Both the position numbers and the translations under genes were made by a program. A stretch of DNA of 64,000 nt from an uncultured Bacteroidota bacterium (GTDB lineage Bacteria > Bacteroidota > Bacteroidia > 2-12-FULL-35-15), in contig CAIYIS010000045.1 in NCBI GenBank assembly GCA_903926385.1, forward strand, positions 1 to 64,000, given 5' to 3'. Under the pieces are notes generated by a model. It was not told the DNA's origin. It saw only the letters and a program-made list of their open reading frames with translations, and did not search any database. Shown in pieces: positions 1 to 64,000 of this stretch; positions within the stretch are counted from its first letter, which is position 1, and each line of letters starts with the position of its first letter.

Positions 1-408
1 TCTCCTTTGGAGAGGAGGGCAAACAGCCAGTGGCTGTTTGAGCCAGCTCATGCGCCTGCGAGGGGTGAGGCGTTCAGACGAATATAATCTTAGGGATAGG
101 TGTAATACATAATTTATAATTTCCCTCCCTCTGCCCTATCCTGCTTCATAATTTTTGATTTCAAATTTTGTTTTCTCAAAAATATTTCCTTATTTTTGCC
201 GTAGATTTAGCAAAAGCAATTAATACAAACAATCAAAAATCAAAACTGCTAATGGAAATTACTACCCTGTAATTTTATATTTTTCAATCATTGAATCATC
301 ATAATTATTACTGTTGATGCTATGCGTGTGCGCGTATAGTTTCAAAATATGTTGAACCTTCTGCATGTGTTTTTAATTGCAGCATGTGCAGGCTAAATAG
401 TAATTAAA
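1..408. other. Intergenic region with a dispersed-repeat fragment
   Basis: No gene is supported here. Bases 1-75 resemble the C/T-rich and G/A-rich repeat seen again near 8389, 24288 and 25971 (blocks like tctcctttggagagg and aggggtgagg). Inside it, 21-39 (aaacagccagtggctgttt) is a perfect 9-bp inverted repeat around one base. The rest, 80-408, is A/T rich and must hold the promoter of the LytTR gene, but I see no clear TAnnTTTG element. Confidence 0.6.
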
Positions 409-783
409 ATGAGCACCGAACCCCGATTGTACAATGTGCATAAGCTCGAAAAGATAGCTTTGCCAACCGAAGATGGATGCGTATTTATGGAAATGGCCAC
501 CATTAATTATTGCGAAGCAGATGGTAATTACACCACCGTTCATTTTCTCGACAAAACTCGTATTGTAGTTATCAACACTCTTATGGAAGTATTGAGTTTG
601 CTGCCCAAAGAAACATTTTTTAAGATTCACGATAAGCATGGTGTTAATCTGAATCAATGTAAAAAGTTTGACAAAGTAACTTCAAAAGTAGAAATGGAAA
701 ACGGAGAAAAACTGAAAGTGGCAAGGAGAAGAATTGCTGAATTCAAAGAAATTTATATGAATCCGAACCTCGGGAAGGACTAA
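409..783 (+). CDS. Stand-alone LytTR DNA-binding domain protein
   Basis: The 124-residue protein is almost entirely a LytTR DNA-binding domain (about residues 18-115). Visible features are the INYCEADGNYTTVHF strand region (32-46), the segment FFKIHDKHGVNLNQCKKF (70-87), which corresponds to the conserved F.R.H.S..VNL motif, and a basic C-terminal helix (KVARRRIAEFKE). LytTR proteins usually sit at the C-terminus of response regulators. Here there is no receiver or membrane domain, so the signal input is unknown. The ATG at 409 follows a non-coding A/T-rich leader. The next gene lies 174 bases downstream on the same strand and may be co-regulated, though this is inference. A transcriptional regulator role is likely; the targets are not visible. 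Confidence 0.85.
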   Translation: MSTEPRLYNVHKLEKIALPTEDGCVFMEMATINYCEADGNYTTVHFLDKTRIVVINTLMEVLSLLPKETFFKIHDKHGVNLNQCKKFDKVTSKVEMENGEKLKVARRRIAEFKEIYMNPNLGKD

Positions 784-957
784 AAATAGCCCTTTTCGGA
801 AACCCTCGTTACCACTTACAGGCGATTTACGACCAGCAAACGCCCATTTTCGACCAGATACACAATTTTTATTTCGCGCATTGCCCTGTTTCCGACCTTT
901 GCAGCAGGAAACACGCTTAGAAGGTTTCCATAATTATTAATCAAAAAACAAAATGTT

Positions 958-1620
958 ATGAAAAAGAACATTGTTCAAGTGCTGATAGCACTTCACTTCG
1001 CGGAGATGAAAGTAACCGAGTTACTGCCATTTGCCAGAAGTATTCACGACAATGCAGGGGCCGATCCGGGGGTTACCATCCCTCTGGCTACTGTAACACT
1101 GCTTGACGGACAGATAACTGATTTATCTGATACCGTTACACTGCGCGAGACTAACAAGTCGAAAGCGCTTACCACCCTGGAGGGCACTCAGGCAACTGAT
1201 GTCATCCTTACTCTAACCGACATTGCAAATCAGGTGCAAAAACAGGCTAATGCTATAATACCAGGCAATGTAGCCCGCGCCACGATGGCAATTCAAAGTA
1301 TCGGATTTATGATTAAGAGCACTCCGTCTCTTACCGGCCGTTACTTTAAAGTTTTTAAAACTGATGTTGGTTCTGCTAAAGTTCGCGTTAAAAAGGATAA
1401 ACTGGTGAACATCTATCACTGGCGTTATTCGCTTGACGGAATTACTTGGATTCGTTTACCCGATACTACTTCGGTTAGTATTAGTGTTAACGGACTTCCA
1501 AGCTTAAAAGTTGCGTATTTTCAATCTGCGCAAACTTTGAAAGCAAGTGGTATTGTTGAGGTTGATGTAAACGATATGGAACCTGTATGGAGCCATACCA
1601 TTTCTGCTTTAATTCCTTAA
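958..1620 (+). CDS. Fibronectin-like ~220-residue family protein (copy 1)
   Basis: This 220-residue protein has two parts: an N-terminal, mainly helical region (about 15-115, with LLPFARSIHDNAGADPG and a run of short Leu/Thr/Ala helices) and a C-terminal beta-rich region (about 125-218, with YHWRYSLDGITWIRLPDT) that looks like a fibronectin type III or similar Ig-like fold. The gene at 33301 has the same plan and length, so I treat the two as members of one Bacteroidota family; I know no function for it. No clear signal peptide is visible. A strong hairpin terminator follows at 1665-1706, and a 21-bp tandem array begins 133 bases after the stop. The paralogue at 33301 also lies next to such an array. 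Confidence 0.7.
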   Translation: MKKNIVQVLIALHFAEMKVTELLPFARSIHDNAGADPGVTIPLATVTLLDGQITDLSDTVTLRETNKSKALTTLEGTQATDVILTLTDIANQVQKQANAIIPGNVARATMAIQSIGFMIKSTPSLTGRYFKVFKTDVGSAKVRVKKDKLVNIYHWRYSLDGITWIRLPDTTSVSISVNGLPSLKVAYFQSAQTLKASGIVEVDVNDMEPVWSHTISALIP

Positions 1621-1664
1621 TGCAGTAGTAGCGTTTGCACGAAGCTTTGCTTAGCTTCAGGGTT

Positions 1665-1706
1665 AATCCCGGTAAGTAATTATTAAATTCTTACCGGGAT
1701 TTCTTT
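1665..1706 (+). terminator. Rho-independent terminator after the fibronectin-like gene
   Basis: The arms aatcccggtaag (1665-1676) and cttaccgggatt (1690-1701) form a perfect 12-bp stem with a 13-nt loop, followed by tctttt. A smaller hairpin, gaagct/agcttc, lies just upstream at 1641-1658. Position and strand fit the end of the gene at 958-1620. Confidence 0.8.
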
Positions 1707-1753
1707 TGTATTTCCCCTTCTTTTTTCCCTACTTTTAACAATATCGTTTAGTC

Positions 1754-2068
1754 GAGTCCGAGTCGCGATTATTTGTGTCCGAATAATCATTATCCGAGTC
1801 CGACTATTCATTATTCGAGTCCGAATAATTGTTATCCGAGTCCGACTATTCATTACTCTAGTCCGAATAATCATTATTCGAGTCCGAGTAGCGATTATTT
1901 GTGTCCGACTATTCGTTATTCGAGTCCGAATAATCATTATCCGAGTCCGACTATTCATTACTCGAGTCCGAATAATCATTATTCGTGTCCGAGTAGCGAT
2001 TATTTGTGTCCGACTATTCATTATTCGAGTCCGAATAATCATTATCCGAGTCCGAATAATCGATATTG
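1754..2068. repeat. 21-bp palindromic tandem array A (15 units)
   Basis: Fifteen consecutive 21-bp units begin with gagtccg or gtgtccg. Three unit types alternate: type A (core gaataatcattat), type B (core gactattcatta) and type C (core gagtagcgatta). Their order is C A B A B A C B A B A C B A A, which gives a higher-order period of about five units. Type A units contain the perfect inverted repeat gaataat-c-attattc, extended in places to cgaataatcattattcg. The array is bracketed by an inverted repeat: aacaatatcg at 1737-1746 and cgatattgtt at 2061-2070. Because 21 is a multiple of three, both strands keep stop-free frames across it, and I do not regard those as genes. There are no unique spacers, so this is not CRISPR. 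Confidence 0.93.
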
Positions 2069-2159
2069 TTGAAATAATCGCTGATATTCTATAAACGGTG
2101 GGGGTTGGAGGGGGAGTATTTGGTTGTGTTTGTAAGGTTGGGGCATGGATTTTTAAAAA

Positions 2160-3167
2160 GTGAAGCTTTTTTTCTTACATTTGTTTCAAGAAAACACACT
2201 TTATTTGAATACACTCGCTACATATCTTCAAGCTTTTAAAAAACTAAAGCGAGGGAATACTCCTTATGGACTTGCACCGCATAAGCCCATATTATTGCTA
2301 AGTGTTTTGCAAGGTTTCCAAAACAAACTAATTACGCAAAACCAAATAAGTATCACCCCCGAGTTGGTATTTTTGTTTAAAGCCAACTGGACAGCCCTTG
2401 TGAATACTCCTTTTGTTTGTAATTTTGCTTTACCCTTCTTTCATCTGCATAAGGAAAAACCAAAGTACTGGCACTTGGTTCCAAAGTCGGGTTTTGAAGT
2501 TATGTTATCTGCTATGGAATCCATTTCTAGTTTTACAGCATTAAACGGGGCAGTGCAATATGCTACGTTGGATGAAGACTTGTTTGAACTCATGAAGGAA
2601 ACAACAAGCAATGGTATTTTACAACAATTTTTAATTGACACCTATTTTCCTTCCACCAAAAGTAATTTCAGCAATTCATCCGGTGAACAAAAGAAACTAT
2701 TTGACGACCTTGAAGGAAAAATACTACACGAGCCTGCCACGGCTTACCGAGCCGAAATAAAAAAACTGATAGCGGAACAAAACGAAGAAGAAATTTTTAT
2801 ACGTGGCAGTTTGTTTAAACGAGAAATACCTAAAATATATAATAATACCTGCTGTATTTCGGGGATGAAGATAGATGCAGTAATTAATGTTTCGATGATT
2901 GATGCCTGCCATATTGTGCCTTTTGCCGAAAGTTATGACGATACCATTACCAACGGCATAGCCCTATGCCCCAATTTACACAGGGCTTTCGACCGTGGGT
3001 TGATAAGCATTGATGATGATTACCGAGTGGTAATTTCAAATAAATTTAAAGAAGAAACCAGCAATTATGGCATTGGCATATTTGCAGGTAAACAAATAAA
3101 CCTGCCCGCTAACCCTAAGTTTTACCCTAGTTTGGAGAATTTTGGGAGGCATAGGGGGAGGTTTTGA
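2160..3167 (+). CDS. HNH endonuclease, restriction-type
   Basis: A 335-residue protein with a C-terminal HNH nuclease domain of the HNH_2 type. The signature runs CCISGMKI (231-238), DACHIVPF (His251), TNGIALC (Asn265) and NLHRAFDRG (His274), so the H-N-H triad is complete. The N-terminal 200 residues (YGLAPHKPILLLSVL at about 36-50) are typical of putative restriction endonucleases with this domain order. The frame opens with GTG at 2160 because an in-frame stop lies at 2154. No upstream ATG is usable, so the exact start is uncertain. It stands at the left edge of an A/T-rich island that carries a DUF262/ATPase operon, which fits a defence role. No methyltransferase partner is visible nearby, so a methylation-dependent or abortive mode is possible. 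Confidence 0.82.
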   Translation: MKLFFLHLFQENTLYLNTLATYLQAFKKLKRGNTPYGLAPHKPILLLSVLQGFQNKLITQNQISITPELVFLFKANWTALVNTPFVCNFALPFFHLHKEKPKYWHLVPKSGFEVMLSAMESISSFTALNGAVQYATLDEDLFELMKETTSNGILQQFLIDTYFPSTKSNFSNSSGEQKKLFDDLEGKILHEPATAYRAEIKKLIAEQNEEEIFIRGSLFKREIPKIYNNTCCISGMKIDAVINVSMIDACHIVPFAESYDDTITNGIALCPNLHRAFDRGLISIDDDYRVVISNKFKEETSNYGIGIFAGKQINLPANPKFYPSLENFGRHRGRF

Positions 3168-3309
3168 GGGGGGACCTTAATAGAGTAAGATTACTAAAGC
3201 ACAAATTGATTTCATATATGACTATTTGTTACTTATTCTTCAAGAATTTCCATTAGTTAGATTTTTTGCTGTGATAATAATTATATTTGCGTCTCAATTT
3301 TAATAAGTA

Positions 3310-4422
3310 ATGGCTGAACAGGAACAAGAAAAAACAATAGAGAAAGACGAGGATACCGCATTAGAAGATAAAAAGGATGATGGAAGTCTTTATCCTTATG
3401 ACCCAGCCTATGAAAGTATTGAAATAGGAGAAGAGCCTTTTTCAGTGTATGAGTATTTAAGACAATTGGAAAAAGGAAAAATAGTCATTCAGCCAGACTT
3501 CCAAAGAAATCAAGTTTGGAGTAATGTTCAAAAAAGTAAATTCATCGAATCAATTATTTTGAATTTCCCATTACCTCCAATTTATTTGAACGAAACAAAA
3601 GAAGCCAAATATATAGTTATCGATGGACTCCAAAGGTCAACAGCAATTCAACAATTTTATAAAGGAGAATTTCCATTACAAGATATTGAAGCATTACCAA
3701 AATACAATGGGTTGTTTTTTAAAGGGCTTCCAGAGACATTACAGTCGAAATTTGAAGATAAAAAACTAACAGTTTTTGTTTTGAAACCATCTACACCAAT
3801 GGTAGTTATTTATGATTTATTTAACAGAATAAATACTGGGGGAACAATGTTAAATAGGCAAGAAGTACGTAATTGTATTTTTATTGGAAAATCAACACGA
3901 CTTTTAAAAGAGTTATCAGAACAAGATTATTTCCAGGAAGCTATTTATTGGGGAGTGAAATCTACAAGAATGAAGGACCGTGAAGTAGTATTGAGATATT
4001 TAGCATTTAAATGGTTTGATTATCAAAATGATTACACTGGAGATATGAGTGAATTTGTTGAAACTGCTATGAAAAAAATAAACAAAGCAGAGGATGAAAT
4101 AATTGAAGACATGAAATTGGACTTTCGAAGAGTTATGGAATGGTCTTATTCTATTTGGGGTAGGGCCAATTTTAGAATCCCAACAGATTATACACGAGGA
4201 ACTATTAATACTGCTATTTTAGAAACAGTTTGTAATTTTCTTTCTTCTAAATCTGATACTTTTATTGAAAAAAATAGAGAAATAATTAAAACGAATTATT
4301 CTGCACTTATTGAAAACACTGTTTATTTTGAGGCAGTAACGAAATCAACAGGTAATAAAATAAAAGTTTTAGACCGATTTAGAATTGTTCACGAAATATT
4401 AAATCAAAACATAAATGATTAA
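3310..4422 (+). CDS. DUF262 (GmrSD N-terminal-like) protein
   Basis: A 370-residue protein whose first 190 residues after an acidic leader form a DUF262 domain: VIQPDFQRNQVW (59-70), the ParB/sulfiredoxin-like motif IDGLQR (104-109) and FNRINTGG (171-178). In GmrS/GmrD-type restriction enzymes this domain supplies NTP binding and hydrolysis linked to nuclease action. The DUF1524 HNH domain usual in GmrSD is missing here, so nuclease activity must come from elsewhere. The stop overlaps the next start by 8 bases, which indicates translational coupling with the ATPase at 4415. A -7-like element tatatttg lies at 3282-3289, about 20 bases before the start. Base composition is clearly A/T-richer than the housekeeping genes after 8030. 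It probably belongs to a defence operon. Confidence 0.88.
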   Translation: MAEQEQEKTIEKDEDTALEDKKDDGSLYPYDPAYESIEIGEEPFSVYEYLRQLEKGKIVIQPDFQRNQVWSNVQKSKFIESIILNFPLPPIYLNETKEAKYIVIDGLQRSTAIQQFYKGEFPLQDIEALPKYNGLFFKGLPETLQSKFEDKKLTVFVLKPSTPMVVIYDLFNRINTGGTMLNRQEVRNCIFIGKSTRLLKELSEQDYFQEAIYWGVKSTRMKDREVVLRYLAFKWFDYQNDYTGDMSEFVETAMKKINKAEDEIIEDMKLDFRRVMEWSYSIWGRANFRIPTDYTRGTINTAILETVCNFLSSKSDTFIEKNREIIKTNYSALIENTVYFEAVTKSTGNKIKVLDRFRIVHEILNQNIND

Positions 4423-5614
4423 AGAATTACAAATTCAGAATTTTAAATGTTTTCAGAAATCTCCTGTATTCGAGTTTTCAAAACTAAATTTGCTAACAGG
4501 TATAAATGGAAGGGGGAAATCATCTCTGTTACAATCCATAATTTTACTTTCTCAATCTAGTGAGCATTTAAAAAAAATCGAAAAGTTGATTCTCAATGGT
4601 AAATACATTCAATTAGGTAATTTCGATGATATAAAAAATAGTGAGACACCTAGAGGGGGAGTTATTTCATACAAAATTACACTCGATTCACCAAATTTAA
4701 AAATTGAATTAGATTTCGAAGAAAATGAATTGGATTCTTTAACTGCAAAAACTAAAAAAATAAAAACCGAATATAGTGCCATTGATGATGAGTCATTAAA
4801 GAAGACAATTAAAAGTGTTAAAGATTTCAACACTAGTATGGGATTTACAACCAGTGAAAAGGAAATCGTAGAGGAAGTGCCTCAGGTTATTTTTAGTGAA
4901 ATAATTTCGTACATTCATTATATAAGTGCTGATAGATTAGGACCAGTAAAATATGTTGATAAAACATCTCTTCCTGAATTTTTAAATGTTGGAGCCAGAG
5001 GAGAATACACTATCAATATTCTTGCAAATGACAACTTACCATTAGTGCAGGATCATATGTATTTGGGAATCGATGCAAAAAGCGTCATTCAACAAACAGA
5101 AGAATGGCTAAGTTATGTTTTGGAAGGTGCTAAAATAAAAATTGAAGGAAAAGAAAAGACAAGTAGTGTTTTGCAATTGCTTTTAAATAATAAAAATAAC
5201 TCATATAGTTACAAACCTTCCAATGTTGGTTTTGGTTATAGCTATATATTACCTTTAATTGTTAGTGGTTTAATTGCACAGCCTGGAGAAACTTTAATAA
5301 TTGAGAATCCTGAAGCACACCTTCATCCAAAAGCACAATCAAAAATTACTGAGTTTTTTGCAAGGGTAGCGTCTGGAGGAGTTCAGGTTTTCATTGAATC
5401 TCATAGTGAGCATATTTTAAATGGACTTAGAGTTAGTGCTTTAAATCCTGATATCAATATTAAACACGATGAGCTAACAATTCAATACTTTAACGAATCT
5501 TTTGAACCTGTAAAACTTGTTATGGACAAAAAAGGTAAAATAGAAAATTGGCCTGATGGTTTTTTTGACCAACAGGAAATAGATTTGGCAAATATCTTTA
5601 AATTTACAAGGTAA
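4415..5614 (+). CDS. AAA ATPase with C-terminal DUF3696
   Basis: A 399-residue SMC/OLD-like ATPase. Walker A is GINGRGKSS (29-37), the ABC-type signature region is SNVGFGYSYILPL (269-281), Walker B is LIIENPE (294-300) with the following AHLHPKAQ, and ESHSEH (328-333) is the switch segment. The C-terminus (about 350-398, including KGKIENWPDGFFDQQEIDL) matches DUF3696. No TOPRIM domain is present, so this is not a GajA/OLD nuclease. DUF3696 ATPases are often found beside DUF262 genes in defence islands, as here, where the genes overlap by 8 bases. I infer that the ATPase senses or gates the activity of the DUF262 protein and of the nuclease-like protein encoded 9 bases downstream. Confidence 0.88.
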   Translation: MIKELQIQNFKCFQKSPVFEFSKLNLLTGINGRGKSSLLQSIILLSQSSEHLKKIEKLILNGKYIQLGNFDDIKNSETPRGGVISYKITLDSPNLKIELDFEENELDSLTAKTKKIKTEYSAIDDESLKKTIKSVKDFNTSMGFTTSEKEIVEEVPQVIFSEIISYIHYISADRLGPVKYVDKTSLPEFLNVGARGEYTINILANDNLPLVQDHMYLGIDAKSVIQQTEEWLSYVLEGAKIKIEGKEKTSSVLQLLLNNKNNSYSYKPSNVGFGYSYILPLIVSGLIAQPGETLIIENPEAHLHPKAQSKITEFFARVASGGVQVFIESHSEHILNGLRVSALNPDINIKHDELTIQYFNESFEPVKLVMDKKGKIENWPDGFFDQQEIDLANIFKFTR

Positions 5615-5623
5615 CATAACGCT

Positions 5624-6526
5624 ATGAAAGCAGAGTTTTATATCGTAGCGGAATCTTTCGCCAATAACGAAAATTTTACAACTCCTGAAATTGAAAGTAA
5701 AACAAAATTGCTTTCCAACGATATTGTTTACATACGGAAATACAGTGAAACAAATAAACTTTTTGTTCATCACGATATTTATAATATAAATTTTCTTAAT
5801 GGTGTCCTGCTTTCGGATTTACTTTTCAATCCACAAATAGGAAAACAACATCTTGATAGAGATGTTTACAATGCCCTGCAAAGAATTTTAATTGAAACAG
5901 CAGTAACAACATATTCAACACAAGAAGTAATTACAGTTCTTTTACCTGAGCACAACCGAGACCTTTGTCATGGCTTAATCGCATTCAATTCCGTTGCAGG
6001 AGTTGCCCCCGAATTTCAAATTGTATATAATAGTCAAGGATGGCTTGATTTCAGAAGACATTATTTAGGTTTGTATCCCAAGAATGAAAATTTCTACATC
6101 AACGAATGCATAAAATATTTCCCCAATCTTTATTTCCACGAAAGAAACAGAGTTAGCATAAATTCAATTTTTGATGATTGCCCCATGAAAATAATTTATC
6201 ATTTGGCAGCATTGAATGACAAGTTCAAAAGCATTGACAAAAAAAACAAAAACCGAACACAGGTTTTAGAAGCCTTTTCAATTATATCACAATTAGATGA
6301 AACAGCTTCATTGGAAGGACACGCAGCAAGGAAAGTAGATTTTACTTTTGTTTTTGTAAATAATAAAAAAGAAAGTGTAGAAGTATGTTGCGAACCTCAC
6401 ATGAAGCTTTGTTATAGCGATACAAGTAGAGAGTATTCAAATGACAGAAGAATTTATTTCCATGAAGGAATCCCATCAATTAATGAAGGTAAGATTTTAG
6501 TTGGTCATATAGGAAGGCATCTTTAA
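5624..6526 (+). CDS. Unknown protein with nuclease-like C-terminus, third gene of the DUF262/DUF3696 operon
   Basis: I do not recognise a named family for this 300-residue protein. The C-terminal third carries a polar motif series: a Glu-rich helix (TASLEG, about 227-232), VDFTFVF with Asp239, then VEVCCEPHMKL (252-262) with Glu253, Glu257, His259 and Lys261, and a striking end GHIGRHL (294-300). The spacing of Asp on one strand and E-x-x on the next recalls PD-(D/E)XK nucleases, but the usual Lys is replaced (EVC), so this is a hypothesis. The N-terminal part is mixed alpha/beta with no signal peptide. It starts 9 bases after the ATPase stop and shares its A/T-rich composition, so it is very probably co-transcribed. 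It could be the effector of the system. Confidence 0.6.
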   Translation: MKAEFYIVAESFANNENFTTPEIESKTKLLSNDIVYIRKYSETNKLFVHHDIYNINFLNGVLLSDLLFNPQIGKQHLDRDVYNALQRILIETAVTTYSTQEVITVLLPEHNRDLCHGLIAFNSVAGVAPEFQIVYNSQGWLDFRRHYLGLYPKNENFYINECIKYFPNLYFHERNRVSINSIFDDCPMKIIYHLAALNDKFKSIDKKNKNRTQVLEAFSIISQLDETASLEGHAARKVDFTFVFVNNKKESVEVCCEPHMKLCYSDTSREYSNDRRIYFHEGIPSINEGKILVGHIGRHL

Positions 6527-6554
6527 ATTATTTTAAATATTTATTAATGGTTAA

Positions 6555-6632
6555 ATGTCGGATTCAAAAAACAATGTTCTTGTTGCGTTAATGAATTCGA
6601 GAGTAGATTTCGAAATTGCAAAAAATGAATGA
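6555..6632 (+). CDS. Possible 25-residue ORF or broken 5' end
   Basis: An ATG at 6555 opens a short frame, MSDSKNNVLVALMNSRVDF and six more residues, ending in TGA at 6630-6632. It overlaps the ATG at 6625 of the next small ORF, in another frame. The peptide looks like a normal protein N-terminus, so either it is a tiny coupled leader gene or one longer gene has been split by a frameshift. Support is weak. Confidence 0.25.
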   Translation: MSDSKNNVLVALMNSRVDFEIAKNE

Positions 6633-6831
6633 TGGTCGTAGGGAAGTATACTTAGAGGTTCAAAGAAAAGTAGAAGCAGAAAGCAAACAATATAGAACAG
6701 GTCAATTAAAACAAAGATACTTTGAATCTGAAAAACAAAAATGGTTAACAAGAACGGGAAATAAGCTCAAGCCATTTTGTATGGTCGCGGTTTATTATTT
6801 AAATAGAAAATTAAAGCAATGTTACAATTGA
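6625..6831 (+). CDS. Small basic hypothetical protein
   Basis: A 68-residue, Lys/Arg/Gln-rich protein starting at the ATG at 6625 (a TTG at 6616 would add three residues). It begins MNDGRREVYLEVQRKVEAES and continues as a charged helix, with a short C-terminal hydrophobic patch (MVAVYYLN). No family is recognised. It lies 7 bases before the next small gene and shares the island's A/T-rich composition. It could be the continuation of the frame at 6555 after a frameshift. The coding status is uncertain. Confidence 0.35.
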   Translation: MNDGRREVYLEVQRKVEAESKQYRTGQLKQRYFESEKQKWLTRTGNKLKPFCMVAVYYLNRKLKQCYN

Positions 6832-6838
6832 TTTTAAA

Positions 6839-7132
6839 ATGATCTTATTAGAAGAAACACAAATAACAATCGGTGTAGGAGCAGTAATTACCATTATTGC
6901 AACAGTAATTTCTGCTGCTGTAGTTTTTTCTTGGCTTCATTTTAAACAAAACAACAAACATGAAACGTTATGCAATGATTTAGATAAAAAAATGATCAAA
7001 CAAAATCATGAAATAGAAAAACTAAAAGATAAAGTTAGCTCCCATCAAAATACAATTGAAAGATTTACTTCACTTATGTTTGATAAAGCAGCAGAATCAA
7101 TGAAAAATAATAATAACTCATCTGAAAAATGA
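6839..7132 (+). CDS. Small membrane-anchored coiled-coil protein
   Basis: This 97-residue protein has a single N-terminal membrane segment (about 13-35, GVGAVITIIATVISAAVVF) followed by a charged, probably coiled-coil region (about 42-82, with repeated K/E/N and hydrophobic heptads such as HEIEKLKDKVSSHQNTIERF). No family name can be given. The stop codon overlaps the start of the next gene (ATGA), so the two are translationally coupled. It is probably part of a small membrane module at the right end of the accessory island; whether it works with the DUF262 operon is unknown. Confidence 0.6.
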   Translation: MILLEETQITIGVGAVITIIATVISAAVVFSWLHFKQNNKHETLCNDLDKKMIKQNHEIEKLKDKVSSHQNTIERFTSLMFDKAAESMKNNNNSSEK

Positions 7133-7365
7133 ATTACGCGAGATTAACAGAATTAGGTAACAAAATTCGTCATAACACTGCATCTAAAGCGGAGAAAGAT
7201 GAATATATGCTTATACTATATCAGAATGGAGATATTACCGAAAAGCAATACAATGATTATATTTCAGGCAGAAATACAGAATCATTAGTTAATGTCGGTT
7301 TGGCTGCAGGAGCAATACTTTTAGCAGGTTATTTATTATCGCAACTCTTTTCTAAAAAAGACTAA
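7129..7365 (+). CDS. Small protein with C-terminal membrane segment
   Basis: A 78-residue protein with a soluble N-terminal part (about 1-50; the segments KAEKDEYMLILYQNGDITEK and QYNDYISGRN suggest a short helical domain) and a C-terminal membrane segment (about 53-72, VNVGLAAGAILLAGYLLSQL) ending in lysines and aspartate. It overlaps the upstream gene by four bases (ATGA) and lies three bases before the next gene, so the three form a tight operon. The family and function are not recognised. Confidence 0.6.
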   Translation: MNYARLTELGNKIRHNTASKAEKDEYMLILYQNGDITEKQYNDYISGRNTESLVNVGLAAGAILLAGYLLSQLFSKKD

Positions 7366-7368
7366 ATA

Positions 7369-7863
7369 ATGTCTATAGAAACCTTTTTGCAAATCATCAT
7401 AGGATTGCTTACCGCCCTTTTTACAGGCTTCACCTGTTATTTGTTTTATAGAGAACGTAAGAGCACACTTCGGTCAGTTGTATATGAAAAGCAAATAGAA
7501 GCCTGTTATGAAATAATGGTCTTGTTTTCGGAATTAGAAGAAAGGTTGAAAGGTTGGGAAATTCAGAAAAAAGACCCAAATGATATTATTTATTCTGGTA
7601 ATTATGAAGAAGGTACTTTTATTACACACGCTAAATTATCAGCCGCAATTCGTAAATATTATATGATTTTGCCAAACAAAATATATAATGCCATTACAAA
7701 ACTTAATATTGAATTCAATCAGGAAATAGAAAATATGTCAGATGATAAATTATATGAATTTCCATGGCAGGTTGTTTCTTTCAATGCCATAGAAGTTTAC
7801 GATATGATAAGAATAGAATTTGGAATTGAAAAGTTGCATAAATCAAGTAAGAATGTAATTTAA
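7369..7863 (+). CDS. Membrane-anchored hypothetical protein
   Basis: A 164-residue protein with one N-terminal membrane segment (about 5-27, TFLQIIIGLLTALFTGFTCY) and a soluble helical domain after it (conserved-looking aromatic and acidic residues, EKQIEACYEIMVLFSELEE at about 40-58). This arrangement is common in accessory-island proteins of unknown role. It is the last gene of the three-gene membrane module. After its stop the composition changes and a repeat-rich, C/T-rich intergenic stretch precedes the housekeeping genes, so this is a likely right border of the acquired island. Confidence 0.6.
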   Translation: MSIETFLQIIIGLLTALFTGFTCYLFYRERKSTLRSVVYEKQIEACYEIMVLFSELEERLKGWEIQKKDPNDIIYSGNYEEGTFITHAKLSAAIRKYYMILPNKIYNAITKLNIEFNQEIENMSDDKLYEFPWQVVSFNAIEVYDMIRIEFGIEKLHKSSKNVI

Positions 7864-7940
7864 CTTCATTCAGTTCAACAGGCATCCTCGCTTATTCCCC
7901 TCTTCCCTATCACCTCCTGCCTAATTGCCCAATTGAACAA

Positions 7941-7974
7941 TTGCCCCATTCCTATTTAATTTTCCTTAATTTTG
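7941..7974 (+). promoter_or_regulatory. Bacteroidota-type promoter for the ArsC-like gene
   Basis: The -7 element taattttg (7967-7974) matches TAnnTTTG. A ttg at 7941-7943 may serve as the -33 element, although the 23-nt spacing is slightly long. The start codon is 55 bases downstream of the -7 element. The upstream caattgaacaattg (7930-7943) is a short inverted repeat. Confidence 0.4.
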
Positions 7975-8029
7975 CGGGCCTTTTAAAAACAGGACTAATC
8001 AAGGTAAGCCTAACTAATAAACCAACATT

Positions 8030-8386
8030 TTGAAAAAAGTATATTACCTCAGTTCGTGTTCTACTTGCTCGCGAATAATGGACGAATTGAAACTAAAGCA
8101 ACATAACTTTGTGTTGCAGGATATAAAAACAGAAAAGATAACAGCTGCTCAACTGGACGAAATGAAAAAGTTGAGTGGTTCGTACGAAGCCCTGTTTAGC
8201 CGGGTGGCACTTAAATACAGAGCTATGGGGCTGGATAAAATGCAACTTACCGAAACCGATTATAAGAATTATATATTGAGCGAATACACCTTTTTGAAGC
8301 GTCCGGTAATACTAGCCGGCCATGCTATATTTATAGGAAATTCTAAAAACACCATTGCTCTTGCAAAAGAAGAGATTACTAAATAA
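8030..8386 (+). CDS. ArsC/Spx-family thioredoxin-fold protein
   Basis: This 118-residue protein has the arsenate reductase-like (ArsC/Spx/YffB) fold: N-terminal YYLSSCSTCSRIMDEL with a CxxC pair (Cys10, Cys13), and the typical C-terminal segment FLKRPVILAGHAIFIGNSK around 90-108. Genuine glutaredoxin-coupled arsenate reductases have a single Cys followed by R/N motifs, so the CSTC form points instead to a general thiol reductase or Spx-like protein. The only start available in frame is TTG at 8030, preceded by a promoter-like element at 7967. There is no arsenic operon nearby, so I do not assign arsC. It is followed by a small repeat and then the EamA transporter. Confidence 0.78.
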   Translation: MKKVYYLSSCSTCSRIMDELKLKQHNFVLQDIKTEKITAAQLDEMKKLSGSYEALFSRVALKYRAMGLDKMQLTETDYKNYILSEYTFLKRPVILAGHAIFIGNSKNTIALAKEEITK

Positions 8387-8388
8387 GG

Positions 8389-8424
8389 CTCTCCCCCTTG
8401 GGGAGGGATGGGGAGGGGCTGGAG
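8389..8424. repeat. Dispersed C/T-G/A repeat fragment before the EamA gene
   Basis: The sequence ctcccccttggggagggatggggagggg matches the repeat family found at 1, 24288 and 25971. It contains an inverted repeat, ctcccc-cttg-gggag. It fills the gap between the ArsC-like gene and the transporter and creates a false upstream start codon (8398) for the transporter. Confidence 0.6.
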
Positions 8425-9321
8425 ATGAGTAAAAAACTACAGGCTCATCTGGCATTGCTTATTGTAAATTTGCTTTACGGTGCCAATTATTCCATAGCCA
8501 AACAAGTGATGCCGGCTTATGTTCAGCCTTTTGCTTTTGTGCTGATGCGGGTGGGCGGTGCTATGGTTTTGTTTTGGATAGTGAGTGCTATTTTTATAAA
8601 AGAAAAAGTAGACAAGAAAGATTTGCCCCGTATGGCTTTGCTTGCTGTGTGTGGTGTGGCGTGTAATCAGTTGCTTTTTCTGAAAGGGCTAAGCCTAACC
8701 ACCCCCATCAATGCTTCCATTATAATGATTTCTAATCCCATTGTGGTGCTTATTATAGCAGCAGTGGTGCTCAAAGAACGTATATCGTTTGGCAAAATAG
8801 CAGGTATAGCGTTGGGTGTGGCGGGTGCTCTCATTATGCTTTTGTATAACAAAGATTTTTCGTTTGGTTCGGAAACCATAGGAGGCGATGTGATGATATT
8901 GCTCAACTCCATTTCGTGGGCCTGTTATGTGGTTTTGGTAAAACCGCTGATGAAAAAGTACAATACCTTTACCATTGTTAAATGGGTGTTTTTGTTCGGG
9001 TTTATTTATGTGTTGCCGTTTGGTTATGCCGAGTTTACTCAGATAAACTGGTTAAGCATGCCGGCTCAGGTGTGGAGAGATGTGGTTTTTGTGGTGCTGG
9101 GTGTAACCTTTGTGGCTTATCTGCTCAATACCTATGCGCTGAGGGCGCTGAGCCCTTCGGTGGTGAGTATTTACATTTATCTTCAACCGTTTTTTGCTAC
9201 CCTCATTGCTATTTATTTTTACCAAAACGACATGCTGGATTTGCACAAACTAACAGCCGGAGCCCTGATTATATTTGGTGTGTATTTGGTAAGCGAGCCT
9301 ATGAAAAGATTTAAAAAATAA
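8425..9321 (+). CDS. EamA/DMT-family transporter
   Basis: A 298-residue integral membrane protein with about ten membrane segments arranged as two EamA repeats. Visible features are the N-terminal LNVNLLYGANYSIAK-like start (LIVNLLYGANYSIAK), the end of repeat one (IAGIALGVAGALIMLLYN) and the second repeat ending in GALIIFGVYLVSEP. The family exports amino acids, nucleosides or other small metabolites; the substrate cannot be told from sequence. I take ATG 8425 (MSKKLQAHLALL), preceded by ctggag, as the start because the nine upstream residues are encoded by a dispersed repeat. It lies in the same direction as YicC and Gmk but is separated from them by its own gap. Confidence 0.85.
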   Translation: MSKKLQAHLALLIVNLLYGANYSIAKQVMPAYVQPFAFVLMRVGGAMVLFWIVSAIFIKEKVDKKDLPRMALLAVCGVACNQLLFLKGLSLTTPINASIIMISNPIVVLIIAAVVLKERISFGKIAGIALGVAGALIMLLYNKDFSFGSETIGGDVMILLNSISWACYVVLVKPLMKKYNTFTIVKWVFLFGFIYVLPFGYAEFTQINWLSMPAQVWRDVVFVVLGVTFVAYLLNTYALRALSPSVVSIYIYLQPFFATLIAIYFYQNDMLDLHKLTAGALIIFGVYLVSEPMKRFKK

Positions 9322-9390
9322 GTTCCGTTTGCAACTTTCATCACCTTATTAGCAGAAAATACTACATTTGTTTTCAAATAAAAAAGAAGA

Positions 9391-10266
9391 ATGATAAAAT
9401 CAATGACTGGTTTTGGGAAAGCCACAAACGAATTTTCCGCAAAAAAAATAACAGTAGAAGTCCGTTCGCTGAACAGTCGTCAGTTGGATTTGAATCTCCG
9501 AATGCCTTATGCTTACAAGGAAAAAGAACTGGAACTGCGTTCGGAAATTTCGAAACAAATAGAAAGAGGTAAAGTGGACATTACTGTGTTTACAGAGTTT
9601 TTGCAGGAAGCTATGCCCGTAGCCATTAATAAAACTCTGGCCAGAGTGTATTACAAAGAACTAAAAACCCTGGCCGAAGAGCTAAACGATACATCGGTAA
9701 ATTTATTAGCACTAACCATGAAAATGCCCGATGTGCTAAAAGCCGAAAAAGAAATTACTGAACTGGATGCCGAAGAATGGAAAGCTGTTAAAAGTACTGT
9801 CGACAAAGCCATAGAAGCGTTTCAGAAATTCAGAGAAGACGAAGGAAATACTTTATCGGCCGAGTTTGCAACACGGATAGGAATTATAGATAAACTGCTG
9901 GCAGAAGTGGTGGCAATGGATGCAGCGCGGGTGGATAACATTCGCAACCGCATAAAAACGAATATTGCCGAAGTGATAGAAAAAGAAAAAATAGATGAAA
10001 ACCGTTTTGAACAGGAACTCATTTATTACATAGAAAAACTGGATATAACCGAAGAAAAACTACGACTTAAAACTCACCTCGACTATTTTATGGAAGCCAT
10101 GAAAGAGCTGGGTAGCGGACGTAAGCTGGGTTTTATAGCTCAGGAAATAGGAAGAGAAATTAATACCATTGGCTCCAAAGCAAACGATTCTACTGTTCAG
10201 AAACTAGTAGTTCAGATGAAAGACGAGTTAGAAAAAATAAAAGAACAATTGTTAAATGTTTTATAG
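9391..10266 (+). CDS. yicC: YicC-family endoribonuclease
   Basis: A 291-residue protein with the YicC family layout: MIKSMTGFGKA at the N-terminus, VEVRSLNSRQLDLNLRMP (about 26-43), and the C-terminal DUF1732 region with ELGSGRKLGFIAQEIGREIN and TIGSKAND. E. coli YicC is an endoribonuclease that acts on small RNAs; the role in Bacteroidota is not well known. A TAnnTTTG element (tacatttg, 9363-9370) lies 20 bases upstream. In many bacteria yicC sits beside gmk, as it does here, although a 193-bp gap with an inverted pair of dispersed repeats separates them. Full length, no anomalies. Confidence 0.92.
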   Translation: MIKSMTGFGKATNEFSAKKITVEVRSLNSRQLDLNLRMPYAYKEKELELRSEISKQIERGKVDITVFTEFLQEAMPVAINKTLARVYYKELKTLAEELNDTSVNLLALTMKMPDVLKAEKEITELDAEEWKAVKSTVDKAIEAFQKFREDEGNTLSAEFATRIGIIDKLLAEVVAMDAARVDNIRNRIKTNIAEVIEKEKIDENRFEQELIYYIEKLDITEEKLRLKTHLDYFMEAMKELGSGRKLGFIAQEIGREINTIGSKANDSTVQKLVVQMKDELEKIKEQLLNVL

Positions 10267-10465
10267 TGTCATTGCCAACGTAGTGAAGCAATCTCTGTAC
10301 AAACCAATTTGTGTTGTTAGTATTAATTGAATTAAATAAAGCAGGCCTAAGCAGGTTCAAGAAAGAAAAAAGAATTATTAATTAAAGAAATGAATTCAGG
10401 ATGGAAAGATTTATTCGAAAGCTTCTCCTAGAGATTGCTTCGGTCGTTCCTCCTTCGCAATGACA
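10267..10465. repeat. Inverted pair of dispersed repeats between yicC and gmk
   Basis: The segment 10267-10295 (tgtcattgcc...gaagcaatctc) recurs in reverse orientation at 10431-10465 (gagattgcttcgg...cgcaatgaca). This unit is a familiar intergenic repeat in Bacteroidota. The two arms could pair around a loop of about 135 nt. The right arm runs into the first annotated codons of gmk, which shows that the ATG at 10460 is part of the repeat. Confidence 0.7.
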
Positions 10466-10468
10466 AAT

Positions 10469-11038
10469 ATGAAAGGCAAAGTCATCATTTTTTCGGCACC
10501 ATCGGGAGCAGGCAAAACCACCATAGTGCATCACCTGCTCAAGGTGTATCCTCAACTGGAGTTTTCGGTTTCGGCTTGCAGCAGGCCCAAACGAAAAGGA
10601 GAAACACATGGAGTGGATTATTATTTTATTTCGCTCGAAGAGTTTAAACAGAAAATTGCAAACAATGAATTTGCAGAATTCGAAGAGGTGTATAAAGACA
10701 ATTTTTACGGTACACTGAAATCGGAAATAGAACGTATCTGGAAAAAAGGAAAGCATATTATTTTCGATATGGATGTGATGGGAGGTTTAAACCTGAGGTT
10801 GCAATTCGGCACTAATGCACTCGCTATTTTTATTATGCCTCCGTCTATTCAGCACCTCGAAATGCGATTGAAATCGAGAGAAACCGAAACTCCCGAAAGC
10901 ATTGCCCGCAGAATAGGAAAAGCCGAACACGAACTGGTAAAGGCCAATCTGTTTGATAAAATAATATTGAATGATAACCTGGAAACTGCATTGAAAGAGG
11001 CAGAAACAATAGTAGGCGATTTTTTAAAACAGGAATGA
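10469..11038 (+). CDS. gmk: Guanylate kinase
   Basis: GMP to GDP phosphorylation in purine nucleotide synthesis. The 189-residue protein shows the P-loop SAPSGAGKTT (about 8-17), the GMP-binding SACSRPKRKGETHGVDYYF, the acidic FAEFEEVYKDNFYGT and the lid region RLKSRETETPESIARRI. The ATG at 10460 lies inside a dispersed repeat, so I choose the ATG at 10469 (MKGKVIIFSAPSG), which gives the usual family N-terminus. The stop overlaps the start of the amidohydrolase gene (ATGA), so the two are coupled, which is an unusual partner for gmk. Confidence 0.95.
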   Translation: MKGKVIIFSAPSGAGKTTIVHHLLKVYPQLEFSVSACSRPKRKGETHGVDYYFISLEEFKQKIANNEFAEFEEVYKDNFYGTLKSEIERIWKKGKHIIFDMDVMGGLNLRLQFGTNALAIFIMPPSIQHLEMRLKSRETETPESIARRIGKAEHELVKANLFDKIILNDNLETALKEAETIVGDFLKQE

Positions 11039-12057
11039 CAGACATACTTACCATAGATATCCACACGCATATTCTTCCGCAAAACATTCCAAACTGGAAA
11101 GAAAAATTTGGATACGGAGGGTTTATTCAGCTCGAGCATCACAAGCCCTGTTGCGCTAAAATGCTAAAGGATGACGGACATCTGTTTCGCGAAATAGAAA
11201 GCAATTGCTGGGATGCCGAAAAAAGAATAGAAGAGTGTAATCAGCAGCAGGTGCATGTTCAGGTATTGTCCACCGTTCCGGTAATGTTTAATTACTGGAC
11301 AAAACCAGCAGACTGCCTCGAAATATCGATGTTTCTGAACGACCACATTGCTGATATTGTTAAAAAACATCCGAAACGATTTGCCGGATTAGGCACCATT
11401 CCGATGCAAGCCCCCGACCTTGCTGTTAAAGAACTGGAGCGATGTATGCAAATAGGATTGCGTGGAGTTCAAATAGGTTCTCATGTGGTAAACGACTGGA
11501 ATCTGGGGTCACCGGCATTGTTTCCTATTTATAAAAGAGCCGAAGAACTGGGTGCTGCCATATTTGTTCACCCCTGGCAAATGATGGGAGAAGAAAATAT
11601 GCAACGGTATTGGTTACCCTGGCTGGTGGGTATGCCTGCCGAAACATCAAGAGCTATTTGCTCCTTAATATTCGGAGGTGTTTTCGAAAAATTCCCCAAA
11701 CTAAAAGTGGCTTTTGCACACGGAGGAGGTAGCTTTCCTTCTACCATTGGGCGAATAGAACACGGCTATCATTGCCGACCCGATTTAGTAGCCATACATA
11801 ATGAAAAAAATCCTCGCGAATATATTGGTAAATTTTGGCTCGACTCCTTGGTTCACGACCCGCTAATGCTCGACTTTATTGTAAAAATGTTTGGCCCCAA
11901 TCGCGTGGCCCTTGGCTCCGATTACCCTTTCCCTTTGGGCGAAAACAGTCCGGGAAGTTTAATCCGCTCTATGCCTTATGACGATGCCACCAAACAGCTT
12001 CTGCTTAATGGTTCGGCACTGGAATGGCTGGGGATGAAACAGGAAGATTTTAGGTAA
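11035..12057 (+). CDS. ACMSD-like amidohydrolase family decarboxylase
   Basis: A 340-residue metal-dependent hydrolase of the amidohydrolase-2 family, closest by its motifs to 2-amino-3-carboxymuconate-6-semialdehyde decarboxylase. Metal-binding and catalytic motifs: DIHTHILP (His10, His12), FVHPWQMMG, AFAHGGGSFP and GSDYPFPLGE. ACMSD diverts the kynurenine pathway intermediate away from NAD synthesis toward degradation. No other kynurenine gene is in the window, so the exact substrate is inferred. It overlaps gmk by four bases and ends in a strong bidirectional terminator. Confidence 0.82.
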   Translation: MTDILTIDIHTHILPQNIPNWKEKFGYGGFIQLEHHKPCCAKMLKDDGHLFREIESNCWDAEKRIEECNQQQVHVQVLSTVPVMFNYWTKPADCLEISMFLNDHIADIVKKHPKRFAGLGTIPMQAPDLAVKELERCMQIGLRGVQIGSHVVNDWNLGSPALFPIYKRAEELGAAIFVHPWQMMGEENMQRYWLPWLVGMPAETSRAICSLIFGGVFEKFPKLKVAFAHGGGSFPSTIGRIEHGYHCRPDLVAIHNEKNPREYIGKFWLDSLVHDPLMLDFIVKMFGPNRVALGSDYPFPLGENSPGSLIRSMPYDDATKQLLLNGSALEWLGMKQEDFR

Positions 12058-12080
12058 AGAATTAATAGCAATAACTAAAA

Positions 12081-12119
12081 ACAAAAAGAGCCACTACTAA
12101 GTAATGGCTCTTTTTGTTT
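12081..12119. terminator. Bidirectional terminator
   Basis: The arms acaaaaagagcc (12081-12092) and ggctctttttgt (12106-12117) pair perfectly over 12 bp. The U-run on either strand suits termination of the amidohydrolase gene (+) and of the T9SS gene (-) that ends at 12135. Confidence 0.85.
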
Positions 12120-12134
12120 GTTATATAAGGTTAA

Positions 12135-12875
12135 CTATTTTGTAATAATCAGCTTTTTTGTGGTTATAATTTTATCGTCAACTTTTAGAGAATAGAAATA
12201 AACACCCGCCTCGAACTCATTCGAATTAATTTGTACGTTTCCTTGTTTCTCATTTAATGGTATTTGTTTTACCTCTTTTCCTAAAATATCAGACACAGTA
12301 ATTTTTGCATGTTTAGCAGTAACATCAAGCGTATAATTTATAATAGATGATGAAGAAACTGGGTTAGGATATATGGATGAAAGATTGCCTTCAACTTTAC
12401 TTTCTTCTTTAATACCTGTAGAGCAAATATACCTTAAAGTTATTCCAGTGGAATCAGAAGCATTATGAATGTTGTAAAATTTGTAATGAACCAAACGGAT
12501 TATACAAGCAGGACCTGAATTAAACACTGCATGAAACCCACCTCCAACAAAGTTAATTGTGGAGTTTGTGGGACATGCCAAACTTTGAAAGGATGTGTTA
12601 GTAGTAGTGCCATAACACAAACCTCCCCAACAAAATTGAGTCGCGTCCAACGCATCAATATATTGTAAAGTACGTACAACCTTAAATGTGTCAGTGGTTG
12701 AAGATGTGTTTTTTACTAACAGTTCGGTAGTGTTAGTTGAGTTGGCGGGCAAATAGATGTCCATTACTGCATTAGAATAGTTATTGTTATTTGTGTCCAT
12801 TACCACAAAGGTTTGACTAAAGCCCCTCAGATAAATTAAAGAAAATAATAAAAGTGTAGTAAGTGTTTTTTTCAT
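12135..12875 (-). CDS. Secreted protein with T9SS C-terminal sorting domain
   Basis: A 246-residue secreted protein: signal peptide MKKTLTTLLLFSLIYLRGFSQ (cleavage about 20/21), a beta-rich body with a Cys-containing region (FCWGGLCYG, about 82-90), and a C-terminal T9SS type A sorting domain starting near SSIYPNPVSSSS and ending with ITTKKLIITK. The body has no family I recognise; it is probably an Ig-like domain. A -7-like element on the minus strand (caaatgta at 12908-12915, read TACATTTG) lies 33 bases upstream. It is convergent with the amidohydrolase and divergent from the redox cluster. Confidence 0.82.
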   Translation of the reverse strand: MKKTLTTLLLFSLIYLRGFSQTFVVMDTNNNNYSNAVMDIYLPANSTNTTELLVKNTSSTTDTFKVVRTLQYIDALDATQFCWGGLCYGTTTNTSFQSLACPTNSTINFVGGGFHAVFNSGPACIIRLVHYKFYNIHNASDSTGITLRYICSTGIKEESKVEGNLSSIYPNPVSSSSIINYTLDVTAKHAKITVSDILGKEVKQIPLNEKQGNVQINSNEFEAGVYFYSLKVDDKIITTKKLIITK

Positions 12876-12993
12876 AAATAGTATTTTAAAGAATTAGTAT
12901 GATGGAACAAATGTAATAATTAAATCCGACCCCTGCCTGTAATCTCTTTTCGTATGATTTTTATCGAAAAAGGTAAAAATAAGACCTTATTTA

Positions 12994-13025
12994 TTTGCAT
13001 TTCTAATTAAAGTAGTATAGTTTTG
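12994..13025 (+). promoter_or_regulatory. Consensus Bacteroidota promoter of the redox cluster
   Basis: TTTG at 12994-12997, a 20-nt spacer and tagttttg at 13018-13025 exactly match TTTG-N19-21-TAnnTTTG. The start codon lies 41 bases downstream. Confidence 0.75.
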
Positions 13026-13066
13026 TCGCTCTAAATTATTTCTTACTAACTTTAAACAAAAAAATC

Positions 13067-14779
13067 ATGAAAAAAGTTTTACTATTTGTTACTGCATTAA
13101 CACTAACGTTAACGTCAGTAGAAAGCAAGGCTCAACTTGCAGCCGGAAGCATTGCTCCCGATTTTACATTCCCAGATTTAAACAGCAATACTCAACACTT
13201 GTATGCTTTGTTAGATTCAGGTTACACCGTTTTTATTGATGTATCTGCTGCATGGTGCGGTCCTTGTTGGAATTACCATACAGGTGTAACAGCCGGTACA
13301 GGTGGCGTTCCTGCTTTGGAAGGTCTTTATTCTGCTCATGGTCCAAATGGTGACAACAAAGTGAGAGTAATGTACATTGAAGGAGAATTAACCAACACTA
13401 CTGCTCAATTGAACGGTGTTGCCGGAACATGTTCTGCTTGTACTACTCAAGGAGACTGGGTTACAGGAACTCTTTATCCAATAGTGGATTTGTCAACTGC
13501 AACTCCGGGAGCTTCTGCATTTGAAACTGCTTATGCTATTCATTATTTCCCTACTGTATATATGGTTTGTCCTGACCGTTCAATCACAGAGGTTGGTCAG
13601 GTAAATACTGCTGCTCTTTGGACTGCTGCAGGAAGTTGTTCAGCAGCTACTGCCTCAGTTGATGCAGAGATGATGAATTCTAATTCATTAAACCCTTCAT
13701 TAGCTTCTTGTGATAGTGTTATGCCTTCATTCAGACTAGGAAATATTGGATTAACCAACCTAACTTCAGCTTCTATTGCATTAAAAGTGGACGGTACTAC
13801 ACAAAGAACCATCAACTGGACAGGAAACCTTGCAACTTATGCAAATACAACTATAACAGGATACAGAGTAGGGTCTACTGTTGCTGGTTCACACACTATC
13901 ACTGCTGTTGTGTCTAATCCTAATGGAGGATCTGATCCTACCACTTCTAACAACTCTACTAATGCATCTTTCCTTATTTATCCAGCAGTTGGAGGCGGAC
14001 CTGTCTCTGAATCTTTCGAAGCAGCAGGTATCCCTTCAAGCTTTATGCTTACTGCCGGTTCAGATGGCTCAACATGGGCAAATGCAACTATCGGTAATAA
14101 TTCAGCAAAAAGCTGCGGTGTGGATTTTTATAATATCGGTTCTGGAGTTGTTGACAATATGGAACTTCCTTCTCAATCTCTTTTCCTTGCAACAGCAGCT
14201 ACATTAACTTTTGATGTTGCCCATGCACAGTATCAAACTGAAGCGGATAAGTTAGAAGTTCAGGTTTCTATCAACTGTGGAACAACATGGACATCTGTGT
14301 ATAATAAATCAGGTGCTACATTAGCAACTTCTGCAGCAACTACCTCAGCTTATGCTCCTGCATCTACTGCTGATTGGAGAACTGAAACAGTTAGTTTAAA
14401 TACTTATATGGGAAACCCAAGCGTTTTGGTTCGTTTCAAAGCTACTTCTGCTTATGGTAATAATTTATATGTGGACAATATTAACTTCAGCATCCCTTTG
14501 GCTGTTCAGGAAATTGATAATATTGCAGCTGTAAATATCTATCCTAACCCAATGACTGATATAGCAACTGTTAATTATAAATTGACAGAAGCTAACCCTG
14601 TTACAATTACTATGGTAAATACTATCGGACAGGTTGTATTACAGGAAAATCTTGGTAAACTTGCTGCAGGAGATGGCAGTTATTCTATTAATTCATCTTT
14701 ATATGATAATGGAATGTATTTTGTGACTATTAAAGTTGGTAACAGTTCAATCACTAAAAAAGTTTCTATCAATAAATAA
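13067..14779 (+). CDS. T9SS-secreted protein with thioredoxin-like domain
   Basis: A 570-residue secreted protein. It has a signal peptide (1-22, ending SKAQ), then a redoxin/thioredoxin-like domain (about 26-190) with AAWCGPCWNYH (Cys64, Cys67), a CARDB-like or Ig-like region (about 205-310), a jelly-roll 'choice-of-anchor'/MAM-like region (about 315-480, VSESFEAAGIPSSF through YVDNINFSIP) and a T9SS type A sorting domain (NIYPNPMTDIATVNYKL to the end). It is predicted to be exported through the outer membrane and attached to the surface. A perfect promoter and a terminator flank it. The next three genes also concern envelope thiol redox or outer-membrane proteins, so I infer a joint role. 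Confidence 0.87.
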   Translation: MKKVLLFVTALTLTLTSVESKAQLAAGSIAPDFTFPDLNSNTQHLYALLDSGYTVFIDVSAAWCGPCWNYHTGVTAGTGGVPALEGLYSAHGPNGDNKVRVMYIEGELTNTTAQLNGVAGTCSACTTQGDWVTGTLYPIVDLSTATPGASAFETAYAIHYFPTVYMVCPDRSITEVGQVNTAALWTAAGSCSAATASVDAEMMNSNSLNPSLASCDSVMPSFRLGNIGLTNLTSASIALKVDGTTQRTINWTGNLATYANTTITGYRVGSTVAGSHTITAVVSNPNGGSDPTTSNNSTNASFLIYPAVGGGPVSESFEAAGIPSSFMLTAGSDGSTWANATIGNNSAKSCGVDFYNIGSGVVDNMELPSQSLFLATAATLTFDVAHAQYQTEADKLEVQVSINCGTTWTSVYNKSGATLATSAATTSAYAPASTADWRTETVSLNTYMGNPSVLVRFKATSAYGNNLYVDNINFSIPLAVQEIDNIAAVNIYPNPMTDIATVNYKLTEANPVTITMVNTIGQVVLQENLGKLAAGDGSYSINSSLYDNGMYFVTIKVGNSSITKKVSINK

Positions 14780-14796
14780 AAATAATTGAAATTAAG

Positions 14797-14848
14797 TAAA
14801 TCAGCAGTATGGTCTATTTTTTGACTCATTACTGCTGATTTATTTTTT
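14797..14848 (+). terminator. Terminator after the secreted thioredoxin-like gene
   Basis: taaatcagcagta (14797-14809) pairs perfectly with tactgctgattta (14830-14842) around a 20-nt loop, followed by ttttttaaa. It is probably partial in effect, since the TlpA-like gene begins 26 bases later on the same strand. Confidence 0.75.
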
Positions 14849-14873
14849 AAAAACGGTCACAAAATTTAATCTT

Positions 14874-15395
14874 ATGAAAAGAATTGTAATTGGAGTAGTG
14901 GCAATGTTCGCATTTATTAATTTTTCTGTTGCTCAGAATCCAGAAGGAAGAACTATTTCAGCTGCTGATGTAAAAACACCTGAAGGGAAAATAGTAAACA
15001 CAGCTAAATTTACAAATGATGGTAAACCCATTATCATTAGTTTTTGGGCAACCTGGTGTAAACCTTGCAAAAAGGAGTTGGATGCTATTTCCGAAAACTA
15101 TGCTCAGTGGCAAAAAGAAACAGGTGTAAAACTTATCGCTATATCAATTGATGATTCGAGAAGTGCCGGGAAAGTTGGCACAGATGCCAAAAGCCATAGT
15201 TGGGATTACGAAGTTTACATTGACGAAAACCAGGATTTTAAACGTGCAATGAATGTAAATAATGTGCCTCACACATTTGTTATTGATGGAAAAGGCAATA
15301 TTGTTTGGCAACATAATTCGTATGCTGAGGGAGATGAGGAGCACTTATTTGAAGTGGTAAAAAAAGTTGCCAAAGGCGAAAAAGTGACAGAATAA
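14874..15395 (+). CDS. TlpA-like periplasmic thioredoxin
   Basis: A 173-residue thioredoxin-fold protein with a signal peptide (MKRIVIGVVAMFAFINFSVAQ is the exported region, cleavage about 20/21), the active site FWATWCKPCKKEL (Cys62, Cys65) and the cis-Pro region VNNVPHTFVIDGKG. Family members keep thiols reduced in the periplasm or help cytochrome maturation. It is 25 bases upstream of the DUF6029 gene, with the Omp28 lipoprotein following. This TlpA-DUF6029-Omp28 order suggests that the thioredoxin serves the export or folding of the surface proteins. Full length. Confidence 0.9.
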   Translation: MKRIVIGVVAMFAFINFSVAQNPEGRTISAADVKTPEGKIVNTAKFTNDGKPIIISFWATWCKPCKKELDAISENYAQWQKETGVKLIAISIDDSRSAGKVGTDAKSHSWDYEVYIDENQDFKRAMNVNNVPHTFVIDGKGNIVWQHNSYAEGDEEHLFEVVKKVAKGEKVTE

Positions 15396-15420
15396 AAAGT
15401 AAACAAAATTAGAATTTATA

Positions 15421-17073
15421 GTGAAACTAAAACAACGATTACTTGCCACTGTTGGTTGCGGAATAATATATGCCAGCACTTCGGTAGCACAATTAAACAC
15501 GGCTAATTTAAGCAATGTTGCCCTTGGTGAAGTGCATGGAAATTTTCAGGCAGATGCCCAATATTACATTCCCGATTCTACTATAGGCGCACCTAATGTG
15601 CCTGAAAAAATGTTGATGAACGGGTTTGCAAATATCATTTACACGCGAGGCAAATTTACAGCAGGTGTTCGTTACGAAAGTTATTTGAATGCATTGCAGG
15701 GTTACGATTCCCGTTACCAAGGCAATGGGTTGCCCTATCGATTTGCAACCTATAAATCGGATGCGTTGGAAGTAACCGTTGGTAATTTTTATCAGCAATT
15801 TGGAAATGGATTAGTGTTGCGTAGTTATGAAGAAAAAGGACTAGGATTTGATAATGCTTTGGATGGAGTCAGATTAAAGTATGAACCGTTCAAAGGAGTT
15901 TATTTAACCGGACTTACTGGTAAACAGCGTTCGTTTATGACTCAAGGCCCTGGTATAGTTAGAGGTTTTGATGGAGAAATGCAGATAAACGAAACCTTTA
16001 AAAAATTAGAAGAAAAGAAATTAAAAGTGACTTTGGGTGGTAGTTTTGTGAGTCGCTATCAGCAGGACGATGATCCTGATTTGGAATTACCACAAAACGT
16101 TGGAGCTTATGCCGGACGTTTTCAAATTAATAGAAACAACTTTAACTTAAATGGCGAATGGGCTACAAAAATAAACGACCCTAATGCTGCCAATAACAAA
16201 ATATATAAACCGGGAGAAGCCGAAATTCTTCAGGCAAGTTATGCAATGAAAGGGTTTGCTCTTTCGGCAAGTGCCAGCAGAGCTGATAACATGAATTTCC
16301 GTTCGGACAGAAGTGCAACCTTAAATAATTTACTGTTGAATTACACTCCTGCTCTAAATAAAAATCATACCTATAGTCTACTTACTTTTTATCCTTATGC
16401 TTCCCAACCTAACGGAGAGTTTCAATTCTCGGGAGAAGTAAACTGGAAAGCAGTTAAAAAACCAGATTATAAATTAGACATCACCGTAAATTATTCCGGT
16501 TCGAATGATTTAGACACAACTCATCTAGATGCTGCGACTGATAGCACCAGACAAGGATACAAAACCAATTCCTATTTTATGGGCAAGAAAGTTTTCTTTC
16601 GTGATTTCTATGTAGAGGTGAATCAGAAATTCGGAAAGAAATTTAAAGCATCTATATTATATGCATATCAGGAATACAACAAAGGTGTTATTCAGGAACC
16701 GGGCTTTCCAACTATTTACTCACACATAGTGGTTGCTGATTTAACCTACCGACTAAAGGGTGAAAGCACAGTGCGGCTCGAAATGCAGAACCTCACTACA
16801 AGGCAGGATAAACAGGACTGGGCTCAAGCAATGTTAGAATATACCTTCAACACCCATTGGTTTGCGGCAGTGCTCGACCAATACAATTACGGAAACGAAA
16901 TTACAACACAGCGTTATCATTATTACAACGCAACCGTAGGTTATACAAAAAATGCAAATCGTATTACTTTATCATACGGAAAACAACGTGCAGGAATTTT
17001 TTGCGTTGGTGGAATCTGTCGTCAGGTACCGGCTTCTAACGGAATAACATTAAGTGTGACCAGCAGTTTTTAA
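15421..17073 (+). CDS. DUF6029-like outer-membrane beta-barrel protein
   Basis: A 550-residue protein with an N-terminal signal peptide (ending in STSVAQ, about 1-23) and alternating amphipathic strands through to a C-terminal SVTSSF, as in outer-membrane barrels. Segments such as GNFYQQFGNGLVLRSYEEKG and GLGFDNALDGVRLKYEP match the DUF6029 family as I know it. The start is GTG at 15421. A Cys pair (FCVGGICRQ) lies near the C-terminus, which may be a substrate of the neighbouring thioredoxin. It is 12 bases before the Omp28 gene. The function is unknown. Confidence 0.75.
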   Translation: MKLKQRLLATVGCGIIYASTSVAQLNTANLSNVALGEVHGNFQADAQYYIPDSTIGAPNVPEKMLMNGFANIIYTRGKFTAGVRYESYLNALQGYDSRYQGNGLPYRFATYKSDALEVTVGNFYQQFGNGLVLRSYEEKGLGFDNALDGVRLKYEPFKGVYLTGLTGKQRSFMTQGPGIVRGFDGEMQINETFKKLEEKKLKVTLGGSFVSRYQQDDDPDLELPQNVGAYAGRFQINRNNFNLNGEWATKINDPNAANNKIYKPGEAEILQASYAMKGFALSASASRADNMNFRSDRSATLNNLLLNYTPALNKNHTYSLLTFYPYASQPNGEFQFSGEVNWKAVKKPDYKLDITVNYSGSNDLDTTHLDAATDSTRQGYKTNSYFMGKKVFFRDFYVEVNQKFGKKFKASILYAYQEYNKGVIQEPGFPTIYSHIVVADLTYRLKGESTVRLEMQNLTTRQDKQDWAQAMLEYTFNTHWFAAVLDQYNYGNEITTQRYHYYNATVGYTKNANRITLSYGKQRAGIFCVGGICRQVPASNGITLSVTSSF

Positions 17074-17085
17074 AATTTATATATC

Positions 17086-18024
17086 ATGAAAAAAATAATT
17101 TATTTAACAACTATTTTTCTTGGCGTTTTGATTGCATCTTGTGATTACGTAGGCAATCCCTATCCAACAAGAAATGTAAATTTGGGCGACACATCTACTT
17201 GCCCTGCACCTACTTTTCCAACAGTCACTTCTCATGTGAAGAAAATATTGATTGAAGATTATACAGCAGACAGATGCCCTAATTGTCCGAGAGCAGCGCG
17301 AATATTACATGTGATAGATTCTACTTATCCTGGGAAAATTATTGGACTTGCCGCTCATGTTAGTAGCAGTCTTGCTTCTCCACTTCCAGGATTTGGAGGT
17401 CCTTCTTACTCTTTTATTGATGACTACAGAACATCTGTTGGAAATATTTATGATGCACTTCTTATTAATGGAAATAACGGTTTGCCCCAAGGAATGATAA
17501 ACAGAAAAGATTACGATGCTGTTAATCTTACGCATCGAAAATTTTATTTAAACTGGCAAGCATTTGTTAATGGTATTATTGCTGAACCTTCAGTTGTAGA
17601 TTTACAAATTAATATTAATTACGATGCTTCCACACGTAAAATTTGTTGCGCAGTTCGCGATTCATTTTTATCTTCTGTTCCTGGCACATTTAGATTAGTT
17701 GGTTTAATTACACAAGACAGTATAATTGGATGGCAGGACGATATTGATCATGGGATAGTTTCAAATTATGTCTTTAATGAGATGCTTCGCGATGCCATTA
17801 CGCCAACAGGTGCATGGGGAGAACTTTTGGTTACCGGAAGTGCAAGTGCAGGCTTGAAGCATATCAACAAATTTGCTTACAATGTTCCTTCGGGTTATTC
17901 GTCACCAGCAGCAGGAAGTACACCTATTCCATGTGATGTAAACAAATGTCATATAGTAGCCTTTATTTACAATACAGCCACCTACGAAATTATCCAATCG
18001 GAAGTGGTGAAAATTACGCCTTAG
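17086..18024 (+). CDS. Omp28-related lipoprotein with CxxC motif
   Basis: A 312-residue lipoprotein: signal sequence with lipobox LIASC (lipidated Cys19), then an Omp28 domain beginning KKILIEDYTADRCPNCPRA with a thioredoxin-like CPNC (Cys64, Cys67). The remainder contains Omp28 hallmarks (GLPQGMINRK, FNEMLRDAITP, CHIVAFIYN). Omp28 proteins are outer-membrane-associated and described in Porphyromonas as surface proteins. It closes the operon started at 14874, and a terminator follows at 18043. The CxxC, like that in its neighbours, suggests a disulfide or reductase role. Confidence 0.88.
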   Translation: MKKIIYLTTIFLGVLIASCDYVGNPYPTRNVNLGDTSTCPAPTFPTVTSHVKKILIEDYTADRCPNCPRAARILHVIDSTYPGKIIGLAAHVSSSLASPLPGFGGPSYSFIDDYRTSVGNIYDALLINGNNGLPQGMINRKDYDAVNLTHRKFYLNWQAFVNGIIAEPSVVDLQININYDASTRKICCAVRDSFLSSVPGTFRLVGLITQDSIIGWQDDIDHGIVSNYVFNEMLRDAITPTGAWGELLVTGSASAGLKHINKFAYNVPSGYSSPAAGSTPIPCDVNKCHIVAFIYNTATYEIIQSEVVKITP

Positions 18025-18042
18025 TTGTAAGCTAATTTTTTC

Positions 18043-18110
18043 GATTCCTCACTTGGTATGGAAAGACTTTGATAAAGGTAGTTTCGTGTCGGGTGAGGAA
18101 TCTCTTTTTT
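18043..18110 (+). terminator. Terminator of the redox cluster
   Basis: gattcctcac (18043-18052) pairs with gtgaggaatc (18093-18102), followed by tctttttt. The loop is long (about 40 nt), so it may fold further. Confidence 0.65.
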
Positions 18111-18142
18111 AGGTACTTTTGCTATTCAATCATAAACAGGAA

Positions 18143-18718
18143 ATGCAAAGTAAAATCAAACATAAAATCGTTATTGCAGTTACAGGTGCAAGTGGTGCCA
18201 TTTACGCTAAAGTGTTATTACAAAAATTACAACTTCTGAATAATCAAATTCAGGAGGTGGGAATAATAATGAGTGATAATGCAAAAGAGGTGTGGAAATT
18301 TGAAATTGGAAACAAAGAATATGAAAAATGGCCATTTTCACTTTATAACAAAAATGATTTCTCTGCACCTTTTGCTTCCGGTTCGGCAAAGTTTGATACC
18401 ATGATTATTTGTCCCTGCAGTATGGGAACTTTGGCAAGAATAGCAGCTGGTATTTCGAATGATTTGACCACGCGCGCTGCGGATGTAATATTAAAAGAAA
18501 GAAGAAAACTAATAGTAGTTACTCGCGAAACTCCTTTAAGTATAATTCATATCAATAACATGAAAACGGTTACCGAGGCAGGAGGAATTATTTGTCCTGC
18601 CAGTCCTTCGTTTTATAGCAGACCGAATGATTTTGATGCCCTTGCTTCCACTGTTGTCGACCGCGTGCTTGACTTGGCCGGACTCGAACTTCCTACTTAT
18701 AGATGGGGAGAGAAATAA
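18143..18718 (+). CDS. ubiX: UbiX-family flavin prenyltransferase
   Basis: This 191-residue flavoprotein makes prenylated FMN, the cofactor for UbiD-type decarboxylases. Motifs: VAVTGASGAIYAKVLL (FMN-binding), IICPCSMGTLARIAAGISNDL and the REtpls element VVTRETPLSIIHINNM. The frame extends upstream to a TTG at 18119, but the ATG at 18143 (MQSKIKHKIVIAVTGASG) gives the usual length, so I use that. No ubiD gene is adjacent. Because the window has a futalosine menaquinone gene (mqnC), a link to the menaquinone decarboxylation step is a reasonable inference. Confidence 0.92.
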   Translation: MQSKIKHKIVIAVTGASGAIYAKVLLQKLQLLNNQIQEVGIIMSDNAKEVWKFEIGNKEYEKWPFSLYNKNDFSAPFASGSAKFDTMIICPCSMGTLARIAAGISNDLTTRAADVILKERRKLIVVTRETPLSIIHINNMKTVTEAGGIICPASPSFYSRPNDFDALASTVVDRVLDLAGLELPTYRWGEK

Positions 18719-18875
18719 GTTTCTCTGAATATACATTTCATTCAAATTCCTTATTAAAATCAATAATCAATTTTTTTAACGTTTTTAATAATTGAAATGG
18801 CTTATTAGCATAAGTTATATTACTTTTATCCCGTTGAAATTGGAAACATGGCTATGTTTGAAAGATAACAAACAC

Positions 18876-18893
18876 ATGAATAAATTATTTTGA
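18876..18893 (+). other. Five-codon mini-ORF upstream of the retropepsin-like gene
   Basis: ATG 18876 begins MNKLF and stops at 18891-18893, one base before the GTG start at 18895. It follows a TAnnTTTG-like element (tatgtttg, 18853-18860). It may couple translation into the GTG gene, or it may be chance. Confidence 0.25.
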
Positions 18894-18894
18894 A

Positions 18895-19323
18895 GTGAAA
18901 GAAAAAAAAGAAAAACTAATAATTGGCCGAAGAGAGCTCATCGATTTTCCGGAACTTGGTTTATTAGGTATAGAAGCAAAAATAGATACAGGTGCTTATA
19001 CCGCTGTGTTGCATTGCCACGATATTCGTGAAGAAGAAGGTGTGCTTTATTTCTATTTTCTCGACCCCACTCATCCCGAATACAATAATCAGGAGCAAAA
19101 ATTTACAAACTATACACAACGTGAAATAAAGAATTCGTTTGGAGAAACAGAGAACCGTTATATTGTAAAAACAATAATCAAAATGGGCAACAAACGAATA
19201 AAATCTCTAATTTCGTTGACCGATAGAGGAACGATGCGTTATCCGGTACTGATAGGCAGAAGATTTTTGAAAAATAAATTTATAGTAGATGTTGGATTGT
19301 TAAACCATCTTTCACAAAAATAA
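18895..19323 (+). CDS. RimK/LysX-associated retropepsin-like protease family protein
   Basis: A 142-residue protein of the 'ATP-dependent zinc protease/RimK-associated' family, a retropepsin-like single-domain fold. It starts with [26 protein letters not shown]; the aspartic-protease-like DTGA is at 31-34, and the second conserved block is [19 protein letters not shown]. Family members are commonly found beside RimK ligases, as here (25 bases upstream). The start is GTG at 18895. Its substrate could be the glutamate tails added by RimK or the target protein, but this is inference. Confidence 0.85.
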
Positions 19324-19348
19324 TTACATCAACCAAACAATAACAAAA

Positions 19349-20236
19349 ATGAAAATAGCAATTTTATCACGCAACCAGAAGCTTTACTCCACTCGCAGAC
19401 TAGTGGAAGCCGCTGAACAAAGAGGCCATGAGGTAATGGTTCTTGACCATTTAAAATGTGTGTTGGCCATCGAAAAGGGCAATCCTCATATTTTTTACGG
19501 AGGCAAGGAGGTTACAGATATTGATGCTGTTATTCCTCGTATCGGCACATCGGTAACATTTTATGGAGCTGCTGTGGTGAGACAGTTTGAGCAAATGAAA
19601 GTTTTTTCTTCTGTAGAATCACAGGCGTTGGTTCGTTCACGGGATAAGCTGAGAAGTTTACAACTGCTGGCTAAAGCCGGAATCGGAATGCCTAAAACCG
19701 CTTTTGCTTCATTGCCAAAAAATATTGATAATGTAATAGAAATAGTCGGAGGTGCACCGGTAGTAATAAAATTGTTGGAAGGAACCCAAGGCATTGGAGT
19801 AATTCTTGCCGAAACACATAAATCAGCAAAATCGGTAATTGAATCTTTCCTTGCTTTAAAAGCGAATATACTTGTACAGGAATTTATAAAAGAAGCTGGT
19901 GGTGCCGATATTCGTGCATTTGTGGTGGATGGAAAAATCGTAGGTGCAATGAAACGTCAGGGATTACCGGGCGAATTCAGAAGCAATCTGCATCGCGGAG
20001 GTAGTGCTTCAGTTTTGGAATTGACAAAAGAAGAGCGCGAAACGGCTATTAAATCTGCAAAAAAACTAGGGCTTGCTATTGCAGGAGTGGATATGTTGCA
20101 ATCGTCAAGAGGTCCGTTGGTGATGGAAGTAAATTCTTCTCCCGGACTGGAAGGAATAGAAGGCGCCACAGGAGTGGATATTGCCGGAAAAATAATAGAG
20201 TATGTTGAAAGAAACGAATTCAATCACGAAGCATAA
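19349..20236 (+). CDS. rimK: RimK-type ATP-grasp alpha-L-glutamate ligase
   Basis: A 295-residue ATP-grasp ligase. In E. coli, RimK adds glutamates to the C-terminus of ribosomal protein S6. Motifs: N-terminal [18 protein letters not shown], the preATP-grasp [13 protein letters not shown], the ATP-binding lysine region [32 protein letters not shown] and the Mg-binding [14 protein letters not shown]. It lies in a set with a retropepsin-like gene upstream and an AstE/AspA-like hydrolase downstream, a grouping also known elsewhere. Whether S6 or another acceptor is modified here cannot be told. Confidence 0.94.
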
Positions 20237-20314
20237 TAGAATTGTAGATTGGATGAAATGGAGAAACAGAATAAGCTTTCATTTTCCGTTTATCTGAATC
20301 AATAATTGTAATCT

Positions 20315-21271
20315 ATGCAATACACAAACAAAAATTTATATATCAACGGACTTGAAATAAAGCCCGGAAACTCTGCTCAGGTAAGCTTAAACTGGTATCA
20401 GTTGCCTACCAAAACTATTATTGAAATTCCTGTCTCTATCTTTCGTTCGGTTAATCCGGGGCCTGTAGTGCTGTTGCAGGCAGGTATGCATGGTGACGAA
20501 ACCAACGGTATTGAAGTGGTGAGAAGATTGATAACACGGCCTGAAGTGAGTAATCCACTTTGCGGAACAGTCATTGCCATTCCGGTGATTAATACCTTTG
20601 CTTTTTTATATGGAACTCGCGATTTGCCCGATGGCAAAGATTTGAACCGTTGTTTTCCGGGTAATAAAAATGGTTCGTTGGGAAGTCGCATTGCTTACGA
20701 CTTAACACACGAAATAATTCCACAGATTGATTTGGGTATTGATTTTCATACGGGAGGAAAGCAAATAAATAATTATCCTCAGTTGCGCTGTGTTTTCGAA
20801 GATGCAGTTTCCATAGAGCTTGCTAAAAAGTTTTCGGCTCCTTATATTATTAATTCTCCTTTTCGCGATCATTCGTTTCGTAAAGAAGCTGCTAAATACA
20901 ATAAGCCTGTTTTAGTGTTCGAGGGTGGCGAATCATCGCGGTTTCATTATCAATACATCAACGAGGGTGTGAATGGTTGTCTCCGACTGATGAATCATTT
21001 AGGGATGATAGATGTGGAGGTGCGCGAAACTCCTGCCGTATTAATTCATAAAACTTCGTGGCTTAGAGCAAGAGCTTCGGGTATGTTTCATTGTTCGAAA
21101 ACCAATGGAGTTTCGGTGATAAAAGGTGAAGTGATAGGAGAAATTACCGACCCTTTTGGTGAACACAAAGAAAAAATAGTAGCTCCTTCTAACGGATTTA
21201 TTGTGGCCATCAACACACACCCTGTGATAAATCAGGGTGATGCATTGATGCATTTCGGAATGGAAGGGTAA
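20315..21271 (+). CDS. Succinylglutamate desuccinylase/aspartoacylase family hydrolase
   Basis: A 318-residue zinc carboxypeptidase-like hydrolase of the AstE/AspA family. Zinc ligands and substrate residues are visible: AGMHGDETNG (His59, Glu62), KDLNRCFPG (109-116) and GIDFHTGG (His145), with a C-terminal beta domain (RARASGMFHC..., GEVIGEITDPFGE). Real AstE sits in arginine-succinyltransferase operons, which are absent here. Neighbouring RimK suggests instead that it hydrolyses an N-acyl or peptide-linked glutamate. It converges with kbl with a one-base gap. Confidence 0.85.
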   Translation: MQYTNKNLYINGLEIKPGNSAQVSLNWYQLPTKTIIEIPVSIFRSVNPGPVVLLQAGMHGDETNGIEVVRRLITRPEVSNPLCGTVIAIPVINTFAFLYGTRDLPDGKDLNRCFPGNKNGSLGSRIAYDLTHEIIPQIDLGIDFHTGGKQINNYPQLRCVFEDAVSIELAKKFSAPYIINSPFRDHSFRKEAAKYNKPVLVFEGGESSRFHYQYINEGVNGCLRLMNHLGMIDVEVRETPAVLIHKTSWLRARASGMFHCSKTNGVSVIKGEVIGEITDPFGEHKEKIVAPSNGFIVAINTHPVINQGDALMHFGMEG

Positions 21272-21272
21272 A

Positions 21273-22463
21273 TTACTTTACCACTCCCAATTCTTTTCCA
21301 ACTTTGGCGAATGCCTTAACAGCTTTATCAATATGTTCTTTTTCGTGAGCTGCTGATAACTGAACACGTATGCGGGCCTGACCTTTGGGAACTACAGGAT
21401 AAAAGAAACCAATAACATAAATTCCTTCTTTCAATAATCGCGAAGCAAACTCCTGAGCCAACTTGGCATCATACAACATTACGGGAACAATGGCCGAATC
21501 TCCGTCTTTTATTTCAAGTCCTGCTTTTTTAATTTCTTGTTTAAAGTAATTTACATTCCATTCCAATTTGTCGCGCAGAGTGGTGGCTTCGCTCAACATA
21601 TCGAGGACAGCTATAGATGCTCCTACAATATGCGGAGCCAATGAATTTGAAAACAAATAAGGACGCGAGCGCTGACGAAGCATACTGATGATTTCTTTTT
21701 TGCCGGTTGTAAATCCGCCCATAGCTCCTCCCAAAGCTTTACCCAATGTACCAGTAATTATATCTACGCGATGCATTACATTTTTTAGTTCCACTGTTCC
21801 TCTCCCTGTTTTTCCAATAAAGCCTGTAGCATGGCTTTCGTCTACCATCACCATTGCATTATATTTATCTGCTAAGTCACAGATTTTATCAAGTGGAGCT
21901 ACAAAACCATCCATAGAAAACACACCATCTGTAACAATGAGTCGGTAACGCTGAGCCTGTGCTTGTTTTAGTTGTTCTTCCAAATCGGCCATATCCGAAT
22001 TTTTATAACGATAACGCTGTGCTTTGCACAAACGAACCCCATCTATAATGGAAGCATGATTCAGTTCGTCCGAGATAATGGCATCTTCTTCGCCAAGCAA
22101 TGGTTCGAACACCCCGCCATTGGCATCGAAACAGGCAGCATATAATATAGTGTCTTCTTGCCCTAGAAACGAAGCTATTTTTTGTTCCAGTTCTTTATGT
22201 ATATCCTGAGTGCCGCAGATAAACCTCACACTGCTCATTCCATAGCCATGTGTGTCGAGGGTTTTGTGTGCAGCCTCTATCACACGTGGGTGAGACGAAA
22301 GACCAAGATAATTGTTTGCACAAAATATAATTACTTCTTCGCCTGTGCTTACTTTTACCACAGCACCTTGCTCAGTGGTTATTATTCTTTCTTTTTTAAA
22401 CAAACCGGCCTCCTCTATGTTGGCAAGCTCTTTCTCTAAATCATTTTTTAAATTTCCGTACAT
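21273..22463 (-). CDS. kbl: Glycine C-acetyltransferase (2-amino-3-ketobutyrate CoA ligase)
   Basis: A 396-residue PLP enzyme of the alpha-oxoamine synthase family, which cleaves 2-amino-3-ketobutyrate with CoA to glycine and acetyl-CoA in threonine breakdown. Motifs: [36 protein letters not shown] and the PLP-lysine region [17 protein letters not shown]. The length fits Kbl rather than BioF, HemA or Spt. The tdh partner is not in the window. Upstream on the minus strand, TATATTTG (caaatata at 22501-22508) is a good -7 element. Full length. Confidence 0.93.
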
Positions 22464-22500
22464 AATAATCGGTATAAGATGTGTAATAGTTAATGAGTGA

Positions 22501-22508
22501 CAAATATA
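22501..22508 (-). promoter_or_regulatory. -7 element of the kbl promoter
   Basis: Read on the minus strand, the sequence is TATATTTG, matching TAnnTTTG, 38 bases from the kbl start. A TTG lies upstream near the expected -33 region, with slightly short spacing. Confidence 0.45.
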
Positions 22509-22785
22509 AATATTAAAAGCAATGCCAATTTAGATAATTCGTCATATTGATGAATGGGGTTTTTAGATTGGCGTTTTTACATGGTTGATGTTTTCTCCAA
22601 TAAAGATAATATATATAATGTAAGTGCTAAAAAAGTTTGGTTATGAACCCAACATTCTAGTTGTTATCTTTATTCAAGAAAGAGGTCTTTATAGCTTCAC
22701 TCACCTTTTTGATATTCGGAAGCGACCATTGATGTCAGAAAGATAGTGTTTTGTTAATTTATAGAAGTTTATTGACTACTGATTT

Positions 22786-22994
22786 GGAAAGTTGGGAATT
22801 TCTTTGAAAGAAAAGTACTTTGTTTTACAAAAGTTGGGAATTTCTTTATAAGAAAAGTGCGTTACATTAAAAGAAAAGTACATTGTTTTACGAAAGTTGA
22901 GAATTTCTTTCAATGAAAAGTACTTTGTTTTATAAAAGTTGAGAATTTTATTAGAAGTAATTCGTTTTTCTTTTAATAAAATTCCCAACTTTCC
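22786..22994. repeat. ~42-bp tandem array B with inverted terminal copy
   Basis: About four and a half copies of a 41-42 bp unit share the blocks aaagttgggaatttctt, gaaaagtac and ttgtttta. One copy is followed by a half unit (about 22872-22893). The array opens with ggaaagttgggaatt (22786-22800) and closes with the exact reverse complement aattcccaactttcc (22980-22994), a 15-bp terminal inverted repeat. The last two elements form a 21-bp stem with two mismatches (22937-22957 with 22970-22990, 12-nt loop). The array lies between the end of the redoxin gene (minus strand) and the 5' side of kbl, in a 555-bp gap that is otherwise without a gene (22509-22785 shows nothing else). Confidence 0.88.
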
Positions 22995-23018
22995 AAAAAC
23001 CACTTAAATGAAATTTCT

Positions 23019-24278
23019 TTATTCCGCCAGCAATTTTTCTACAAAACGAGTGGTTTCTTCCACATATTTATAAAAATTATCGCCAGTGGCAGGGCCATAA
23101 AATCCGGTATATATTTTACGTACATTTCCTTTTTTGTCGATATAAACGGTGGTGGGAAAAGCCATAATTTTATTTAACATAGGCAAAGCTTCGGAGGCTT
23201 GTTGTGCTCCTGTTTTTCCGGTAATCAAAAAATCGTAACGGGCTTCGTATTTATCTTTCACACGTTTCACATTGGCAACAGCTTTGTTAAAATTGTCGGT
23301 ACGTTCAAAGGCTAGGCCTATTACTTCCAGTCCTTTTTTATTGTATTTTTCATAAAACCCGGCCAGAAATTTAGTTTCGTCCATACAATTAGGGCACCAG
23401 GTGCCCATAAGCTGAACAATAACCACTTTGTTTTTATACTTGCTGTCCGACAGCGAAACCTTTTTGCCTTTCAGATTTTGAAACGTAAAATCCATTTTGG
23501 TAAATCCCGGTTTGAGAAAAGTAAGCGAATCGGGGTTGCGGAGTTTAAAATTGTCGTTTCGTTTGGCTGTCCATGTTTCGTGACCATGTGCCCCGGCATA
23601 AAAATCACCGGTAAGCAGTTTTTTATCGTTATTCAGTTTGGCTTTGAACAAAAACGCATGAGCACCGTCAAAACACGAAAGGTAAAAATCGTTATTGGCC
23701 ATAACGCCTTCCAGGTAACGGTAATCTCCGGTTTCGGTCATAAATGTGCCGGTAAGTTTGCTTCCTTTGGTAACATTATCTTGTTTGAACACACCAATGG
23801 CTTTATACGTATCTTCTTTGCCGGGGTTAAAATCGGTTTCCCATTTGCCCGTTACCACAGGCTCGTAATTGGTCCAGTTTTTTATTTCAAACCTTGTTTT
23901 TTTATTGCAATATCCGGTAAACGGAAGAATGTTTTTTTCTTTACGGGCATGATTAATCCACACTCCTTTTAACGAGTCGCCATGATTTTTGCATCTGAAT
24001 TCGGAATCGAAAAGAGGCATACGAATAAAAACAGAATCGGCAGTAACCGAAACTTCGGAAGCCGTAATGTTTTCTTCGGCATTGGTAAACACCACCGAAT
24101 AAATATCGAGATCGAAACCAACATCAAAACTAAAGGGCATGGAAATCGTGTCGTTAAGTTTAAACACTCCTCGCCATTCTCCTGTTTTAAAAATGTTTTG
24201 TGCCATCAGGCAATTAAAAAACAAAAGCGAAGCCACTGTTATGACTCCGCTTTTAAATAGTTTGTTTTCCATATTCAT
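23019..24278 (-). CDS. Secreted redoxin/TlpA-like protein with beta-rich N-terminus
   Basis: A 419-residue exported protein: N-terminal signal region (about 9-26, ending in LMAQ), a beta-rich N-terminal domain (about 30-255) of the kind found in Bacteroidota thiol-disulfide proteins, and a C-terminal thioredoxin-fold domain (about 260-419) with GTWCPNCMDE (Cys295, Cys298) and AFPTTVYIDKKG. It is likely a periplasmic thiol oxidoreductase. An ATG two codons downstream (24272) would also serve as the start. The next upstream gene is the ALDH (24399), separated by a dispersed repeat, and tandem array B begins just past its 3' end. Confidence 0.87.
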   Translation of the reverse strand: MNMENKLFKSGVITVASLLFFNCLMAQNIFKTGEWRGVFKLNDTISMPFSFDVGFDLDIYSVVFTNAEENITASEVSVTADSVFIRMPLFDSEFRCKNHGDSLKGVWINHARKEKNILPFTGYCNKKTRFEIKNWTNYEPVVTGKWETDFNPGKEDTYKAIGVFKQDNVTKGSKLTGTFMTETGDYRYLEGVMANNDFYLSCFDGAHAFLFKAKLNNDKKLLTGDFYAGAHGHETWTAKRNDNFKLRNPDSLTFLKPGFTKMDFTFQNLKGKKVSLSDSKYKNKVVIVQLMGTWCPNCMDETKFLAGFYEKYNKKGLEVIGLAFERTDNFNKAVANVKRVKDKYEARYDFLITGKTGAQQASEALPMLNKIMAFPTTVYIDKKGNVRKIYTGFYGPATGDNFYKYVEETTRFVEKLLAE

Positions 24279-24287
24279 TGTTATTAG

Positions 24288-24398
24288 CCTCCCTGCCCCT
24301 CTCCAAAGGATAAGGGTGACGGAATGTAAAGTAGTTTTTATTTTAAATTGCTCACCTATCGCCCCCTCTCTTTTGGAGAGGGGGTTAATGGGTGGGCT
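24288..24398. repeat. Composite dispersed repeat, copy 1
   Basis: About 110 bp containing ccctgcccctc, agggtgacgga, aagtagttt, tttattttaa, ctcacctat, ctcttttggagaggggg and ggtgggct in order. The same blocks occur in the same order at 25971-26107 on the other side of the ALDH gene. It is non-coding and contains C/T-rich and G/A-rich blocks that can pair. Confidence 0.7.
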
Positions 24399-25955
24399 TT
24401 AAATATTAAAATTTATTCCTTGAGCCAATGGCAACTGAGTACCATAATTAATGGTATTGGTTTGTCTGCGCATGTATGCTTTCCATGCATCAGAGCCCGA
24501 CTCGCGTCCTCCTCCGGTTTCTTTTTCTCCTCCAAAAGCACCACCAATCTCGGCACCCGAAGTACCAATGTTTACATTAGCAATACCACAATCAGAACCT
24601 GCCTGCGACAGGAACAATTCCATTTCGCGCATACTGTTGGTAAAAATAGAAGACGACAATCCCTGAGGAACTCCGTTTTGCATAGCAATGGCTTCTTCAA
24701 TGGTTTTATATTTCATTACATATAATATAGGAGCAAACGTTTCTTCCTGCACTATGTGGTATTCGTTTCTAGCTTCGATGATGCATGGCTTAACATAACA
24801 ACCGCTTTCAAATCCTTCGCCTGTTACCACACCTCCATCCACAATCATTTTACCACCTTCGGTTTTTGCTTTGGCAATAGCATTAGTATAATCTTCTACT
24901 GCTTTTTTGTCAATCAATGGCCCAACGTGATTAGAGGAATCGAGCGGGTTTCCTATCTTTAACTGATTGTATGCTGTTTTCAAAACATCAATTGTTTTGT
25001 CATATATACTTTCGTGAATAATTAATCTTCGTGTGGTGGTGCAACGCTGTCCGGCTGTACCCACAGCACCAAACACAGCACCAGTAAGTACCATTTTTAA
25101 GTCGGCATGTTCAGAAACAATGATGGCATTGTTACCTCCCAATTCGAGTATACTTCTGCCAAAACGCTGAGCTGTGGCAGCTGCTACTACTTTTCCAATT
25201 CGAGTAGAACCGGTAAACGAAATCATAGGTACACGTTTATCATTGTTCATCAAGTCGCCCACCGGATTGCCGATTAACACACAACTTACTCCTTCAGGAA
25301 CATTGTTTTTCTTTAATACATCCGAAATAATATTCTGACAGGCAATAGCACAAAGAGCAGTTTTAGAACTTGGTTTCCACACACACACATCTCCACATAC
25401 CCATGCCAAGGCAGCATTCCAGCTCCATACCGCCACAGGGAAATTGAATGCAGAAATAATTCCTACTATTCCTAGCGGATGCCATTGCTCATACATGCGG
25501 TGCATAGGGCGTTCGCTGTGCATAGTTAAACCGTACAACTGACGAGATAAGCCAACAGCAAAATCGCAAATATCAATCATCTCCTGCACTTCGCCCAAAC
25601 CTTCCTGCAAGCTTTTTCCCATTTCGTACGAAACAAGTTTACCAAGTGGTTCTTTATACTCGCGCAGTCTGTCGCCTATCTGACGCACTATTTCTCCTCT
25701 TTTGGGAGCCGGCATCAAACGCCATACTTTAAAAGCTTCCTCAGCTGTTTTCATTACATGCTCATAATCGTCAGGTGTAGCAATGTTAATACTGCCAATT
25801 AAATTTCCATCGGCTGGCGAATACGAATCTATTTTAGCACCCTTGGTGTTGATGTGTTTCGTTCCGGTAGAAGCTCCGTAATTGTTTTGTTTAATTCCTA
25901 ATTGTGTTAATACCTCCCCTATCCCGTAGGCATTTGATGTTAATGTTTCTGACAT
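24399..25955 (-). CDS. Aldehyde dehydrogenase, ALDH7 family (aminoadipate-semialdehyde type)
   Basis: A 518-residue NAD(P)-dependent aldehyde dehydrogenase of the ALDH7/antiquitin group, which oxidises alpha-aminoadipate semialdehyde in lysine degradation. Motifs: IISAFNFPVAVWSWNAAL, FTGSTRIGK, LELGGNNAIIV (catalytic Glu), GTAGQRCTTTRRL (catalytic Cys) and GGAFGGEKETGGGRESGS (family C-terminal signature). The frame begins at 25976, but the extra residues are repeat-derived; the ATG at 25955 (MSETLTSNAYGIGEVL) is better. Copies of a composite repeat flank it on both sides. No lysine-catabolism partner is visible nearby. Confidence 0.9.
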   Translation of the reverse strand: MSETLTSNAYGIGEVLTQLGIKQNNYGASTGTKHINTKGAKIDSYSPADGNLIGSINIATPDDYEHVMKTAEEAFKVWRLMPAPKRGEIVRQIGDRLREYKEPLGKLVSYEMGKSLQEGLGEVQEMIDICDFAVGLSRQLYGLTMHSERPMHRMYEQWHPLGIVGIISAFNFPVAVWSWNAALAWVCGDVCVWKPSSKTALCAIACQNIISDVLKKNNVPEGVSCVLIGNPVGDLMNNDKRVPMISFTGSTRIGKVVAAATAQRFGRSILELGGNNAIIVSEHADLKMVLTGAVFGAVGTAGQRCTTTRRLIIHESIYDKTIDVLKTAYNQLKIGNPLDSSNHVGPLIDKKAVEDYTNAIAKAKTEGGKMIVDGGVVTGEGFESGCYVKPCIIEARNEYHIVQEETFAPILYVMKYKTIEEAIAMQNGVPQGLSSSIFTNSMREMELFLSQAGSDCGIANVNIGTSGAEIGGAFGGEKETGGGRESGSDAWKAYMRRQTNTINYGTQLPLAQGINFNI

Positions 25956-25970
25956 AATTTTTTTGTTAGA

Positions 25971-26107
25971 CCTCACCCCCTGCCCCTCCCCTTAAAAAAG
26001 GGGAGGGGTGACGGAGCCTGAAGTAGTTTATTTATTTTATTTTTATTTTAAGTTCTCACCTATTACTCCCTCTCCTTTTTACAAGGAGAGGGGATAAAGG
26101 GGTGAGG
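25971..26107. repeat. Composite dispersed repeat, copy 2
   Basis: About 137 bp with the same ordered blocks as 24288-24398, including ctgcccctcccc, ggggtgacgga, aagtagtttatt, ctcacctat, ctccctctcc, ggagagggg and ggtgaggt. With copy 1 it forms a direct-repeat pair around the ALDH gene. Confidence 0.7.
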
Positions 26108-26111
26108 TGTA

Positions 26112-26879
26112 TTATTTCGCATTTTCAAATAATTCGTTGGCCTTTTCCCAATCTACCAAATTCCAGAAAGAAGCGATATAATCGGCTCTTCTGTTTTGAT
26201 TTTTCAGGTAATAAGCATGTTCCCAAAGGTCGAGTGCAAGCACTGGTTTTCCTTTTATTTCCACACTATCTAGTTTCATCAATGGGTTATCCTGATTGGC
26301 TGTAGAACCTATCGAAAGTTTTCCTTTGTTAGCTACAAGCCATGTCCATCCCGAACCAAAACGTTTCATAGATGCATCAGCAAATTGTTTTTTAAATTCA
26401 TCAAACGACATGTAAGTAGCGTTAATTGCATCCGCCAGTTTACCGGTAGGAATTCCTCCTCCTTTTGGTTTCATGGTTCTCCAGAAAAACGTGTGATTAA
26501 AATGTCCTCCTGCATTGTTGCGCATAGCCACCGGAAGTTTATCCATGTTTGCAAACACATCGTCCAAGTCAGCCAGATTTTTTGCAACATCCGGAGCAAG
26601 TGCATCAAAAGCTTTGTTTAAATTGGTAACGTAAGCCTGATGATGTTTCGAATAATGAATCTCCATGGTCAGTTTATCAATATGAGGTTCGAGTGCATCA
26701 TATTCGTAAGGCAATTTGGGAAGTGTAAATTTACCTCCTTCCGGAACAAGTAGCATTTCTTTTTCCAATATATCGGTTGTGGCTAGTGCTTTGTTGGCAA
26801 CTGATGTTGCAGCAAGTGTGCCTAAGGCAAGTGCTGCCGATTTTTTAATAAAATCTCTGCGCGAATTTTCTTTTTTCAT
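26112..26879 (-). CDS. Tat-exported Mn-type superoxide dismutase
   Basis: A 255-residue Fe/Mn-family superoxide dismutase carrying an N-terminal twin-arginine signal ([12 protein letters not shown], Arg7-Arg8, then a hydrophobic stretch ending in KALA). Metal ligands by alignment with E. coli SodA and SodB are His75, His129, Asp217 and His221. [13 protein letters not shown] (121-133) and [10 protein letters not shown] (192-201), with Gln196, favour the Mn or cambialistic type. Cytosolic homologues lack the Tat signal, so this one is predicted to be periplasmic or extracytoplasmic and to detoxify superoxide there. The next gene downstream is the ALDH and the one upstream is a biotin carrier. 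Confidence 0.9.
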
Positions 26880-26940
26880 TTCTTTTGGTTTGGTTTATTT
26901 AATACTACTATGATGTTTTTACCTGTTAAAAAAACAGAAA

Positions 26941-27441
26941 CTAAAAATTAATAAGCACCTGGTTTTTTTCAACGGCCTGGCCTTTTTTTACATTTATTTT
27001 CTTTACTACACCATCGGTTGGCGATTTAATATTGTTCTCCATTTTCATTGCTTCGAGTACAATAATGGCATCACCTTTTTTCACCACATCGCCTTCGGCA
27101 ACTTTCACTTCGATAACCAAACCCGGCATAGGGGCTTTAATTTCGTTTACTTTTTTTGCAGCAAGAGAGTCGAGACCCAAGTTGTGAAGTAATTCATCAA
27201 ACTTGTCTTTCACGTTGAGATGATATTTATTACCGTTCACACTAATCAGAAAACTCTTTTCCTTAGCATCGGCTTTTATCACTTCCACGTTATATGATTT
27301 ATGGTTTTTGATAATATGAAAACTTCCGTTTTTCACTTCTATCACATCCCACAAAAATGTATTTCCGTTAATCGTTCCGTTGGTTTTATTTTCGAACTCT
27401 ATGGTATGTTCTGCCTTGTTATTTACTTTTACTTTCAGCAT
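26941..27441 (-). CDS. Biotin/lipoyl carrier protein (carboxylase BCCP-like)
   Basis: A 166-residue protein with a variable N-terminal region (about 1-95) and a C-terminal biotinyl domain (about 100-166), including APMPGLVIEVKVAEGDVVKK and EAMKMENN with the biotinylation Lys133. This form resembles the carrier subunit of acyl-CoA (propionyl- or acetyl-CoA) carboxylases rather than AccB. The carboxylase and carboxyltransferase genes are not within the window, so its partner is unknown. The N-terminal half matches the spacer region typical of such carriers in Bacteroidota. Confidence 0.85.
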   Translation of the reverse strand: MLKVKVNNKAEHTIEFENKTNGTINGNTFLWDVIEVKNGSFHIIKNHKSYNVEVIKADAKEKSFLISVNGNKYHLNVKDKFDELLHNLGLDSLAAKKVNEIKAPMPGLVIEVKVAEGDVVKKGDAIIVLEAMKMENNIKSPTDGVVKKINVKKGQAVEKNQVLINF

Positions 27442-27573
27442 AATTTAATTATCAAATGGGAATAAAATAATTTGAGATGTTAAAGGTAATTATTTGTTTG
27501 ATACAACAAGAAACCGAATTAATAAGTTAACTCGAAATAGGGCATTATAAGCAATTTAGAAATGACAATACTT

Positions 27574-29148
27574 TTAATGATCGGAGATGGCCTTTGTCTT
27601 TTCCTGTTTTTTGTATCGAATAAACAAAACGATGGGAATACAAAATAGAATGAGTATACCAACAACAAAAAATCCCTGGTCGTAACTAACGAGGGCTTGT
27701 TGCTTAAACACCATTCCGTCCATTGTTTTATAGGCTAATGTTTGCGCATCTTCAGCCGAATATCCTTTCGACATAAAGTTTTGTGCAAGTCCTGCAATGC
27801 GATCGGTGCTGGCGTTGTTGTAATCGGTTACGTAGCTCAACATGCTTCCTCTTACTTCTGCATTTTTATTTACAAGAAAAACATTGATTAGTGCAATGCC
27901 AACGGCACCACCCAACTGACGAATCATATTGGCAAGCCCGATAGCCTGAGCCATATCTTTCCCTCTAAGACCGGCCACTGCCAGAGACAATATGGGTGAC
28001 ATCATAAATGCAAGTCCTATACCTCGCAATACAAAAGGAAAATAGAAGTTGTATTGATTGGAGTCGGGCGAAGAAAACGACATCATCATCAGAAAAACAA
28101 AGGTGATAAGAATACCAATGATAATAATTGTCTTCGGATTTTTGCCCGAACCAAGCATCTTACCTACAATAGGCATAGTAAGCCCGGAGCAAAGTGCACT
28201 TGGAATCATAAACACTCCTGTTTGAGTAGGAGTCCATCCCAATGAAATCTGGGCAAACAATGGGAAAATAAATACTGTACCGAAAAGTAAAAAGCCAAGC
28301 ATAAAGTTCATTAAACTACCCATTGCCAAATTGAAATTCTTATACAATCGAATGTTTACAGCAGGGTAATCTATTCTCAATTCGCGAATGATAAAGGCGA
28401 TTAGACCAACAACAGCAATGATAGAAAAGGTAATAATTTCATCACTTTCGAACCAGTCTTTAGAAGCACCTTCTTCGAGTACGTATTGAAGCGAACCTAC
28501 CGAACTGACGAGAAAGATAATTCCCCACCAATCTATTTTTCGAGGTTTAACGGCTCCTTCGCGGTCGGTAACAAAAGTCCAGGCAAGTATGGTAGCAACA
28601 ATTCCGATAGGGATATTCACAAAGAAAATCCAGTGCCAGTTAAAGTTGTCGGTGATGTAACCCCCGAGGGTAGGGCCAAATGTAGGGCCGAGAATAATTC
28701 CCATTCCGAATATGGCATTCCCAGTACTTATTTTCTCCGGTGGAAATGCACCAATAATAATAGATTGAGCTGTGGATAACAAACCTCCTCCTCCTATACC
28801 TTGCACAAAGCGCCAGAATACAAGCATCCAAAGGTTGGTACTCAACCCACACATCAGCGAAGCGAACGTGAATAAAACTACCGACCCTGTGAAATAGGTT
28901 TTGCGGCCAAACAAGTCGGACAACATACTGGTAAGCGGTATGATGATAACATTGGAAATGGCATAAGCCGTAACCACCCATGCTATTTCGGTGGTGGTAG
29001 CACCAATGCTGCCGCTTATCTCGCGAAGCGAAACATTGACTACAGTGGTATCGATGAGCTCAAGAATGGCGCACGAAATGGCTGTAATAATCAATATCCA
29101 CTTGGTTGCCCCTGTGGGATAAACTACTTTGTGATGAATGGCTTCCAC
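27574..29148 (-). CDS. DHA2-family MFS drug efflux pump (EmrB/QacA)
   Basis: A 524-residue inner-membrane transporter with 14 predicted membrane segments (DHA2). Motifs: TVVNVSLREISGSIGATTTE near the N-terminus, MLSDLFGRKTYF (loop 2-3), FVQGIGGGGLLSTAQSIII and GFLLFGTVFIFPLFAQ. The start is GTG at 29148, directly adjacent to the HlyD gene's stop with no spacing, so translation is coupled. It forms the pump of a tripartite system with the periplasmic adaptor (29149-30267) and the TolC-like outer-membrane channel (30282-31529). Confidence 0.9.
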   Translation of the reverse strand: MEAIHHKVVYPTGATKWILIITAISCAILELIDTTVVNVSLREISGSIGATTTEIAWVVTAYAISNVIIIPLTSMLSDLFGRKTYFTGSVVLFTFASLMCGLSTNLWMLVFWRFVQGIGGGGLLSTAQSIIIGAFPPEKISTGNAIFGMGIILGPTFGPTLGGYITDNFNWHWIFFVNIPIGIVATILAWTFVTDREGAVKPRKIDWWGIIFLVSSVGSLQYVLEEGASKDWFESDEIITFSIIAVVGLIAFIIRELRIDYPAVNIRLYKNFNLAMGSLMNFMLGFLLFGTVFIFPLFAQISLGWTPTQTGVFMIPSALCSGLTMPIVGKMLGSGKNPKTIIIIGILITFVFLMMMSFSSPDSNQYNFYFPFVLRGIGLAFMMSPILSLAVAGLRGKDMAQAIGLANMIRQLGGAVGIALINVFLVNKNAEVRGSMLSYVTDYNNASTDRIAGLAQNFMSKGYSAEDAQTLAYKTMDGMVFKQQALVSYDQGFFVVGILILFCIPIVLFIRYKKQEKTKAISDH

Positions 29149-30267
29149 TTATTTTACGCTTACTTCAGCAAATACACTTAAGCCTGGATATAATATACCC
29201 GCATTTTCTTTTGGATAATCTGTTAACTCAATGCGAACAGGCACACGTTGCACAATCTTCACAAAGTTACCGGTTGAATTATCAGGAGGTAATAACGAAA
29301 ACTTAGCACCAGTAGCACCAATATACGATTCAACAACACCGGTAATCTTAATGTTTGGAAATGCATCCACCACAATGTTTACTGTTTGTCCCGGTTTTAT
29401 TTTACGAACCTGAGTTTCTTTAAAGTTGGCAGTTATCCACAAGTGAGAGTTGTCGATAACCGAACACATTGGTTGAGCAACGGTAATGTATTGTCCCACT
29501 TCAACAGCACGTCTGGTAACTATTCCATCGCATGGAGCAATGATGTTGGCATTGTTCAATTGTGTTTTGGCAAGATTTAATTCTGCTTCGCGTTGTTTCT
29601 CCATAGCTTCGGCAAGTGTTATCTGAGCTTGCTGCGCTTCGGCCTGAGAGCGCACTCCCTGCGATTGTGCAGCAGACGATTTGAACTGGCTCACCGCACC
29701 GTCATACTGCGCCTGAGTCACATCAAGGTCGGCTTTGGCAGCATCCATCTGTGCTTGTGTAGCGGCTTTGGCAGTAAACATGTTTTCTATTCGTTTGAAA
29801 TCTGCCTGCGATTTGGTTAATCGGGCTTTTGCCGAATTTACATTTTGCTGAACAGATGAAGAAGATAAAGCAGATGCATCTGCATTTTCGGACGAAGCAC
29901 CTGCATTGCTTTTTACTGAAATTAAATTTGCTTTGGCGCTTTCTACTGCAGCTTCGGCCTGGGCTACTTTTGTTTTCAAATCTGTATCATCAATGGTGAT
30001 GAGGGTATCTCCTTTTTTCATTGGTTGATTGTCTTTGAAACGAATGGTTTTTACATATCCCCAAACACTTGATTTTACAGGAATAATATCTGCATCTATC
30101 TGAGCATTGTCGGTGCCTTCGTAATTAGCGCTTTTGATAAGATAAACAACGGCAATAAGAACAATGGTGCCCAATATGGAAGAAATGATAATTAATTTCT
30201 TTTTGCTTTTCTTTTCCGTTTCCATGTTTTCTGTTTCCGGATTTTCCGAATGATGTTTTTGTTTCAT
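29149..30267 (-). CDS. HlyD/EmrA-type membrane fusion adaptor
   Basis: A 372-residue periplasmic adaptor: one N-terminal membrane anchor (about 23-45, LIIISSILGTIVLIAVVYLI), the biotin-lipoyl-like region VWGYVKTIRFKDNQPMKKGD, a long coiled-coil hairpin rich in Ala/Gln (about 100-230) and the C-terminal beta-barrel (IKPGQTVNIVVDAFPNIKITG). It connects the DHA2 pump to TolC. The Ala/Gln-rich hairpin suits docking to a TolC-type channel. It is followed with no spacing by the DHA2 gene and preceded at 14 bases by the TolC gene. Confidence 0.92.
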   Translation of the reverse strand: MKQKHHSENPETENMETEKKSKKKLIIISSILGTIVLIAVVYLIKSANYEGTDNAQIDADIIPVKSSVWGYVKTIRFKDNQPMKKGDTLITIDDTDLKTKVAQAEAAVESAKANLISVKSNAGASSENADASALSSSSVQQNVNSAKARLTKSQADFKRIENMFTAKAATQAQMDAAKADLDVTQAQYDGAVSQFKSSAAQSQGVRSQAEAQQAQITLAEAMEKQREAELNLAKTQLNNANIIAPCDGIVTRRAVEVGQYITVAQPMCSVIDNSHLWITANFKETQVRKIKPGQTVNIVVDAFPNIKITGVVESYIGATGAKFSLLPPDNSTGNFVKIVQRVPVRIELTDYPKENAGILYPGLSVFAEVSVK

Positions 30268-30281
30268 ATTTATTTTAGCGA

Positions 30282-31529
30282 TTAATAGTTGGTGATTCCT
30301 TTGGTAGTATTATAACTTGTTATTGCATTCATCAATTTTATTTCGTGTACTTTTTGACTAAGCACAGCTTGCATTTCGGCATTGAGTTGAATAAGATAAT
30401 CGGTAGTGGTTACACTTCCATTTTCGAGTTGGCTCGAAAAGGTTTTGGTAATGTTGTGTCGCTTTTCGATAATCAATCTATCTTTTTCAATCATGTCTTT
30501 GAGCGAATTGATTTGAGCTACTTGTGTGTTCATGGTAGTTTTGGTGTTGAACTCAAATACTTCTTTCTGCACATCCACCATTTTCTTACCTATGGTAATC
30601 ATTTGTTTTTCGTTGTTCAGGGTGTAGAGCGTACCAATGTTCCATTTTAAGTTAACTGCAGCCTGACCAAAGAAACGTAAATCCTGATTCAGGAAGTTTG
30701 GCCCCGGACGACCATAAGCCCCTTCGGCACTTACTGTAAGATGAGGCAATGCCAATCGGTTATTCACTTTGTGTTTGGCATCGAGCATGGCTTTCTGTGT
30801 GTCGAACAACTTTAATTCAGGACGATTAATTTCTTCTCCAGCTGATGTGCGCAATATCGGTTGAGTAGAAAGTGCGGTGCTGTCTGTAATGGTTTTATTG
30901 ATAAATATTCCGAGCGATTGGTAAAGCGCCATCATATTATCGCGGGCTTCGGTAATCGATTGTTCTGTTTTTAATTCTTCAGCTTCCAGCTCGTCCAGAT
31001 TGCTTTGGAGAGACAATCCATTTTTTACAGATGAAGACAAGATTCCTTTTTTACCTGTGATGTCTTCTTTGTAAACACTAAGTGTCTTGATGTTTTCGCG
31101 AGTAAGTAAAACCGAACTGTAAAGTTGATTGATGCGGTCGATGAGTTTATAAAGTTCTACTTGATTTTTCTGCAATTCATTTTCTCCGTTCAACTTGTCC
31201 AGTTGTTTTTGCTGATGATTCAATCCTCCTTCAAAAACATTTTGTTCTAAATCGAGTGCAGTAAGATAGCTGTCGTTTGGAAAGCTGGTGCCCATAAACG
31301 AAATAACTTCGCTTTGATAAGTGGCTTTCGAAATGAAAGACATCTTAGGCAACCAGTTTTTGGTATCACTGTTGAGTTGGTTCTTTTCGTTTTCGGTAAT
31401 CAGGTTGTTTTGTTTTATCAGCGGATAATTTCTCTTGGCCATCTGTATGCACGAGTCGAGCGTTAGCGTCTCCTTTTGTGCAAAACCGATAGTTGACATG
31501 AGCAATAATGCTGCGGTAATTCTTTTCAT
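30282..31529 (-). CDS. TolC-family outer-membrane efflux protein
   Basis: A 415-residue outer-membrane channel protein with a signal peptide (about 1-18) and two helical barrel repeats typical of TolC/OprM (LTLDSCIQMAKRNYPLIKQN at the start, and PELKLFDTQKAMLDAKHKV in repeat two). It is the exit duct of the tripartite efflux operon. It is 14 bases upstream of the adaptor gene and 16 bases downstream of the TetR gene. It is slightly short for the family but shows both repeats. Confidence 0.9.
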   Translation of the reverse strand: MKRITAALLLMSTIGFAQKETLTLDSCIQMAKRNYPLIKQNNLITENEKNQLNSDTKNWLPKMSFISKATYQSEVISFMGTSFPNDSYLTALDLEQNVFEGGLNHQQKQLDKLNGENELQKNQVELYKLIDRINQLYSSVLLTRENIKTLSVYKEDITGKKGILSSSVKNGLSLQSNLDELEAEELKTEQSITEARDNMMALYQSLGIFINKTITDSTALSTQPILRTSAGEEINRPELKLFDTQKAMLDAKHKVNNRLALPHLTVSAEGAYGRPGPNFLNQDLRFFGQAAVNLKWNIGTLYTLNNEKQMITIGKKMVDVQKEVFEFNTKTTMNTQVAQINSLKDMIEKDRLIIEKRHNITKTFSSQLENGSVTTTDYLIQLNAEMQAVLSQKVHEIKLMNAITSYNTTKGITNY

Positions 31530-31545
31530 TGGTTATTTAAGTTGT

Positions 31546-32163
31546 TTATTTGGTGATTGAATTTTCTACAAATGTTTTTACTGCAAGTTTCAGTTTGTCG
31601 GTACTGAAATCTTTTGTCCAGTCTTTCCCATTCGATTTGAGTGAATAGGTAAACATGGGCGATGCCAGAAAAGGAAAGGAACACAGCGATTGAAGATTGA
31701 TCATAAACATAGCTGCATCCAGTTTTTTTATTTCTCCTTTCTTTATGCTTTCTTCCAACACTTGTACCAAGCGAATTGTTTTATTTTTTTTTGCTGCTAA
31801 TATCTTTTCGCGAATTATTTCCGGATTGTTGCCTATCTCTTTTATAATAAACATCGACATTTGAGGATACTCCGAATAAAAATCGATGATGTTATCTACA
31901 TAGATAAATAATCGTTTTTTGATGGGCAGGCTTTCGTTTGAGAATACATCCATTACTTCAAAAAACTTAGACAAAGCCCCTTCAAACACTTTGTCGAAGA
32001 GTTTCTCTTTGTTTCGGAAATAGTAATGCAGCAGTGCTTTGTTTATCTGAGCCGTGTCGGCTATGTCTTGCATACGGGCTCCGTAAAGGCCATATTTCAT
32101 AAACACTTGCTTGGCTGCTTCCAGAATCTTTTCTTCGGTGGAAGCATCAGTTAACTTTTTCAT
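31546..32163 (-). CDS. TetR-family regulator of the efflux operon
   Basis: A 205-residue repressor with an N-terminal TetR helix-turn-helix (about 10-58, TEEKILEAAKQVFMKYGLYG, IADTAQINKALLHYYFRNKE) and a helical ligand domain (GDP/AcrR-like size). It is the first gene of a TetR-TolC-HlyD-DHA2 operon on the minus strand. Immediately upstream is a perfect palindrome (32175-32194) next to a TACTTTTG element, so auto-repression and control of the whole operon is likely. The inducer is unknown. Confidence 0.92.
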   Translation of the reverse strand: MKKLTDASTEEKILEAAKQVFMKYGLYGARMQDIADTAQINKALLHYYFRNKEKLFDKVFEGALSKFFEVMDVFSNESLPIKKRLFIYVDNIIDFYSEYPQMSMFIIKEIGNNPEIIREKILAAKKNKTIRLVQVLEESIKKGEIKKLDAAMFMINLQSLCSFPFLASPMFTYSLKSNGKDWTKDFSTDKLKLAVKTFVENSITK

Positions 32164-32174
32164 TTAATTTAATA

Positions 32175-32194
32175 GTTTAACCATTTGGTTAAAC
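32175..32194. promoter_or_regulatory. Palindromic operator for the TetR-family regulator
   Basis: gtttaaccatttggttaaac is a perfect inverted repeat (9-bp arms, tt centre) 11 bases upstream of the tetR start and immediately downstream of the -7 element, overlapping the expected transcription start. Its length and symmetry are typical of TetR-family operators. Confidence 0.75.
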
Positions 32195-32195
32195 G

Positions 32196-32203
32196 CAAAA
32201 GTA
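32196..32203 (-). promoter_or_regulatory. -7 element of the efflux operon promoter
   Basis: Read on the minus strand, this is TACTTTTG, a fit to TAnnTTTG. It borders the palindrome at 32175-32194, so a bound repressor would block transcription. Confidence 0.6.
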
Positions 32204-32265
32204 TGTACTTATGTAATGCCTGAATTTTATTTAGGATATTTTGTGAAATGAAGAGGGATTCCAGA

Positions 32266-32335
32266 TTTCAAATGGAGGGGCGTAGAGGTAGCAACAGATT
32301 CTCGGATTGAATATAGAATGAACAGGAGGGAGATG
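32266..32335. repeat. Dispersed intergenic repeat, copy 1
   Basis: The ordered blocks tttcaaatggagg, cacagattc-like, cgga, gaat, tagaatg and agatg also appear at 52039-52115. This region is non-coding. It lies between the TetR gene's upstream region and the gene ending at 32384. Confidence 0.55.
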
Positions 32336-32383
32336 CAGTGTTACAAACGAGGGAGAGGTGAGCATTTGTTTCCGAAATAAAAA

Positions 32384-32743
32384 TTACCCATTCTTATTTT
32401 TCTGAAACATTTTCTCTCTTGCTTCTAGTAAATCGGACTCTAATAGTTTGGCTTTTTCGAGAAAGGCTTTGCCTTTCGGGTTCATGCTAAATCGTTTTTT
32501 AACGAGTACCTCGTTCACGATTCTTTCGTTAATCCATCCGAATTTTACCAAATTTTTGGTGGCGGAGCATTGCAAATTGGCACTGGATTCGCATCTGAGG
32601 TAGTAGCTTATTTGTTTTGGACTCATTTCTTCAATCTCCAAACAAAAAAGAACACAGACTGCTGTTGGGTTTGATCCAAGTAACTGGTTGTGTTTCCAGA
32701 GCTGAATTCTGCGTATTAATTTTATTTCTGTTTCCTTGTCCAT
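32384..32743 (-). CDS. Small winged-helix-like hypothetical protein
   Basis: A 119-residue protein with an apparent winged helix-turn-helix layout: SPKQISYYLRCESSANLQC (about 40-58) resembles the first helix and recognition helix, and VKKRFSMNPKGKAFLEKAK (about 81-99) resembles the wing and dimer helix of MarR-like regulators. The C-terminus (QKNKNG) is basic. No family match is recognised. It is isolated, on the minus strand, upstream of tandem array C. The DNA-binding role is an inference from pattern only. Confidence 0.5.
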   Translation of the reverse strand: MDKETEIKLIRRIQLWKHNQLLGSNPTAVCVLFCLEIEEMSPKQISYYLRCESSANLQCSATKNLVKFGWINERIVNEVLVKKRFSMNPKGKAFLEKAKLLESDLLEAREKMFQKNKNG

Positions 32744-33019
32744 TTTTTAATTGAATAAGAATTCGAAAGTAAAATTAACGAAAAAAAATACTTGCCTTCT
32801 TTCCAAAATTTACAAGAAGGTTGGGTGCATTGTTTTTCATCCGAATTTTGCTGCCAGATCATTGAAAGTAATTTACGGTTGTTTCGAAAAGGGTTGAGTA
32901 TAGTGTCGCAACCGCATGGCATAATGCGAGAAAAGAGTAGGGAAGGAGGATGAAACACATTACAGTTTCTTAAAAAAAGAAGGCAATGTTGAGACGAAAC
33001 ATGGACGTTTCGTGTCGTC
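32744..33019. other. Intergenic region before array C
   Basis: I see no gene in this stretch. It holds a small hairpin (ccttctt near 32793 with aagaagg) and, at the right end, acgaaac (32994-33000) paired with gtttcgt (33007-33013). The tandem array begins at 33020. Confidence 0.5.
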
Positions 33020-33196
33020 ATCATATGATGTCAGAGCGAAATCATACGATGTCGAGGCGACATCATATGATGTCAAGGCGAAATCATACGATGTCGAGAC
33101 AAAATCATATGATGTCAGAGCAAAATCATACGATGTCGAGACGAAATCATATGATGTCAGAGCGAAATCATACGATGTCGAGACGAAATCATATGG
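33020..33196. repeat. 21-bp palindromic tandem array C (8 units plus a partial)
   Basis: Eight 21-bp units in strict alternation: units with the palindrome atcatatgat followed by gtcagagcgaa-like sequence, and units with atcatacgat followed by gtcgagacgaa-like sequence, hence a 42-bp higher-order period. A partial ninth unit ends at about 33196. Flanking the array, tacagttt (32961-32968) and aaactgta (33208-33215) are inverted. The stop-free frames across it encode a heptad peptide (SYDV...); they are probably not genes. The fibronectin-like gene at 33301 begins 105 bases later. Confidence 0.92.
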
Positions 33197-33300
33197 TTTT
33201 TTTTGTAAAACTGTATCAAGTTTGGCGAAAATTGTATGATGATTTTATATAAAATGGAAAATAAATAAACAAAATAATAATTAATTAAACACTTATAACT

Positions 33301-33933
33301 ATGTCAAGAGGACCTCATTTTAATCTCGGATTTACTAACATGTCGGATGCAAAGCTGGACGAAAAAGTTAACTTGATAGCAAGTAACATGAGCTCTAACG
33401 CTAACTACCCTACACCTGGTTCGCGCATATCGGATATGGTAACCGCTCAGAGCGATTATAATATTATAAAAGGTAAAAAAGGAACGGTATTAAATTATAA
33501 ACAAATAAAAAAACAAGGCCGGCAAGATTTGATAGATGCCATGGTAACGCTTGGCGTTTGGGCACGCGACAAGTATCCGGGCGATGTTACTAAATGGAAA
33601 ACTACAGGGTACACCATTCAGGAATACGACACCGTTACTCATGTGCCCAATACTCCCGAAAATGTGAAAGTAAAAGATGCTCCCGATTACGATAATGTAA
33701 TGATTAGTTATGACAAAGTTGAATTTGCAATCAGCTTCGAAGGCCGTCATTGGCTCAAAGGCAGTGCGCAACCTTCGGGAATTACTAATTCGTCTCAAAC
33801 ATTAAAAATGCTGTTTACACAGTTGGCTCGAGGCAAACCGTATAATTTTCAGGTGCGCGCAGTAGGCACAGCAGGCCGAAGCGAATGGAGCCCTGCCATT
33901 ACTTTTGTACCTCGTGTAGACCCTAGTATTTAA
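33301..33933 (+). CDS. Fibronectin-like ~210-residue family protein (copy 2)
   Basis: A 210-residue protein with a helical N-terminal part (about 10-110, including FTNMSDAKLDEKVNLIASNM, NANYPTPG, MVTLGVWARDKYPGD) and a C-terminal fibronectin type III-like domain (about 118-205, with VPNTPENVKVKD, LFTQLARGKPYNFQVRAV and TAGRSEWSPAITFVP). It shares length, order and N-terminal motifs with the protein at 958-1620. No obvious signal peptide is seen. Its position right after array C mirrors the array next to copy 1. A good terminator follows at 33961. Function unknown. Confidence 0.75.
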   Translation: MSRGPHFNLGFTNMSDAKLDEKVNLIASNMSSNANYPTPGSRISDMVTAQSDYNIIKGKKGTVLNYKQIKKQGRQDLIDAMVTLGVWARDKYPGDVTKWKTTGYTIQEYDTVTHVPNTPENVKVKDAPDYDNVMISYDKVEFAISFEGRHWLKGSAQPSGITNSSQTLKMLFTQLARGKPYNFQVRAVGTAGRSEWSPAITFVPRVDPSI

Positions 33934-33960
33934 TTTCTGTATTCACCATTGTTTCACCTA

Positions 33961-33992
33961 AAAATCCTGCACCTGTTGTGGGATTTTTTTTG
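33961..33992 (+). terminator. Terminator of the fibronectin-like gene
   Basis: aaaaatcc (33961-33968) pairs with ggattttt (33982-33989) around a loop rich in ca/tg, followed by ttt. The stem is 8 bp, with a partial extension. Confidence 0.7.
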
Positions 33993-34119
33993 GGATGAGG
34001 AGATTTATCATCATATGCGGTACTCAAAAAATAAATGTAAATTTGTACGAGAAATGATACTAAAAGGAGCTAAGTAAAAAAAGAACTTATTTAGTACAAA
34101 TATTTAGGTAAGTGTAAAC

Positions 34120-34629
34120 ATGAGTCGGCAATTAATTTTCATATTTTTATTTTTCTTGATTATTTCGTGTAGCAGAAATGATTCGGAAAGGGGCTTACCA
34201 CCCATCAACATCAAAGCCGAAATAATCAGAACTTTTGATACAATAGTTAGTGATACATCAAAAATAAAAACAACAAACATAAAACTTTCATTAACTAACA
34301 TTTCTGACAAACCAATTACATATTGGATAATGAAGTGTAGCTGGCCCCAAAACTGGATTGTTAATAAGGACATCTATTCTGTTCTGTCATTCTCCTGCGA
34401 TTCAAACTACCCTATTTCAATACCGCTTAAACCTAAAGAAAGCATATCCTATAATGCATTCGTGTGTCGCACCAAATTTGGAACGATTTGCACAAACGAG
34501 AATATTATTAAATTAGGGTTTATTTATATTGATGCTGATATGTGTAAAACGATGTCAGACTTTAGTAATATTGTTGGCGATAAAAGTAAATGGAATATTA
34601 TTTGGAGCAATTCTGTTGAATTGAAATAA
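34120..34629 (+). CDS. Putative lipoprotein, function unknown
   Basis: A 169-residue protein with an N-terminal signal ending in a lipobox, FFLIISCSR (lipidated Cys about 17), followed by a beta-rich domain (KTTNIKLSLTNISDKPITYW, SIPLKPKESISYNAFV). No named family is recognised; the body looks Ig-like. It is probably exposed on the periplasmic or outer-membrane side. It is isolated, with a convergent gene (DUF3137-like) downstream. Confidence 0.65.
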   Translation: MSRQLIFIFLFFLIISCSRNDSERGLPPINIKAEIIRTFDTIVSDTSKIKTTNIKLSLTNISDKPITYWIMKCSWPQNWIVNKDIYSVLSFSCDSNYPISIPLKPKESISYNAFVCRTKFGTICTNENIIKLGFIYIDADMCKTMSDFSNIVGDKSKWNIIWSNSVELK

Positions 34630-34744
34630 GTATAATTTTCGCGTTTGTTAGCGACACACAAATATAGCGCTTTGCTAATCATTGAGACTTATAACTTCTT
34701 TCGAAAGGACAATTACATTTTAATGAATACCTGAGCCAGCACAA

Positions 34745-35506
34745 CTATTTAGATAAATCATTCAATGCGGCTACTATTGTTTTAAATCTAAATAAGTCGT
34801 CTGTTAAATCTTGTCGGTTTACATAGCCTTTGATAATTTCGAATTCGAAATATTTCTTTTTCCCTTCACACCCTATGTATATTTTATTGTTTACAATGGT
34901 TAATAGTTCTAAATTGGTGTAAGCCGAAAGGGTTGTTTTTATTGCTTGTTGCTGGGTATCATTAATAATTTTCGGAAGCTCTGTAATGGCCACTATTCCA
35001 TTAAATCTTTTACTGAACAGAGATACTTTGTTTACTACCGAAATACGAAAAGGTTTGGCATTTATTTTTCCAAAAATAAAATCTTTTTCGGAACAGAAAT
35101 CAAATAACCCCTTTTCAAATTCAAGATTAGCAATATCTTCATCCGGTAATGCTCCGTTAAACGAAAGGTGATAATCATGCGTGTAGTTGTTCAACACTTT
35201 TTTAAAAATGGAAGTTTTGATATCCCAATTCATTTTCAAAAATATTTTGTCGGACAAAAATTTATATAATGGAGAAAAGATAAAACATGAAAACACCAGT
35301 ATTACCTGCACCACATCGGCTATGGCTATTTCTGTATCCGTAATTTTTATTTTGTGAGCGGCATAATAACCCAACACATAGTAATGAGCAAACCCAATAC
35401 AAGTGATGGATAAAAAAACATAAGAAAGTTTTTCGGTAAGCAATTTGCGCTTCTGCTGGCGATAATAAATTTCTATTTCTTTGAAGCTGTCCTCTAGGTC
35501 GGTCAT
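34745..35506 (-). CDS. DUF3137-like membrane protein
   Basis: A 253-residue protein with a basic N-terminal helix (about 1-25), two membrane segments (about 26-47 and 62-82) and a cytoplasmic alpha/beta domain (about 95-253). Features such as LPDEDIANLEFEKGLFD, FNGIVAITELPKI and NLELLTIVNNKIYIG resemble DUF3137 (Galanin-like, often Gly/Phe-bearing) proteins. Function is unknown. It is a single gene on the minus strand in a run of small genes of unclear role. Confidence 0.5.
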   Translation of the reverse strand: MTDLEDSFKEIEIYYRQQKRKLLTEKLSYVFLSITCIGFAHYYVLGYYAAHKIKITDTEIAIADVVQVILVFSCFIFSPLYKFLSDKIFLKMNWDIKTSIFKKVLNNYTHDYHLSFNGALPDEDIANLEFEKGLFDFCSEKDFIFGKINAKPFRISVVNKVSLFSKRFNGIVAITELPKIINDTQQQAIKTTLSAYTNLELLTIVNNKIYIGCEGKKKYFEFEIIKGYVNRQDLTDDLFRFKTIVAALNDLSK

Positions 35507-35579
35507 AGGAACTTAACAAGTACTAAGGTTTTGAAAGTGATAATTGCTAAATTAATTAAGGAATATTTTCATAAAATAC

Positions 35580-36638
35580 TTACATATATATAGGGCAAAC
35601 CCTTTTCTTAGCTACAAAAGGAACAATCTTTTTGAAAATATAAATAACCGAAATCTCGAAGCCTCCGCGGTGGTTGGTGGCTGCTATCAGTTTAGAAGTA
35701 TTCATATCATAACTTACACCTACCGCAAAATTCATATAATCCATACCGGCAGCAATAATAAAAGCATCTTTCATTCTGTAAAAACCACCAAGGGAAATGG
35801 CTGCAGTCATTCCGTTAACGGGAGTCAGAAAATATTTTGCAAAACCTCCGGCCACAGTTTCGTTATAGGTTCCCTGATGTTGATATAACAGAGTAGGAAT
35901 AATATCTATATTTTCGGAAACCGGAAATTCGGCAAGACCCGAAACTGCAGTTTTCATGCTTAGTTTATCGGTGCTATTGCCAAAGAATTTCTGGTGAGGT
36001 TGGGTTAAATGCAAAGCCGATACTCCTATGTTTACTTTCATTCGCTGGTTTTTGCGATACAAATAAGCTAGGCCAGCACCTGCATCGAAATAAGTAATTC
36101 GTGTATTGGTAAAATTTTCTCCACTTGGCAAAGCTGCATTATAGCTGTCTCCATCGTATTGATTATCGAAAGTAAGAGCAGAAGCATTAAAACTTTTGGT
36201 AGCCACACCAGGCTGAATAGCCAACGAAACAAAGTGAGTAGAGTCTTTGTTTAGCTTTTTTATAAAAGATGCTGATAGATAGATTTGAGTAGTGGACAAA
36301 TGCGATGTTCCGGAATTGTCATTGTTTACAAGCAATCCGAGAGCAGGCGTTCCGGAAGTGAGTTTGGTTTTTAAACGTGTGTCGGTAGAAAAAGAAAATG
36401 TTTTATAAGGCACTGGCACCGCAGCCCACTGACTTCGGTAGTTTCCAACAAAGCGCCAGTCTCCGTCAAACAATCCTGTTTGAGCAGGGTTAAGATTTTG
36501 AGGAGATGAGTTGAACTGAGATAAGTGGATGTCTTGAGAATATGAATTACTAAAAACAAAAAGCATCACTACTAAGGCACTCAGCACACGGAGATGCACT
36601 AAGTGGTGGTTGATGATATTTATTTTATTTAGTTTCAT
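35580..36638 (-). CDS. PorP/SprF-family outer-membrane protein
   Basis: A 352-residue protein of the PorP/SprF family, beta-barrel outer-membrane proteins associated with the type IX secretion system. Motifs: DIHLSQFNSSPQNLNPAQTG (typical PorP/SprF N-terminus, after a signal peptide of about 34), YRSQWAAVPVPYKTFSFS, and the C-terminal GGFEISVIYIFKK. SprF is needed for secretion of its partner adhesin SprB. The gene upstream (36699) encodes a large protein with a gliding-motility-type C-terminal domain, so the two form a substrate and partner pair. The gap is only 60 bp. Confidence 0.93.
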   Translation of the reverse strand: MKLNKINIINHHLVHLRVLSALVVMLFVFSNSYSQDIHLSQFNSSPQNLNPAQTGLFDGDWRFVGNYRSQWAAVPVPYKTFSFSTDTRLKTKLTSGTPALGLLVNNDNSGTSHLSTTQIYLSASFIKKLNKDSTHFVSLAIQPGVATKSFNASALTFDNQYDGDSYNAALPSGENFTNTRITYFDAGAGLAYLYRKNQRMKVNIGVSALHLTQPHQKFFGNSTDKLSMKTAVSGLAEFPVSENIDIIPTLLYQHQGTYNETVAGGFAKYFLTPVNGMTAAISLGGFYRMKDAFIIAAGMDYMNFAVGVSYDMNTSKLIAATNHRGGFEISVIYIFKKIVPFVAKKRVCPIYM

Positions 36639-36698
36639 TATTTTTGTTCTACTTCTATTTGTTTGTTGGCGCTGTCATCCTGAGCTTGTCGAAATTTC

Positions 36699-39600
36699 TT
36701 ACCTAATTAATGTAACATTTCCTTTCTTTTTCATTTCTTCTCCGCTATAACATTTAGCAGTGAGGTACCAGGCAAACACATCCGGATCGGAAGGCTTTCC
36801 TTTATAGATACCATCCCATCCTTTTTTAAGGTCGTTGCTTTCGAACACCAGTTCGCCCCATCTGTTGTAAACAGCAAAATACATTTCTGAAAGACTTATA
36901 CTTCTAACAAAAAGCACATCGTTTTGTCCATCTCCATTTGGAGTAAATGTATTGGGCACAAAAGCATCATCAAGTGTGCATTTCATCGAAATTACATAAA
37001 TAGTAATGGTAGAAGATTTAGGACAGCCCGATGAATCAGTTATAGTAACGGTATAAGTGGTGGTTACAATAGGAGCAACAGTTGGGTTGAATGAATAAGG
37101 ATTAGATATCCCGCTTGATGGAGTCCATAAAATAGTAAGCGTGGTATCTGTGTTTGCATGCAAAATGGTTCCGGAGCCAATCGATATGGTGTCTCGATCG
37201 GCAGTGGCCAGGAGCGGAAAGGCAGAAGGTGAGTAAACAAAAACCGTGGTGGTTAATGAAACAACACAGGTATCGCCCGGAAAAGGGATACTGTGAATGG
37301 TTACAGTGTATGTGGTAGTAACAGAAGGGCTTGCGAATGGATTGGCAATAGATGGATTACTCAAACCAGAAGAAGGAGACCACGAATAGGAATATCCTCC
37401 GGAAGCGAGTAGCTGAGTGTTATTCCCAAAACAGATGCTTGTGCTTGGATTGACAGATGTTGCACTCGAAGCAAAATCAAGTTGAACAACAGTGGTGTCG
37501 GTGCAGCCGTTTGAATTGGTGGCAATGAGCTGAACATTATATGTACCTGTTGCACCATAAATATGATTCGGGTTTTGAAGAGTAGATGTAGTTCCGTCAT
37601 CAAAATTCCATAGCCAGGATGAAGGAGCAGTATAAGATGAGTCGAGAAATGCGACCTGATTGGAACAAGGTGAAGAAATGAAATTGAAATCGGCAGTCAT
37701 AGATGGGTACACCGTTACATAATGAAATGCGGTGTCTCCTAAGTTACAACTGGCAGGGTCGTGAACATATAACTGCACGAGGTAAGTACCGGGAGCATTG
37801 AATGTGCGTATCGGATTTAAAACTGTTGAGGTGGTATCATTACTTCCAAAATTCCACAAATAATTACCGTTACCTATAGTACTTAAATTATTAAACTGTA
37901 CGGTTAGGGGAGAGCAACCCGAAAGGAAATCGACCGTAAAATTTGCAGAAGCCAGAGGCACCTGAAAATCGAATTTGAAAGTTCCGTTATTACAATTACC
38001 TGCATGGTTAACATTTGCGCCTGTGTTGGGCCAGGAACCGGGAGTAACAGGGAAGTCATCATTGCCACCGCAGCCGGCACATACGGATTGATAAACGATA
38101 CTTTTTTTATCAAACCGTGAAGTTCCTCCATCCACATGTTCTCTGCTTTGAGCCCCTCCGAAGTAAGTAGCATATATTAATGAGGAAGCATTGGTGGACA
38201 ATACAAACAGATAAAAATTAAAACCATCAGTTGTAGGTTGTATAGCGTTCCCGGTAAGAGGCATGCCCGTGGTAACAACACCGGTAAGGATATTACCTCC
38301 CCATCCGCTTACATAAATATTTTCGCAGTAGTCGACCAAGAATGCAGCCGGAGAAATGTTTGGCATCCCATTACCATTTCCAAAAACAGTTGAAAACACC
38401 TGATTAGTGAGTCCATCGTTAAGTTTTGAAATGAATTGTCCGCTATTGGCGTTGCTGTATACTCCTCCAGTAACGGGCATAGCACCTTCTGTTTGTCCTA
38501 CAACATATACATTACCATGTTTGTCTAACTGTACAAAATAACATTGGTCGTAAGAGGAAGTCCCAATGAATGTGGAAGCCAAAATAGCAGTACCATCTTT
38601 CTTAATTCGGGTTATGTACCCATCTGCTTTTCCCCCGCCAAACGAAGTGTGAAGAGCACCAGGAGTGAAAGGAAATGTAGTACTTCGAGTTCCTCCGGTT
38701 ACATATACATTAAGCGAATCGTCCAAGGCAAGTGCATAGCCTGCATCCATATTAGAACCGCCTAAATAAGTACTCCACATCAATTGTGTTAGATTAGCAT
38801 CCATTTTAAATACTACAGCATCCTGCAATCCGCCTAACGAATTATCGAAACCGTTGACGATTGGAAAATCAGCTGAACGTGTAGAGCTCACTACATAAAC
38901 GTTTCCGGTTGGATCAACATTAATCTCACCACGATATTGGTCACCATAATTATACTGCAGTGAATCCAGGTCAACATTCACCCCATCATTTTGACTACCT
39001 CCTATAAAGGTACAAGCAAGTAAAGCGCTTCCGGCCGGATTCAGTTTAGCAATGTATATATCTGTTCCATTCAGATAAGTGGTACCATTAGCTGCGAAAG
39101 TTAATCCGGTTCCTCCATTAAAAGTTTGGTCGTATGCGTTAGAAGTTACAGGGAAATCGGAAGAGCCGGTGGCGCCATATGCAAAGAGATTATCCTGACC
39201 ATCTACTACCAGACTGGTAACAATTTCGGTACTTGCTGCACCTCCCAAGTATGTGGAATATTGAAGAAATGTTCCCGAAGAATCGTATTTTGTAATCACA
39301 ACATCGGTTCGCCCCTGAGCTACAATTCCATTATAAGAAACATCATAAGCCCCCACTGTGGTCGGGAATCCAATATCGAAACAAGTTCCCCCCGAATATA
39401 AATTTCCTCCCGCATCGTATGTTGCGGTCATTCCGAAATTGTCGGCAGTGGAGCCAGAAGAGCACGCGAATACAAGGACAGGGTCAATGATTAATTCAGC
39501 TGACTTGTTGTAGCCATCGGGAAATGTGAAATGCACAATGTTATTTTCCAAAACAAATTCGCAATTCACATTCTTTTTGGTGCTTCCTATCCATTGATAA

Positions 39601-40229
39601 GCAAACGGGCGTTGTTCCTGAATTAGATTTACAGAAGTTTTGATTTGCAGAGCCCCTTTTTCGATAGAAAGAAAATCAGCTCCTTCGTATGATAGTTGAA
39701 TATCATTGGGGTCAGCCTGAGGAGAAACAATAAAATTATACTTCACACTGTTCTCCAATCCCTCCACCTGCATATCAATGCCGGAATAGAGTTGTTGGTA
39801 ATTAATTTCTCTGTAGTTTCTAACATTGCCAGCCCATTTGCTTTTATCATTACCGATAAAATAATTGCAGTAATCAGGAGTCAGCTGAGAGGTGGATGTG
39901 GTAACTGATTCGGAGGAATTAACGAAAGTCATTCGAATGGCATGAGAGTGCACCTCGGAATACTTGGTACTACCTTTTCCACTACGAACATGATTTGCAC
40001 GCAGGGTTTCTTTATCGTAGAAATTATAGGTGAAACAATTTTTCTGGAAAAACAAAACCCCGCCATCTAGCTGAGCTCGGTATAAAACTTTTTTATCCCA
40101 TTGGTTTTTATTCTCAGTAAACTTGATGAATGTTTCGGAATGAGCACTCTTAACTCCCTGTGCCGATACTCTACAGACAGGGGAAATGAAGACGAGAAGG
40201 AGAATAATAAATTTGTAAAACTGCCTCAT
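36699..40229 (-). CDS. Large secreted protein with SBBP/PKD domains and gliding-motility C-terminus
   Basis: A 1176-residue secreted protein. After the signal peptide (about 1-24) comes an N-terminal DUF7948-like region (FTENKNQWDKKVLYRAQLDGG at about 36-56, MTFVNSSES, NDIQLSYEGADFL), then several seven-bladed-type SBBP repeats (TYLGGAASTEIVTSLVVDGQ, STYLGGSNMDAGYALALD and like), then PKD domains (about 780-960) and an Ig-like region, and finally the gliding motility-associated C-terminal domain (VPNTFTPNGDGQNDVLFV, FAVYNRWGELVFES, GTFVWYLTAKCY-like ending GNVTLIR). This type B sorting signal pairs with PorP/SprF proteins, and the next gene is one. It is likely a cell-surface adhesin. Confidence 0.92.
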   Translation of the reverse strand: MRQFYKFIILLLVFISPVCRVSAQGVKSAHSETFIKFTENKNQWDKKVLYRAQLDGGVLFFQKNCFTYNFYDKETLRANHVRSGKGSTKYSEVHSHAIRMTFVNSSESVTTSTSQLTPDYCNYFIGNDKSKWAGNVRNYREINYQQLYSGIDMQVEGLENSVKYNFIVSPQADPNDIQLSYEGADFLSIEKGALQIKTSVNLIQEQRPFAYQWIGSTKKNVNCEFVLENNIVHFTFPDGYNKSAELIIDPVLVFACSSGSTADNFGMTATYDAGGNLYSGGTCFDIGFPTTVGAYDVSYNGIVAQGRTDVVITKYDSSGTFLQYSTYLGGAASTEIVTSLVVDGQDNLFAYGATGSSDFPVTSNAYDQTFNGGTGLTFAANGTTYLNGTDIYIAKLNPAGSALLACTFIGGSQNDGVNVDLDSLQYNYGDQYRGEINVDPTGNVYVVSSTRSADFPIVNGFDNSLGGLQDAVVFKMDANLTQLMWSTYLGGSNMDAGYALALDDSLNVYVTGGTRSTTFPFTPGALHTSFGGGKADGYITRIKKDGTAILASTFIGTSSYDQCYFVQLDKHGNVYVVGQTEGAMPVTGGVYSNANSGQFISKLNDGLTNQVFSTVFGNGNGMPNISPAAFLVDYCENIYVSGWGGNILTGVVTTGMPLTGNAIQPTTDGFNFYLFVLSTNASSLIYATYFGGAQSREHVDGGTSRFDKKSIVYQSVCAGCGGNDDFPVTPGSWPNTGANVNHAGNCNNGTFKFDFQVPLASANFTVDFLSGCSPLTVQFNNLSTIGNGNYLWNFGSNDTTSTVLNPIRTFNAPGTYLVQLYVHDPASCNLGDTAFHYVTVYPSMTADFNFISSPCSNQVAFLDSSYTAPSSWLWNFDDGTTSTLQNPNHIYGATGTYNVQLIATNSNGCTDTTVVQLDFASSATSVNPSTSICFGNNTQLLASGGYSYSWSPSSGLSNPSIANPFASPSVTTTYTVTIHSIPFPGDTCVVSLTTTVFVYSPSAFPLLATADRDTISIGSGTILHANTDTTLTILWTPSSGISNPYSFNPTVAPIVTTTYTVTITDSSGCPKSSTITIYVISMKCTLDDAFVPNTFTPNGDGQNDVLFVRSISLSEMYFAVYNRWGELVFESNDLKKGWDGIYKGKPSDPDVFAWYLTAKCYSGEEMKKKGNVTLIR

Positions 40230-40257
40230 TCTAACAATGCTTTTAAATTACATCATC

Positions 40258-40289
40258 CAAAAATAGTTTATTTATTTATGATACGCAAA
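40258..40289 (-). promoter_or_regulatory. Consensus Bacteroidota promoter of the adhesin/PorP pair
   Basis: Read on the minus strand: TTTG (40289-40286), a 20-nt spacer and TATTTTTG (40265-40258), an exact fit to the consensus spacing. It lies 29 bases from the adhesin start and drives both genes. Confidence 0.75.
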
Positions 40290-40360
40290 GTAATGAGACA
40301 GATATTTGAAAATTAATGAAACGATTCGGGTTTCATTAACTTGTCATATGTGACAAATAA

Positions 40361-41416
40361 TTATCGCTCTCTCTTAATAAAATTAATCTTGAGCGGATTT
40401 GTCTGATTGCTTCGGTTTATTTTGCGAATTTTATAAATGTCGATAGCGGTGTATACAGCGTTTCTAAACGATGATTCAGAAGCTATATTTTTTCCGGCAA
40501 TATCAAAAGCAGTACCATGGTCGGGCGAAGTACGAACTACAGGAAGTCCTGCTGTAAAGTTGACACCAGACCCAAACGAAATAGTTTTAAACGGAATCAA
40601 TCCCTGATCGTGATACATGGCTAATACAGCATCGAATTTCTTATACGTTTCGTTACCAAAAAATCCATCGGCAGGATAAGGGCCCATAACTACCATCCCT
40701 TCGTCTTTTAATGCATTAATGGCCGGGATGATTATATTTTTTTCTTCTTCTCCAATAATTCCATTATCTCCAGCATGAGGATTGAGCCCTAATACAGCAA
40801 TTTTAGGTTTAAGAATATTAAAGTCTTCTTTCAACGATTTGTGCAGAGCCCTGATTTTACTTATAATCTTTTCGGTTGTTAAAGCGGCTGCAACCTGAGT
40901 TACTGGTATGTGACCTGTCGCTACTGCCACTTTCAGTGTTTCGCTTACTAAAAACATTAAACTGTTTCCGTCACCAAATTTACTTTCCAAATATTCGGTA
41001 TGGCCCGGGAAATTGAACTCCGCAGATTGAATGTTTTCTTTATTAATAGGAGCAGTAACCAGTACATTCACTTTGCCCTGAGCTAGTGCATAAGCAGCTG
41101 CTTCGAGCGATTTTAGTGCATATTTGCCTCCGGTTGAATTTTGTTTTCCTAATTCAATGGCTACATCTTCTTCGTAAACATTAATCAGATTGGCACGTTT
41201 CGGATTAGCTTCGGCTATATCTTTAATCTGATTAAAGCTGAAATCTTCGATGCCTAATGCCTTTCTGTGGAACGATGCTGTTTTGATTGATCCAAAAACA
41301 ACAGGGGTGCATAATTCTAATATGGTGGGGTCGAGAAAAGTTTTTATGATTACTTCCATCCCTACTCCATTGATATCACCCTGAGATATTCCAACAATTA
41401 CTTTTTCTTCTGACAT
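40361..41416 (-). CDS. pdxA: 4-hydroxythreonine-4-phosphate dehydrogenase
   Basis: A 351-residue enzyme of pyridoxal 5'-phosphate synthesis (DXP-dependent route), NAD-dependent. Motifs: GISQGDINGVGMEVI at the N-terminus, the metal-binding NFPGHTEYLES, LNPHAGDNG and MYHDQGLIPFK, and the C-terminal VRTSPDHGTAFDIAGKN. The length is as usual. It is divergent from mqnC with a 124-bp intergenic region in between; no promoter elements stand out. Confidence 0.95.
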   Translation of the reverse strand: MSEEKVIVGISQGDINGVGMEVIIKTFLDPTILELCTPVVFGSIKTASFHRKALGIEDFSFNQIKDIAEANPKRANLINVYEEDVAIELGKQNSTGGKYALKSLEAAAYALAQGKVNVLVTAPINKENIQSAEFNFPGHTEYLESKFGDGNSLMFLVSETLKVAVATGHIPVTQVAAALTTEKIISKIRALHKSLKEDFNILKPKIAVLGLNPHAGDNGIIGEEEKNIIIPAINALKDEGMVVMGPYPADGFFGNETYKKFDAVLAMYHDQGLIPFKTISFGSGVNFTAGLPVVRTSPDHGTAFDIAGKNIASESSFRNAVYTAIDIYKIRKINRSNQTNPLKINFIKRER

Positions 41417-41540
41417 AAATTTTAAATCCTAAATTACTACGGTAGTTTTTTATTATCTACTTTTGATGCCGTAAAAGTAATAAATGATTTCTGATATCTG
41501 ACGAATAGATTTCTGAATCGCCACTAATGACAAATGACCA

Positions 41541-42665
41541 ATGATAATTGAGAATCTATTAAAACGAGCATTAAACTTTGAATTTCTGACACAGGAAGAG
41601 GGAGTGTATTTATTTAAAAATGCTCCTACCACACAGCTAATGTTTGTGGCCAATGAATTAAGAAAGATACAGAAACCCGATGGAAAAGTAACCTGGCAGA
41701 TAGACCGCAATATGAATACAACCAATGTTTGTATTGCCAACTGCAAGTTCTGCAACTTCTACAGAATCCCTGAACATGCGGAAGCTTACATTACCGATTT
41801 GGAAACGTACAAAAAGAAAATAGAGGAGACCTTACGTTTTGGTGGAGATCAGCTTTTACTTCAAGGAGGACATCACCCGGATTTGGGTCTGAAATTTTAT
41901 GTTGATTTATTCAGAAATTTAAAAACACTTTATCCTGAATTAAAACTGCACACACTTGGGCCACCTGAAATAGCACATATAACCAAGCTCGAAAAAAGCA
42001 CACACACGGAAGTGCTGGAAGCTTTAAAAGAGGCAGGAATGGACAGTATGCCGGGGGCAGGTGCAGAAATATTGAATGACCGTGTGCGAAGACTGATATC
42101 AAAAGGTAAATGCGGAGGGCAGGAGTGGTTGGATGTGATGCGGGCTGCACATAAACTGAACATCACCACATCGGCCACCATGATGTTTGGACATATTGAA
42201 ACCATTGAAGAACGATTTGAACATCTGGTTTGGATACGTGAAGTACAAAGTGAAAAACCTGAAAATGCAGTTGGCTTTCTCGCTTTTATTCCATGGCCGT
42301 TTCAGGATGATGGTACATTATTGAAAAGACATAAAGGCATTAAAAATAATGTATCGGCTGACGAATACATTCGCATGATAGCGATGAGCAGAATCATGTT
42401 GCCGAATATTAAGAATATTCAGGCAAGCTGGCTGACGGTAGGAAAAGAAACTGCAAAAATTTGTTTGCATGCAGGAGCTAACGATTTTGGAAGTATAATG
42501 ATTGAGGAAAATGTTGTGTCGGCAGCAGGAGCCCCCCACCGCTTTACCGCAAAAGGGATACAGGAAGCCATTAAGGATGCAGGTTTCGAACCTCAATTAA
42601 GAACTCAGAAATATGAGTTCAGAGAGATGCCAAAAGGAATGCAGGAGCAAGTAATAAACTATTAG
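41541..42665 (+). CDS. mqnC: Radical SAM cyclic dehypoxanthinyl futalosine synthase
   Basis: A 374-residue radical SAM enzyme of the futalosine menaquinone pathway. The CIANCKFC motif (Cys64, Cys68, Cys71) binds the Fe-S cluster. The elements LLLQGGHHPDLGLKFY, SMPGAGAEILNDRVR and the MqnC-type C-terminal FGSIMIEENVVSAAG separate it from MqnE. Presence of this enzyme indicates menaquinone made by the futalosine rather than the Men route. The other pathway genes (MqnA, MqnB, MqnD, MqnE) are not in the window. The start at ATG 41541 fits the family length. Confidence 0.93.
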   Translation: MIIENLLKRALNFEFLTQEEGVYLFKNAPTTQLMFVANELRKIQKPDGKVTWQIDRNMNTTNVCIANCKFCNFYRIPEHAEAYITDLETYKKKIEETLRFGGDQLLLQGGHHPDLGLKFYVDLFRNLKTLYPELKLHTLGPPEIAHITKLEKSTHTEVLEALKEAGMDSMPGAGAEILNDRVRRLISKGKCGGQEWLDVMRAAHKLNITTSATMMFGHIETIEERFEHLVWIREVQSEKPENAVGFLAFIPWPFQDDGTLLKRHKGIKNNVSADEYIRMIAMSRIMLPNIKNIQASWLTVGKETAKICLHAGANDFGSIMIEENVVSAAGAPHRFTAKGIQEAIKDAGFEPQLRTQKYEFREMPKGMQEQVINY

Positions 42666-42724
42666 GAGTAGCGTTATATTCCATACAGTTGAATTTGTAA
42701 AAGTCATTTTCGCCAAAAATTTGA

Positions 42725-42758
42725 TTTGGTTTATATCAGATAAAAAAGCCTAATTTTG
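42725..42758 (+). promoter_or_regulatory. Promoter of the sucA-sucB pair
   Basis: TTTG (42725-42728) and TAATTTTG (42751-42758) with a 22-nt spacer, slightly longer than the consensus. The sucA start lies 28 bases on. Confidence 0.5.
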
Positions 42759-42786
42759 CACTTTATTTCATTAACCAACCATCATA

Positions 42787-45546
42787 ATGGATAAGTTTTC
42801 CTTTTTAGGTAATGCCGATAGCATTGCAATTGACCAGCTATTTCAAAGTTATATTTCTGACAGTACTTCTGTTGACGAAAGCTGGAGACAGTTTTTTTTG
42901 GGTTTTGAGTTTGCCCGTAAAAATTATGAAGAGACAGGTATTCTTCCTGCCCATGTTTCAAAAGAATTTAATGTAATTAATCTTATAAACGGTTACCGTT
43001 CGAGGGGGCATTTGTTTACCACCACTAATCCTGTGCGTGAGCGCAGACAATACACACCCACACTTGCTCTTGAAAATTTCGGATTGTCGGATGCTGATTT
43101 GGAAACAGTATTTCATGCCGGTTCGCAAATAGGTATTGGCAAAGCAAAGCTGAGCGACATAGTGGCGCATTTGCATCAAACCTATTGCCAAAGCATAGGT
43201 GCTGAATATATGTATATCCGTGTTCCGGAAATGGTGCATTGGCTTCAGCAAAAAATGGAGAGCACTCGTAATACTCCATCGTTTACAAATGTTGAGAAAT
43301 TGACCATTCTTGGCAAACTGAATCAGGCGGTGGTGTTTGAAAATTTTCTTCATACCAAGTTCACCGGTCAGAAAAGATTTTCGCTGGAAGGAGCAGAATC
43401 GGCTATTCCGGCATTGGATGCAGTTTGCGAAAAAGGTGCGGATATGGGTATTAAAGATTATGTGATTGGGATGGCACATCGTGGCCGACTAAACATACTC
43501 ACCAGTATTCTGCACAAAAAATATGAAGATGTGTTTTCCGAATTTGAAGGATACCTTACCGAGGATTTGGACTTTGATGGTGACGTGAAGTATCATCAGG
43601 GCTTTTCGAGCGACAGGGTGAGTGCGAATGGAAATACGTTTCACTTAAGTCTAACACCTAATCCATCGCATCTCGAAACAGCCGACCCGATAGTGGAAGG
43701 GATAGCACGTGCAAAAATTGATTCGATTCATAAAGGTGATATTAATAAAGTATGCCCAATACTTATTCATGGTGATGCTGCATTGGCTGGACAGGGGATA
43801 GTGTATGAAGTATTACAGATGTCGCAACTGGAAGGATTTAAAACAGGAGGAACGATACACATTGTCATAAATAACCAAATAGGATTTACAACTAATTACC
43901 TTGACGGTCGTTCGAGCACTTATTGTACAGATGTAGCCAAAGTTACCTTGTCGCCCGTGTTTCATGTCAACGGTGATGATGCAGAAGCATTGGTTTTTGT
44001 TTCTCAACTAGCAATGGAATTCAGACAAAAATTTAATCGGGATGTTTTTATAGATGTGTTATGTTACCGAAAATACGGCCATAATGAAGGAGATGAGCCA
44101 CGTTTTACTCAACCTTTGCTTTACAAAATAATTGCATCGCATCCCAACACAAAAGATATTTACATACAAAAACTAATAGCAGAAGGCATCATCGATTTGG
44201 CATTTGCTAAAGAAACAGAAACAGAATTCAGGAATCTGCTTCAGGAAAAACTAGAACTTGCTAAAAAAACGGAGAAGGTAAAAGGCGCATCTTTTTTTAC
44301 CGGGCAGTGGAAAGGGATGAAAATGGCGAATGAAAACGCTTTTGACACTTCGCCAGAAACCAAGGTGGATAAAAATACTTTTCTGGAAATAGCTAACAAA
44401 ACAGTGAAGCTGCCCGAGGACAAACCATTTTTCAATAAAGTTCAAAAACTATTTGACGACCGAGCTGCTATGATTGTAAACGATAAATACGATTGGGCAA
44501 TGGGAGAACTCATGGCATACGCCACATTGATGAATGAGGGAACTCATGTTAGGTTCAGTGGGCAAGATGTGGAGAGAGGTACATTTTCGCATCGTCATGC
44601 AGTGGTGAAGTATAATGACTCGGAGGAGAAGTATATTCCATTAAATAACTTCGGTGGGAAAGGGAAATTATCCATTTACAATTCCTTGTTATCAGAATAC
44701 GGAGTTCTGGGTTTTGAATTTGGTTATTCTATGGCAGTGCCGGGAGCGCTCACTATTTGGGAAGCTCAGTTTGGAGATTTTTTTAACGGAGCGCAAATCA
44801 TCATTGATCAGTACATCACTTCGTCAGAATACAAATGGAGAAGGATGTCGGGGTTGGTAATGTTGCTTCCTCACGGTTATGAAGGAATGGGCCCTGAACA
44901 TTCGAGTGCGCGAATAGAAAGATTTTTACAGCAATGTGCTGAAAATAATATTCAGGTGGTAAACTGTACTACTCCTGCCAATCAGTTTCATGTTTTGCGC
45001 AGACAAATAAAAAGAGATTTCAGGAAACCGCTTATTTGTTTTACTCCAAAAAAATTGTTGCGTTACCCTTCATGTGTTTCCTCATTAAAAGATTTTACGG
45101 AAAGTAATTTTAATGAAATAATAGACGACCCGGCTGTGGAACTTACCATTAACAAAACATCATCAATTAAAAAAATCACCAAAGTTGTTTTCTGTACTGG
45201 TAAAATATATTATGATTTGGCAGAGCACAAGCAGAAAACAAATGATGAAGAAACGGCTATCGTTCGGGTGGAGCAGTTATACCCTTTACCAATTATTCAA
45301 CTAAAAGAAATAATTAAGAAATACACATCAGCAAAAGAATATTGCTGGGTTCAGGAAGAGCCAGAAAACATGGGTGCATGGAGTTATATGCAAAGTAAAT
45401 TTAGAGAAGTAAAATTAAATTATATTGGAAGAGATGCCAGTGCAAGTCCGGCAACAGGCTTTGGTAAGATGCATATTATGCAACAAGAAAACATAGTTAA
45501 ACGTGTGTTTGATAGGAGAAGAAAGGTAGTAACAAATCAGAAATGA
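42787..45546 (+). CDS. sucA: 2-oxoglutarate dehydrogenase E1 component
   Basis: A 919-residue thiamine diphosphate-dependent E1 of the 2-oxoglutarate dehydrogenase complex (TCA cycle). Features: N-terminal FLGNADSIAIDQLFQSYISD, MAHRGRLNILTSI, the TPP-binding region GDAALAGQGIVYE with IVINNQIGFTT, and the C-terminal half with GPEHSSARIERFLQQCAE and WVQEEPENMGAW. Full length. It is 20 bases upstream of the E2 gene. In Bacteroidota the pair is usually adjacent and E3 elsewhere; no lpd is visible here. Confidence 0.96.
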   Translation: MDKFSFLGNADSIAIDQLFQSYISDSTSVDESWRQFFLGFEFARKNYEETGILPAHVSKEFNVINLINGYRSRGHLFTTTNPVRERRQYTPTLALENFGLSDADLETVFHAGSQIGIGKAKLSDIVAHLHQTYCQSIGAEYMYIRVPEMVHWLQQKMESTRNTPSFTNVEKLTILGKLNQAVVFENFLHTKFTGQKRFSLEGAESAIPALDAVCEKGADMGIKDYVIGMAHRGRLNILTSILHKKYEDVFSEFEGYLTEDLDFDGDVKYHQGFSSDRVSANGNTFHLSLTPNPSHLETADPIVEGIARAKIDSIHKGDINKVCPILIHGDAALAGQGIVYEVLQMSQLEGFKTGGTIHIVINNQIGFTTNYLDGRSSTYCTDVAKVTLSPVFHVNGDDAEALVFVSQLAMEFRQKFNRDVFIDVLCYRKYGHNEGDEPRFTQPLLYKIIASHPNTKDIYIQKLIAEGIIDLAFAKETETEFRNLLQEKLELAKKTEKVKGASFFTGQWKGMKMANENAFDTSPETKVDKNTFLEIANKTVKLPEDKPFFNKVQKLFDDRAAMIVNDKYDWAMGELMAYATLMNEGTHVRFSGQDVERGTFSHRHAVVKYNDSEEKYIPLNNFGGKGKLSIYNSLLSEYGVLGFEFGYSMAVPGALTIWEAQFGDFFNGAQIIIDQYITSSEYKWRRMSGLVMLLPHGYEGMGPEHSSARIERFLQQCAENNIQVVNCTTPANQFHVLRRQIKRDFRKPLICFTPKKLLRYPSCVSSLKDFTESNFNEIIDDPAVELTINKTSSIKKITKVVFCTGKIYYDLAEHKQKTNDEETAIVRVEQLYPLPIIQLKEIIKKYTSAKEYCWVQEEPENMGAWSYMQSKFREVKLNYIGRDASASPATGFGKMHIMQQENIVKRVFDRRRKVVTNQK

Positions 45547-45566
45547 GTTAACTAAATAGAAAGAAA

Positions 45567-46817
45567 ATGGCTATAGTAGAAATGAAAGTACCCAGTCCGG
45601 GAGAATCTATTACAGAAGTTGTAATAGCTCGTTGGGTGAAGAAAGACGGTGAGTATGCCGAAAAAGATGAAGTGCTGGCAGAAATAGATTCAGATAAAGC
45701 CACATTAACTTTGAATGCTGAAGAAGCCGGGGCATTAAAAACACTGGTGGCTGAAGGCGATACTGTACAAGTAGGGCAAGTGATATGCACAATAGATACA
45801 AGTGTAAAAGCAGAAAGCAAACCCAAAGAAACCAACACAGAGCCTGCCAAAAAAGCAAAGGCAGTAGAAGTTAAGAGTACTGAAAAGATATCTGCACCTC
45901 CAACTTCGGCAACTACCTATGCAAGCGGAACACCATCGCCTGCTGCAAAAAAGATAATGGAAGAAAATAATATGAGTAGCACTCAGGTTAAACCAACAGG
46001 AAAAGACGGACGTATTACCAAGGGAGATGTACTGAATCTTATGTCAACAGGTTTCGTGCCAGCAACTACTGCTAGGCCAGCTGGGGGGAGAGAAACAGAA
46101 CGAACAAAAATGTCTCCACTTCGTAAAAAATTAGCACAACGATTAGTAGCTGTTAAAAACGAAACAGCAATGCTTACTACATTCAATGAAATTGACATGA
46201 GTGCTATCTATGCCATTCGAACGAAGTATAAAGATAAGTTTAAAGAAGTGCATGGAGTTGGTTTAGGCTTTATGAGTTTTTTCACAAAGGCTGTAACAGA
46301 GGCATTGATTCAATTTCCCGCTGTTAATGCAATGATTGATGGTGATGAAATAGTGTTTCATAAATATGCTGATATAGGAATAGCTGTGAGTGCCCCTAAA
46401 GGATTAGTGGTTCCTGTATTAAAAAATGCCGAACAAATGAGTTTAGCAGAAATTGAAACAGCTATAAAGAATCTGGCGGTGAAAGCGCGTGATAATAAAA
46501 TTACGCTTGACGATATGACAGGGGGAACATTTACAATAACTAACGGTGGTGTGTTTGGTTCAATGATGAGCACACCGATTATAAATCCTCCTCAGAGTGC
46601 AATACTCGGTATGCACAATGTTGTGGAACGTCCGGTGGCGGTTAATGGTCAGGTAGTGATTAGGCCCATGATGTATGTAGCATTATCTTACGACCACAGA
46701 ATAATTGACGGAAGAGAGTCGGTAGGATTTTTGGTGAAAGTAAAAGAAATGCTGGAGAATCCGGTTAAGATGTTGTTTGGAGGAAAAGACCCTAACGAAA
46801 TTGTATTGGGATTATAA
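45567..46817 (+). CDS. sucB: 2-oxoglutarate dehydrogenase E2 (dihydrolipoyl succinyltransferase)
   Basis: A 416-residue E2 protein: one lipoyl domain (lipoyl Lys44 within IDSDKATL), an Ala/Lys/Pro-rich linker (about 85-130), an E3/E1-binding domain ([20 protein letters not shown], about 131-160) and the acyltransferase domain (about 185-416) with [15 protein letters not shown] near the end (DHRxxDG). It closes the operon with sucA and is followed by a strong terminator. Confidence 0.95.
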
Positions 46818-46836
46818 TTCTGTAAAATGATTATTG

Positions 46837-46876
46837 AATAAGGCTTGCAAACATGTTTTGCAAGCCTTATTTTTTT
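46837..46876 (+). terminator. Terminator of the sucAB operon
   Basis: aataaggcttgcaaa (46837-46851) pairs perfectly with tttgcaagccttatt (46857-46871), 5-nt loop, followed by a T run. It overlaps the 3' end of the convergent gene on the minus strand. Confidence 0.9.
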
Positions 46877-48318
46877 CGAACCATATTAAAGTTAAGATTA
46901 AATATTTCCTTTACCGAGCCGTCAATATATTCGGTACCAATTTCGAGAGGCAACAGCATTCCTGATTCGGGCAAAGGTTGAACGTATAACACCTTTGTTT
47001 CTTTATTCTTTCCTTCTACAATTAAGTGAGTGATTAGTTTATCATACGCTTCGGCATATCTGCTGGTGTATTGATATTGCTTAATGAAATATCCAAACAT
47101 AAATGCTGTAACCACAGTAGGAAGTAAAATCAGTAAAGTATTTTTCAATATTACATTCATTGTTTTTAATTTAACACCAGTACAAAAAAACAAAGTACAA
47201 AAGAAAACAAAAAGAGAGAAGCTCGTAAAAGTCCAACCACGCAAAGGAATGGTATAATAAGAAAGAAATAAAATCTGAAAACAATAGGTTATAATTATGG
47301 ACAGCATAATTAATCCAAAAGAAAACAAAAGTGCTTTTCTTAATTGCTTACTTAATTCCAAATTCTCTTTTGCAGATTTCAATTTCATGCCAAGCAAAAG
47401 CCAAAGGCCGGCAATAAGAAGAGCTACCAAATATTTCTTCTGAACAAAATCATGAAGAGTAATAGGGAATTCAGTATTTTGATAACTCCCGGTTTGAAGT
47501 GTGATATGGTCGCCAACGTACTTTTCTCTTCTTTTAAAATTGCCCGGAGATATTACTGAAATAGCAGTGGCAATAGCAAAGAGAATAAAGGCCACAGCAA
47601 ATCGTTTTAGGAAATAGTTGTTGATGAAATCTACTAAACGAATTGCTTTGGTCAATAAAAGATAAGCGAATAGAAGTAATACCACAGCCCCAATGATGAT
47701 TGCATAGACTTCGAAACTGCCACCCAAATAGAGGCCACAAAAACAAATTATCAGAAAATGCAGATTGCTCTTTTTGTTTTTTAATAATAACGCACATACC
47801 AGAAGCAGAAGAATTATTCCCTGCAATGTATCGACTGAGGAAAAAATCCACCACCACACTTCTATGTTTTGAAAAGCTGAAAAATAAAAACCTGCAATAA
47901 AAAGAACACTATAGACTATTGATGTTCTTGTATCGATTACAGCATGCAGAAACCTATGACACCCTTTCTGAATGATAGTACTGACAGCATAGATAAATAC
48001 AATGATAATTACGGAATAATACAAGAAGTAAACATAATGAATATGCTGAAAGGTGGATGAAGCAGAGAGAATGAAATAATACAAACTACTGCTCATCCAT
48101 CGGCCACACCAACCCGTATAGAACCAATGTACGAATTCGAAAAAGCCTTGCTTTCGCACTATAGCAACAAAAACGATATCTTCGTTGGCAGGGCGATTAA
48201 AATAACTTAAGGTTAAAAAGAGAAGAATAAAACCTAATGCAGCAAAGCCGATAAGCATATTGCTAATCTGAGCAACATATCTCTTTACCGGAAGTTCTGC
48301 ACGAGAAATATTCTGCAT
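46867..48318 (-). CDS. Polytopic membrane protein, DUF6056-like
   Basis: A 483-residue integral membrane protein with about ten membrane segments. The first periplasmic loop after TM1 carries NRPANEDIVF and HWFYTGWCGRWMSSSLYYF, of the kind seen in DUF6056 proteins and other GT-C-like membrane proteins. No catalytic site can be assigned. Its 3' end lies in the sucB terminator. It is 9 bases downstream of selD on the minus strand and may be in the same transcript, but a link with selenium metabolism is not implied. Confidence 0.6.
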   Translation of the reverse strand: MQNISRAELPVKRYVAQISNMLIGFAALGFILLFLTLSYFNRPANEDIVFVAIVRKQGFFEFVHWFYTGWCGRWMSSSLYYFILSASSTFQHIHYVYFLYYSVIIIVFIYAVSTIIQKGCHRFLHAVIDTRTSIVYSVLFIAGFYFSAFQNIEVWWWIFSSVDTLQGIILLLLVCALLLKNKKSNLHFLIICFCGLYLGGSFEVYAIIIGAVVLLLFAYLLLTKAIRLVDFINNYFLKRFAVAFILFAIATAISVISPGNFKRREKYVGDHITLQTGSYQNTEFPITLHDFVQKKYLVALLIAGLWLLLGMKLKSAKENLELSKQLRKALLFSFGLIMLSIIITYCFQILFLSYYTIPLRGWTFTSFSLFVFFCTLFFCTGVKLKTMNVILKNTLLILLPTVVTAFMFGYFIKQYQYTSRYAEAYDKLITHLIVEGKNKETKVLYVQPLPESGMLLPLEIGTEYIDGSVKEIFNLNFNMVRKK

Positions 48319-48327
48319 TCTATTTTA

Positions 48328-49371
48328 TCAAATTAACTCTACCACTTTTTCTGCTCTTGATTTCATTACACCAATGGGTACAACAAAATTTTGAAAACCT
48401 TCGTTGATGAGTAATTGTTCAAACTCTTTCTTAGCATCGGGTTCAATGGTGATGAGTAAACCTCCGTTGGTTTGAGGGTCGCAGAGGGTAAGTAGGGAGT
48501 CGCCTGTTATGCCCGACACTTTAGGGTCGTAGCCACTCCAGTTGCGATAGGTACTATCAGGAACACAGTTTTGTGATGTATAATGATTCAGGTTATCAAT
48601 CAACGGAACTTTTGAATATTCAATTTGTGCTGTGAGATGAGCGCCTTCGGCCATTTCGATTAAATGACCCAGCAAACCAAACCCTGTAACATCGGTCATG
48701 GCTGTAACGCCCGACAACTGTGCTGCTTTGGCTCCAAAGCTATTTAACTGCATCATTTGTCTGGCAGCTACTCCAATGTGGTCTTCTCTCAAAAGCCCTC
48801 TCTTTTCGGCAGTGGTGAGCAATCCTACTCCAAGCTTTTTGGTAAGATAAATAAGATTGCCTTCTTTGGCTGTATTGTTTTGTTTCAGATTTTTCAAATC
48901 AAGCATTCCGGTTACAGCTAGTCCGAATATAGGTTCGGGACTATCGATGCTATGCCCACCTGCCAAAGGAATTCCTGCTTCGGCACAAATGGCCCTTGCA
49001 CCATCTATTACTTTTTGTGCCAGTTCGACAGGCAACTTATTAATAGGCCATCCCAATACAGCTATTGCCATCAATGGTTTTCCGCCCATTGCGAAGACAT
49101 CGCTGATGGCATTGGCAGAAGCTATTTTCCCAAACGTAAACGCATCGTCTACTATTGGCATAAAAAAATCGGTAGTACTTATTACTCCCTGCCCGTTGCC
49201 TATGTCGTAAACAGCAGCATCGTCTTTGGTGCTGTTTCCTACAATGAGCTTATCATTGAGAGGAGATGCAAAATCTGTTTTTAAAATTTGTTCTAATACA
49301 TGAGGAGCTATTTTGCATCCGCATCCTCCGCCATGACTGTATTTGGTCAATCTGATTTCTTCTGTTGTCAT
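48328..49371 (-). CDS. selD: Selenide, water dikinase
   Basis: A 347-residue enzyme that makes selenophosphate from selenide and ATP. The glycine-rich N-terminus has HGGGCGCKIAP with Cys17, Cys19 and Lys20, matching the E. coli active-site pattern (Cys17, Lys20). Other motifs are STTDFFMPIVDDAF and ADVTGFGLLGHLIEMAE-like MTDVTGFGLLGHL. The Cys form is used, not selenocysteine. It overlaps the mnmH gene by four bases, so the two are coupled. No selA, selB or selC is visible in the window. Confidence 0.95.
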   Translation of the reverse strand: MTTEEIRLTKYSHGGGCGCKIAPHVLEQILKTDFASPLNDKLIVGNSTKDDAAVYDIGNGQGVISTTDFFMPIVDDAFTFGKIASANAISDVFAMGGKPLMAIAVLGWPINKLPVELAQKVIDGARAICAEAGIPLAGGHSIDSPEPIFGLAVTGMLDLKNLKQNNTAKEGNLIYLTKKLGVGLLTTAEKRGLLREDHIGVAARQMMQLNSFGAKAAQLSGVTAMTDVTGFGLLGHLIEMAEGAHLTAQIEYSKVPLIDNLNHYTSQNCVPDSTYRNWSGYDPKVSGITGDSLLTLCDPQTNGGLLITIEPDAKKEFEQLLINEGFQNFVVPIGVMKSRAEKVVELI

Positions 49372-50384
49372 TTGTATTGTTTAATAGTTGCTGCTATGTG
49401 TTCAGCATTTAATTCTGAAAATTCGTAGATGCGTAATTTTTCTTTTGGTCTTCTTTCCTCACCAAATCCGTAGGTTTTGTCATAATAAAACAAACAGATA
49501 TCAAATGCTGTTTTGAAATCGCCAAGTTCTATTGCTTCTATCGCTCGTTTGGTTTGCACACCTCCCAATCGTTTAGCTATGCGGTTTGCTGCATCGGTTA
49601 ATTCGGGTTTGGTAAACACTCCGTATTCGGTTACCAAATAATCTAATCGTATTTCTTTAGGTAAACTTACCGACACCACCATTGCTTCCTGCATCTGATT
49701 CCAGAAGCCTTCGGGCAAAATGTTTCTTCCTATTTTTCTACTTTCGTTTTCTACCCAGCACTTGCGCTCTGCATTTATTTTCGAAAGTTGAAACGACAAT
49801 TCGTTTTCGAATTGCTCTTGCGAACGCTGAGCCACCTCGCCCAATGAGCCAAAGGACGAACCTTTGTGATGAGCCAGGTTTTCGAGGTCGATGATTTGTT
49901 CTCCTTGTCTTTGAAGTTCGTTTAGAATAATTGTTTTTCCGCTTCCTGTTCTTCCCCCTAGCACTACTATGTTTTTTTGTTCACTAAAACTATCGAGTAC
50001 TTTTTTACGATAAGTTTTGTAACCACCTTTGAGGACGATGCATTTAAAACCATAGGTTTCTAAAAACCACGCCATGCTCGAACTACGCATGCCTCCGCGC
50101 CAGCAGTGAACCAAAAATGTATTGGTTCGATTTAATAAAATGCCTTGCTTTACATAGTCCTGAAGTTTGGGCCCCACCATACCCAAGGCCTCCAACACAG
50201 CAGGCTGTTTGCCTTTCTGTTTATAAATGGTTCCTATTATTTTTCTTTCTTCATTGGTAAACAAAGGCAGATTAAGAGCTCCCACAATATGGCCCTGATT
50301 AAACTCATCAGGCGTGCGAACATCGATAACCGGATGCGATTGGGCAAGGGATAAAAATTCGTTTATGTTAACAGCTGTGGCCAA
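49368..50384 (-). CDS. mnmH: tRNA 2-selenouridine synthase
   Basis: A 338-residue enzyme (SelU/YbbB) that replaces sulfur by selenium at the wobble uridine of certain tRNAs. The N-terminal rhodanese domain has HCWRGGMRSSSM with active-site Cys94, and the C-terminal part has a P-loop GGRTGSGKT (143-151). Selenophosphate comes from SelD, encoded in the overlapping next gene. The frame starts with TTG at 50384; no upstream ATG is available. It is 7 bases downstream of the POT transporter gene. Confidence 0.93.
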   Translation of the reverse strand: MATAVNINEFLSLAQSHPVIDVRTPDEFNQGHIVGALNLPLFTNEERKIIGTIYKQKGKQPAVLEALGMVGPKLQDYVKQGILLNRTNTFLVHCWRGGMRSSSMAWFLETYGFKCIVLKGGYKTYRKKVLDSFSEQKNIVVLGGRTGSGKTIILNELQRQGEQIIDLENLAHHKGSSFGSLGEVAQRSQEQFENELSFQLSKINAERKCWVENESRKIGRNILPEGFWNQMQEAMVVSVSLPKEIRLDYLVTEYGVFTKPELTDAANRIAKRLGGVQTKRAIEAIELGDFKTAFDICLFYYDKTYGFGEERRPKEKLRIYEFSELNAEHIAATIKQYK

Positions 50385-50391
50385 GGTGTGA

Positions 50392-51891
50392 TTATTTTAC
50401 TTCCTGCATCAGTTTACGAATAAGCGGAGAAAGCAGAATCATTACCACTCCTGCTATTAGTGCATAAATGGCTAACTGTTTATAGCCTTCGGTATAGCCT
50501 TGTAATTTTACCATCAATGTAGCATTATCATCAGGGCTCGACATACCAGCACCCAATATACCTGCTGCGTATTGCCCATAGGCACTGGCCAAAAACCACA
50601 TGCCCATCATCATTCCTCCCAATCGTTTTGGCGAAAGTTTGGTCATGATGGATAAACCGATGGGCGAAAGAGCAAGCTCTCCGAAGGTAATAACCAAGTA
50701 AGCCAATGTAAAAATATTGAGAGAAGTTAACCCTTGCACATCGGCAAAAAAGCGGGTGTAATAAAAAGTATAGAAAGCCAATGCTAAAAACAAAAAGCCA
50801 ATTCCGAATTTCACTACAGTGTTGGGTTCTATTTTCTTTTTTTCCATAGCCAGCCACAGCAATCCAAGTAGAGGACTAAAGATGATTACAAAAAGCGAAT
50901 TAGAAGTGTTGTTAACGATGTTTGGATTGATATCAAAAAACAACAAGTTATGATGCAAATTGTCTTTGGCAAACAAAGCCAGCGAACCTCCGCTTTGCTC
51001 GAAGAATGCCCAAAAAATAATAGAAAACAAAATAAAAATAAAAGCCGCTATGAGTTTCATTCGCGATTTGTGGTCTTTCTCTTTCAGTGTTTCGAATAAA
51101 AAATACAGAATAGCCAAAGGCCCTATGGTGTACATAAAGTAATCGGTATAGTCGGTATTTTTAATCATGATAAAAATTAAAGGAATGGAAATAACCGAAC
51201 CGGCATATACCATAATTTCCTTGGTGGTACGCTTGGTTGGGCTAAGGTGAAGCAAAGGCGAATCGCCAATAGGGCCAAGTGTTTTTTTGGTAAACATAAA
51301 CGTAACCAAACCGATAATCATAACTATGGCAGCCGAAAGAAATGCATAGCCCCAGCCGTAATCGGGACTGGTGCCCAGGTAAACACAAACTGCACCACCC
51401 AACAATGCACCAATATTAATTCCAGAATAAAACAAACCGAAACCTGCATCGCGTCTGGGGTCGCCTTCTTTGTAAAGCTCGCCCACCATTGACGAAATAT
51501 TAGGTTTAAAAAAACCTGTACCTACTATGGAAAGTGTGATTCCTAAATAGAAAAAATGCTGAGGAGAGGCTACAATAATAAGATTGCCGGCTATCATAAC
51601 AATGGCTCCGAAAAACAAAGATTTTTTAAACCCCAGTACCTTATCGGCAAAGATGCCGCCAATAAAGGTAAACGCATACACAAAAGCCTGAATGGCCCCG
51701 TATTTAAGGTTTGCATCTTTGTCGGACAAGGATAGCCCCAGCATTTTATCGGCCATAAAAATGGTAAGCACCCCACGCATGCCGTAAAAACAAAAGCGTT
51801 CCCACATTTCTACCAAAAATAAAAACCAAAGTTGTTTTGGATATTTGCCTTTAAAATCTTGAATTTCGGCTAACGTTAATTGTTTCTCCAT
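50392..51891 (-). CDS. POT/PTR2-family peptide:proton symporter
   Basis: A 499-residue MFS transporter with about 14 membrane segments of the proton-dependent oligopeptide transporter family. Signature regions: LWFLFLVEMWERFCFYGMRG (including the ExxERFxYY-like motif), GGIFADKVLGFKKSLFFGA and GFFKPNISSMVGELY (PTR2 signature). It imports di- or tripeptides. On the minus strand upstream, TATATTTG (caaatata at 51963-51970) is a -7 candidate. The mnmH gene follows after 7 bases. Confidence 0.93.
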   Translation of the reverse strand: MEKQLTLAEIQDFKGKYPKQLWFLFLVEMWERFCFYGMRGVLTIFMADKMLGLSLSDKDANLKYGAIQAFVYAFTFIGGIFADKVLGFKKSLFFGAIVMIAGNLIIVASPQHFFYLGITLSIVGTGFFKPNISSMVGELYKEGDPRRDAGFGLFYSGINIGALLGGAVCVYLGTSPDYGWGYAFLSAAIVMIIGLVTFMFTKKTLGPIGDSPLLHLSPTKRTTKEIMVYAGSVISIPLIFIMIKNTDYTDYFMYTIGPLAILYFLFETLKEKDHKSRMKLIAAFIFILFSIIFWAFFEQSGGSLALFAKDNLHHNLLFFDINPNIVNNTSNSLFVIIFSPLLGLLWLAMEKKKIEPNTVVKFGIGFLFLALAFYTFYYTRFFADVQGLTSLNIFTLAYLVITFGELALSPIGLSIMTKLSPKRLGGMMMGMWFLASAYGQYAAGILGAGMSSPDDNATLMVKLQGYTEGYKQLAIYALIAGVVMILLSPLIRKLMQEVK

Positions 51892-52245
51892 AGTTTTATA
51901 TTTTTCTGTTTTATTGTTTTTTGCAGTTATGATGCATCACACTGCTTGTAAAAATTGTTTCACAAATATAGTTTAAAGTTTAAAGTTGGAAAGTTTAAAG
52001 TTGGGAAGTTGAGAAAATTTCAAATTTCAGATTTCATATTTCAAATGGAGGTACGGAAAAGTTAGCCACAGATTCACGGATGGAATTTTAGAATTTTAGA
52101 ATGAAAAGGAAGATGAATAGGACTCTCAAGGATTAAGAAACTTTATTGGCGGAAAACTCCCTCTCTCTCCCTTTTTTAACATGGTTGTTTAAGAATGGCA
52201 CTTGTAAGACCTTATGAAAGAACTAATATCTTTCATGCTACACCA
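51892..52245. other. Intergenic region with dispersed repeats
   Basis: No gene is seen. It holds the -7 element of the POT gene (51963-51970, minus strand), simple tandem copies of tttaaagttggaaag-like sequence (51971-52012) and the second copy of the repeat shared with 32266-32335 (52039-52115). Neither strand shows an ORF with coding character. Confidence 0.55.
52039..52115. repeat. Dispersed intergenic repeat, copy 2
   Basis: The blocks tttcaaatggagg, agccacagattcacgga, gaat, tagaatg and agatg repeat in the same order as at 32266-32335 (the other copy has gcaacagattctcgga). It is non-coding in both places. Confidence 0.55.
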
Positions 52246-54597
52246 CTAATGCTGAATCACCACTTTTTTAATAAGTGTACCCGATTTAATGTTGCCGTCT
52301 TTATCGGTTTCAGATACTTTGCAGATATACATTCCCGGTCCTAAATTCTGAGTATTTAGGGTAAATGTAGAAGATGTAATTTTTTCGGAAGTGATAACCT
52401 GTCCCATCAGATTTACAATATCAATAGAATATCCGTAGGCAATATTGTCGTTATTCATTTTAAAAGTAAGGTTATTGTCGGCCGGATTTGGAAACACATT
52501 AAATGTCCAAGTAAACTTGGTACTGATGTCATTAATGCTGTTCAATGTTGAAGTGCCTATATAAAAAGTAACCCCGCCTTCGTAATTGCCGAGAGCCATA
52601 TCCAGCAGGCCGTCATTGTTTACATCCATTACACATGGTGCAGTACGCGTTCCCTGAAATATGCCCAGATATTGCTGGTCCTCCTGATTAAAAACTCCGT
52701 TCAGGTTTCCGTCAATATTATCATAAAGATGGACATGCCCGTCAACAGAGCCTACCAGCATTTTAGTAACACCTCCCTGTTTGAACACAGCCGGACAACT
52801 GTAACCAACATTGTAAGCTGGTGGACATACATTTACATTTCCAAATGAACTGGTGATTGAATCCAACAAGGGAATAGGTTCGGTACCTGTGCCCGTATGA
52901 TGCAAATACATCAACTTTCCGTTTTTGCTTCCTATTATCAAATCTTTTTTCCCATCACCATCCATATCTATAATTTGAGGAGCAGCCGAAAATCCGACAT
53001 CGATATTACGATTGAGGGTGTTTTGTAAATAATATTCCCTTAAAACAAATTGCGCTGTACTGCCAATGGGAGCAATGTTCTCGAAATAATGAATCCTACC
53101 TTGCTCCTCTCCAACTACCAAGTCGGCATCGCCATCTCCATCCAAATCTCCAAAAGCGGGAATCATATTATGATTGTCAAGAGCCAAATGCGTTAAACTA
53201 TCGATGATAAAACTCATCAGGTTGTAATCGCGTGTGACTAGGTCGTACATGGGGTGAGTAGCTGTTCCAATGTTATGGAATTGAGCGATTTGATAACCGT
53301 GATTGGTAGTATCAAAATAATTGTCGTTGGAAACAAACATATCTGGTAATCCATCTTGGTCGTAATCGAAAAAAGCAGGATAAGCCCCTTGTCCCACATC
53401 AATCATATTGTCTTGTAAAAAATTATGCTGTTGAAGTTGAAAAACAGTAATACTTGTGGTTCCTGTATTTTTATAATACCACACACTTTTAAAATTTTCG
53501 GCATTGCCATATCCTTCCGGACTTAAAATCAAATCGCTTACTCCGTCATTATTAACATCCACTTTATAACCGCAGGGCATTAATGTTAAATCTACCGGTG
53601 GGCTACCACCATTGTTGAACGGAAAGTTTAAATCATTACTTATAAAATGACTTTGTAAAGGAGTTCCGCCATTAGTTATCATATTCAAATTATTGTAGTA
53701 GATATTACCAATCAGTATATCTTTATCACCGTCACCATCCATATCCATACATAGTTCGCAATTGCCAGAGTGCCTGTCTGCAGATCGATCACTTTCCTCA
53801 TTGTGATTTACTGCTATACCTGGATTCAACACATTGTTGGCACAGGTATCGTCAATAATAAAAACATTCGAAGTGGGACTTTCGCTTCCAAAACCCCAAC
53901 CTCTGTTGCGCATCTGAAATTTTAAACTATCGCAACTTCCATAATTTTCCTCGCTCTGATTTTGATGATATTCCAGACAAGCACCATTTACTGCAAATGT
54001 AATAATGTCAATATCTCCATCGTTATCAATATCGGCAATAGCAGGAACATCAACCGAACTTACGTACAAGTTGCATTGAAACGAAGAGCCAGGACTGCAT
54101 GCTACCGTTGAAGGAGAATCGGGATTGTAAACCGAGTGAATGAGTGTATCCACTAGTTCGAACTGCAAACCAAACTGTGTAGTAGAAATATTTTTATATA
54201 CTTTAATTCCTCCCTGAGCATCCGAAAAACTAAAAATATCTTCTTTGTTGTCGCAGTTGTAATCCACAAGTAATGCCCAGTCATGTAAGTTAGGGAAAAA
54301 GTTTTCCCATTGCGGTGCATAAGTATAATCAGCTGCCCCGGGAGTTCCGTTATTAATAAATGTGCGTATTTTGTTTCCTGTGCGGTCGAAAATAAATAAA
54401 TCTTTTATTCCGTCTCCGTTCAAATCGATGTTAGAAGCTTGAATAAAATTAAGCCCTCCTGCCCAAGGGAATTTAATAACTACTCCGTTTAACTTTACCG
54501 GGATGCTATCATAACGGTGAAAAAAAGGTTGTGCTGCCGATGGAAGGGTACAAAGTAAAATACCGACTGCTATTAGTGAAAAAAGAATTCTTTTCAT
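52246..54597 (-). CDS. FG-GAP repeat protein with T9SS sorting domain
   Basis: A 783-residue secreted protein: signal peptide (about 1-22), then at least eight FG-GAP/VCBS-type calcium-binding repeats with D-x-(D/N)-x-D cores (DLNGDGIKDLFIFD, DIDNDGDIDII, DMDGDGDKDILIG, DYDQDGLPDMFVS, DLDGDGDADLVVG, DMDGDGKKDLIIG and others) forming a beta-propeller. The C-terminal type A T9SS sorting domain spans FNVFPNPADNNLTFKM to the end. It is probably a surface protein for adhesion or substrate contact. It is preceded on the minus strand by a TAGCTTTG element (54626-54619) and belongs to a group of three secreted-protein genes. Confidence 0.92.
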   Translation of the reverse strand: MKRILFSLIAVGILLCTLPSAAQPFFHRYDSIPVKLNGVVIKFPWAGGLNFIQASNIDLNGDGIKDLFIFDRTGNKIRTFINNGTPGAADYTYAPQWENFFPNLHDWALLVDYNCDNKEDIFSFSDAQGGIKVYKNISTTQFGLQFELVDTLIHSVYNPDSPSTVACSPGSSFQCNLYVSSVDVPAIADIDNDGDIDIITFAVNGACLEYHQNQSEENYGSCDSLKFQMRNRGWGFGSESPTSNVFIIDDTCANNVLNPGIAVNHNEESDRSADRHSGNCELCMDMDGDGDKDILIGNIYYNNLNMITNGGTPLQSHFISNDLNFPFNNGGSPPVDLTLMPCGYKVDVNNDGVSDLILSPEGYGNAENFKSVWYYKNTGTTSITVFQLQQHNFLQDNMIDVGQGAYPAFFDYDQDGLPDMFVSNDNYFDTTNHGYQIAQFHNIGTATHPMYDLVTRDYNLMSFIIDSLTHLALDNHNMIPAFGDLDGDGDADLVVGEEQGRIHYFENIAPIGSTAQFVLREYYLQNTLNRNIDVGFSAAPQIIDMDGDGKKDLIIGSKNGKLMYLHHTGTGTEPIPLLDSITSSFGNVNVCPPAYNVGYSCPAVFKQGGVTKMLVGSVDGHVHLYDNIDGNLNGVFNQEDQQYLGIFQGTRTAPCVMDVNNDGLLDMALGNYEGGVTFYIGTSTLNSINDISTKFTWTFNVFPNPADNNLTFKMNNDNIAYGYSIDIVNLMGQVITSEKITSSTFTLNTQNLGPGMYICKVSETDKDGNIKSGTLIKKVVIQH

Positions 54598-54693
54598 TGC
54601 TTATTCGAAATTGAACGACAAAGCTAATGAAAAGATTTGAACGAATTAATAATTGAATTCGGAATAACGAATAAAACAAAAAAAGTGACGGAA

Positions 54694-56973
54694 CTATTTA
54701 ATAACCTCTATTCGTTTATTGTCTTTACAATTTACATTGATATAATACACCCCGGCAGGAACCGAAGAAATGTCGAGACTGGTTGTACCACCCGAAAAGG
54801 TTTTGGTATAAACCGATTGTCCTAATGTGTTAAAAAGCTTAACGGTGTTTTCTTTCTCAGGCGAAGTCATTGTAACATTTACTATCGTATTGGCAGGGTT
54901 TGGAAAAGCATGAAACGAAGCATGGGCATCATCGTATTCATCTAAACCTAAAGTGCAATTGCTGGCTGCATAACTTGGAGATAAAAGCACACCAAAAGGC
55001 CCGGTGCCATTCGGACATCTTCCCATTGATATATCTGCCGTCTGCACTCCGTAAGAAATACTGTCGAGTACATTACCGGCTACATCACTTAGCATAATTC
55101 GCTCACCATTGATAGAAAGTTTAAAATTACAATGTACATTAGAAGTGGTTGTCATATTCTGATCAGCCCACACAATTAAATAGCCGTTTGCAGGAATAAC
55201 AACTGTTTCGGGGAAAGCATATTTGGTAGGATTACTGTAATTGTCACTCAAAAACAACCCGAATAAACTTAAAGGGTTGCTGGTTGTATTATATAATTCA
55301 ATCCAGTCTTCAGGATATCCGAACTCGTTCAAATGACCTGAAAGATTAAAGGCCAGATATTCGTTGATAACAATTTGTCCGGTTGTAGGAGCAACAGCAT
55401 TGGCCAGTAATTGGTAAAACTCATGCTCGGCACGTTCGGGTGAAAATATTCCTGCGGTAACGTTTTCGGCATAAATATAATATTGCATACGCACTGACGA
55501 CATATTTACAGTAGTTCCGTAAACACTGTCACCTGCCGCACCGTCATTGTGTAACCCGTCATCATACATCGTATCACGAACAAATTTATCTGTGTTTACA
55601 AATCGATATCCCAACATTACGGTGTTCGCATTACTAACATGTGCAGTAATTGTTACCGGTGAATTTAATGAAGGGGTAGCATTACTTGGAGTGATGGCAG
55701 TAATTACTGGAGGTGTTGCTGTAAATTCAGCAGTAGATTGTAAGTAAGTAACACGTGAACTCATCAGATTGGTTATACCCGGAACAGTGTAGCTTCCTAC
55801 AACTGTATTAGTAGTCATTCCTGTTTGAAATTGTGCATAAGAGTAAAAATTATTTGCATCTGATAAAGCTGCAGTATCTATTACACCTTGCAAATGTGCG
55901 GCACGTGTTTGGTAAAAATTTGAAACAAACATTTCATTCAATATTGTACGTTCGTGAGCTATGTACATTCGTTTGTACATCGGGTTACTCATCACATCTT
56001 TTATAACCGGCCAGTAAACATCTGTTGAGTGAAAAGTAGGGCTTAATTGCTGCATGTTGGCAACTGTTAAACTAGCCAAAGAAAACCCGCCACTACCCAG
56101 GAAAGGAAAGCCTCCGAATGACATATTCAAATCCCAAACGATAGGGTTAAATCGTAGTGTATTGTCCTTATATAAATAATAGTTCTGACAAAACGCTCCA
56201 AAATAACTATCCAGATTGACAAGAGAATTATCAAAAGAAAGCATCCACATCCAGCGGTCCATATCCATGGAAGAGCCTATACTTGAAGGGTAATTGGTAA
56301 CTGTATCGCAAAGAGCTACTAGTTCGTTCCAACCATAGTTTGATTTTAAATCGTAGTAGTTAAAATATCCGGTACTATCCAATCCGGTTTGATAACGAAG
56401 GTTACACTTTGTACTTACACTTGGGTTTACTGTTGGATTACATTTTATAAGTACATTATTATTGGAATAAAATTTTTCAGACAAAAAATTATTATCAATA
56501 CTTTCATCATTCGTATACACTCCTATATAAGCACCGTTAATATAGAGTTGTGCGAAATTGGCTCTCGGACAATCCATATAATTCTGAAGTATATCGTAGC
56601 TTAATACTTCTCGAATTAACGAAGGGTCAGAGAATCCATTGCTAAGTTTGATATTCGTTACCCCCTGATACTGGTTATTTTTATATTGGTTCAGTGAAAT
56701 GTGAATTGGGTTCTTTAGATAAGTAGAATCATAAGAACTATTGCCCTTATAACGCACACCCACGCTGTCGAATAGTACACCATTTACTTTTACCCACTGC
56801 GCCATTATATAACCTCCCGTACCGTATTTGGCCGTGTCTAGTTGGTAATCCCAATCTGGCTGAGTAAAACTAATTTCTATTTTTTGTATGGTGTCCACAT
56901 TGTAAAAAGTGGTTTGTGAAAAACAAACAGTACTAATCAGTATGAACGAAAGAATAAATAAATGTTTTCTCAT
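54694..56973 (-). CDS. Secreted CotH/lamin-tail protein with T9SS sorting domain
   Basis: A 759-residue secreted protein. After a signal peptide (MRKHLFILSFILISTVCFSQ) it has a CotH kinase-like domain (about 25-390), with VRYKGNSSYDSTYLKNPIHIS, KLSNGFSDPSLIREVL and the YIGVYTNDESIDNNF segment. It then has Ig-like regions, a lamin-tail domain (GQIVINEYLAFNLSGHLNE, YPEDWIELYNTTSNPLSLFG), and a C-terminal T9SS type A domain (HAFPNPANTIVNVTM...). CotH kinases phosphorylate spore-coat or other secreted proteins. The ATG at 56973 gives the typical signal peptide; six earlier residues are less likely. Confidence 0.9.
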   Translation of the reverse strand: MRKHLFILSFILISTVCFSQTTFYNVDTIQKIEISFTQPDWDYQLDTAKYGTGGYIMAQWVKVNGVLFDSVGVRYKGNSSYDSTYLKNPIHISLNQYKNNQYQGVTNIKLSNGFSDPSLIREVLSYDILQNYMDCPRANFAQLYINGAYIGVYTNDESIDNNFLSEKFYSNNNVLIKCNPTVNPSVSTKCNLRYQTGLDSTGYFNYYDLKSNYGWNELVALCDTVTNYPSSIGSSMDMDRWMWMLSFDNSLVNLDSYFGAFCQNYYLYKDNTLRFNPIVWDLNMSFGGFPFLGSGGFSLASLTVANMQQLSPTFHSTDVYWPVIKDVMSNPMYKRMYIAHERTILNEMFVSNFYQTRAAHLQGVIDTAALSDANNFYSYAQFQTGMTTNTVVGSYTVPGITNLMSSRVTYLQSTAEFTATPPVITAITPSNATPSLNSPVTITAHVSNANTVMLGYRFVNTDKFVRDTMYDDGLHNDGAAGDSVYGTTVNMSSVRMQYYIYAENVTAGIFSPERAEHEFYQLLANAVAPTTGQIVINEYLAFNLSGHLNEFGYPEDWIELYNTTSNPLSLFGLFLSDNYSNPTKYAFPETVVIPANGYLIVWADQNMTTTSNVHCNFKLSINGERIMLSDVAGNVLDSISYGVQTADISMGRCPNGTGPFGVLLSPSYAASNCTLGLDEYDDAHASFHAFPNPANTIVNVTMTSPEKENTVKLFNTLGQSVYTKTFSGGTTSLDISSVPAGVYYINVNCKDNKRIEVIK

Positions 56974-57027
56974 AAGAAAGCCGCCTACCAACTCCCCTCA
57001 CTAATGCAGGGGCGTAAGAGAAATGTT

Positions 57028-58026
57028 TTATTGAATGATAAGTTTATGATTAGAGTAATTATTATTTCTGTCCATACAGTTTACTGAGTAAACACCAGGA
57101 GACAAATTTCCTTTTTCTATTCGCAAGGAAGAGTTAATGTTTTTGTAAGTTCTTAATGTACGTCCCGAAATATCAGTAATATTAACTGTGTATTCAGCAG
57201 GGGAATTAAAGTTCAAAGTTGTGTAATCAACAGCCGGATTGGGCGACAGAACAACATTGTTATTGTTTTTAGTTTCCGAAACTCCTAGTACCGTACAATC
57301 GAGACACCAGGAATAACAAACCACATCCAGCATAGTATCTTGAGTGACCAGTATATTCCTGTTTCCAGAGCCATCTGCACAAGTTCCGGTAATGGTTTCC
57401 ATATCACCCGATGTGTTTCCGTTGAGGTATCGATAAGAATAATTTAGAGTATTAGTATCCACATAGGCAATGTATTCATACACCATTCCATCAAAACTGT
57501 AAAGTTGTGTTTGGTTGGCACTCCAAGCCTGAAAATCTCCTGCCACATGAGCTCCTGAAGGATTTAACGCTTGAGCCTGCATATCCACTCTGAAACGTAG
57601 CAATCGCTGACCGAAAGGTGCTGTTCCTCCATAAGGGATGATACCTGCAAAAGTGGTATCATTTGCCAAAGAGTCGATATATAACCAACGGTTATCATCA
57701 AAATTATAGAGTACTCGAGATGGCACAGGCACGAACTCTGCATCGTAGCCCATGTTGCCATTAAAAAAACGGAACTCATACGCCCTGAATGCGGGAATAT
57801 CTACCACAACACTATAAACATTTGTGTCGGCAACATCCTGAACCATTAATGTAGTTCCCGAATCCCAGTCGAGAGGAAAACCTGCAAGCACTTGAAAATC
57901 GCCTGCTACGTGAATGCCTGTTATATTTTTTACAATCCCCGTCATGTTCACGGCAAACTTTACTTTTTTAGCAAATCCGATTTGAGCAATGGAGCAAATT
58001 AAAATTATAGATAAAAGTTTTTTCAT
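57028..58026 (-). CDS. Secreted protein with two CBM/E-set-like repeats and T9SS sorting domain
   Basis: A 332-residue secreted protein with a signal peptide (about 1-19), two similar beta-domain repeats that share the motif HVAGDFQ (about 41-47 and 164-170) with following W residues, as in carbohydrate-binding E-set or CBM48-like domains, and a C-terminal T9SS type A domain (VVLSPNPAVDYTTLNF...). The domain assignment is by pattern only. A TATATTTG element lies upstream on the minus strand (58111-58104). It is the first gene of the three secreted-protein genes, with 54 bases to the next. Confidence 0.8.
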   Translation of the reverse strand: MKKLLSIILICSIAQIGFAKKVKFAVNMTGIVKNITGIHVAGDFQVLAGFPLDWDSGTTLMVQDVADTNVYSVVVDIPAFRAYEFRFFNGNMGYDAEFVPVPSRVLYNFDDNRWLYIDSLANDTTFAGIIPYGGTAPFGQRLLRFRVDMQAQALNPSGAHVAGDFQAWSANQTQLYSFDGMVYEYIAYVDTNTLNYSYRYLNGNTSGDMETITGTCADGSGNRNILVTQDTMLDVVCYSWCLDCTVLGVSETKNNNNVVLSPNPAVDYTTLNFNSPAEYTVNITDISGRTLRTYKNINSSLRIEKGNLSPGVYSVNCMDRNNNYSNHKLIIQ

Positions 58027-58240
58027 AGTATTAATTAGAAATTAAGTTTGTCATTATTCCTCTTTCAACATCAGAATTACTTGCTGAAAAATTGTTAACG
58101 TTACAAATATAAAATTAATGTTAAGAACATGTTGTGAAATACGACAAATGAAATTTATGATGCGAAGAAGGGAGTAGAATGAAAAATAAACTACGAATAG
58201 ATATAAATCACTTACTTTTGGGGCAAAATAATCTAAGATA

Positions 58241-58729
58241 ATGATAAAACAGGAATTAAGAATAGCCTATACCGACATTGAAAACGAAAACGAACTGAAC
58301 GCGGAAGACAGAGGCCTGCTTCAAAAAGCAAGAGAAACATGCGATCAAGCCTATGCTCCGTATTCTAATTTTCATGTAGGTGCTGCATTGTTATTAGAAA
58401 ATGGTATAATAGTCTGCGGCAACAATCAGGAAAATGCTGCTTTCCCATCGGGTTTATGTGCTGAACGTGTAGCTGTTTTTGCAGCAGGAGCCAATTACCC
58501 AGGGGTGAAAATCAAAACAATTGCCATAACTTGTAAGTCAGAATCATTTCCGGTAAACGAACCTTTGTCGCCTTGCGGGGCTTGTCGGCAATCGATGAGC
58601 GAATATGAGATTAGATACAAATCAAACATCAGAATCTTACTTCAGGGTGAAACCGGAAAAATAAGAATGATGAACAGTATAGCAGATTTGCTCCCGTTCA
58701 TGTTTGTAGCAGAAGATTTGAAGAAATAA
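58241..58729 (+). CDS. cdd: Cytidine deaminase
   Basis: A 162-residue zinc enzyme that deaminates cytidine and deoxycytidine to uridine. Zinc ligands Cys73 (FPSGLCAERVAVF with Glu75 as the proton shuttle), Cys112 and Cys115 (SPCGACRQ) are present; APYSNFHVGAALL (39-51) binds the substrate. It is a tetrameric-type small cytidine deaminase. A -7 element tacttttg (58213-58220) precedes it. Confidence 0.95.
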   Translation: MIKQELRIAYTDIENENELNAEDRGLLQKARETCDQAYAPYSNFHVGAALLLENGIIVCGNNQENAAFPSGLCAERVAVFAAGANYPGVKIKTIAITCKSESFPVNEPLSPCGACRQSMSEYEIRYKSNIRILLQGETGKIRMMNSIADLLPFMFVAEDLKK

Positions 58730-58815
58730 GGATAACCCAAATGAAGGGTATTCTAAAGGTAATAAAACGAGGTATTGATATTTTATAGTAAATTTGCCGA
58801 CTCAAAAAAAAGACA

Positions 58816-59859
58816 ATGGACAAGGTTGTAGTGAAAAATAAGAAAGTTGCTTCTGCAGGTGTAAAATCTACAAGTAAATTCAGTAAGGAAACATACATGA
58901 AATGGTATGAGTCGATGCTGTTGATGCGTAGGTTTGAAGAAAAAACCGGCCAACTCTATATTCAACAAAAAATACGTGGCTTCTGCCATTTATATATAGG
59001 ACAGGAAGCACTGGTGGCTGGCTCAGAATCTGTGCTTAAAAAAGATGACCGTGTGATAACAGCTTACCGTTGCCATGCACATCCTATTGGGAGAGGTTTA
59101 CATCCGAAATACATCATGGCCGAAATGTTTGCAAAAGTGACAGGATGCAGTAAAGGAAAAGGTGGTTCGATGCACATGTTTTCTAAAGAGTTTAATTTTT
59201 TCGGAGGACATGGTATTGTTGGAGCACAAATTCCTTTAGGGGCAGGTATTGCATTTGCTGATAAATATAATAACAACGATAATGTGACACTTTGTTACAT
59301 GGGCGATGGAGCAGTTCGTCAGGGTGCATTACACGAAGCTTTTAATATGGCGATGTTGTGGAAATTACCGGTTATATTTATTATTGAAAATAATAATTAT
59401 GCAATGGGTACTTCGGTGGAACGTACATCTAACGTTCATGATTTATATAAAATAGGATTGGCGTATGATATGCCTTCTGAAGCGGTGGATGGAATGACTT
59501 GCGAAGCAGTGCATGAAGCAATAGAAGTGGCTGTGGCTCGTGCACGAAAAGGGGATGGTCCAACTCTGCTCGAAATGAAAACCTACCGATTTAAGGGGCA
59601 TTCGATGAGTGATGCACAAACTTACAGAACGAAAGATGAAGTAAAAGAATATCAGGCTCAAGACCCAATAGAAAAAGTACTTGCTACCATTAAAGAAAAG
59701 AAATGGGCAAGCGAAAGCGATATAGAAGCAATCGAAAAACGAACAGAAGACTTAGTGGCAGAGTGTGTGAAATTTGCTGAAGAATCACCTTTCCCCACTC
59801 CTGATGAACTCTTCAAAGATGTATACGCACAATCCGATTATCCATATATTTTAGAATAA
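58816..59859 (+). CDS. pdhA: Pyruvate dehydrogenase E1 alpha subunit
   Basis: A 347-residue thiamine diphosphate enzyme subunit. Motifs: RRFEEKTGQLYIQQKIRGFCH, GGSMHMFSKEFNFFGGHGIVGAQIP, and the TPP-binding GDGAVRQGALHEAFNMAMLW ending in NNNYAMGTS. E1 beta (pdhB) is not adjacent; E2 (pdhC) follows 39 bases later. A TAnnTTTG element (taaatttg, 58789-58796) precedes the gene. In Bacteroidota pdhB is commonly elsewhere. Confidence 0.95.
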   Translation: MDKVVVKNKKVASAGVKSTSKFSKETYMKWYESMLLMRRFEEKTGQLYIQQKIRGFCHLYIGQEALVAGSESVLKKDDRVITAYRCHAHPIGRGLHPKYIMAEMFAKVTGCSKGKGGSMHMFSKEFNFFGGHGIVGAQIPLGAGIAFADKYNNNDNVTLCYMGDGAVRQGALHEAFNMAMLWKLPVIFIIENNNYAMGTSVERTSNVHDLYKIGLAYDMPSEAVDGMTCEAVHEAIEVAVARARKGDGPTLLEMKTYRFKGHSMSDAQTYRTKDEVKEYQAQDPIEKVLATIKEKKWASESDIEAIEKRTEDLVAECVKFAEESPFPTPDELFKDVYAQSDYPYILE

Positions 59860-59898
59860 ACTTAAAACCCAACCAATCATAATATATAATTTCTAAAC

Positions 59899-61164
59899 AT
59901 GGCTGAAATAGTAAGAATGCCCAAACTTAGTGACACGATGACCGATGGAGTGGTAGCGCAGTGGCACAAAAAAGTGGGTGATAAAGTAAAATCAGGTGAA
60001 TTGCTTGCAGATATTGAAACTGACAAAGCCACCATGGAATTTGAATCTTTTCAGAACGGAACATTGTTATACATAGGTGCCGAAAAAGGAAAGAGCGTGC
60101 CTGTTGATTCTATTATTGCAATTTTAGGAAATGCAGGAGAAGATGTAACAGCACTTATTGCCGAGGAAGCTAAAAAAGGAAGTGCGGTAAAAGAGGAGGT
60201 GAAAGCAGAACCTATAAAAGAAATTGTTCAGGAAAAACCTGCTCCAAAAGAAGAAATCAATCAATCAAAAGAATCACCAATCATCAATTACCAATCGCCA
60301 ATCACCACAGATGGTCGCTTTAAAATTTCACCGCTTGCCAAAAAACTGGCAGACGACAAAGGAATTAATGTGGACAGAATGAAGGGAAGCGGAGATTCGG
60401 GTAGAATAATTAAACGCGATATTGACAATTACAAATCGGGCGGAAACGGAATGCCTGCTTTTGTGGGAACAGAAAGTTTTACTGAAGAACCTGTATCGCA
60501 AATGCGCAAAACCATTGCCAGAAGACTTGCTGAAAGTAAATTCTCGGCTCCTCATTTCTATTTAGTAATGGAGATTGATATGGACGAAGCGCTGAAAGCA
60601 CGCACCGCAATTAACACTGTGGCCGGACTGAAAATTTCGGTGAACGATATGGTGATTAAAGCTGTGGCAGCTAGTTTGCGCAAACATCCTAAAATTAATT
60701 CTTCATGGTTAGGCGATAAAATTAGGTATAACGACCATATTCATATTGGTGTGGCGGTAGCGGTAGAAGAAGGATTACTGGTTCCGGTGGTTCGTTTTGC
60801 TGACGGAAAAACATTAACACAGATAGCCACCGAGGTGAGAAACTTTGTGGTAAAAGCCAAAGAAAAGAAACTGCAACCAAGCGATTGGGAAGGTAATACC
60901 TTCACTATCTCTAACCTTGGAATGTTTGGAATAGAAGAGTTCACAGCTATTATTAATCCGCCTGATGCCTGCATTCTGGCAGTTGGAGGCATTAAGGAAA
61001 CACCTGTGGTAAAGAACGGACAAATAGTTCCGGGCAATGTGATGAAAGTAACTTTATCGTGCGACCACAGAGTGGTGGATGGAGTGCTGGGGTCGGAATT
61101 TCTTCAAACATTAAAACATAATTTAGAAAATCCTGTATTGATGTTAGGTGCATATTCCATCTAA
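59899..61164 (+). CDS. pdhC: Pyruvate dehydrogenase E2 (dihydrolipoamide acetyltransferase)
   Basis: A 421-residue E2 with one lipoyl domain (lipoyl Lys43 in IETDKATM), a linker, an E1/E3-binding domain (FKISPLAKKLADDKGINVDR, about 136-155) and the acyltransferase domain ending with CDHRVVDGVLGSEFL (DHRxxDG). The linker at 60258-60305 is encoded by a run rich in aatcacc/aattacc units that resembles Bacteroidota simple-sequence repeats, which may be a repeat insertion tolerated in the flexible linker. A strong terminator follows. Confidence 0.94.
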   Translation: MAEIVRMPKLSDTMTDGVVAQWHKKVGDKVKSGELLADIETDKATMEFESFQNGTLLYIGAEKGKSVPVDSIIAILGNAGEDVTALIAEEAKKGSAVKEEVKAEPIKEIVQEKPAPKEEINQSKESPIINYQSPITTDGRFKISPLAKKLADDKGINVDRMKGSGDSGRIIKRDIDNYKSGGNGMPAFVGTESFTEEPVSQMRKTIARRLAESKFSAPHFYLVMEIDMDEALKARTAINTVAGLKISVNDMVIKAVAASLRKHPKINSSWLGDKIRYNDHIHIGVAVAVEEGLLVPVVRFADGKTLTQIATEVRNFVVKAKEKKLQPSDWEGNTFTISNLGMFGIEEFTAIINPPDACILAVGGIKETPVVKNGQIVPGNVMKVTLSCDHRVVDGVLGSEFLQTLKHNLENPVLMLGAYSI

Positions 61165-61180
61165 ACGGTTACATCTTATA

Positions 61181-61219
61181 ACATAAAAAAAGCCTTGCTT
61201 AGCAAGGCTTTTTTTATGT
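61181..61219. terminator. Bidirectional terminator
   Basis: acataaaaaaagccttgct (61181-61199) and agcaaggctttttttatgt (61201-61219) are exact inverse complements with a single-base centre. It ends pdhC on the plus strand, and its A/T-run serves the minus-strand gene ending at 61214. Confidence 0.9.
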
Positions 61220-62413
61220 CTGATTGTTTAGTTCCTGTGCCAGATAATATCCCATACTGAAACAAGCTTGCAATAAGTATCCTCCGGTAGGTGCATCCCA
61301 GTCGAGCATTTCGCCAATACAATAATTATGTTTCAAGTTTTTGAATTGAAATGTATGGTCCACTTCGCTAAGCGATATTCCCCCTATAGTAGAGATGGCT
61401 TCATCAATTGGTGCCAATCCAACAATGGTAATCGGAAGGTTTTTAATTTTTGAAGCAAGTAATTCGAGCGAAGTAAATTCTTCTTTTGTAATCATTGATT
61501 TTAAAAGCGCCACCTGAAGTTCATTCAAATTCAAATTATCTTCCAGCAGTTTCGTAACTGATTTATTTCCCCGATTAGAAAGTTTATTTCGAATCTCTTC
61601 TTCTGTAAAAGCAGGTTTCAAATCCATGTAAATAATTGCCTTTTCTGCCTGTCTTAATTGCTTTCTTATTGCTCCCGAAAGTGCATAAACAGCCCCTCCT
61701 TCCATTCCGAATTGAGTAATTACACATTCTCCTTTTCGTTCGGCAGTGTCGCTTTTCATCGCAATATTTTTAATGGATTTACCTTCGGCTTTTAACAGAA
61801 ATTCTTTGTTCCAGTTAATTTGTACAGCACAATTAGAAGGCATAAACGGAATGGTTTTAATTCCTTTTTGTTCGAAATAAGATAACCAGCTGCCTTCACT
61901 ACCTGTAATTTTCCAACTGCCACCTCCCAAAGCAAACACAGTGATATCGGGCTTTACATGTATCTGTTCAGAATTGTGTTCTAAAATAAGTTCACCCTCA
62001 CTGCTCCATCCTTGCCAGGTATGTTGTGTTTCTATTATCACTTTGTTTTGTTTCAAAACAGCGAGTATTGCATTCAGCACATCAATTGGTTTTATCCCAT
62101 TTAAAGGAAAAACCCGTTTGCTGCTGCCAATGTATGTTTCGATACCAATACTTTTCAGCCAGTTTCTCAAATCAGTATTGGTAAACGACAGCATACTTTT
62201 TTCGATAAAGGAGGAAGGAGAATAGCGGGAAATAAATTGTCCCACCTCTTCGGAATGCGTTAGGTTAAAACCCCCATCACCGGCCACCAGCAATTTGCGG
62301 CCCGGGGCTGCGTTCTTTTCGTAAATTGTAATTGAATAAAGAGAAGAGTTGAGATGGGCCGCTAACAGTAACGCTCCGGCCCCTCCTCCTATAATTGCAA
62401 TTGATTTTTTCAT
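61214..62413 (-). CDS. BaiN/HI0933-family NAD(P)/FAD-dependent oxidoreductase
   Basis: A 399-residue flavoprotein of the HI0933/BaiN family. The FAD-binding N-terminal motif is KKSIAIIGGGAGALLLAAHL with YEKNAAPGRKLLVAGDGGFNLTH, and the C-terminal region has LAPIDEAISTIGGISLSEVD and MLDWDAPTGGYLLQACFSMG. Function is uncertain (possible role in steroid-like or other substrate oxidation). The frame extends to a TTG at 62440; ATG 62413 (MKKSIAIIGGG) is the better start. It overlaps the terminator at 61181-61219 at its 3' end. Confidence 0.9.
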   Translation of the reverse strand: MKKSIAIIGGGAGALLLAAHLNSSLYSITIYEKNAAPGRKLLVAGDGGFNLTHSEEVGQFISRYSPSSFIEKSMLSFTNTDLRNWLKSIGIETYIGSSKRVFPLNGIKPIDVLNAILAVLKQNKVIIETQHTWQGWSSEGELILEHNSEQIHVKPDITVFALGGGSWKITGSEGSWLSYFEQKGIKTIPFMPSNCAVQINWNKEFLLKAEGKSIKNIAMKSDTAERKGECVITQFGMEGGAVYALSGAIRKQLRQAEKAIIYMDLKPAFTEEEIRNKLSNRGNKSVTKLLEDNLNLNELQVALLKSMITKEEFTSLELLASKIKNLPITIVGLAPIDEAISTIGGISLSEVDHTFQFKNLKHNYCIGEMLDWDAPTGGYLLQACFSMGYYLAQELNNQT

Positions 62414-62440
62414 GCTATTTGTTTTCCTAATCTGGTGCAA

Positions 62441-62594
62441 GGTTACACATTTTTTATGCTTTTTGGTTTCTATTGCAATGATGGATAGTAAACGGGGAGT
62501 TAAAAAAGGGCTGCTCTCAGTACAATGTCAACTCCAAAATGGATACATCTCCCCCCATCATGCACCAACATAAAGAAAATAGGAGTAGCACAAC
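62441..62594. other. Intergenic region before array D
   Basis: Between the flavoprotein gene and the array I see only short A/T-rich and C-rich blocks. The upstream part should hold the flavoprotein promoter, but no good TAnnTTTG element is evident. Confidence 0.4.
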
Positions 62595-62912
62595 GATTCG
62601 TTCGGACGAATCGTTATCCTACATCAGTAGCAATGCAATCTGTTCGGACGGATCGTTATGCTACATCAATAGCAATGCGATTCGTTCGAACGAAGTGTTA
62701 TGCTACATCAATAGCAATACGATTCGTTCGAACGAAGTGTTATACTACATCAATAGCAATACGATTCGTTCGAACGAAGTGTTATGCTACATCAGTAGCA
62801 ATACGATTCGTCCGAACGAAGTGTTATGCTACATTAGTAGCAATACGATTCGTCCGAACAAAGTGTTATGCTACATCAGTAGTAATACGATTCGTTCGAA
62901 CGAAGTGTTATC
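62595..62912. repeat. 42-bp palindromic tandem array D (7 units plus a partial)
   Basis: Seven 42-bp units and a partial eighth, starting gattcgttcgaacgaagtg and continuing through ttatgctacatcaatagcaatac-like sequence. The core ttcgttcgaacgaa is a perfect 14-bp palindrome; the first unit instead contains cgattcgt-tcgg-acgaatcg, an 8-bp hairpin with a TCGG loop. Units drift at a few positions (ttcg/tccg, cagtag/caatag). The array lies between the flavoprotein and rluF genes. Because 42 is a multiple of three, ORFs run through it in more than one frame; I do not regard them as genes. Confidence 0.93.
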
Positions 62913-62941
62913 CATCTGTATGTTTACGAGGAGAATGAATG

Positions 62942-63688
62942 TTATTCATCTAAATTATCGGGGAGGAAGGAACCTTCTTCCGTTTTGGTGGAATGAGCTA
63001 CTAAATCGTTAATGGTTTTTATTTCTTCCTCATTCAGGTATCTCCATTTGCCTCCCGAAAGGCCGTTTAGGGTAATGTTCATTATCCGTATTCGTTTTAG
63101 CCGGGTAACTTTGTAATCCAGCTCTTCGCACATTCTGCGTATTTGTCGGTTCAATCCTTGCGTCAATATAATTTTGAACATGGTTTTATCCATCTGTTCC
63201 ACTTTGCATTTTTGTGTTACCGTGTCGAGGATTGGCACACCGTTACCCATTTTAAAGATAAATTCTGGTGTAATGGGTTTATCCACCGTAACCACATATT
63301 CTTTTTCATGATTGTTGCCTGCACGCAATATTTTATTTACAATGTCTCCGTCATTGGTCAAAAATATTAATCCTTCCGATGGTTTGTCCAACCGGCCAAT
63401 AGGGAATATTCTCTGACGGTGATTAATAAAGTCAATGATATTATCTTTGTCTTTAAGGTCAGTGGTAGAGGTAATTCCTGCAGGTTTATAAAAAGCAATA
63501 TAGATGAGGGCTTCTTTTGCTTTGAGCGGTTTGCCATCTATTTCTACTTTATCCCCATCGTTCACTTTGGTACCCATTTCTGGAAGCTGACCATTAATGG
63601 TAACTCTACCTTGTTCAATAAGTTTATCTGCTTCGCGTCTGGAGCAATATCCAGTTTCGCTGATGAATTTGTTAATCCGGGTTTGCAT
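62942..63688 (-). CDS. rluF: 23S rRNA pseudouridine synthase, RluF-like
   Basis: A 248-residue pseudouridine synthase with an N-terminal S4 RNA-binding domain (about 3-60, [20 protein letters not shown]) and the RsuA/RluB/RluE/RluF catalytic domain with [19 protein letters not shown] (catalytic Asp101), [11 protein letters not shown] and [13 protein letters not shown]. The motif [19 protein letters not shown] and the 23S U2604 group point to RluF. The C-terminal extension (about 228-248) is acidic and not part of the catalytic fold. Single-gene transcription is likely. Confidence 0.92.
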
Positions 63689-63894
63689 GTTTCAAAACTA
63701 CAAAAATTAAGAATAAGCAGTGTAATTAATTCCTTAAATAAAATTACAAACATTTTTTTATTACTATTTACGATAAACAGCAGCAATGATACCCCATACA
63801 ACGTTCAAATACTATTTATAAAGAATTATATGTACTTACCTTTGTTGCCTGCTTTCAATCCAAAAGCAATTAAAAAACCAACTAATCAATCAAT

Positions 63895-64000
63895 ATGAAA
63901 AAAAATCTTCTTTTATTATGCAGTGCTGCAATTATGGCAAGCTCTGCAAATGCGCAAGGTCCGGAAGTTACTTCGTGGATCCAAAACACAACAGCTACCA
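63895..64000 (+). CDS. 5' end of a secreted protein (partial)
   Basis: An ATG at 63895 opens a frame to the window's end with a clear signal peptide, MKKNLLLLCSAAIMASSAN then AQG, followed by the start of the mature protein, PEVTSWIQNTTAT. The sequence EVTSWIxNTT recalls the start of YHYH or similar secreted proteins, but only 35 residues are visible, so no name is given. A -7 element, tacctttg (63837-63844), lies 50 bases upstream. The gene continues beyond the window. Confidence 0.75.
   Translation, partial: MKKNLLLLCSAAIMASSANAQGPEVTSWIQNTTAT

Follow-up and report, generated by a model that had tools for sequence, protein, structure and literature searches.

Genes and features at the locus

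The window (the whole stretch of 64,000 nucleotides analysed here) holds a LytTR gene (409-783) and, at 2160-3167, a gene for an HNH endonuclease. The latter precedes a three-gene anti-phage operon on the forward strand (3310-6526) with full-length PADLOC matches to NsnA, NsnB and NsnC (E 1e-93 to 1e-112), which we take to be a Menshen system. Positions 1-90 carry an intergenic hairpin, CCCCTCTCCTTTGGAGAGGGG-CGGGGGTGAGG, that is dispersed and lies near several arrays both in this genome (L274, L080, L082) and in relatives (L155, L108); it is a REP-like element of its own.

The array studied here, at 1754-2068, is real and non-coding. It consists of fifteen 21-bp units that, read in register from position 1754, fall in the order C A B A B A C B A B A C B A A. 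TRF places it at 1768-2061, with period 21, 14 copies, 0% indels and a score of 343, and also detects a 105-bp higher order at 96%; the best TRF score among 1000 dinucleotide-preserving shuffles of the 800-bp region was 62. The fifteen units, three unit types and unit order given by the sequence-only reading are confirmed, and the proposed period of two helical turns and duplication of blocks of about 105 bp are supported. Inverted repeats had been described as bracketing the array. They are present (AACAATATCG at 1737-1746 and CGATATTGTT at 2061-2070), but the left one lies outside the proposed start at 1754 and the right one overlaps the last unit. Counted with its 19-nt ends, the full element occupies 1736-2071, that is, 336 bp or 16 x 21. 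Positions 1694 and 2111 would be the approximate left and right limits of the dispersed element, judging from flanks shared with other copies (Table 1).

Table 1. Parts of the array element and class arrays elsewhere in the window
Feature	Position	Strand	Remarks
Array body, 15 units	1754..2068		In each unit the dyad ANTCG-AGTC-CGANT is conserved and a core of 7 bp varies
Left terminal inverted repeat TAACAATATCGTTTAGTCG	1736..1754	+	Outer 10-11 nt pair with right end; left ends aligned across family
Right terminal inverted repeat CGAATAATCGATATTGTTG (read on +)	2053..2071	-	Closes the 336-bp element
Left outer flank	1694..1735		Common to both contig C2 copies: 93% over 55 bp and 81% over 68 bp, including the terminal inverted repeat
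Right outer flank	2072..2111		Common to copy C2a: 78% over 65 bp, including the terminal inverted repeat
Class array, 42-bp step, self-complementary	22783..22997		Perfect 19-bp terminal inverted repeats TTTGGAAAGTTGGGAATTT/AAATTCCCAACTTTCCAAA
Class array, 21-bp units alternating as 42-bp dimers	33014..33200		ATCATATGAT palindrome
Class array, 42-bp palindromic unit AGTAGCAATACGATTCGTTCGAACGAAGTGTTATGCTACATC	62578..62917		Second copy, 88% identical, at contig position 97 kb (L076)

Copies in the genome and in relatives

A search of the organism's own genome (4.27 Mb in 85 contigs) found the same 21-bp unit at six other intergenic spots, making seven copies of what we call the AGTC family: C45 (the window array), C81, C53, two arrays on C2, C57 and C8, each between genes. 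Their ends read AA(C/G)A(A/G)T(A/T)TCG..., and the two ends match each other poorly in C81 and C53. There are 15 units in each of C45, C81 and C53, and 7, 6, 2 and 2 in the remaining copies. Unit number varies between copies, which supports the sequence-only reading, but frequent change is not supported, since C45 and C81 keep the same 15-unit order without a single indel although 40 of their 315 bases differ.

Among 36 genomes of the genus, the exact AGTC motif is confined to this one. Four relatives (G014, G004, G034 and G026) have arrays that are 66-76% similar; these retain the AATAATCATTATT-like core but differ in the linker. The relatives, found by way of prsA, are metagenome-assembled Bacteroidia. 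In those examined, an AGTC family array is absent from the syntenic tRNA-prsA and rpsF-upstream places, and in G034 there is likewise none ahead of the HNH gene. The tRNA-prsA gap, which holds the C81 copy in the own genome, is occupied in G013 by a different 21-bp array (L017 2752-2989).

Conservation and symmetry of the unit

Over the 62 units of the family, columns T3, G6, A7 and A17 are invariant and G2, C4 and C5 nearly so. The column counts define a conserved dyad, ANTCG-AGTC-CGANT (in a longer form TANTCG-AGTC-CGANTA), with a variable core. Earlier emphasis had been on the palindromes. Type A units (CGAATAATCATTATTCG) are indeed palindromic, types B and C being so only in part, but what is conserved is the dyad round the linker and not the A palindrome alone. 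When all family units are pooled, the conservation profile is dyad-symmetric (r = 0.64, p = 0.025); that of the window array alone lacks such symmetry (r = -0.12).

Is the dyad a protein site or a base-paired hairpin? Differences between C45 and C81 fall on 8 of 135 linker positions versus 32 of 180 core positions (p = 0.0018); permuting the arms within arrays leaves pairing across the AGTC 'loop' just as good (p = 0.53); and copy groups differ jointly at positions 16 and 10 (pooled p = 0.023). Taken together, these results fit a two-fold protein site better than a base-paired hairpin. A protein-binding-like dyad with a conserved linker is supported.

The hairpin idea has a broader form, in which the array is a structured nucleic acid, either a closed RNA of many hairpins or a DNA cruciform, with a role in ending or protecting transcripts or as a recombination hot spot. 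Compared with dinucleotide shuffles, both strands do have much stronger folds (z -6.9 and -6.1), and in relative G013 an array of 21-bp units (L160 6087-6339) is closed by perfect 28-bp inverted repeats and folds as one long closed stem. Against a control that preserves the tandem layout, however, folding of the window array reaches only z -1.3 to -1.6. The two strands fold equally well, as symmetry of the DNA itself would have it, no terminator-like site was found, and compensatory pairing across the loop is missing within arrays, as noted above. We consider a structural role unlikely.

Other identities

Since 21 is a multiple of three and the window array can be read through in three frames, a translated repeat protein with seven residues per unit also has to be weighed. 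Open frames show a small excess in the class (1.49 versus 1.18 in unit-permuted controls, which do not keep dinucleotides). On the other hand, all six frames are interrupted in the 89%-identical C81 paralogue, which upholds the earlier statement that the array is not coding; the variable columns of the unit are out of step with codon phase, and intergenic 18-, 24- and 27-bp periods are not enriched in the clade. A coding origin is thus extremely improbable.

Several other candidates were rejected. Rfam has no match in the window, no tRNA-like element was found, and no hairpin RNA with compensatory changes occurs inside arrays. Searches of phage records and viral contigs gave no match. A RAYT origin was discarded because Y1_Tnp has only weak matches in the own genome and strong ones in array-free genomes. 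LytTR operators are direct repeats 21 bp apart with the consensus [TA][AC][CA]GTTN[AG][TG]; this spacing and the LytTR gene in the window prompted a search for the consensus, which has no match in the window array. CRISPR was likewise dismissed, in agreement with the sequence-only reading: the units abut, the period is 21 bp and there are no unique spacers.

A clade-wide class of 21- and 42-bp arrays

Intergenic tandem arrays are common in the own genome and in at least five related species, and about three quarters of them have a period of 21 or 42. TRF found 20 in 464 kb of the own genome, 14 with period 21 and four with period 42. In 400 kb of G026 the count was 10 of 16 with one or other of these periods, and in G014, G034 and G013 it was seven of seven. 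Lag autocorrelation, a detector independent of TRF's model, was applied to seven clade genomes (1.49 Mb): lag 21 has 67 places and lag 42 has 28, against 1, 2, 1 and 2 for the neighbouring lags 20, 22, 41 and 44. When only intergenic windows are considered, lag 21 accounts for 51 of 96 and lag 42 for 20 of 96 in the clade, as against 0 of 14 in controls. No intergenic place at lag 21 or 42 was detected in ten other genus members (0.96 Mb) or in 80 other Bacteroidota loci (1.33 Mb).

The arrays of the clade, scattered between the genes of a small uncultured group of Bacteroidia, probably number well over a hundred. Extrapolation from the 19 in the less biased 464 kb would give roughly 170 for the own genome. 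The census rests on genome stretches rather than whole genomes, and array densities are approximate because some clade stretches were picked for holding the AGTC family. Most of the arrays share no sequence similarity with each other. In partial coverage of the literature, a clade with a common 21/42-bp period was not reported.

One long array in G026 (L264 9251-9985) is 735 bp, or 35 x 21, and has imperfect inverted ends. Arrays L083 and L091 of the own genome and L106 of G026 have 54-64% G+C inside genomes of 36-38% G+C, and so their units do not resemble locally amplified DNA. Several large open frames contain recurrent coding repeats of 51 bp, or 17 residues (L267 13049-13952 of the own genome and L106 13947-14783 of G026).

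The indel-to-mismatch ratio is 0.06 in 21/42-bp arrays versus 0.23 and 0.33 in other arrays, with the caveat that TRF may miss indel-rich arrays. In the 21/42-bp arrays, spacing is better kept than sequence. These observations bear on another account, passive replication slippage of junk DNA with neither selection nor any measure of length. Clade intergenic DNA does carry other short simple repeats, and about half of the arrays lack significant dyad symmetry, both of which speak for slippage. Slippage should nevertheless yield assorted periods, whereas periods of 20, 22, 41 and 44 are nearly absent beside 21 and 42, and it does not account for spacing being conserved better than sequence. We disfavour it as very unlikely.

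Symmetry extends beyond the AGTC family. Roughly half of the arrays are dyad-symmetric, on both strands, including nearly all of the 42-bp arrays; the axis rank of the conservation profile averages 0.315 in 28 dyad arrays and 0.48 in 29 non-dyad arrays (about 0.5 expected). With the outermost units included, 15 of 50 arrays (about 30%) have inverted repeats between their own two ends that surpass those between ends of different arrays, where 2-3 are expected; an earlier test on flanks only gave a slight excess. Part of the excess may stem from the internal symmetry of dyad arrays, in several of which interior stretches match the left end equally well. The orientation of genes flanking the arrays is that of the background, with no terminator or promoter bias.

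Comparison with known elements

The AGTC family has two traits of MITEs, namely terminal inverted repeats and several dispersed copies that are absent from orthologous sites. No target-site duplication is obvious at seven elements bounded by terminal inverted repeats. Own-genome searches with the flanks as query returned family members and weak matches only, and Y1_Tnp, the one transposase family tested, does not track the arrays.

Among other repeats, REP/BIME elements (moved by RAYT transposases) are also many-copy intergenic palindromic repeats but are single or paired tagged palindromes rather than tandem 21-bp units. CRISPR has regular, partly palindromic units too, and is set apart from the window array by its spacers and period. 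Plasmid iterons are direct repeats of about 20-22 bp phased on one helix face. Unlike them, the arrays here occur at many sites in chromosomal-looking intergenic DNA, and none of the six neighbouring genes checked at the window array is a replication gene.

The closest known kind is the minisatellite-bearing MITE of the BrickBuilt type, described in Porphyromonas gingivalis (PMC4596501). BrickBuilt shares with the AGTC family its occurrence in Bacteroidota, its intergenic, dispersed copies and its small inverted ends with flanks; it has 1 to about 23 spacer-less tandem units and is limited to one or two species, which is again similar (PMC4596501). It differs in its 23-nt unit (21 nt here), its leader and tail of up to about 300 nt, its IS5-like ends (GAGACCTT.GCA, matching IS5-family elements) and its up to 6% indels (0% in the window array) (PMC4596501). 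BrickBuilt is moreover one sequence family (PMC4596501), whereas here unrelated families share a clade-wide period. MITE464/PgRS of P. gingivalis is a MITE whose internal tandem array is close to four helical turns, but its repeats are of 41 nt, not 42, its flanks are repetitive and its ends are of IS5 type (PMC4596501). Two 42-bp arrays of the own genome (L268 707-1000 and L271 1885-2140) have a conserved tail of more than 100 bp (AAACTCCGTTTTACCCA...GCGTTTTAA), and their leader/tail layout resembles that of BrickBuilt.

The main rival explanation is a selfish MITE-like element of BrickBuilt type that does nothing for its host. Its inverted ends would be the mobile part, and the minisatellite inside it a slippage by-product on a palindromic seed. 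The exact period would then reflect the seed, since two arms of 19 nt and a further 4 nt add up to 42 bp. The smallest copies, C8 and C2b, suit this explanation, being little more than two units between inverted ends CAAGAGTTTCGTTAAGTCG...CGACTTGTTGAAAGTCTTG; so do the matching architecture of BrickBuilt in P. gingivalis (PMC4596501), the unbiased orientation of flanking genes and the flank likeness between the window array and the C2 copies, which extends about 40 bp past the ends and is then lost. What it leaves unexplained is why many unrelated families have 21 or 42 bp in common and so few indels; target-site duplication is not seen, nor is any matching transposase known. We regard a purely selfish element as rather doubtful.

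Interpretation

We tentatively prefer to see the AGTC family as dispersed non-coding elements of MITE-like kind, with units that would be helically phased candidate sites for a dimeric DNA-binding protein. A pair of inverted ends, each about 19 nt long, closes round 2-15 exact 21-bp units. Every unit has one dyad-symmetric site, TANTCG-AGTC-CGANTA, and a core that is short and variable. The site would be bound by a putative dimeric protein, so that the array would line up many dimers on one helix face, every two turns. The array would have grown by duplication in multiples of 21 bp, here in 105-bp blocks, and copies would have spread to new intergenic places. Phasing would also be the reason why the AGTC family and dozens of unrelated clade families keep a 21- or 42-bp step. 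B-DNA has a pitch of 10.5 bp per turn, and only even counts of turns give whole base pairs, which may be why 21 and 42 are present but not 31-32 or 52-53. Against this reading stand the half of the arrays that have no significant dyad, the profile of the window array, which is not dyad-symmetric when taken alone, the fact that no target-site duplications were seen, and the failure of Y1_Tnp, the one transposase family tested, to track the arrays.

A single sequence-specific protein cannot bind all arrays of the class, since the others are unrelated in sequence. Each family would then need a partner of its own, unless some protein or process responds to spacing and not to sequence. That the step of most arrays is two or four helix turns regardless of sequence suggests that something measures spacing. 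It is possible, if somewhat less than probable, that the clade has a genome-wide '21-bp ruler', some process or protein scaffold through which intergenic arrays arise or are maintained at exactly two or four turns whatever their sequence.

Bacterial tandem repeats are usually viewed as slippage products of assorted periods. The 21/42-bp steps of this clade, with few indels and frequent inverted ends, point instead to a physical constraint, set by the helix or by a bound protein. If the ruler exists, it would make the arrays a new type of bacterial satellite or nucleoid-organising DNA. The clade would offer a tractable bacterial case in which to ask whether satellite-like DNA organises a chromosome, and the unit is a direct bait for the protein.
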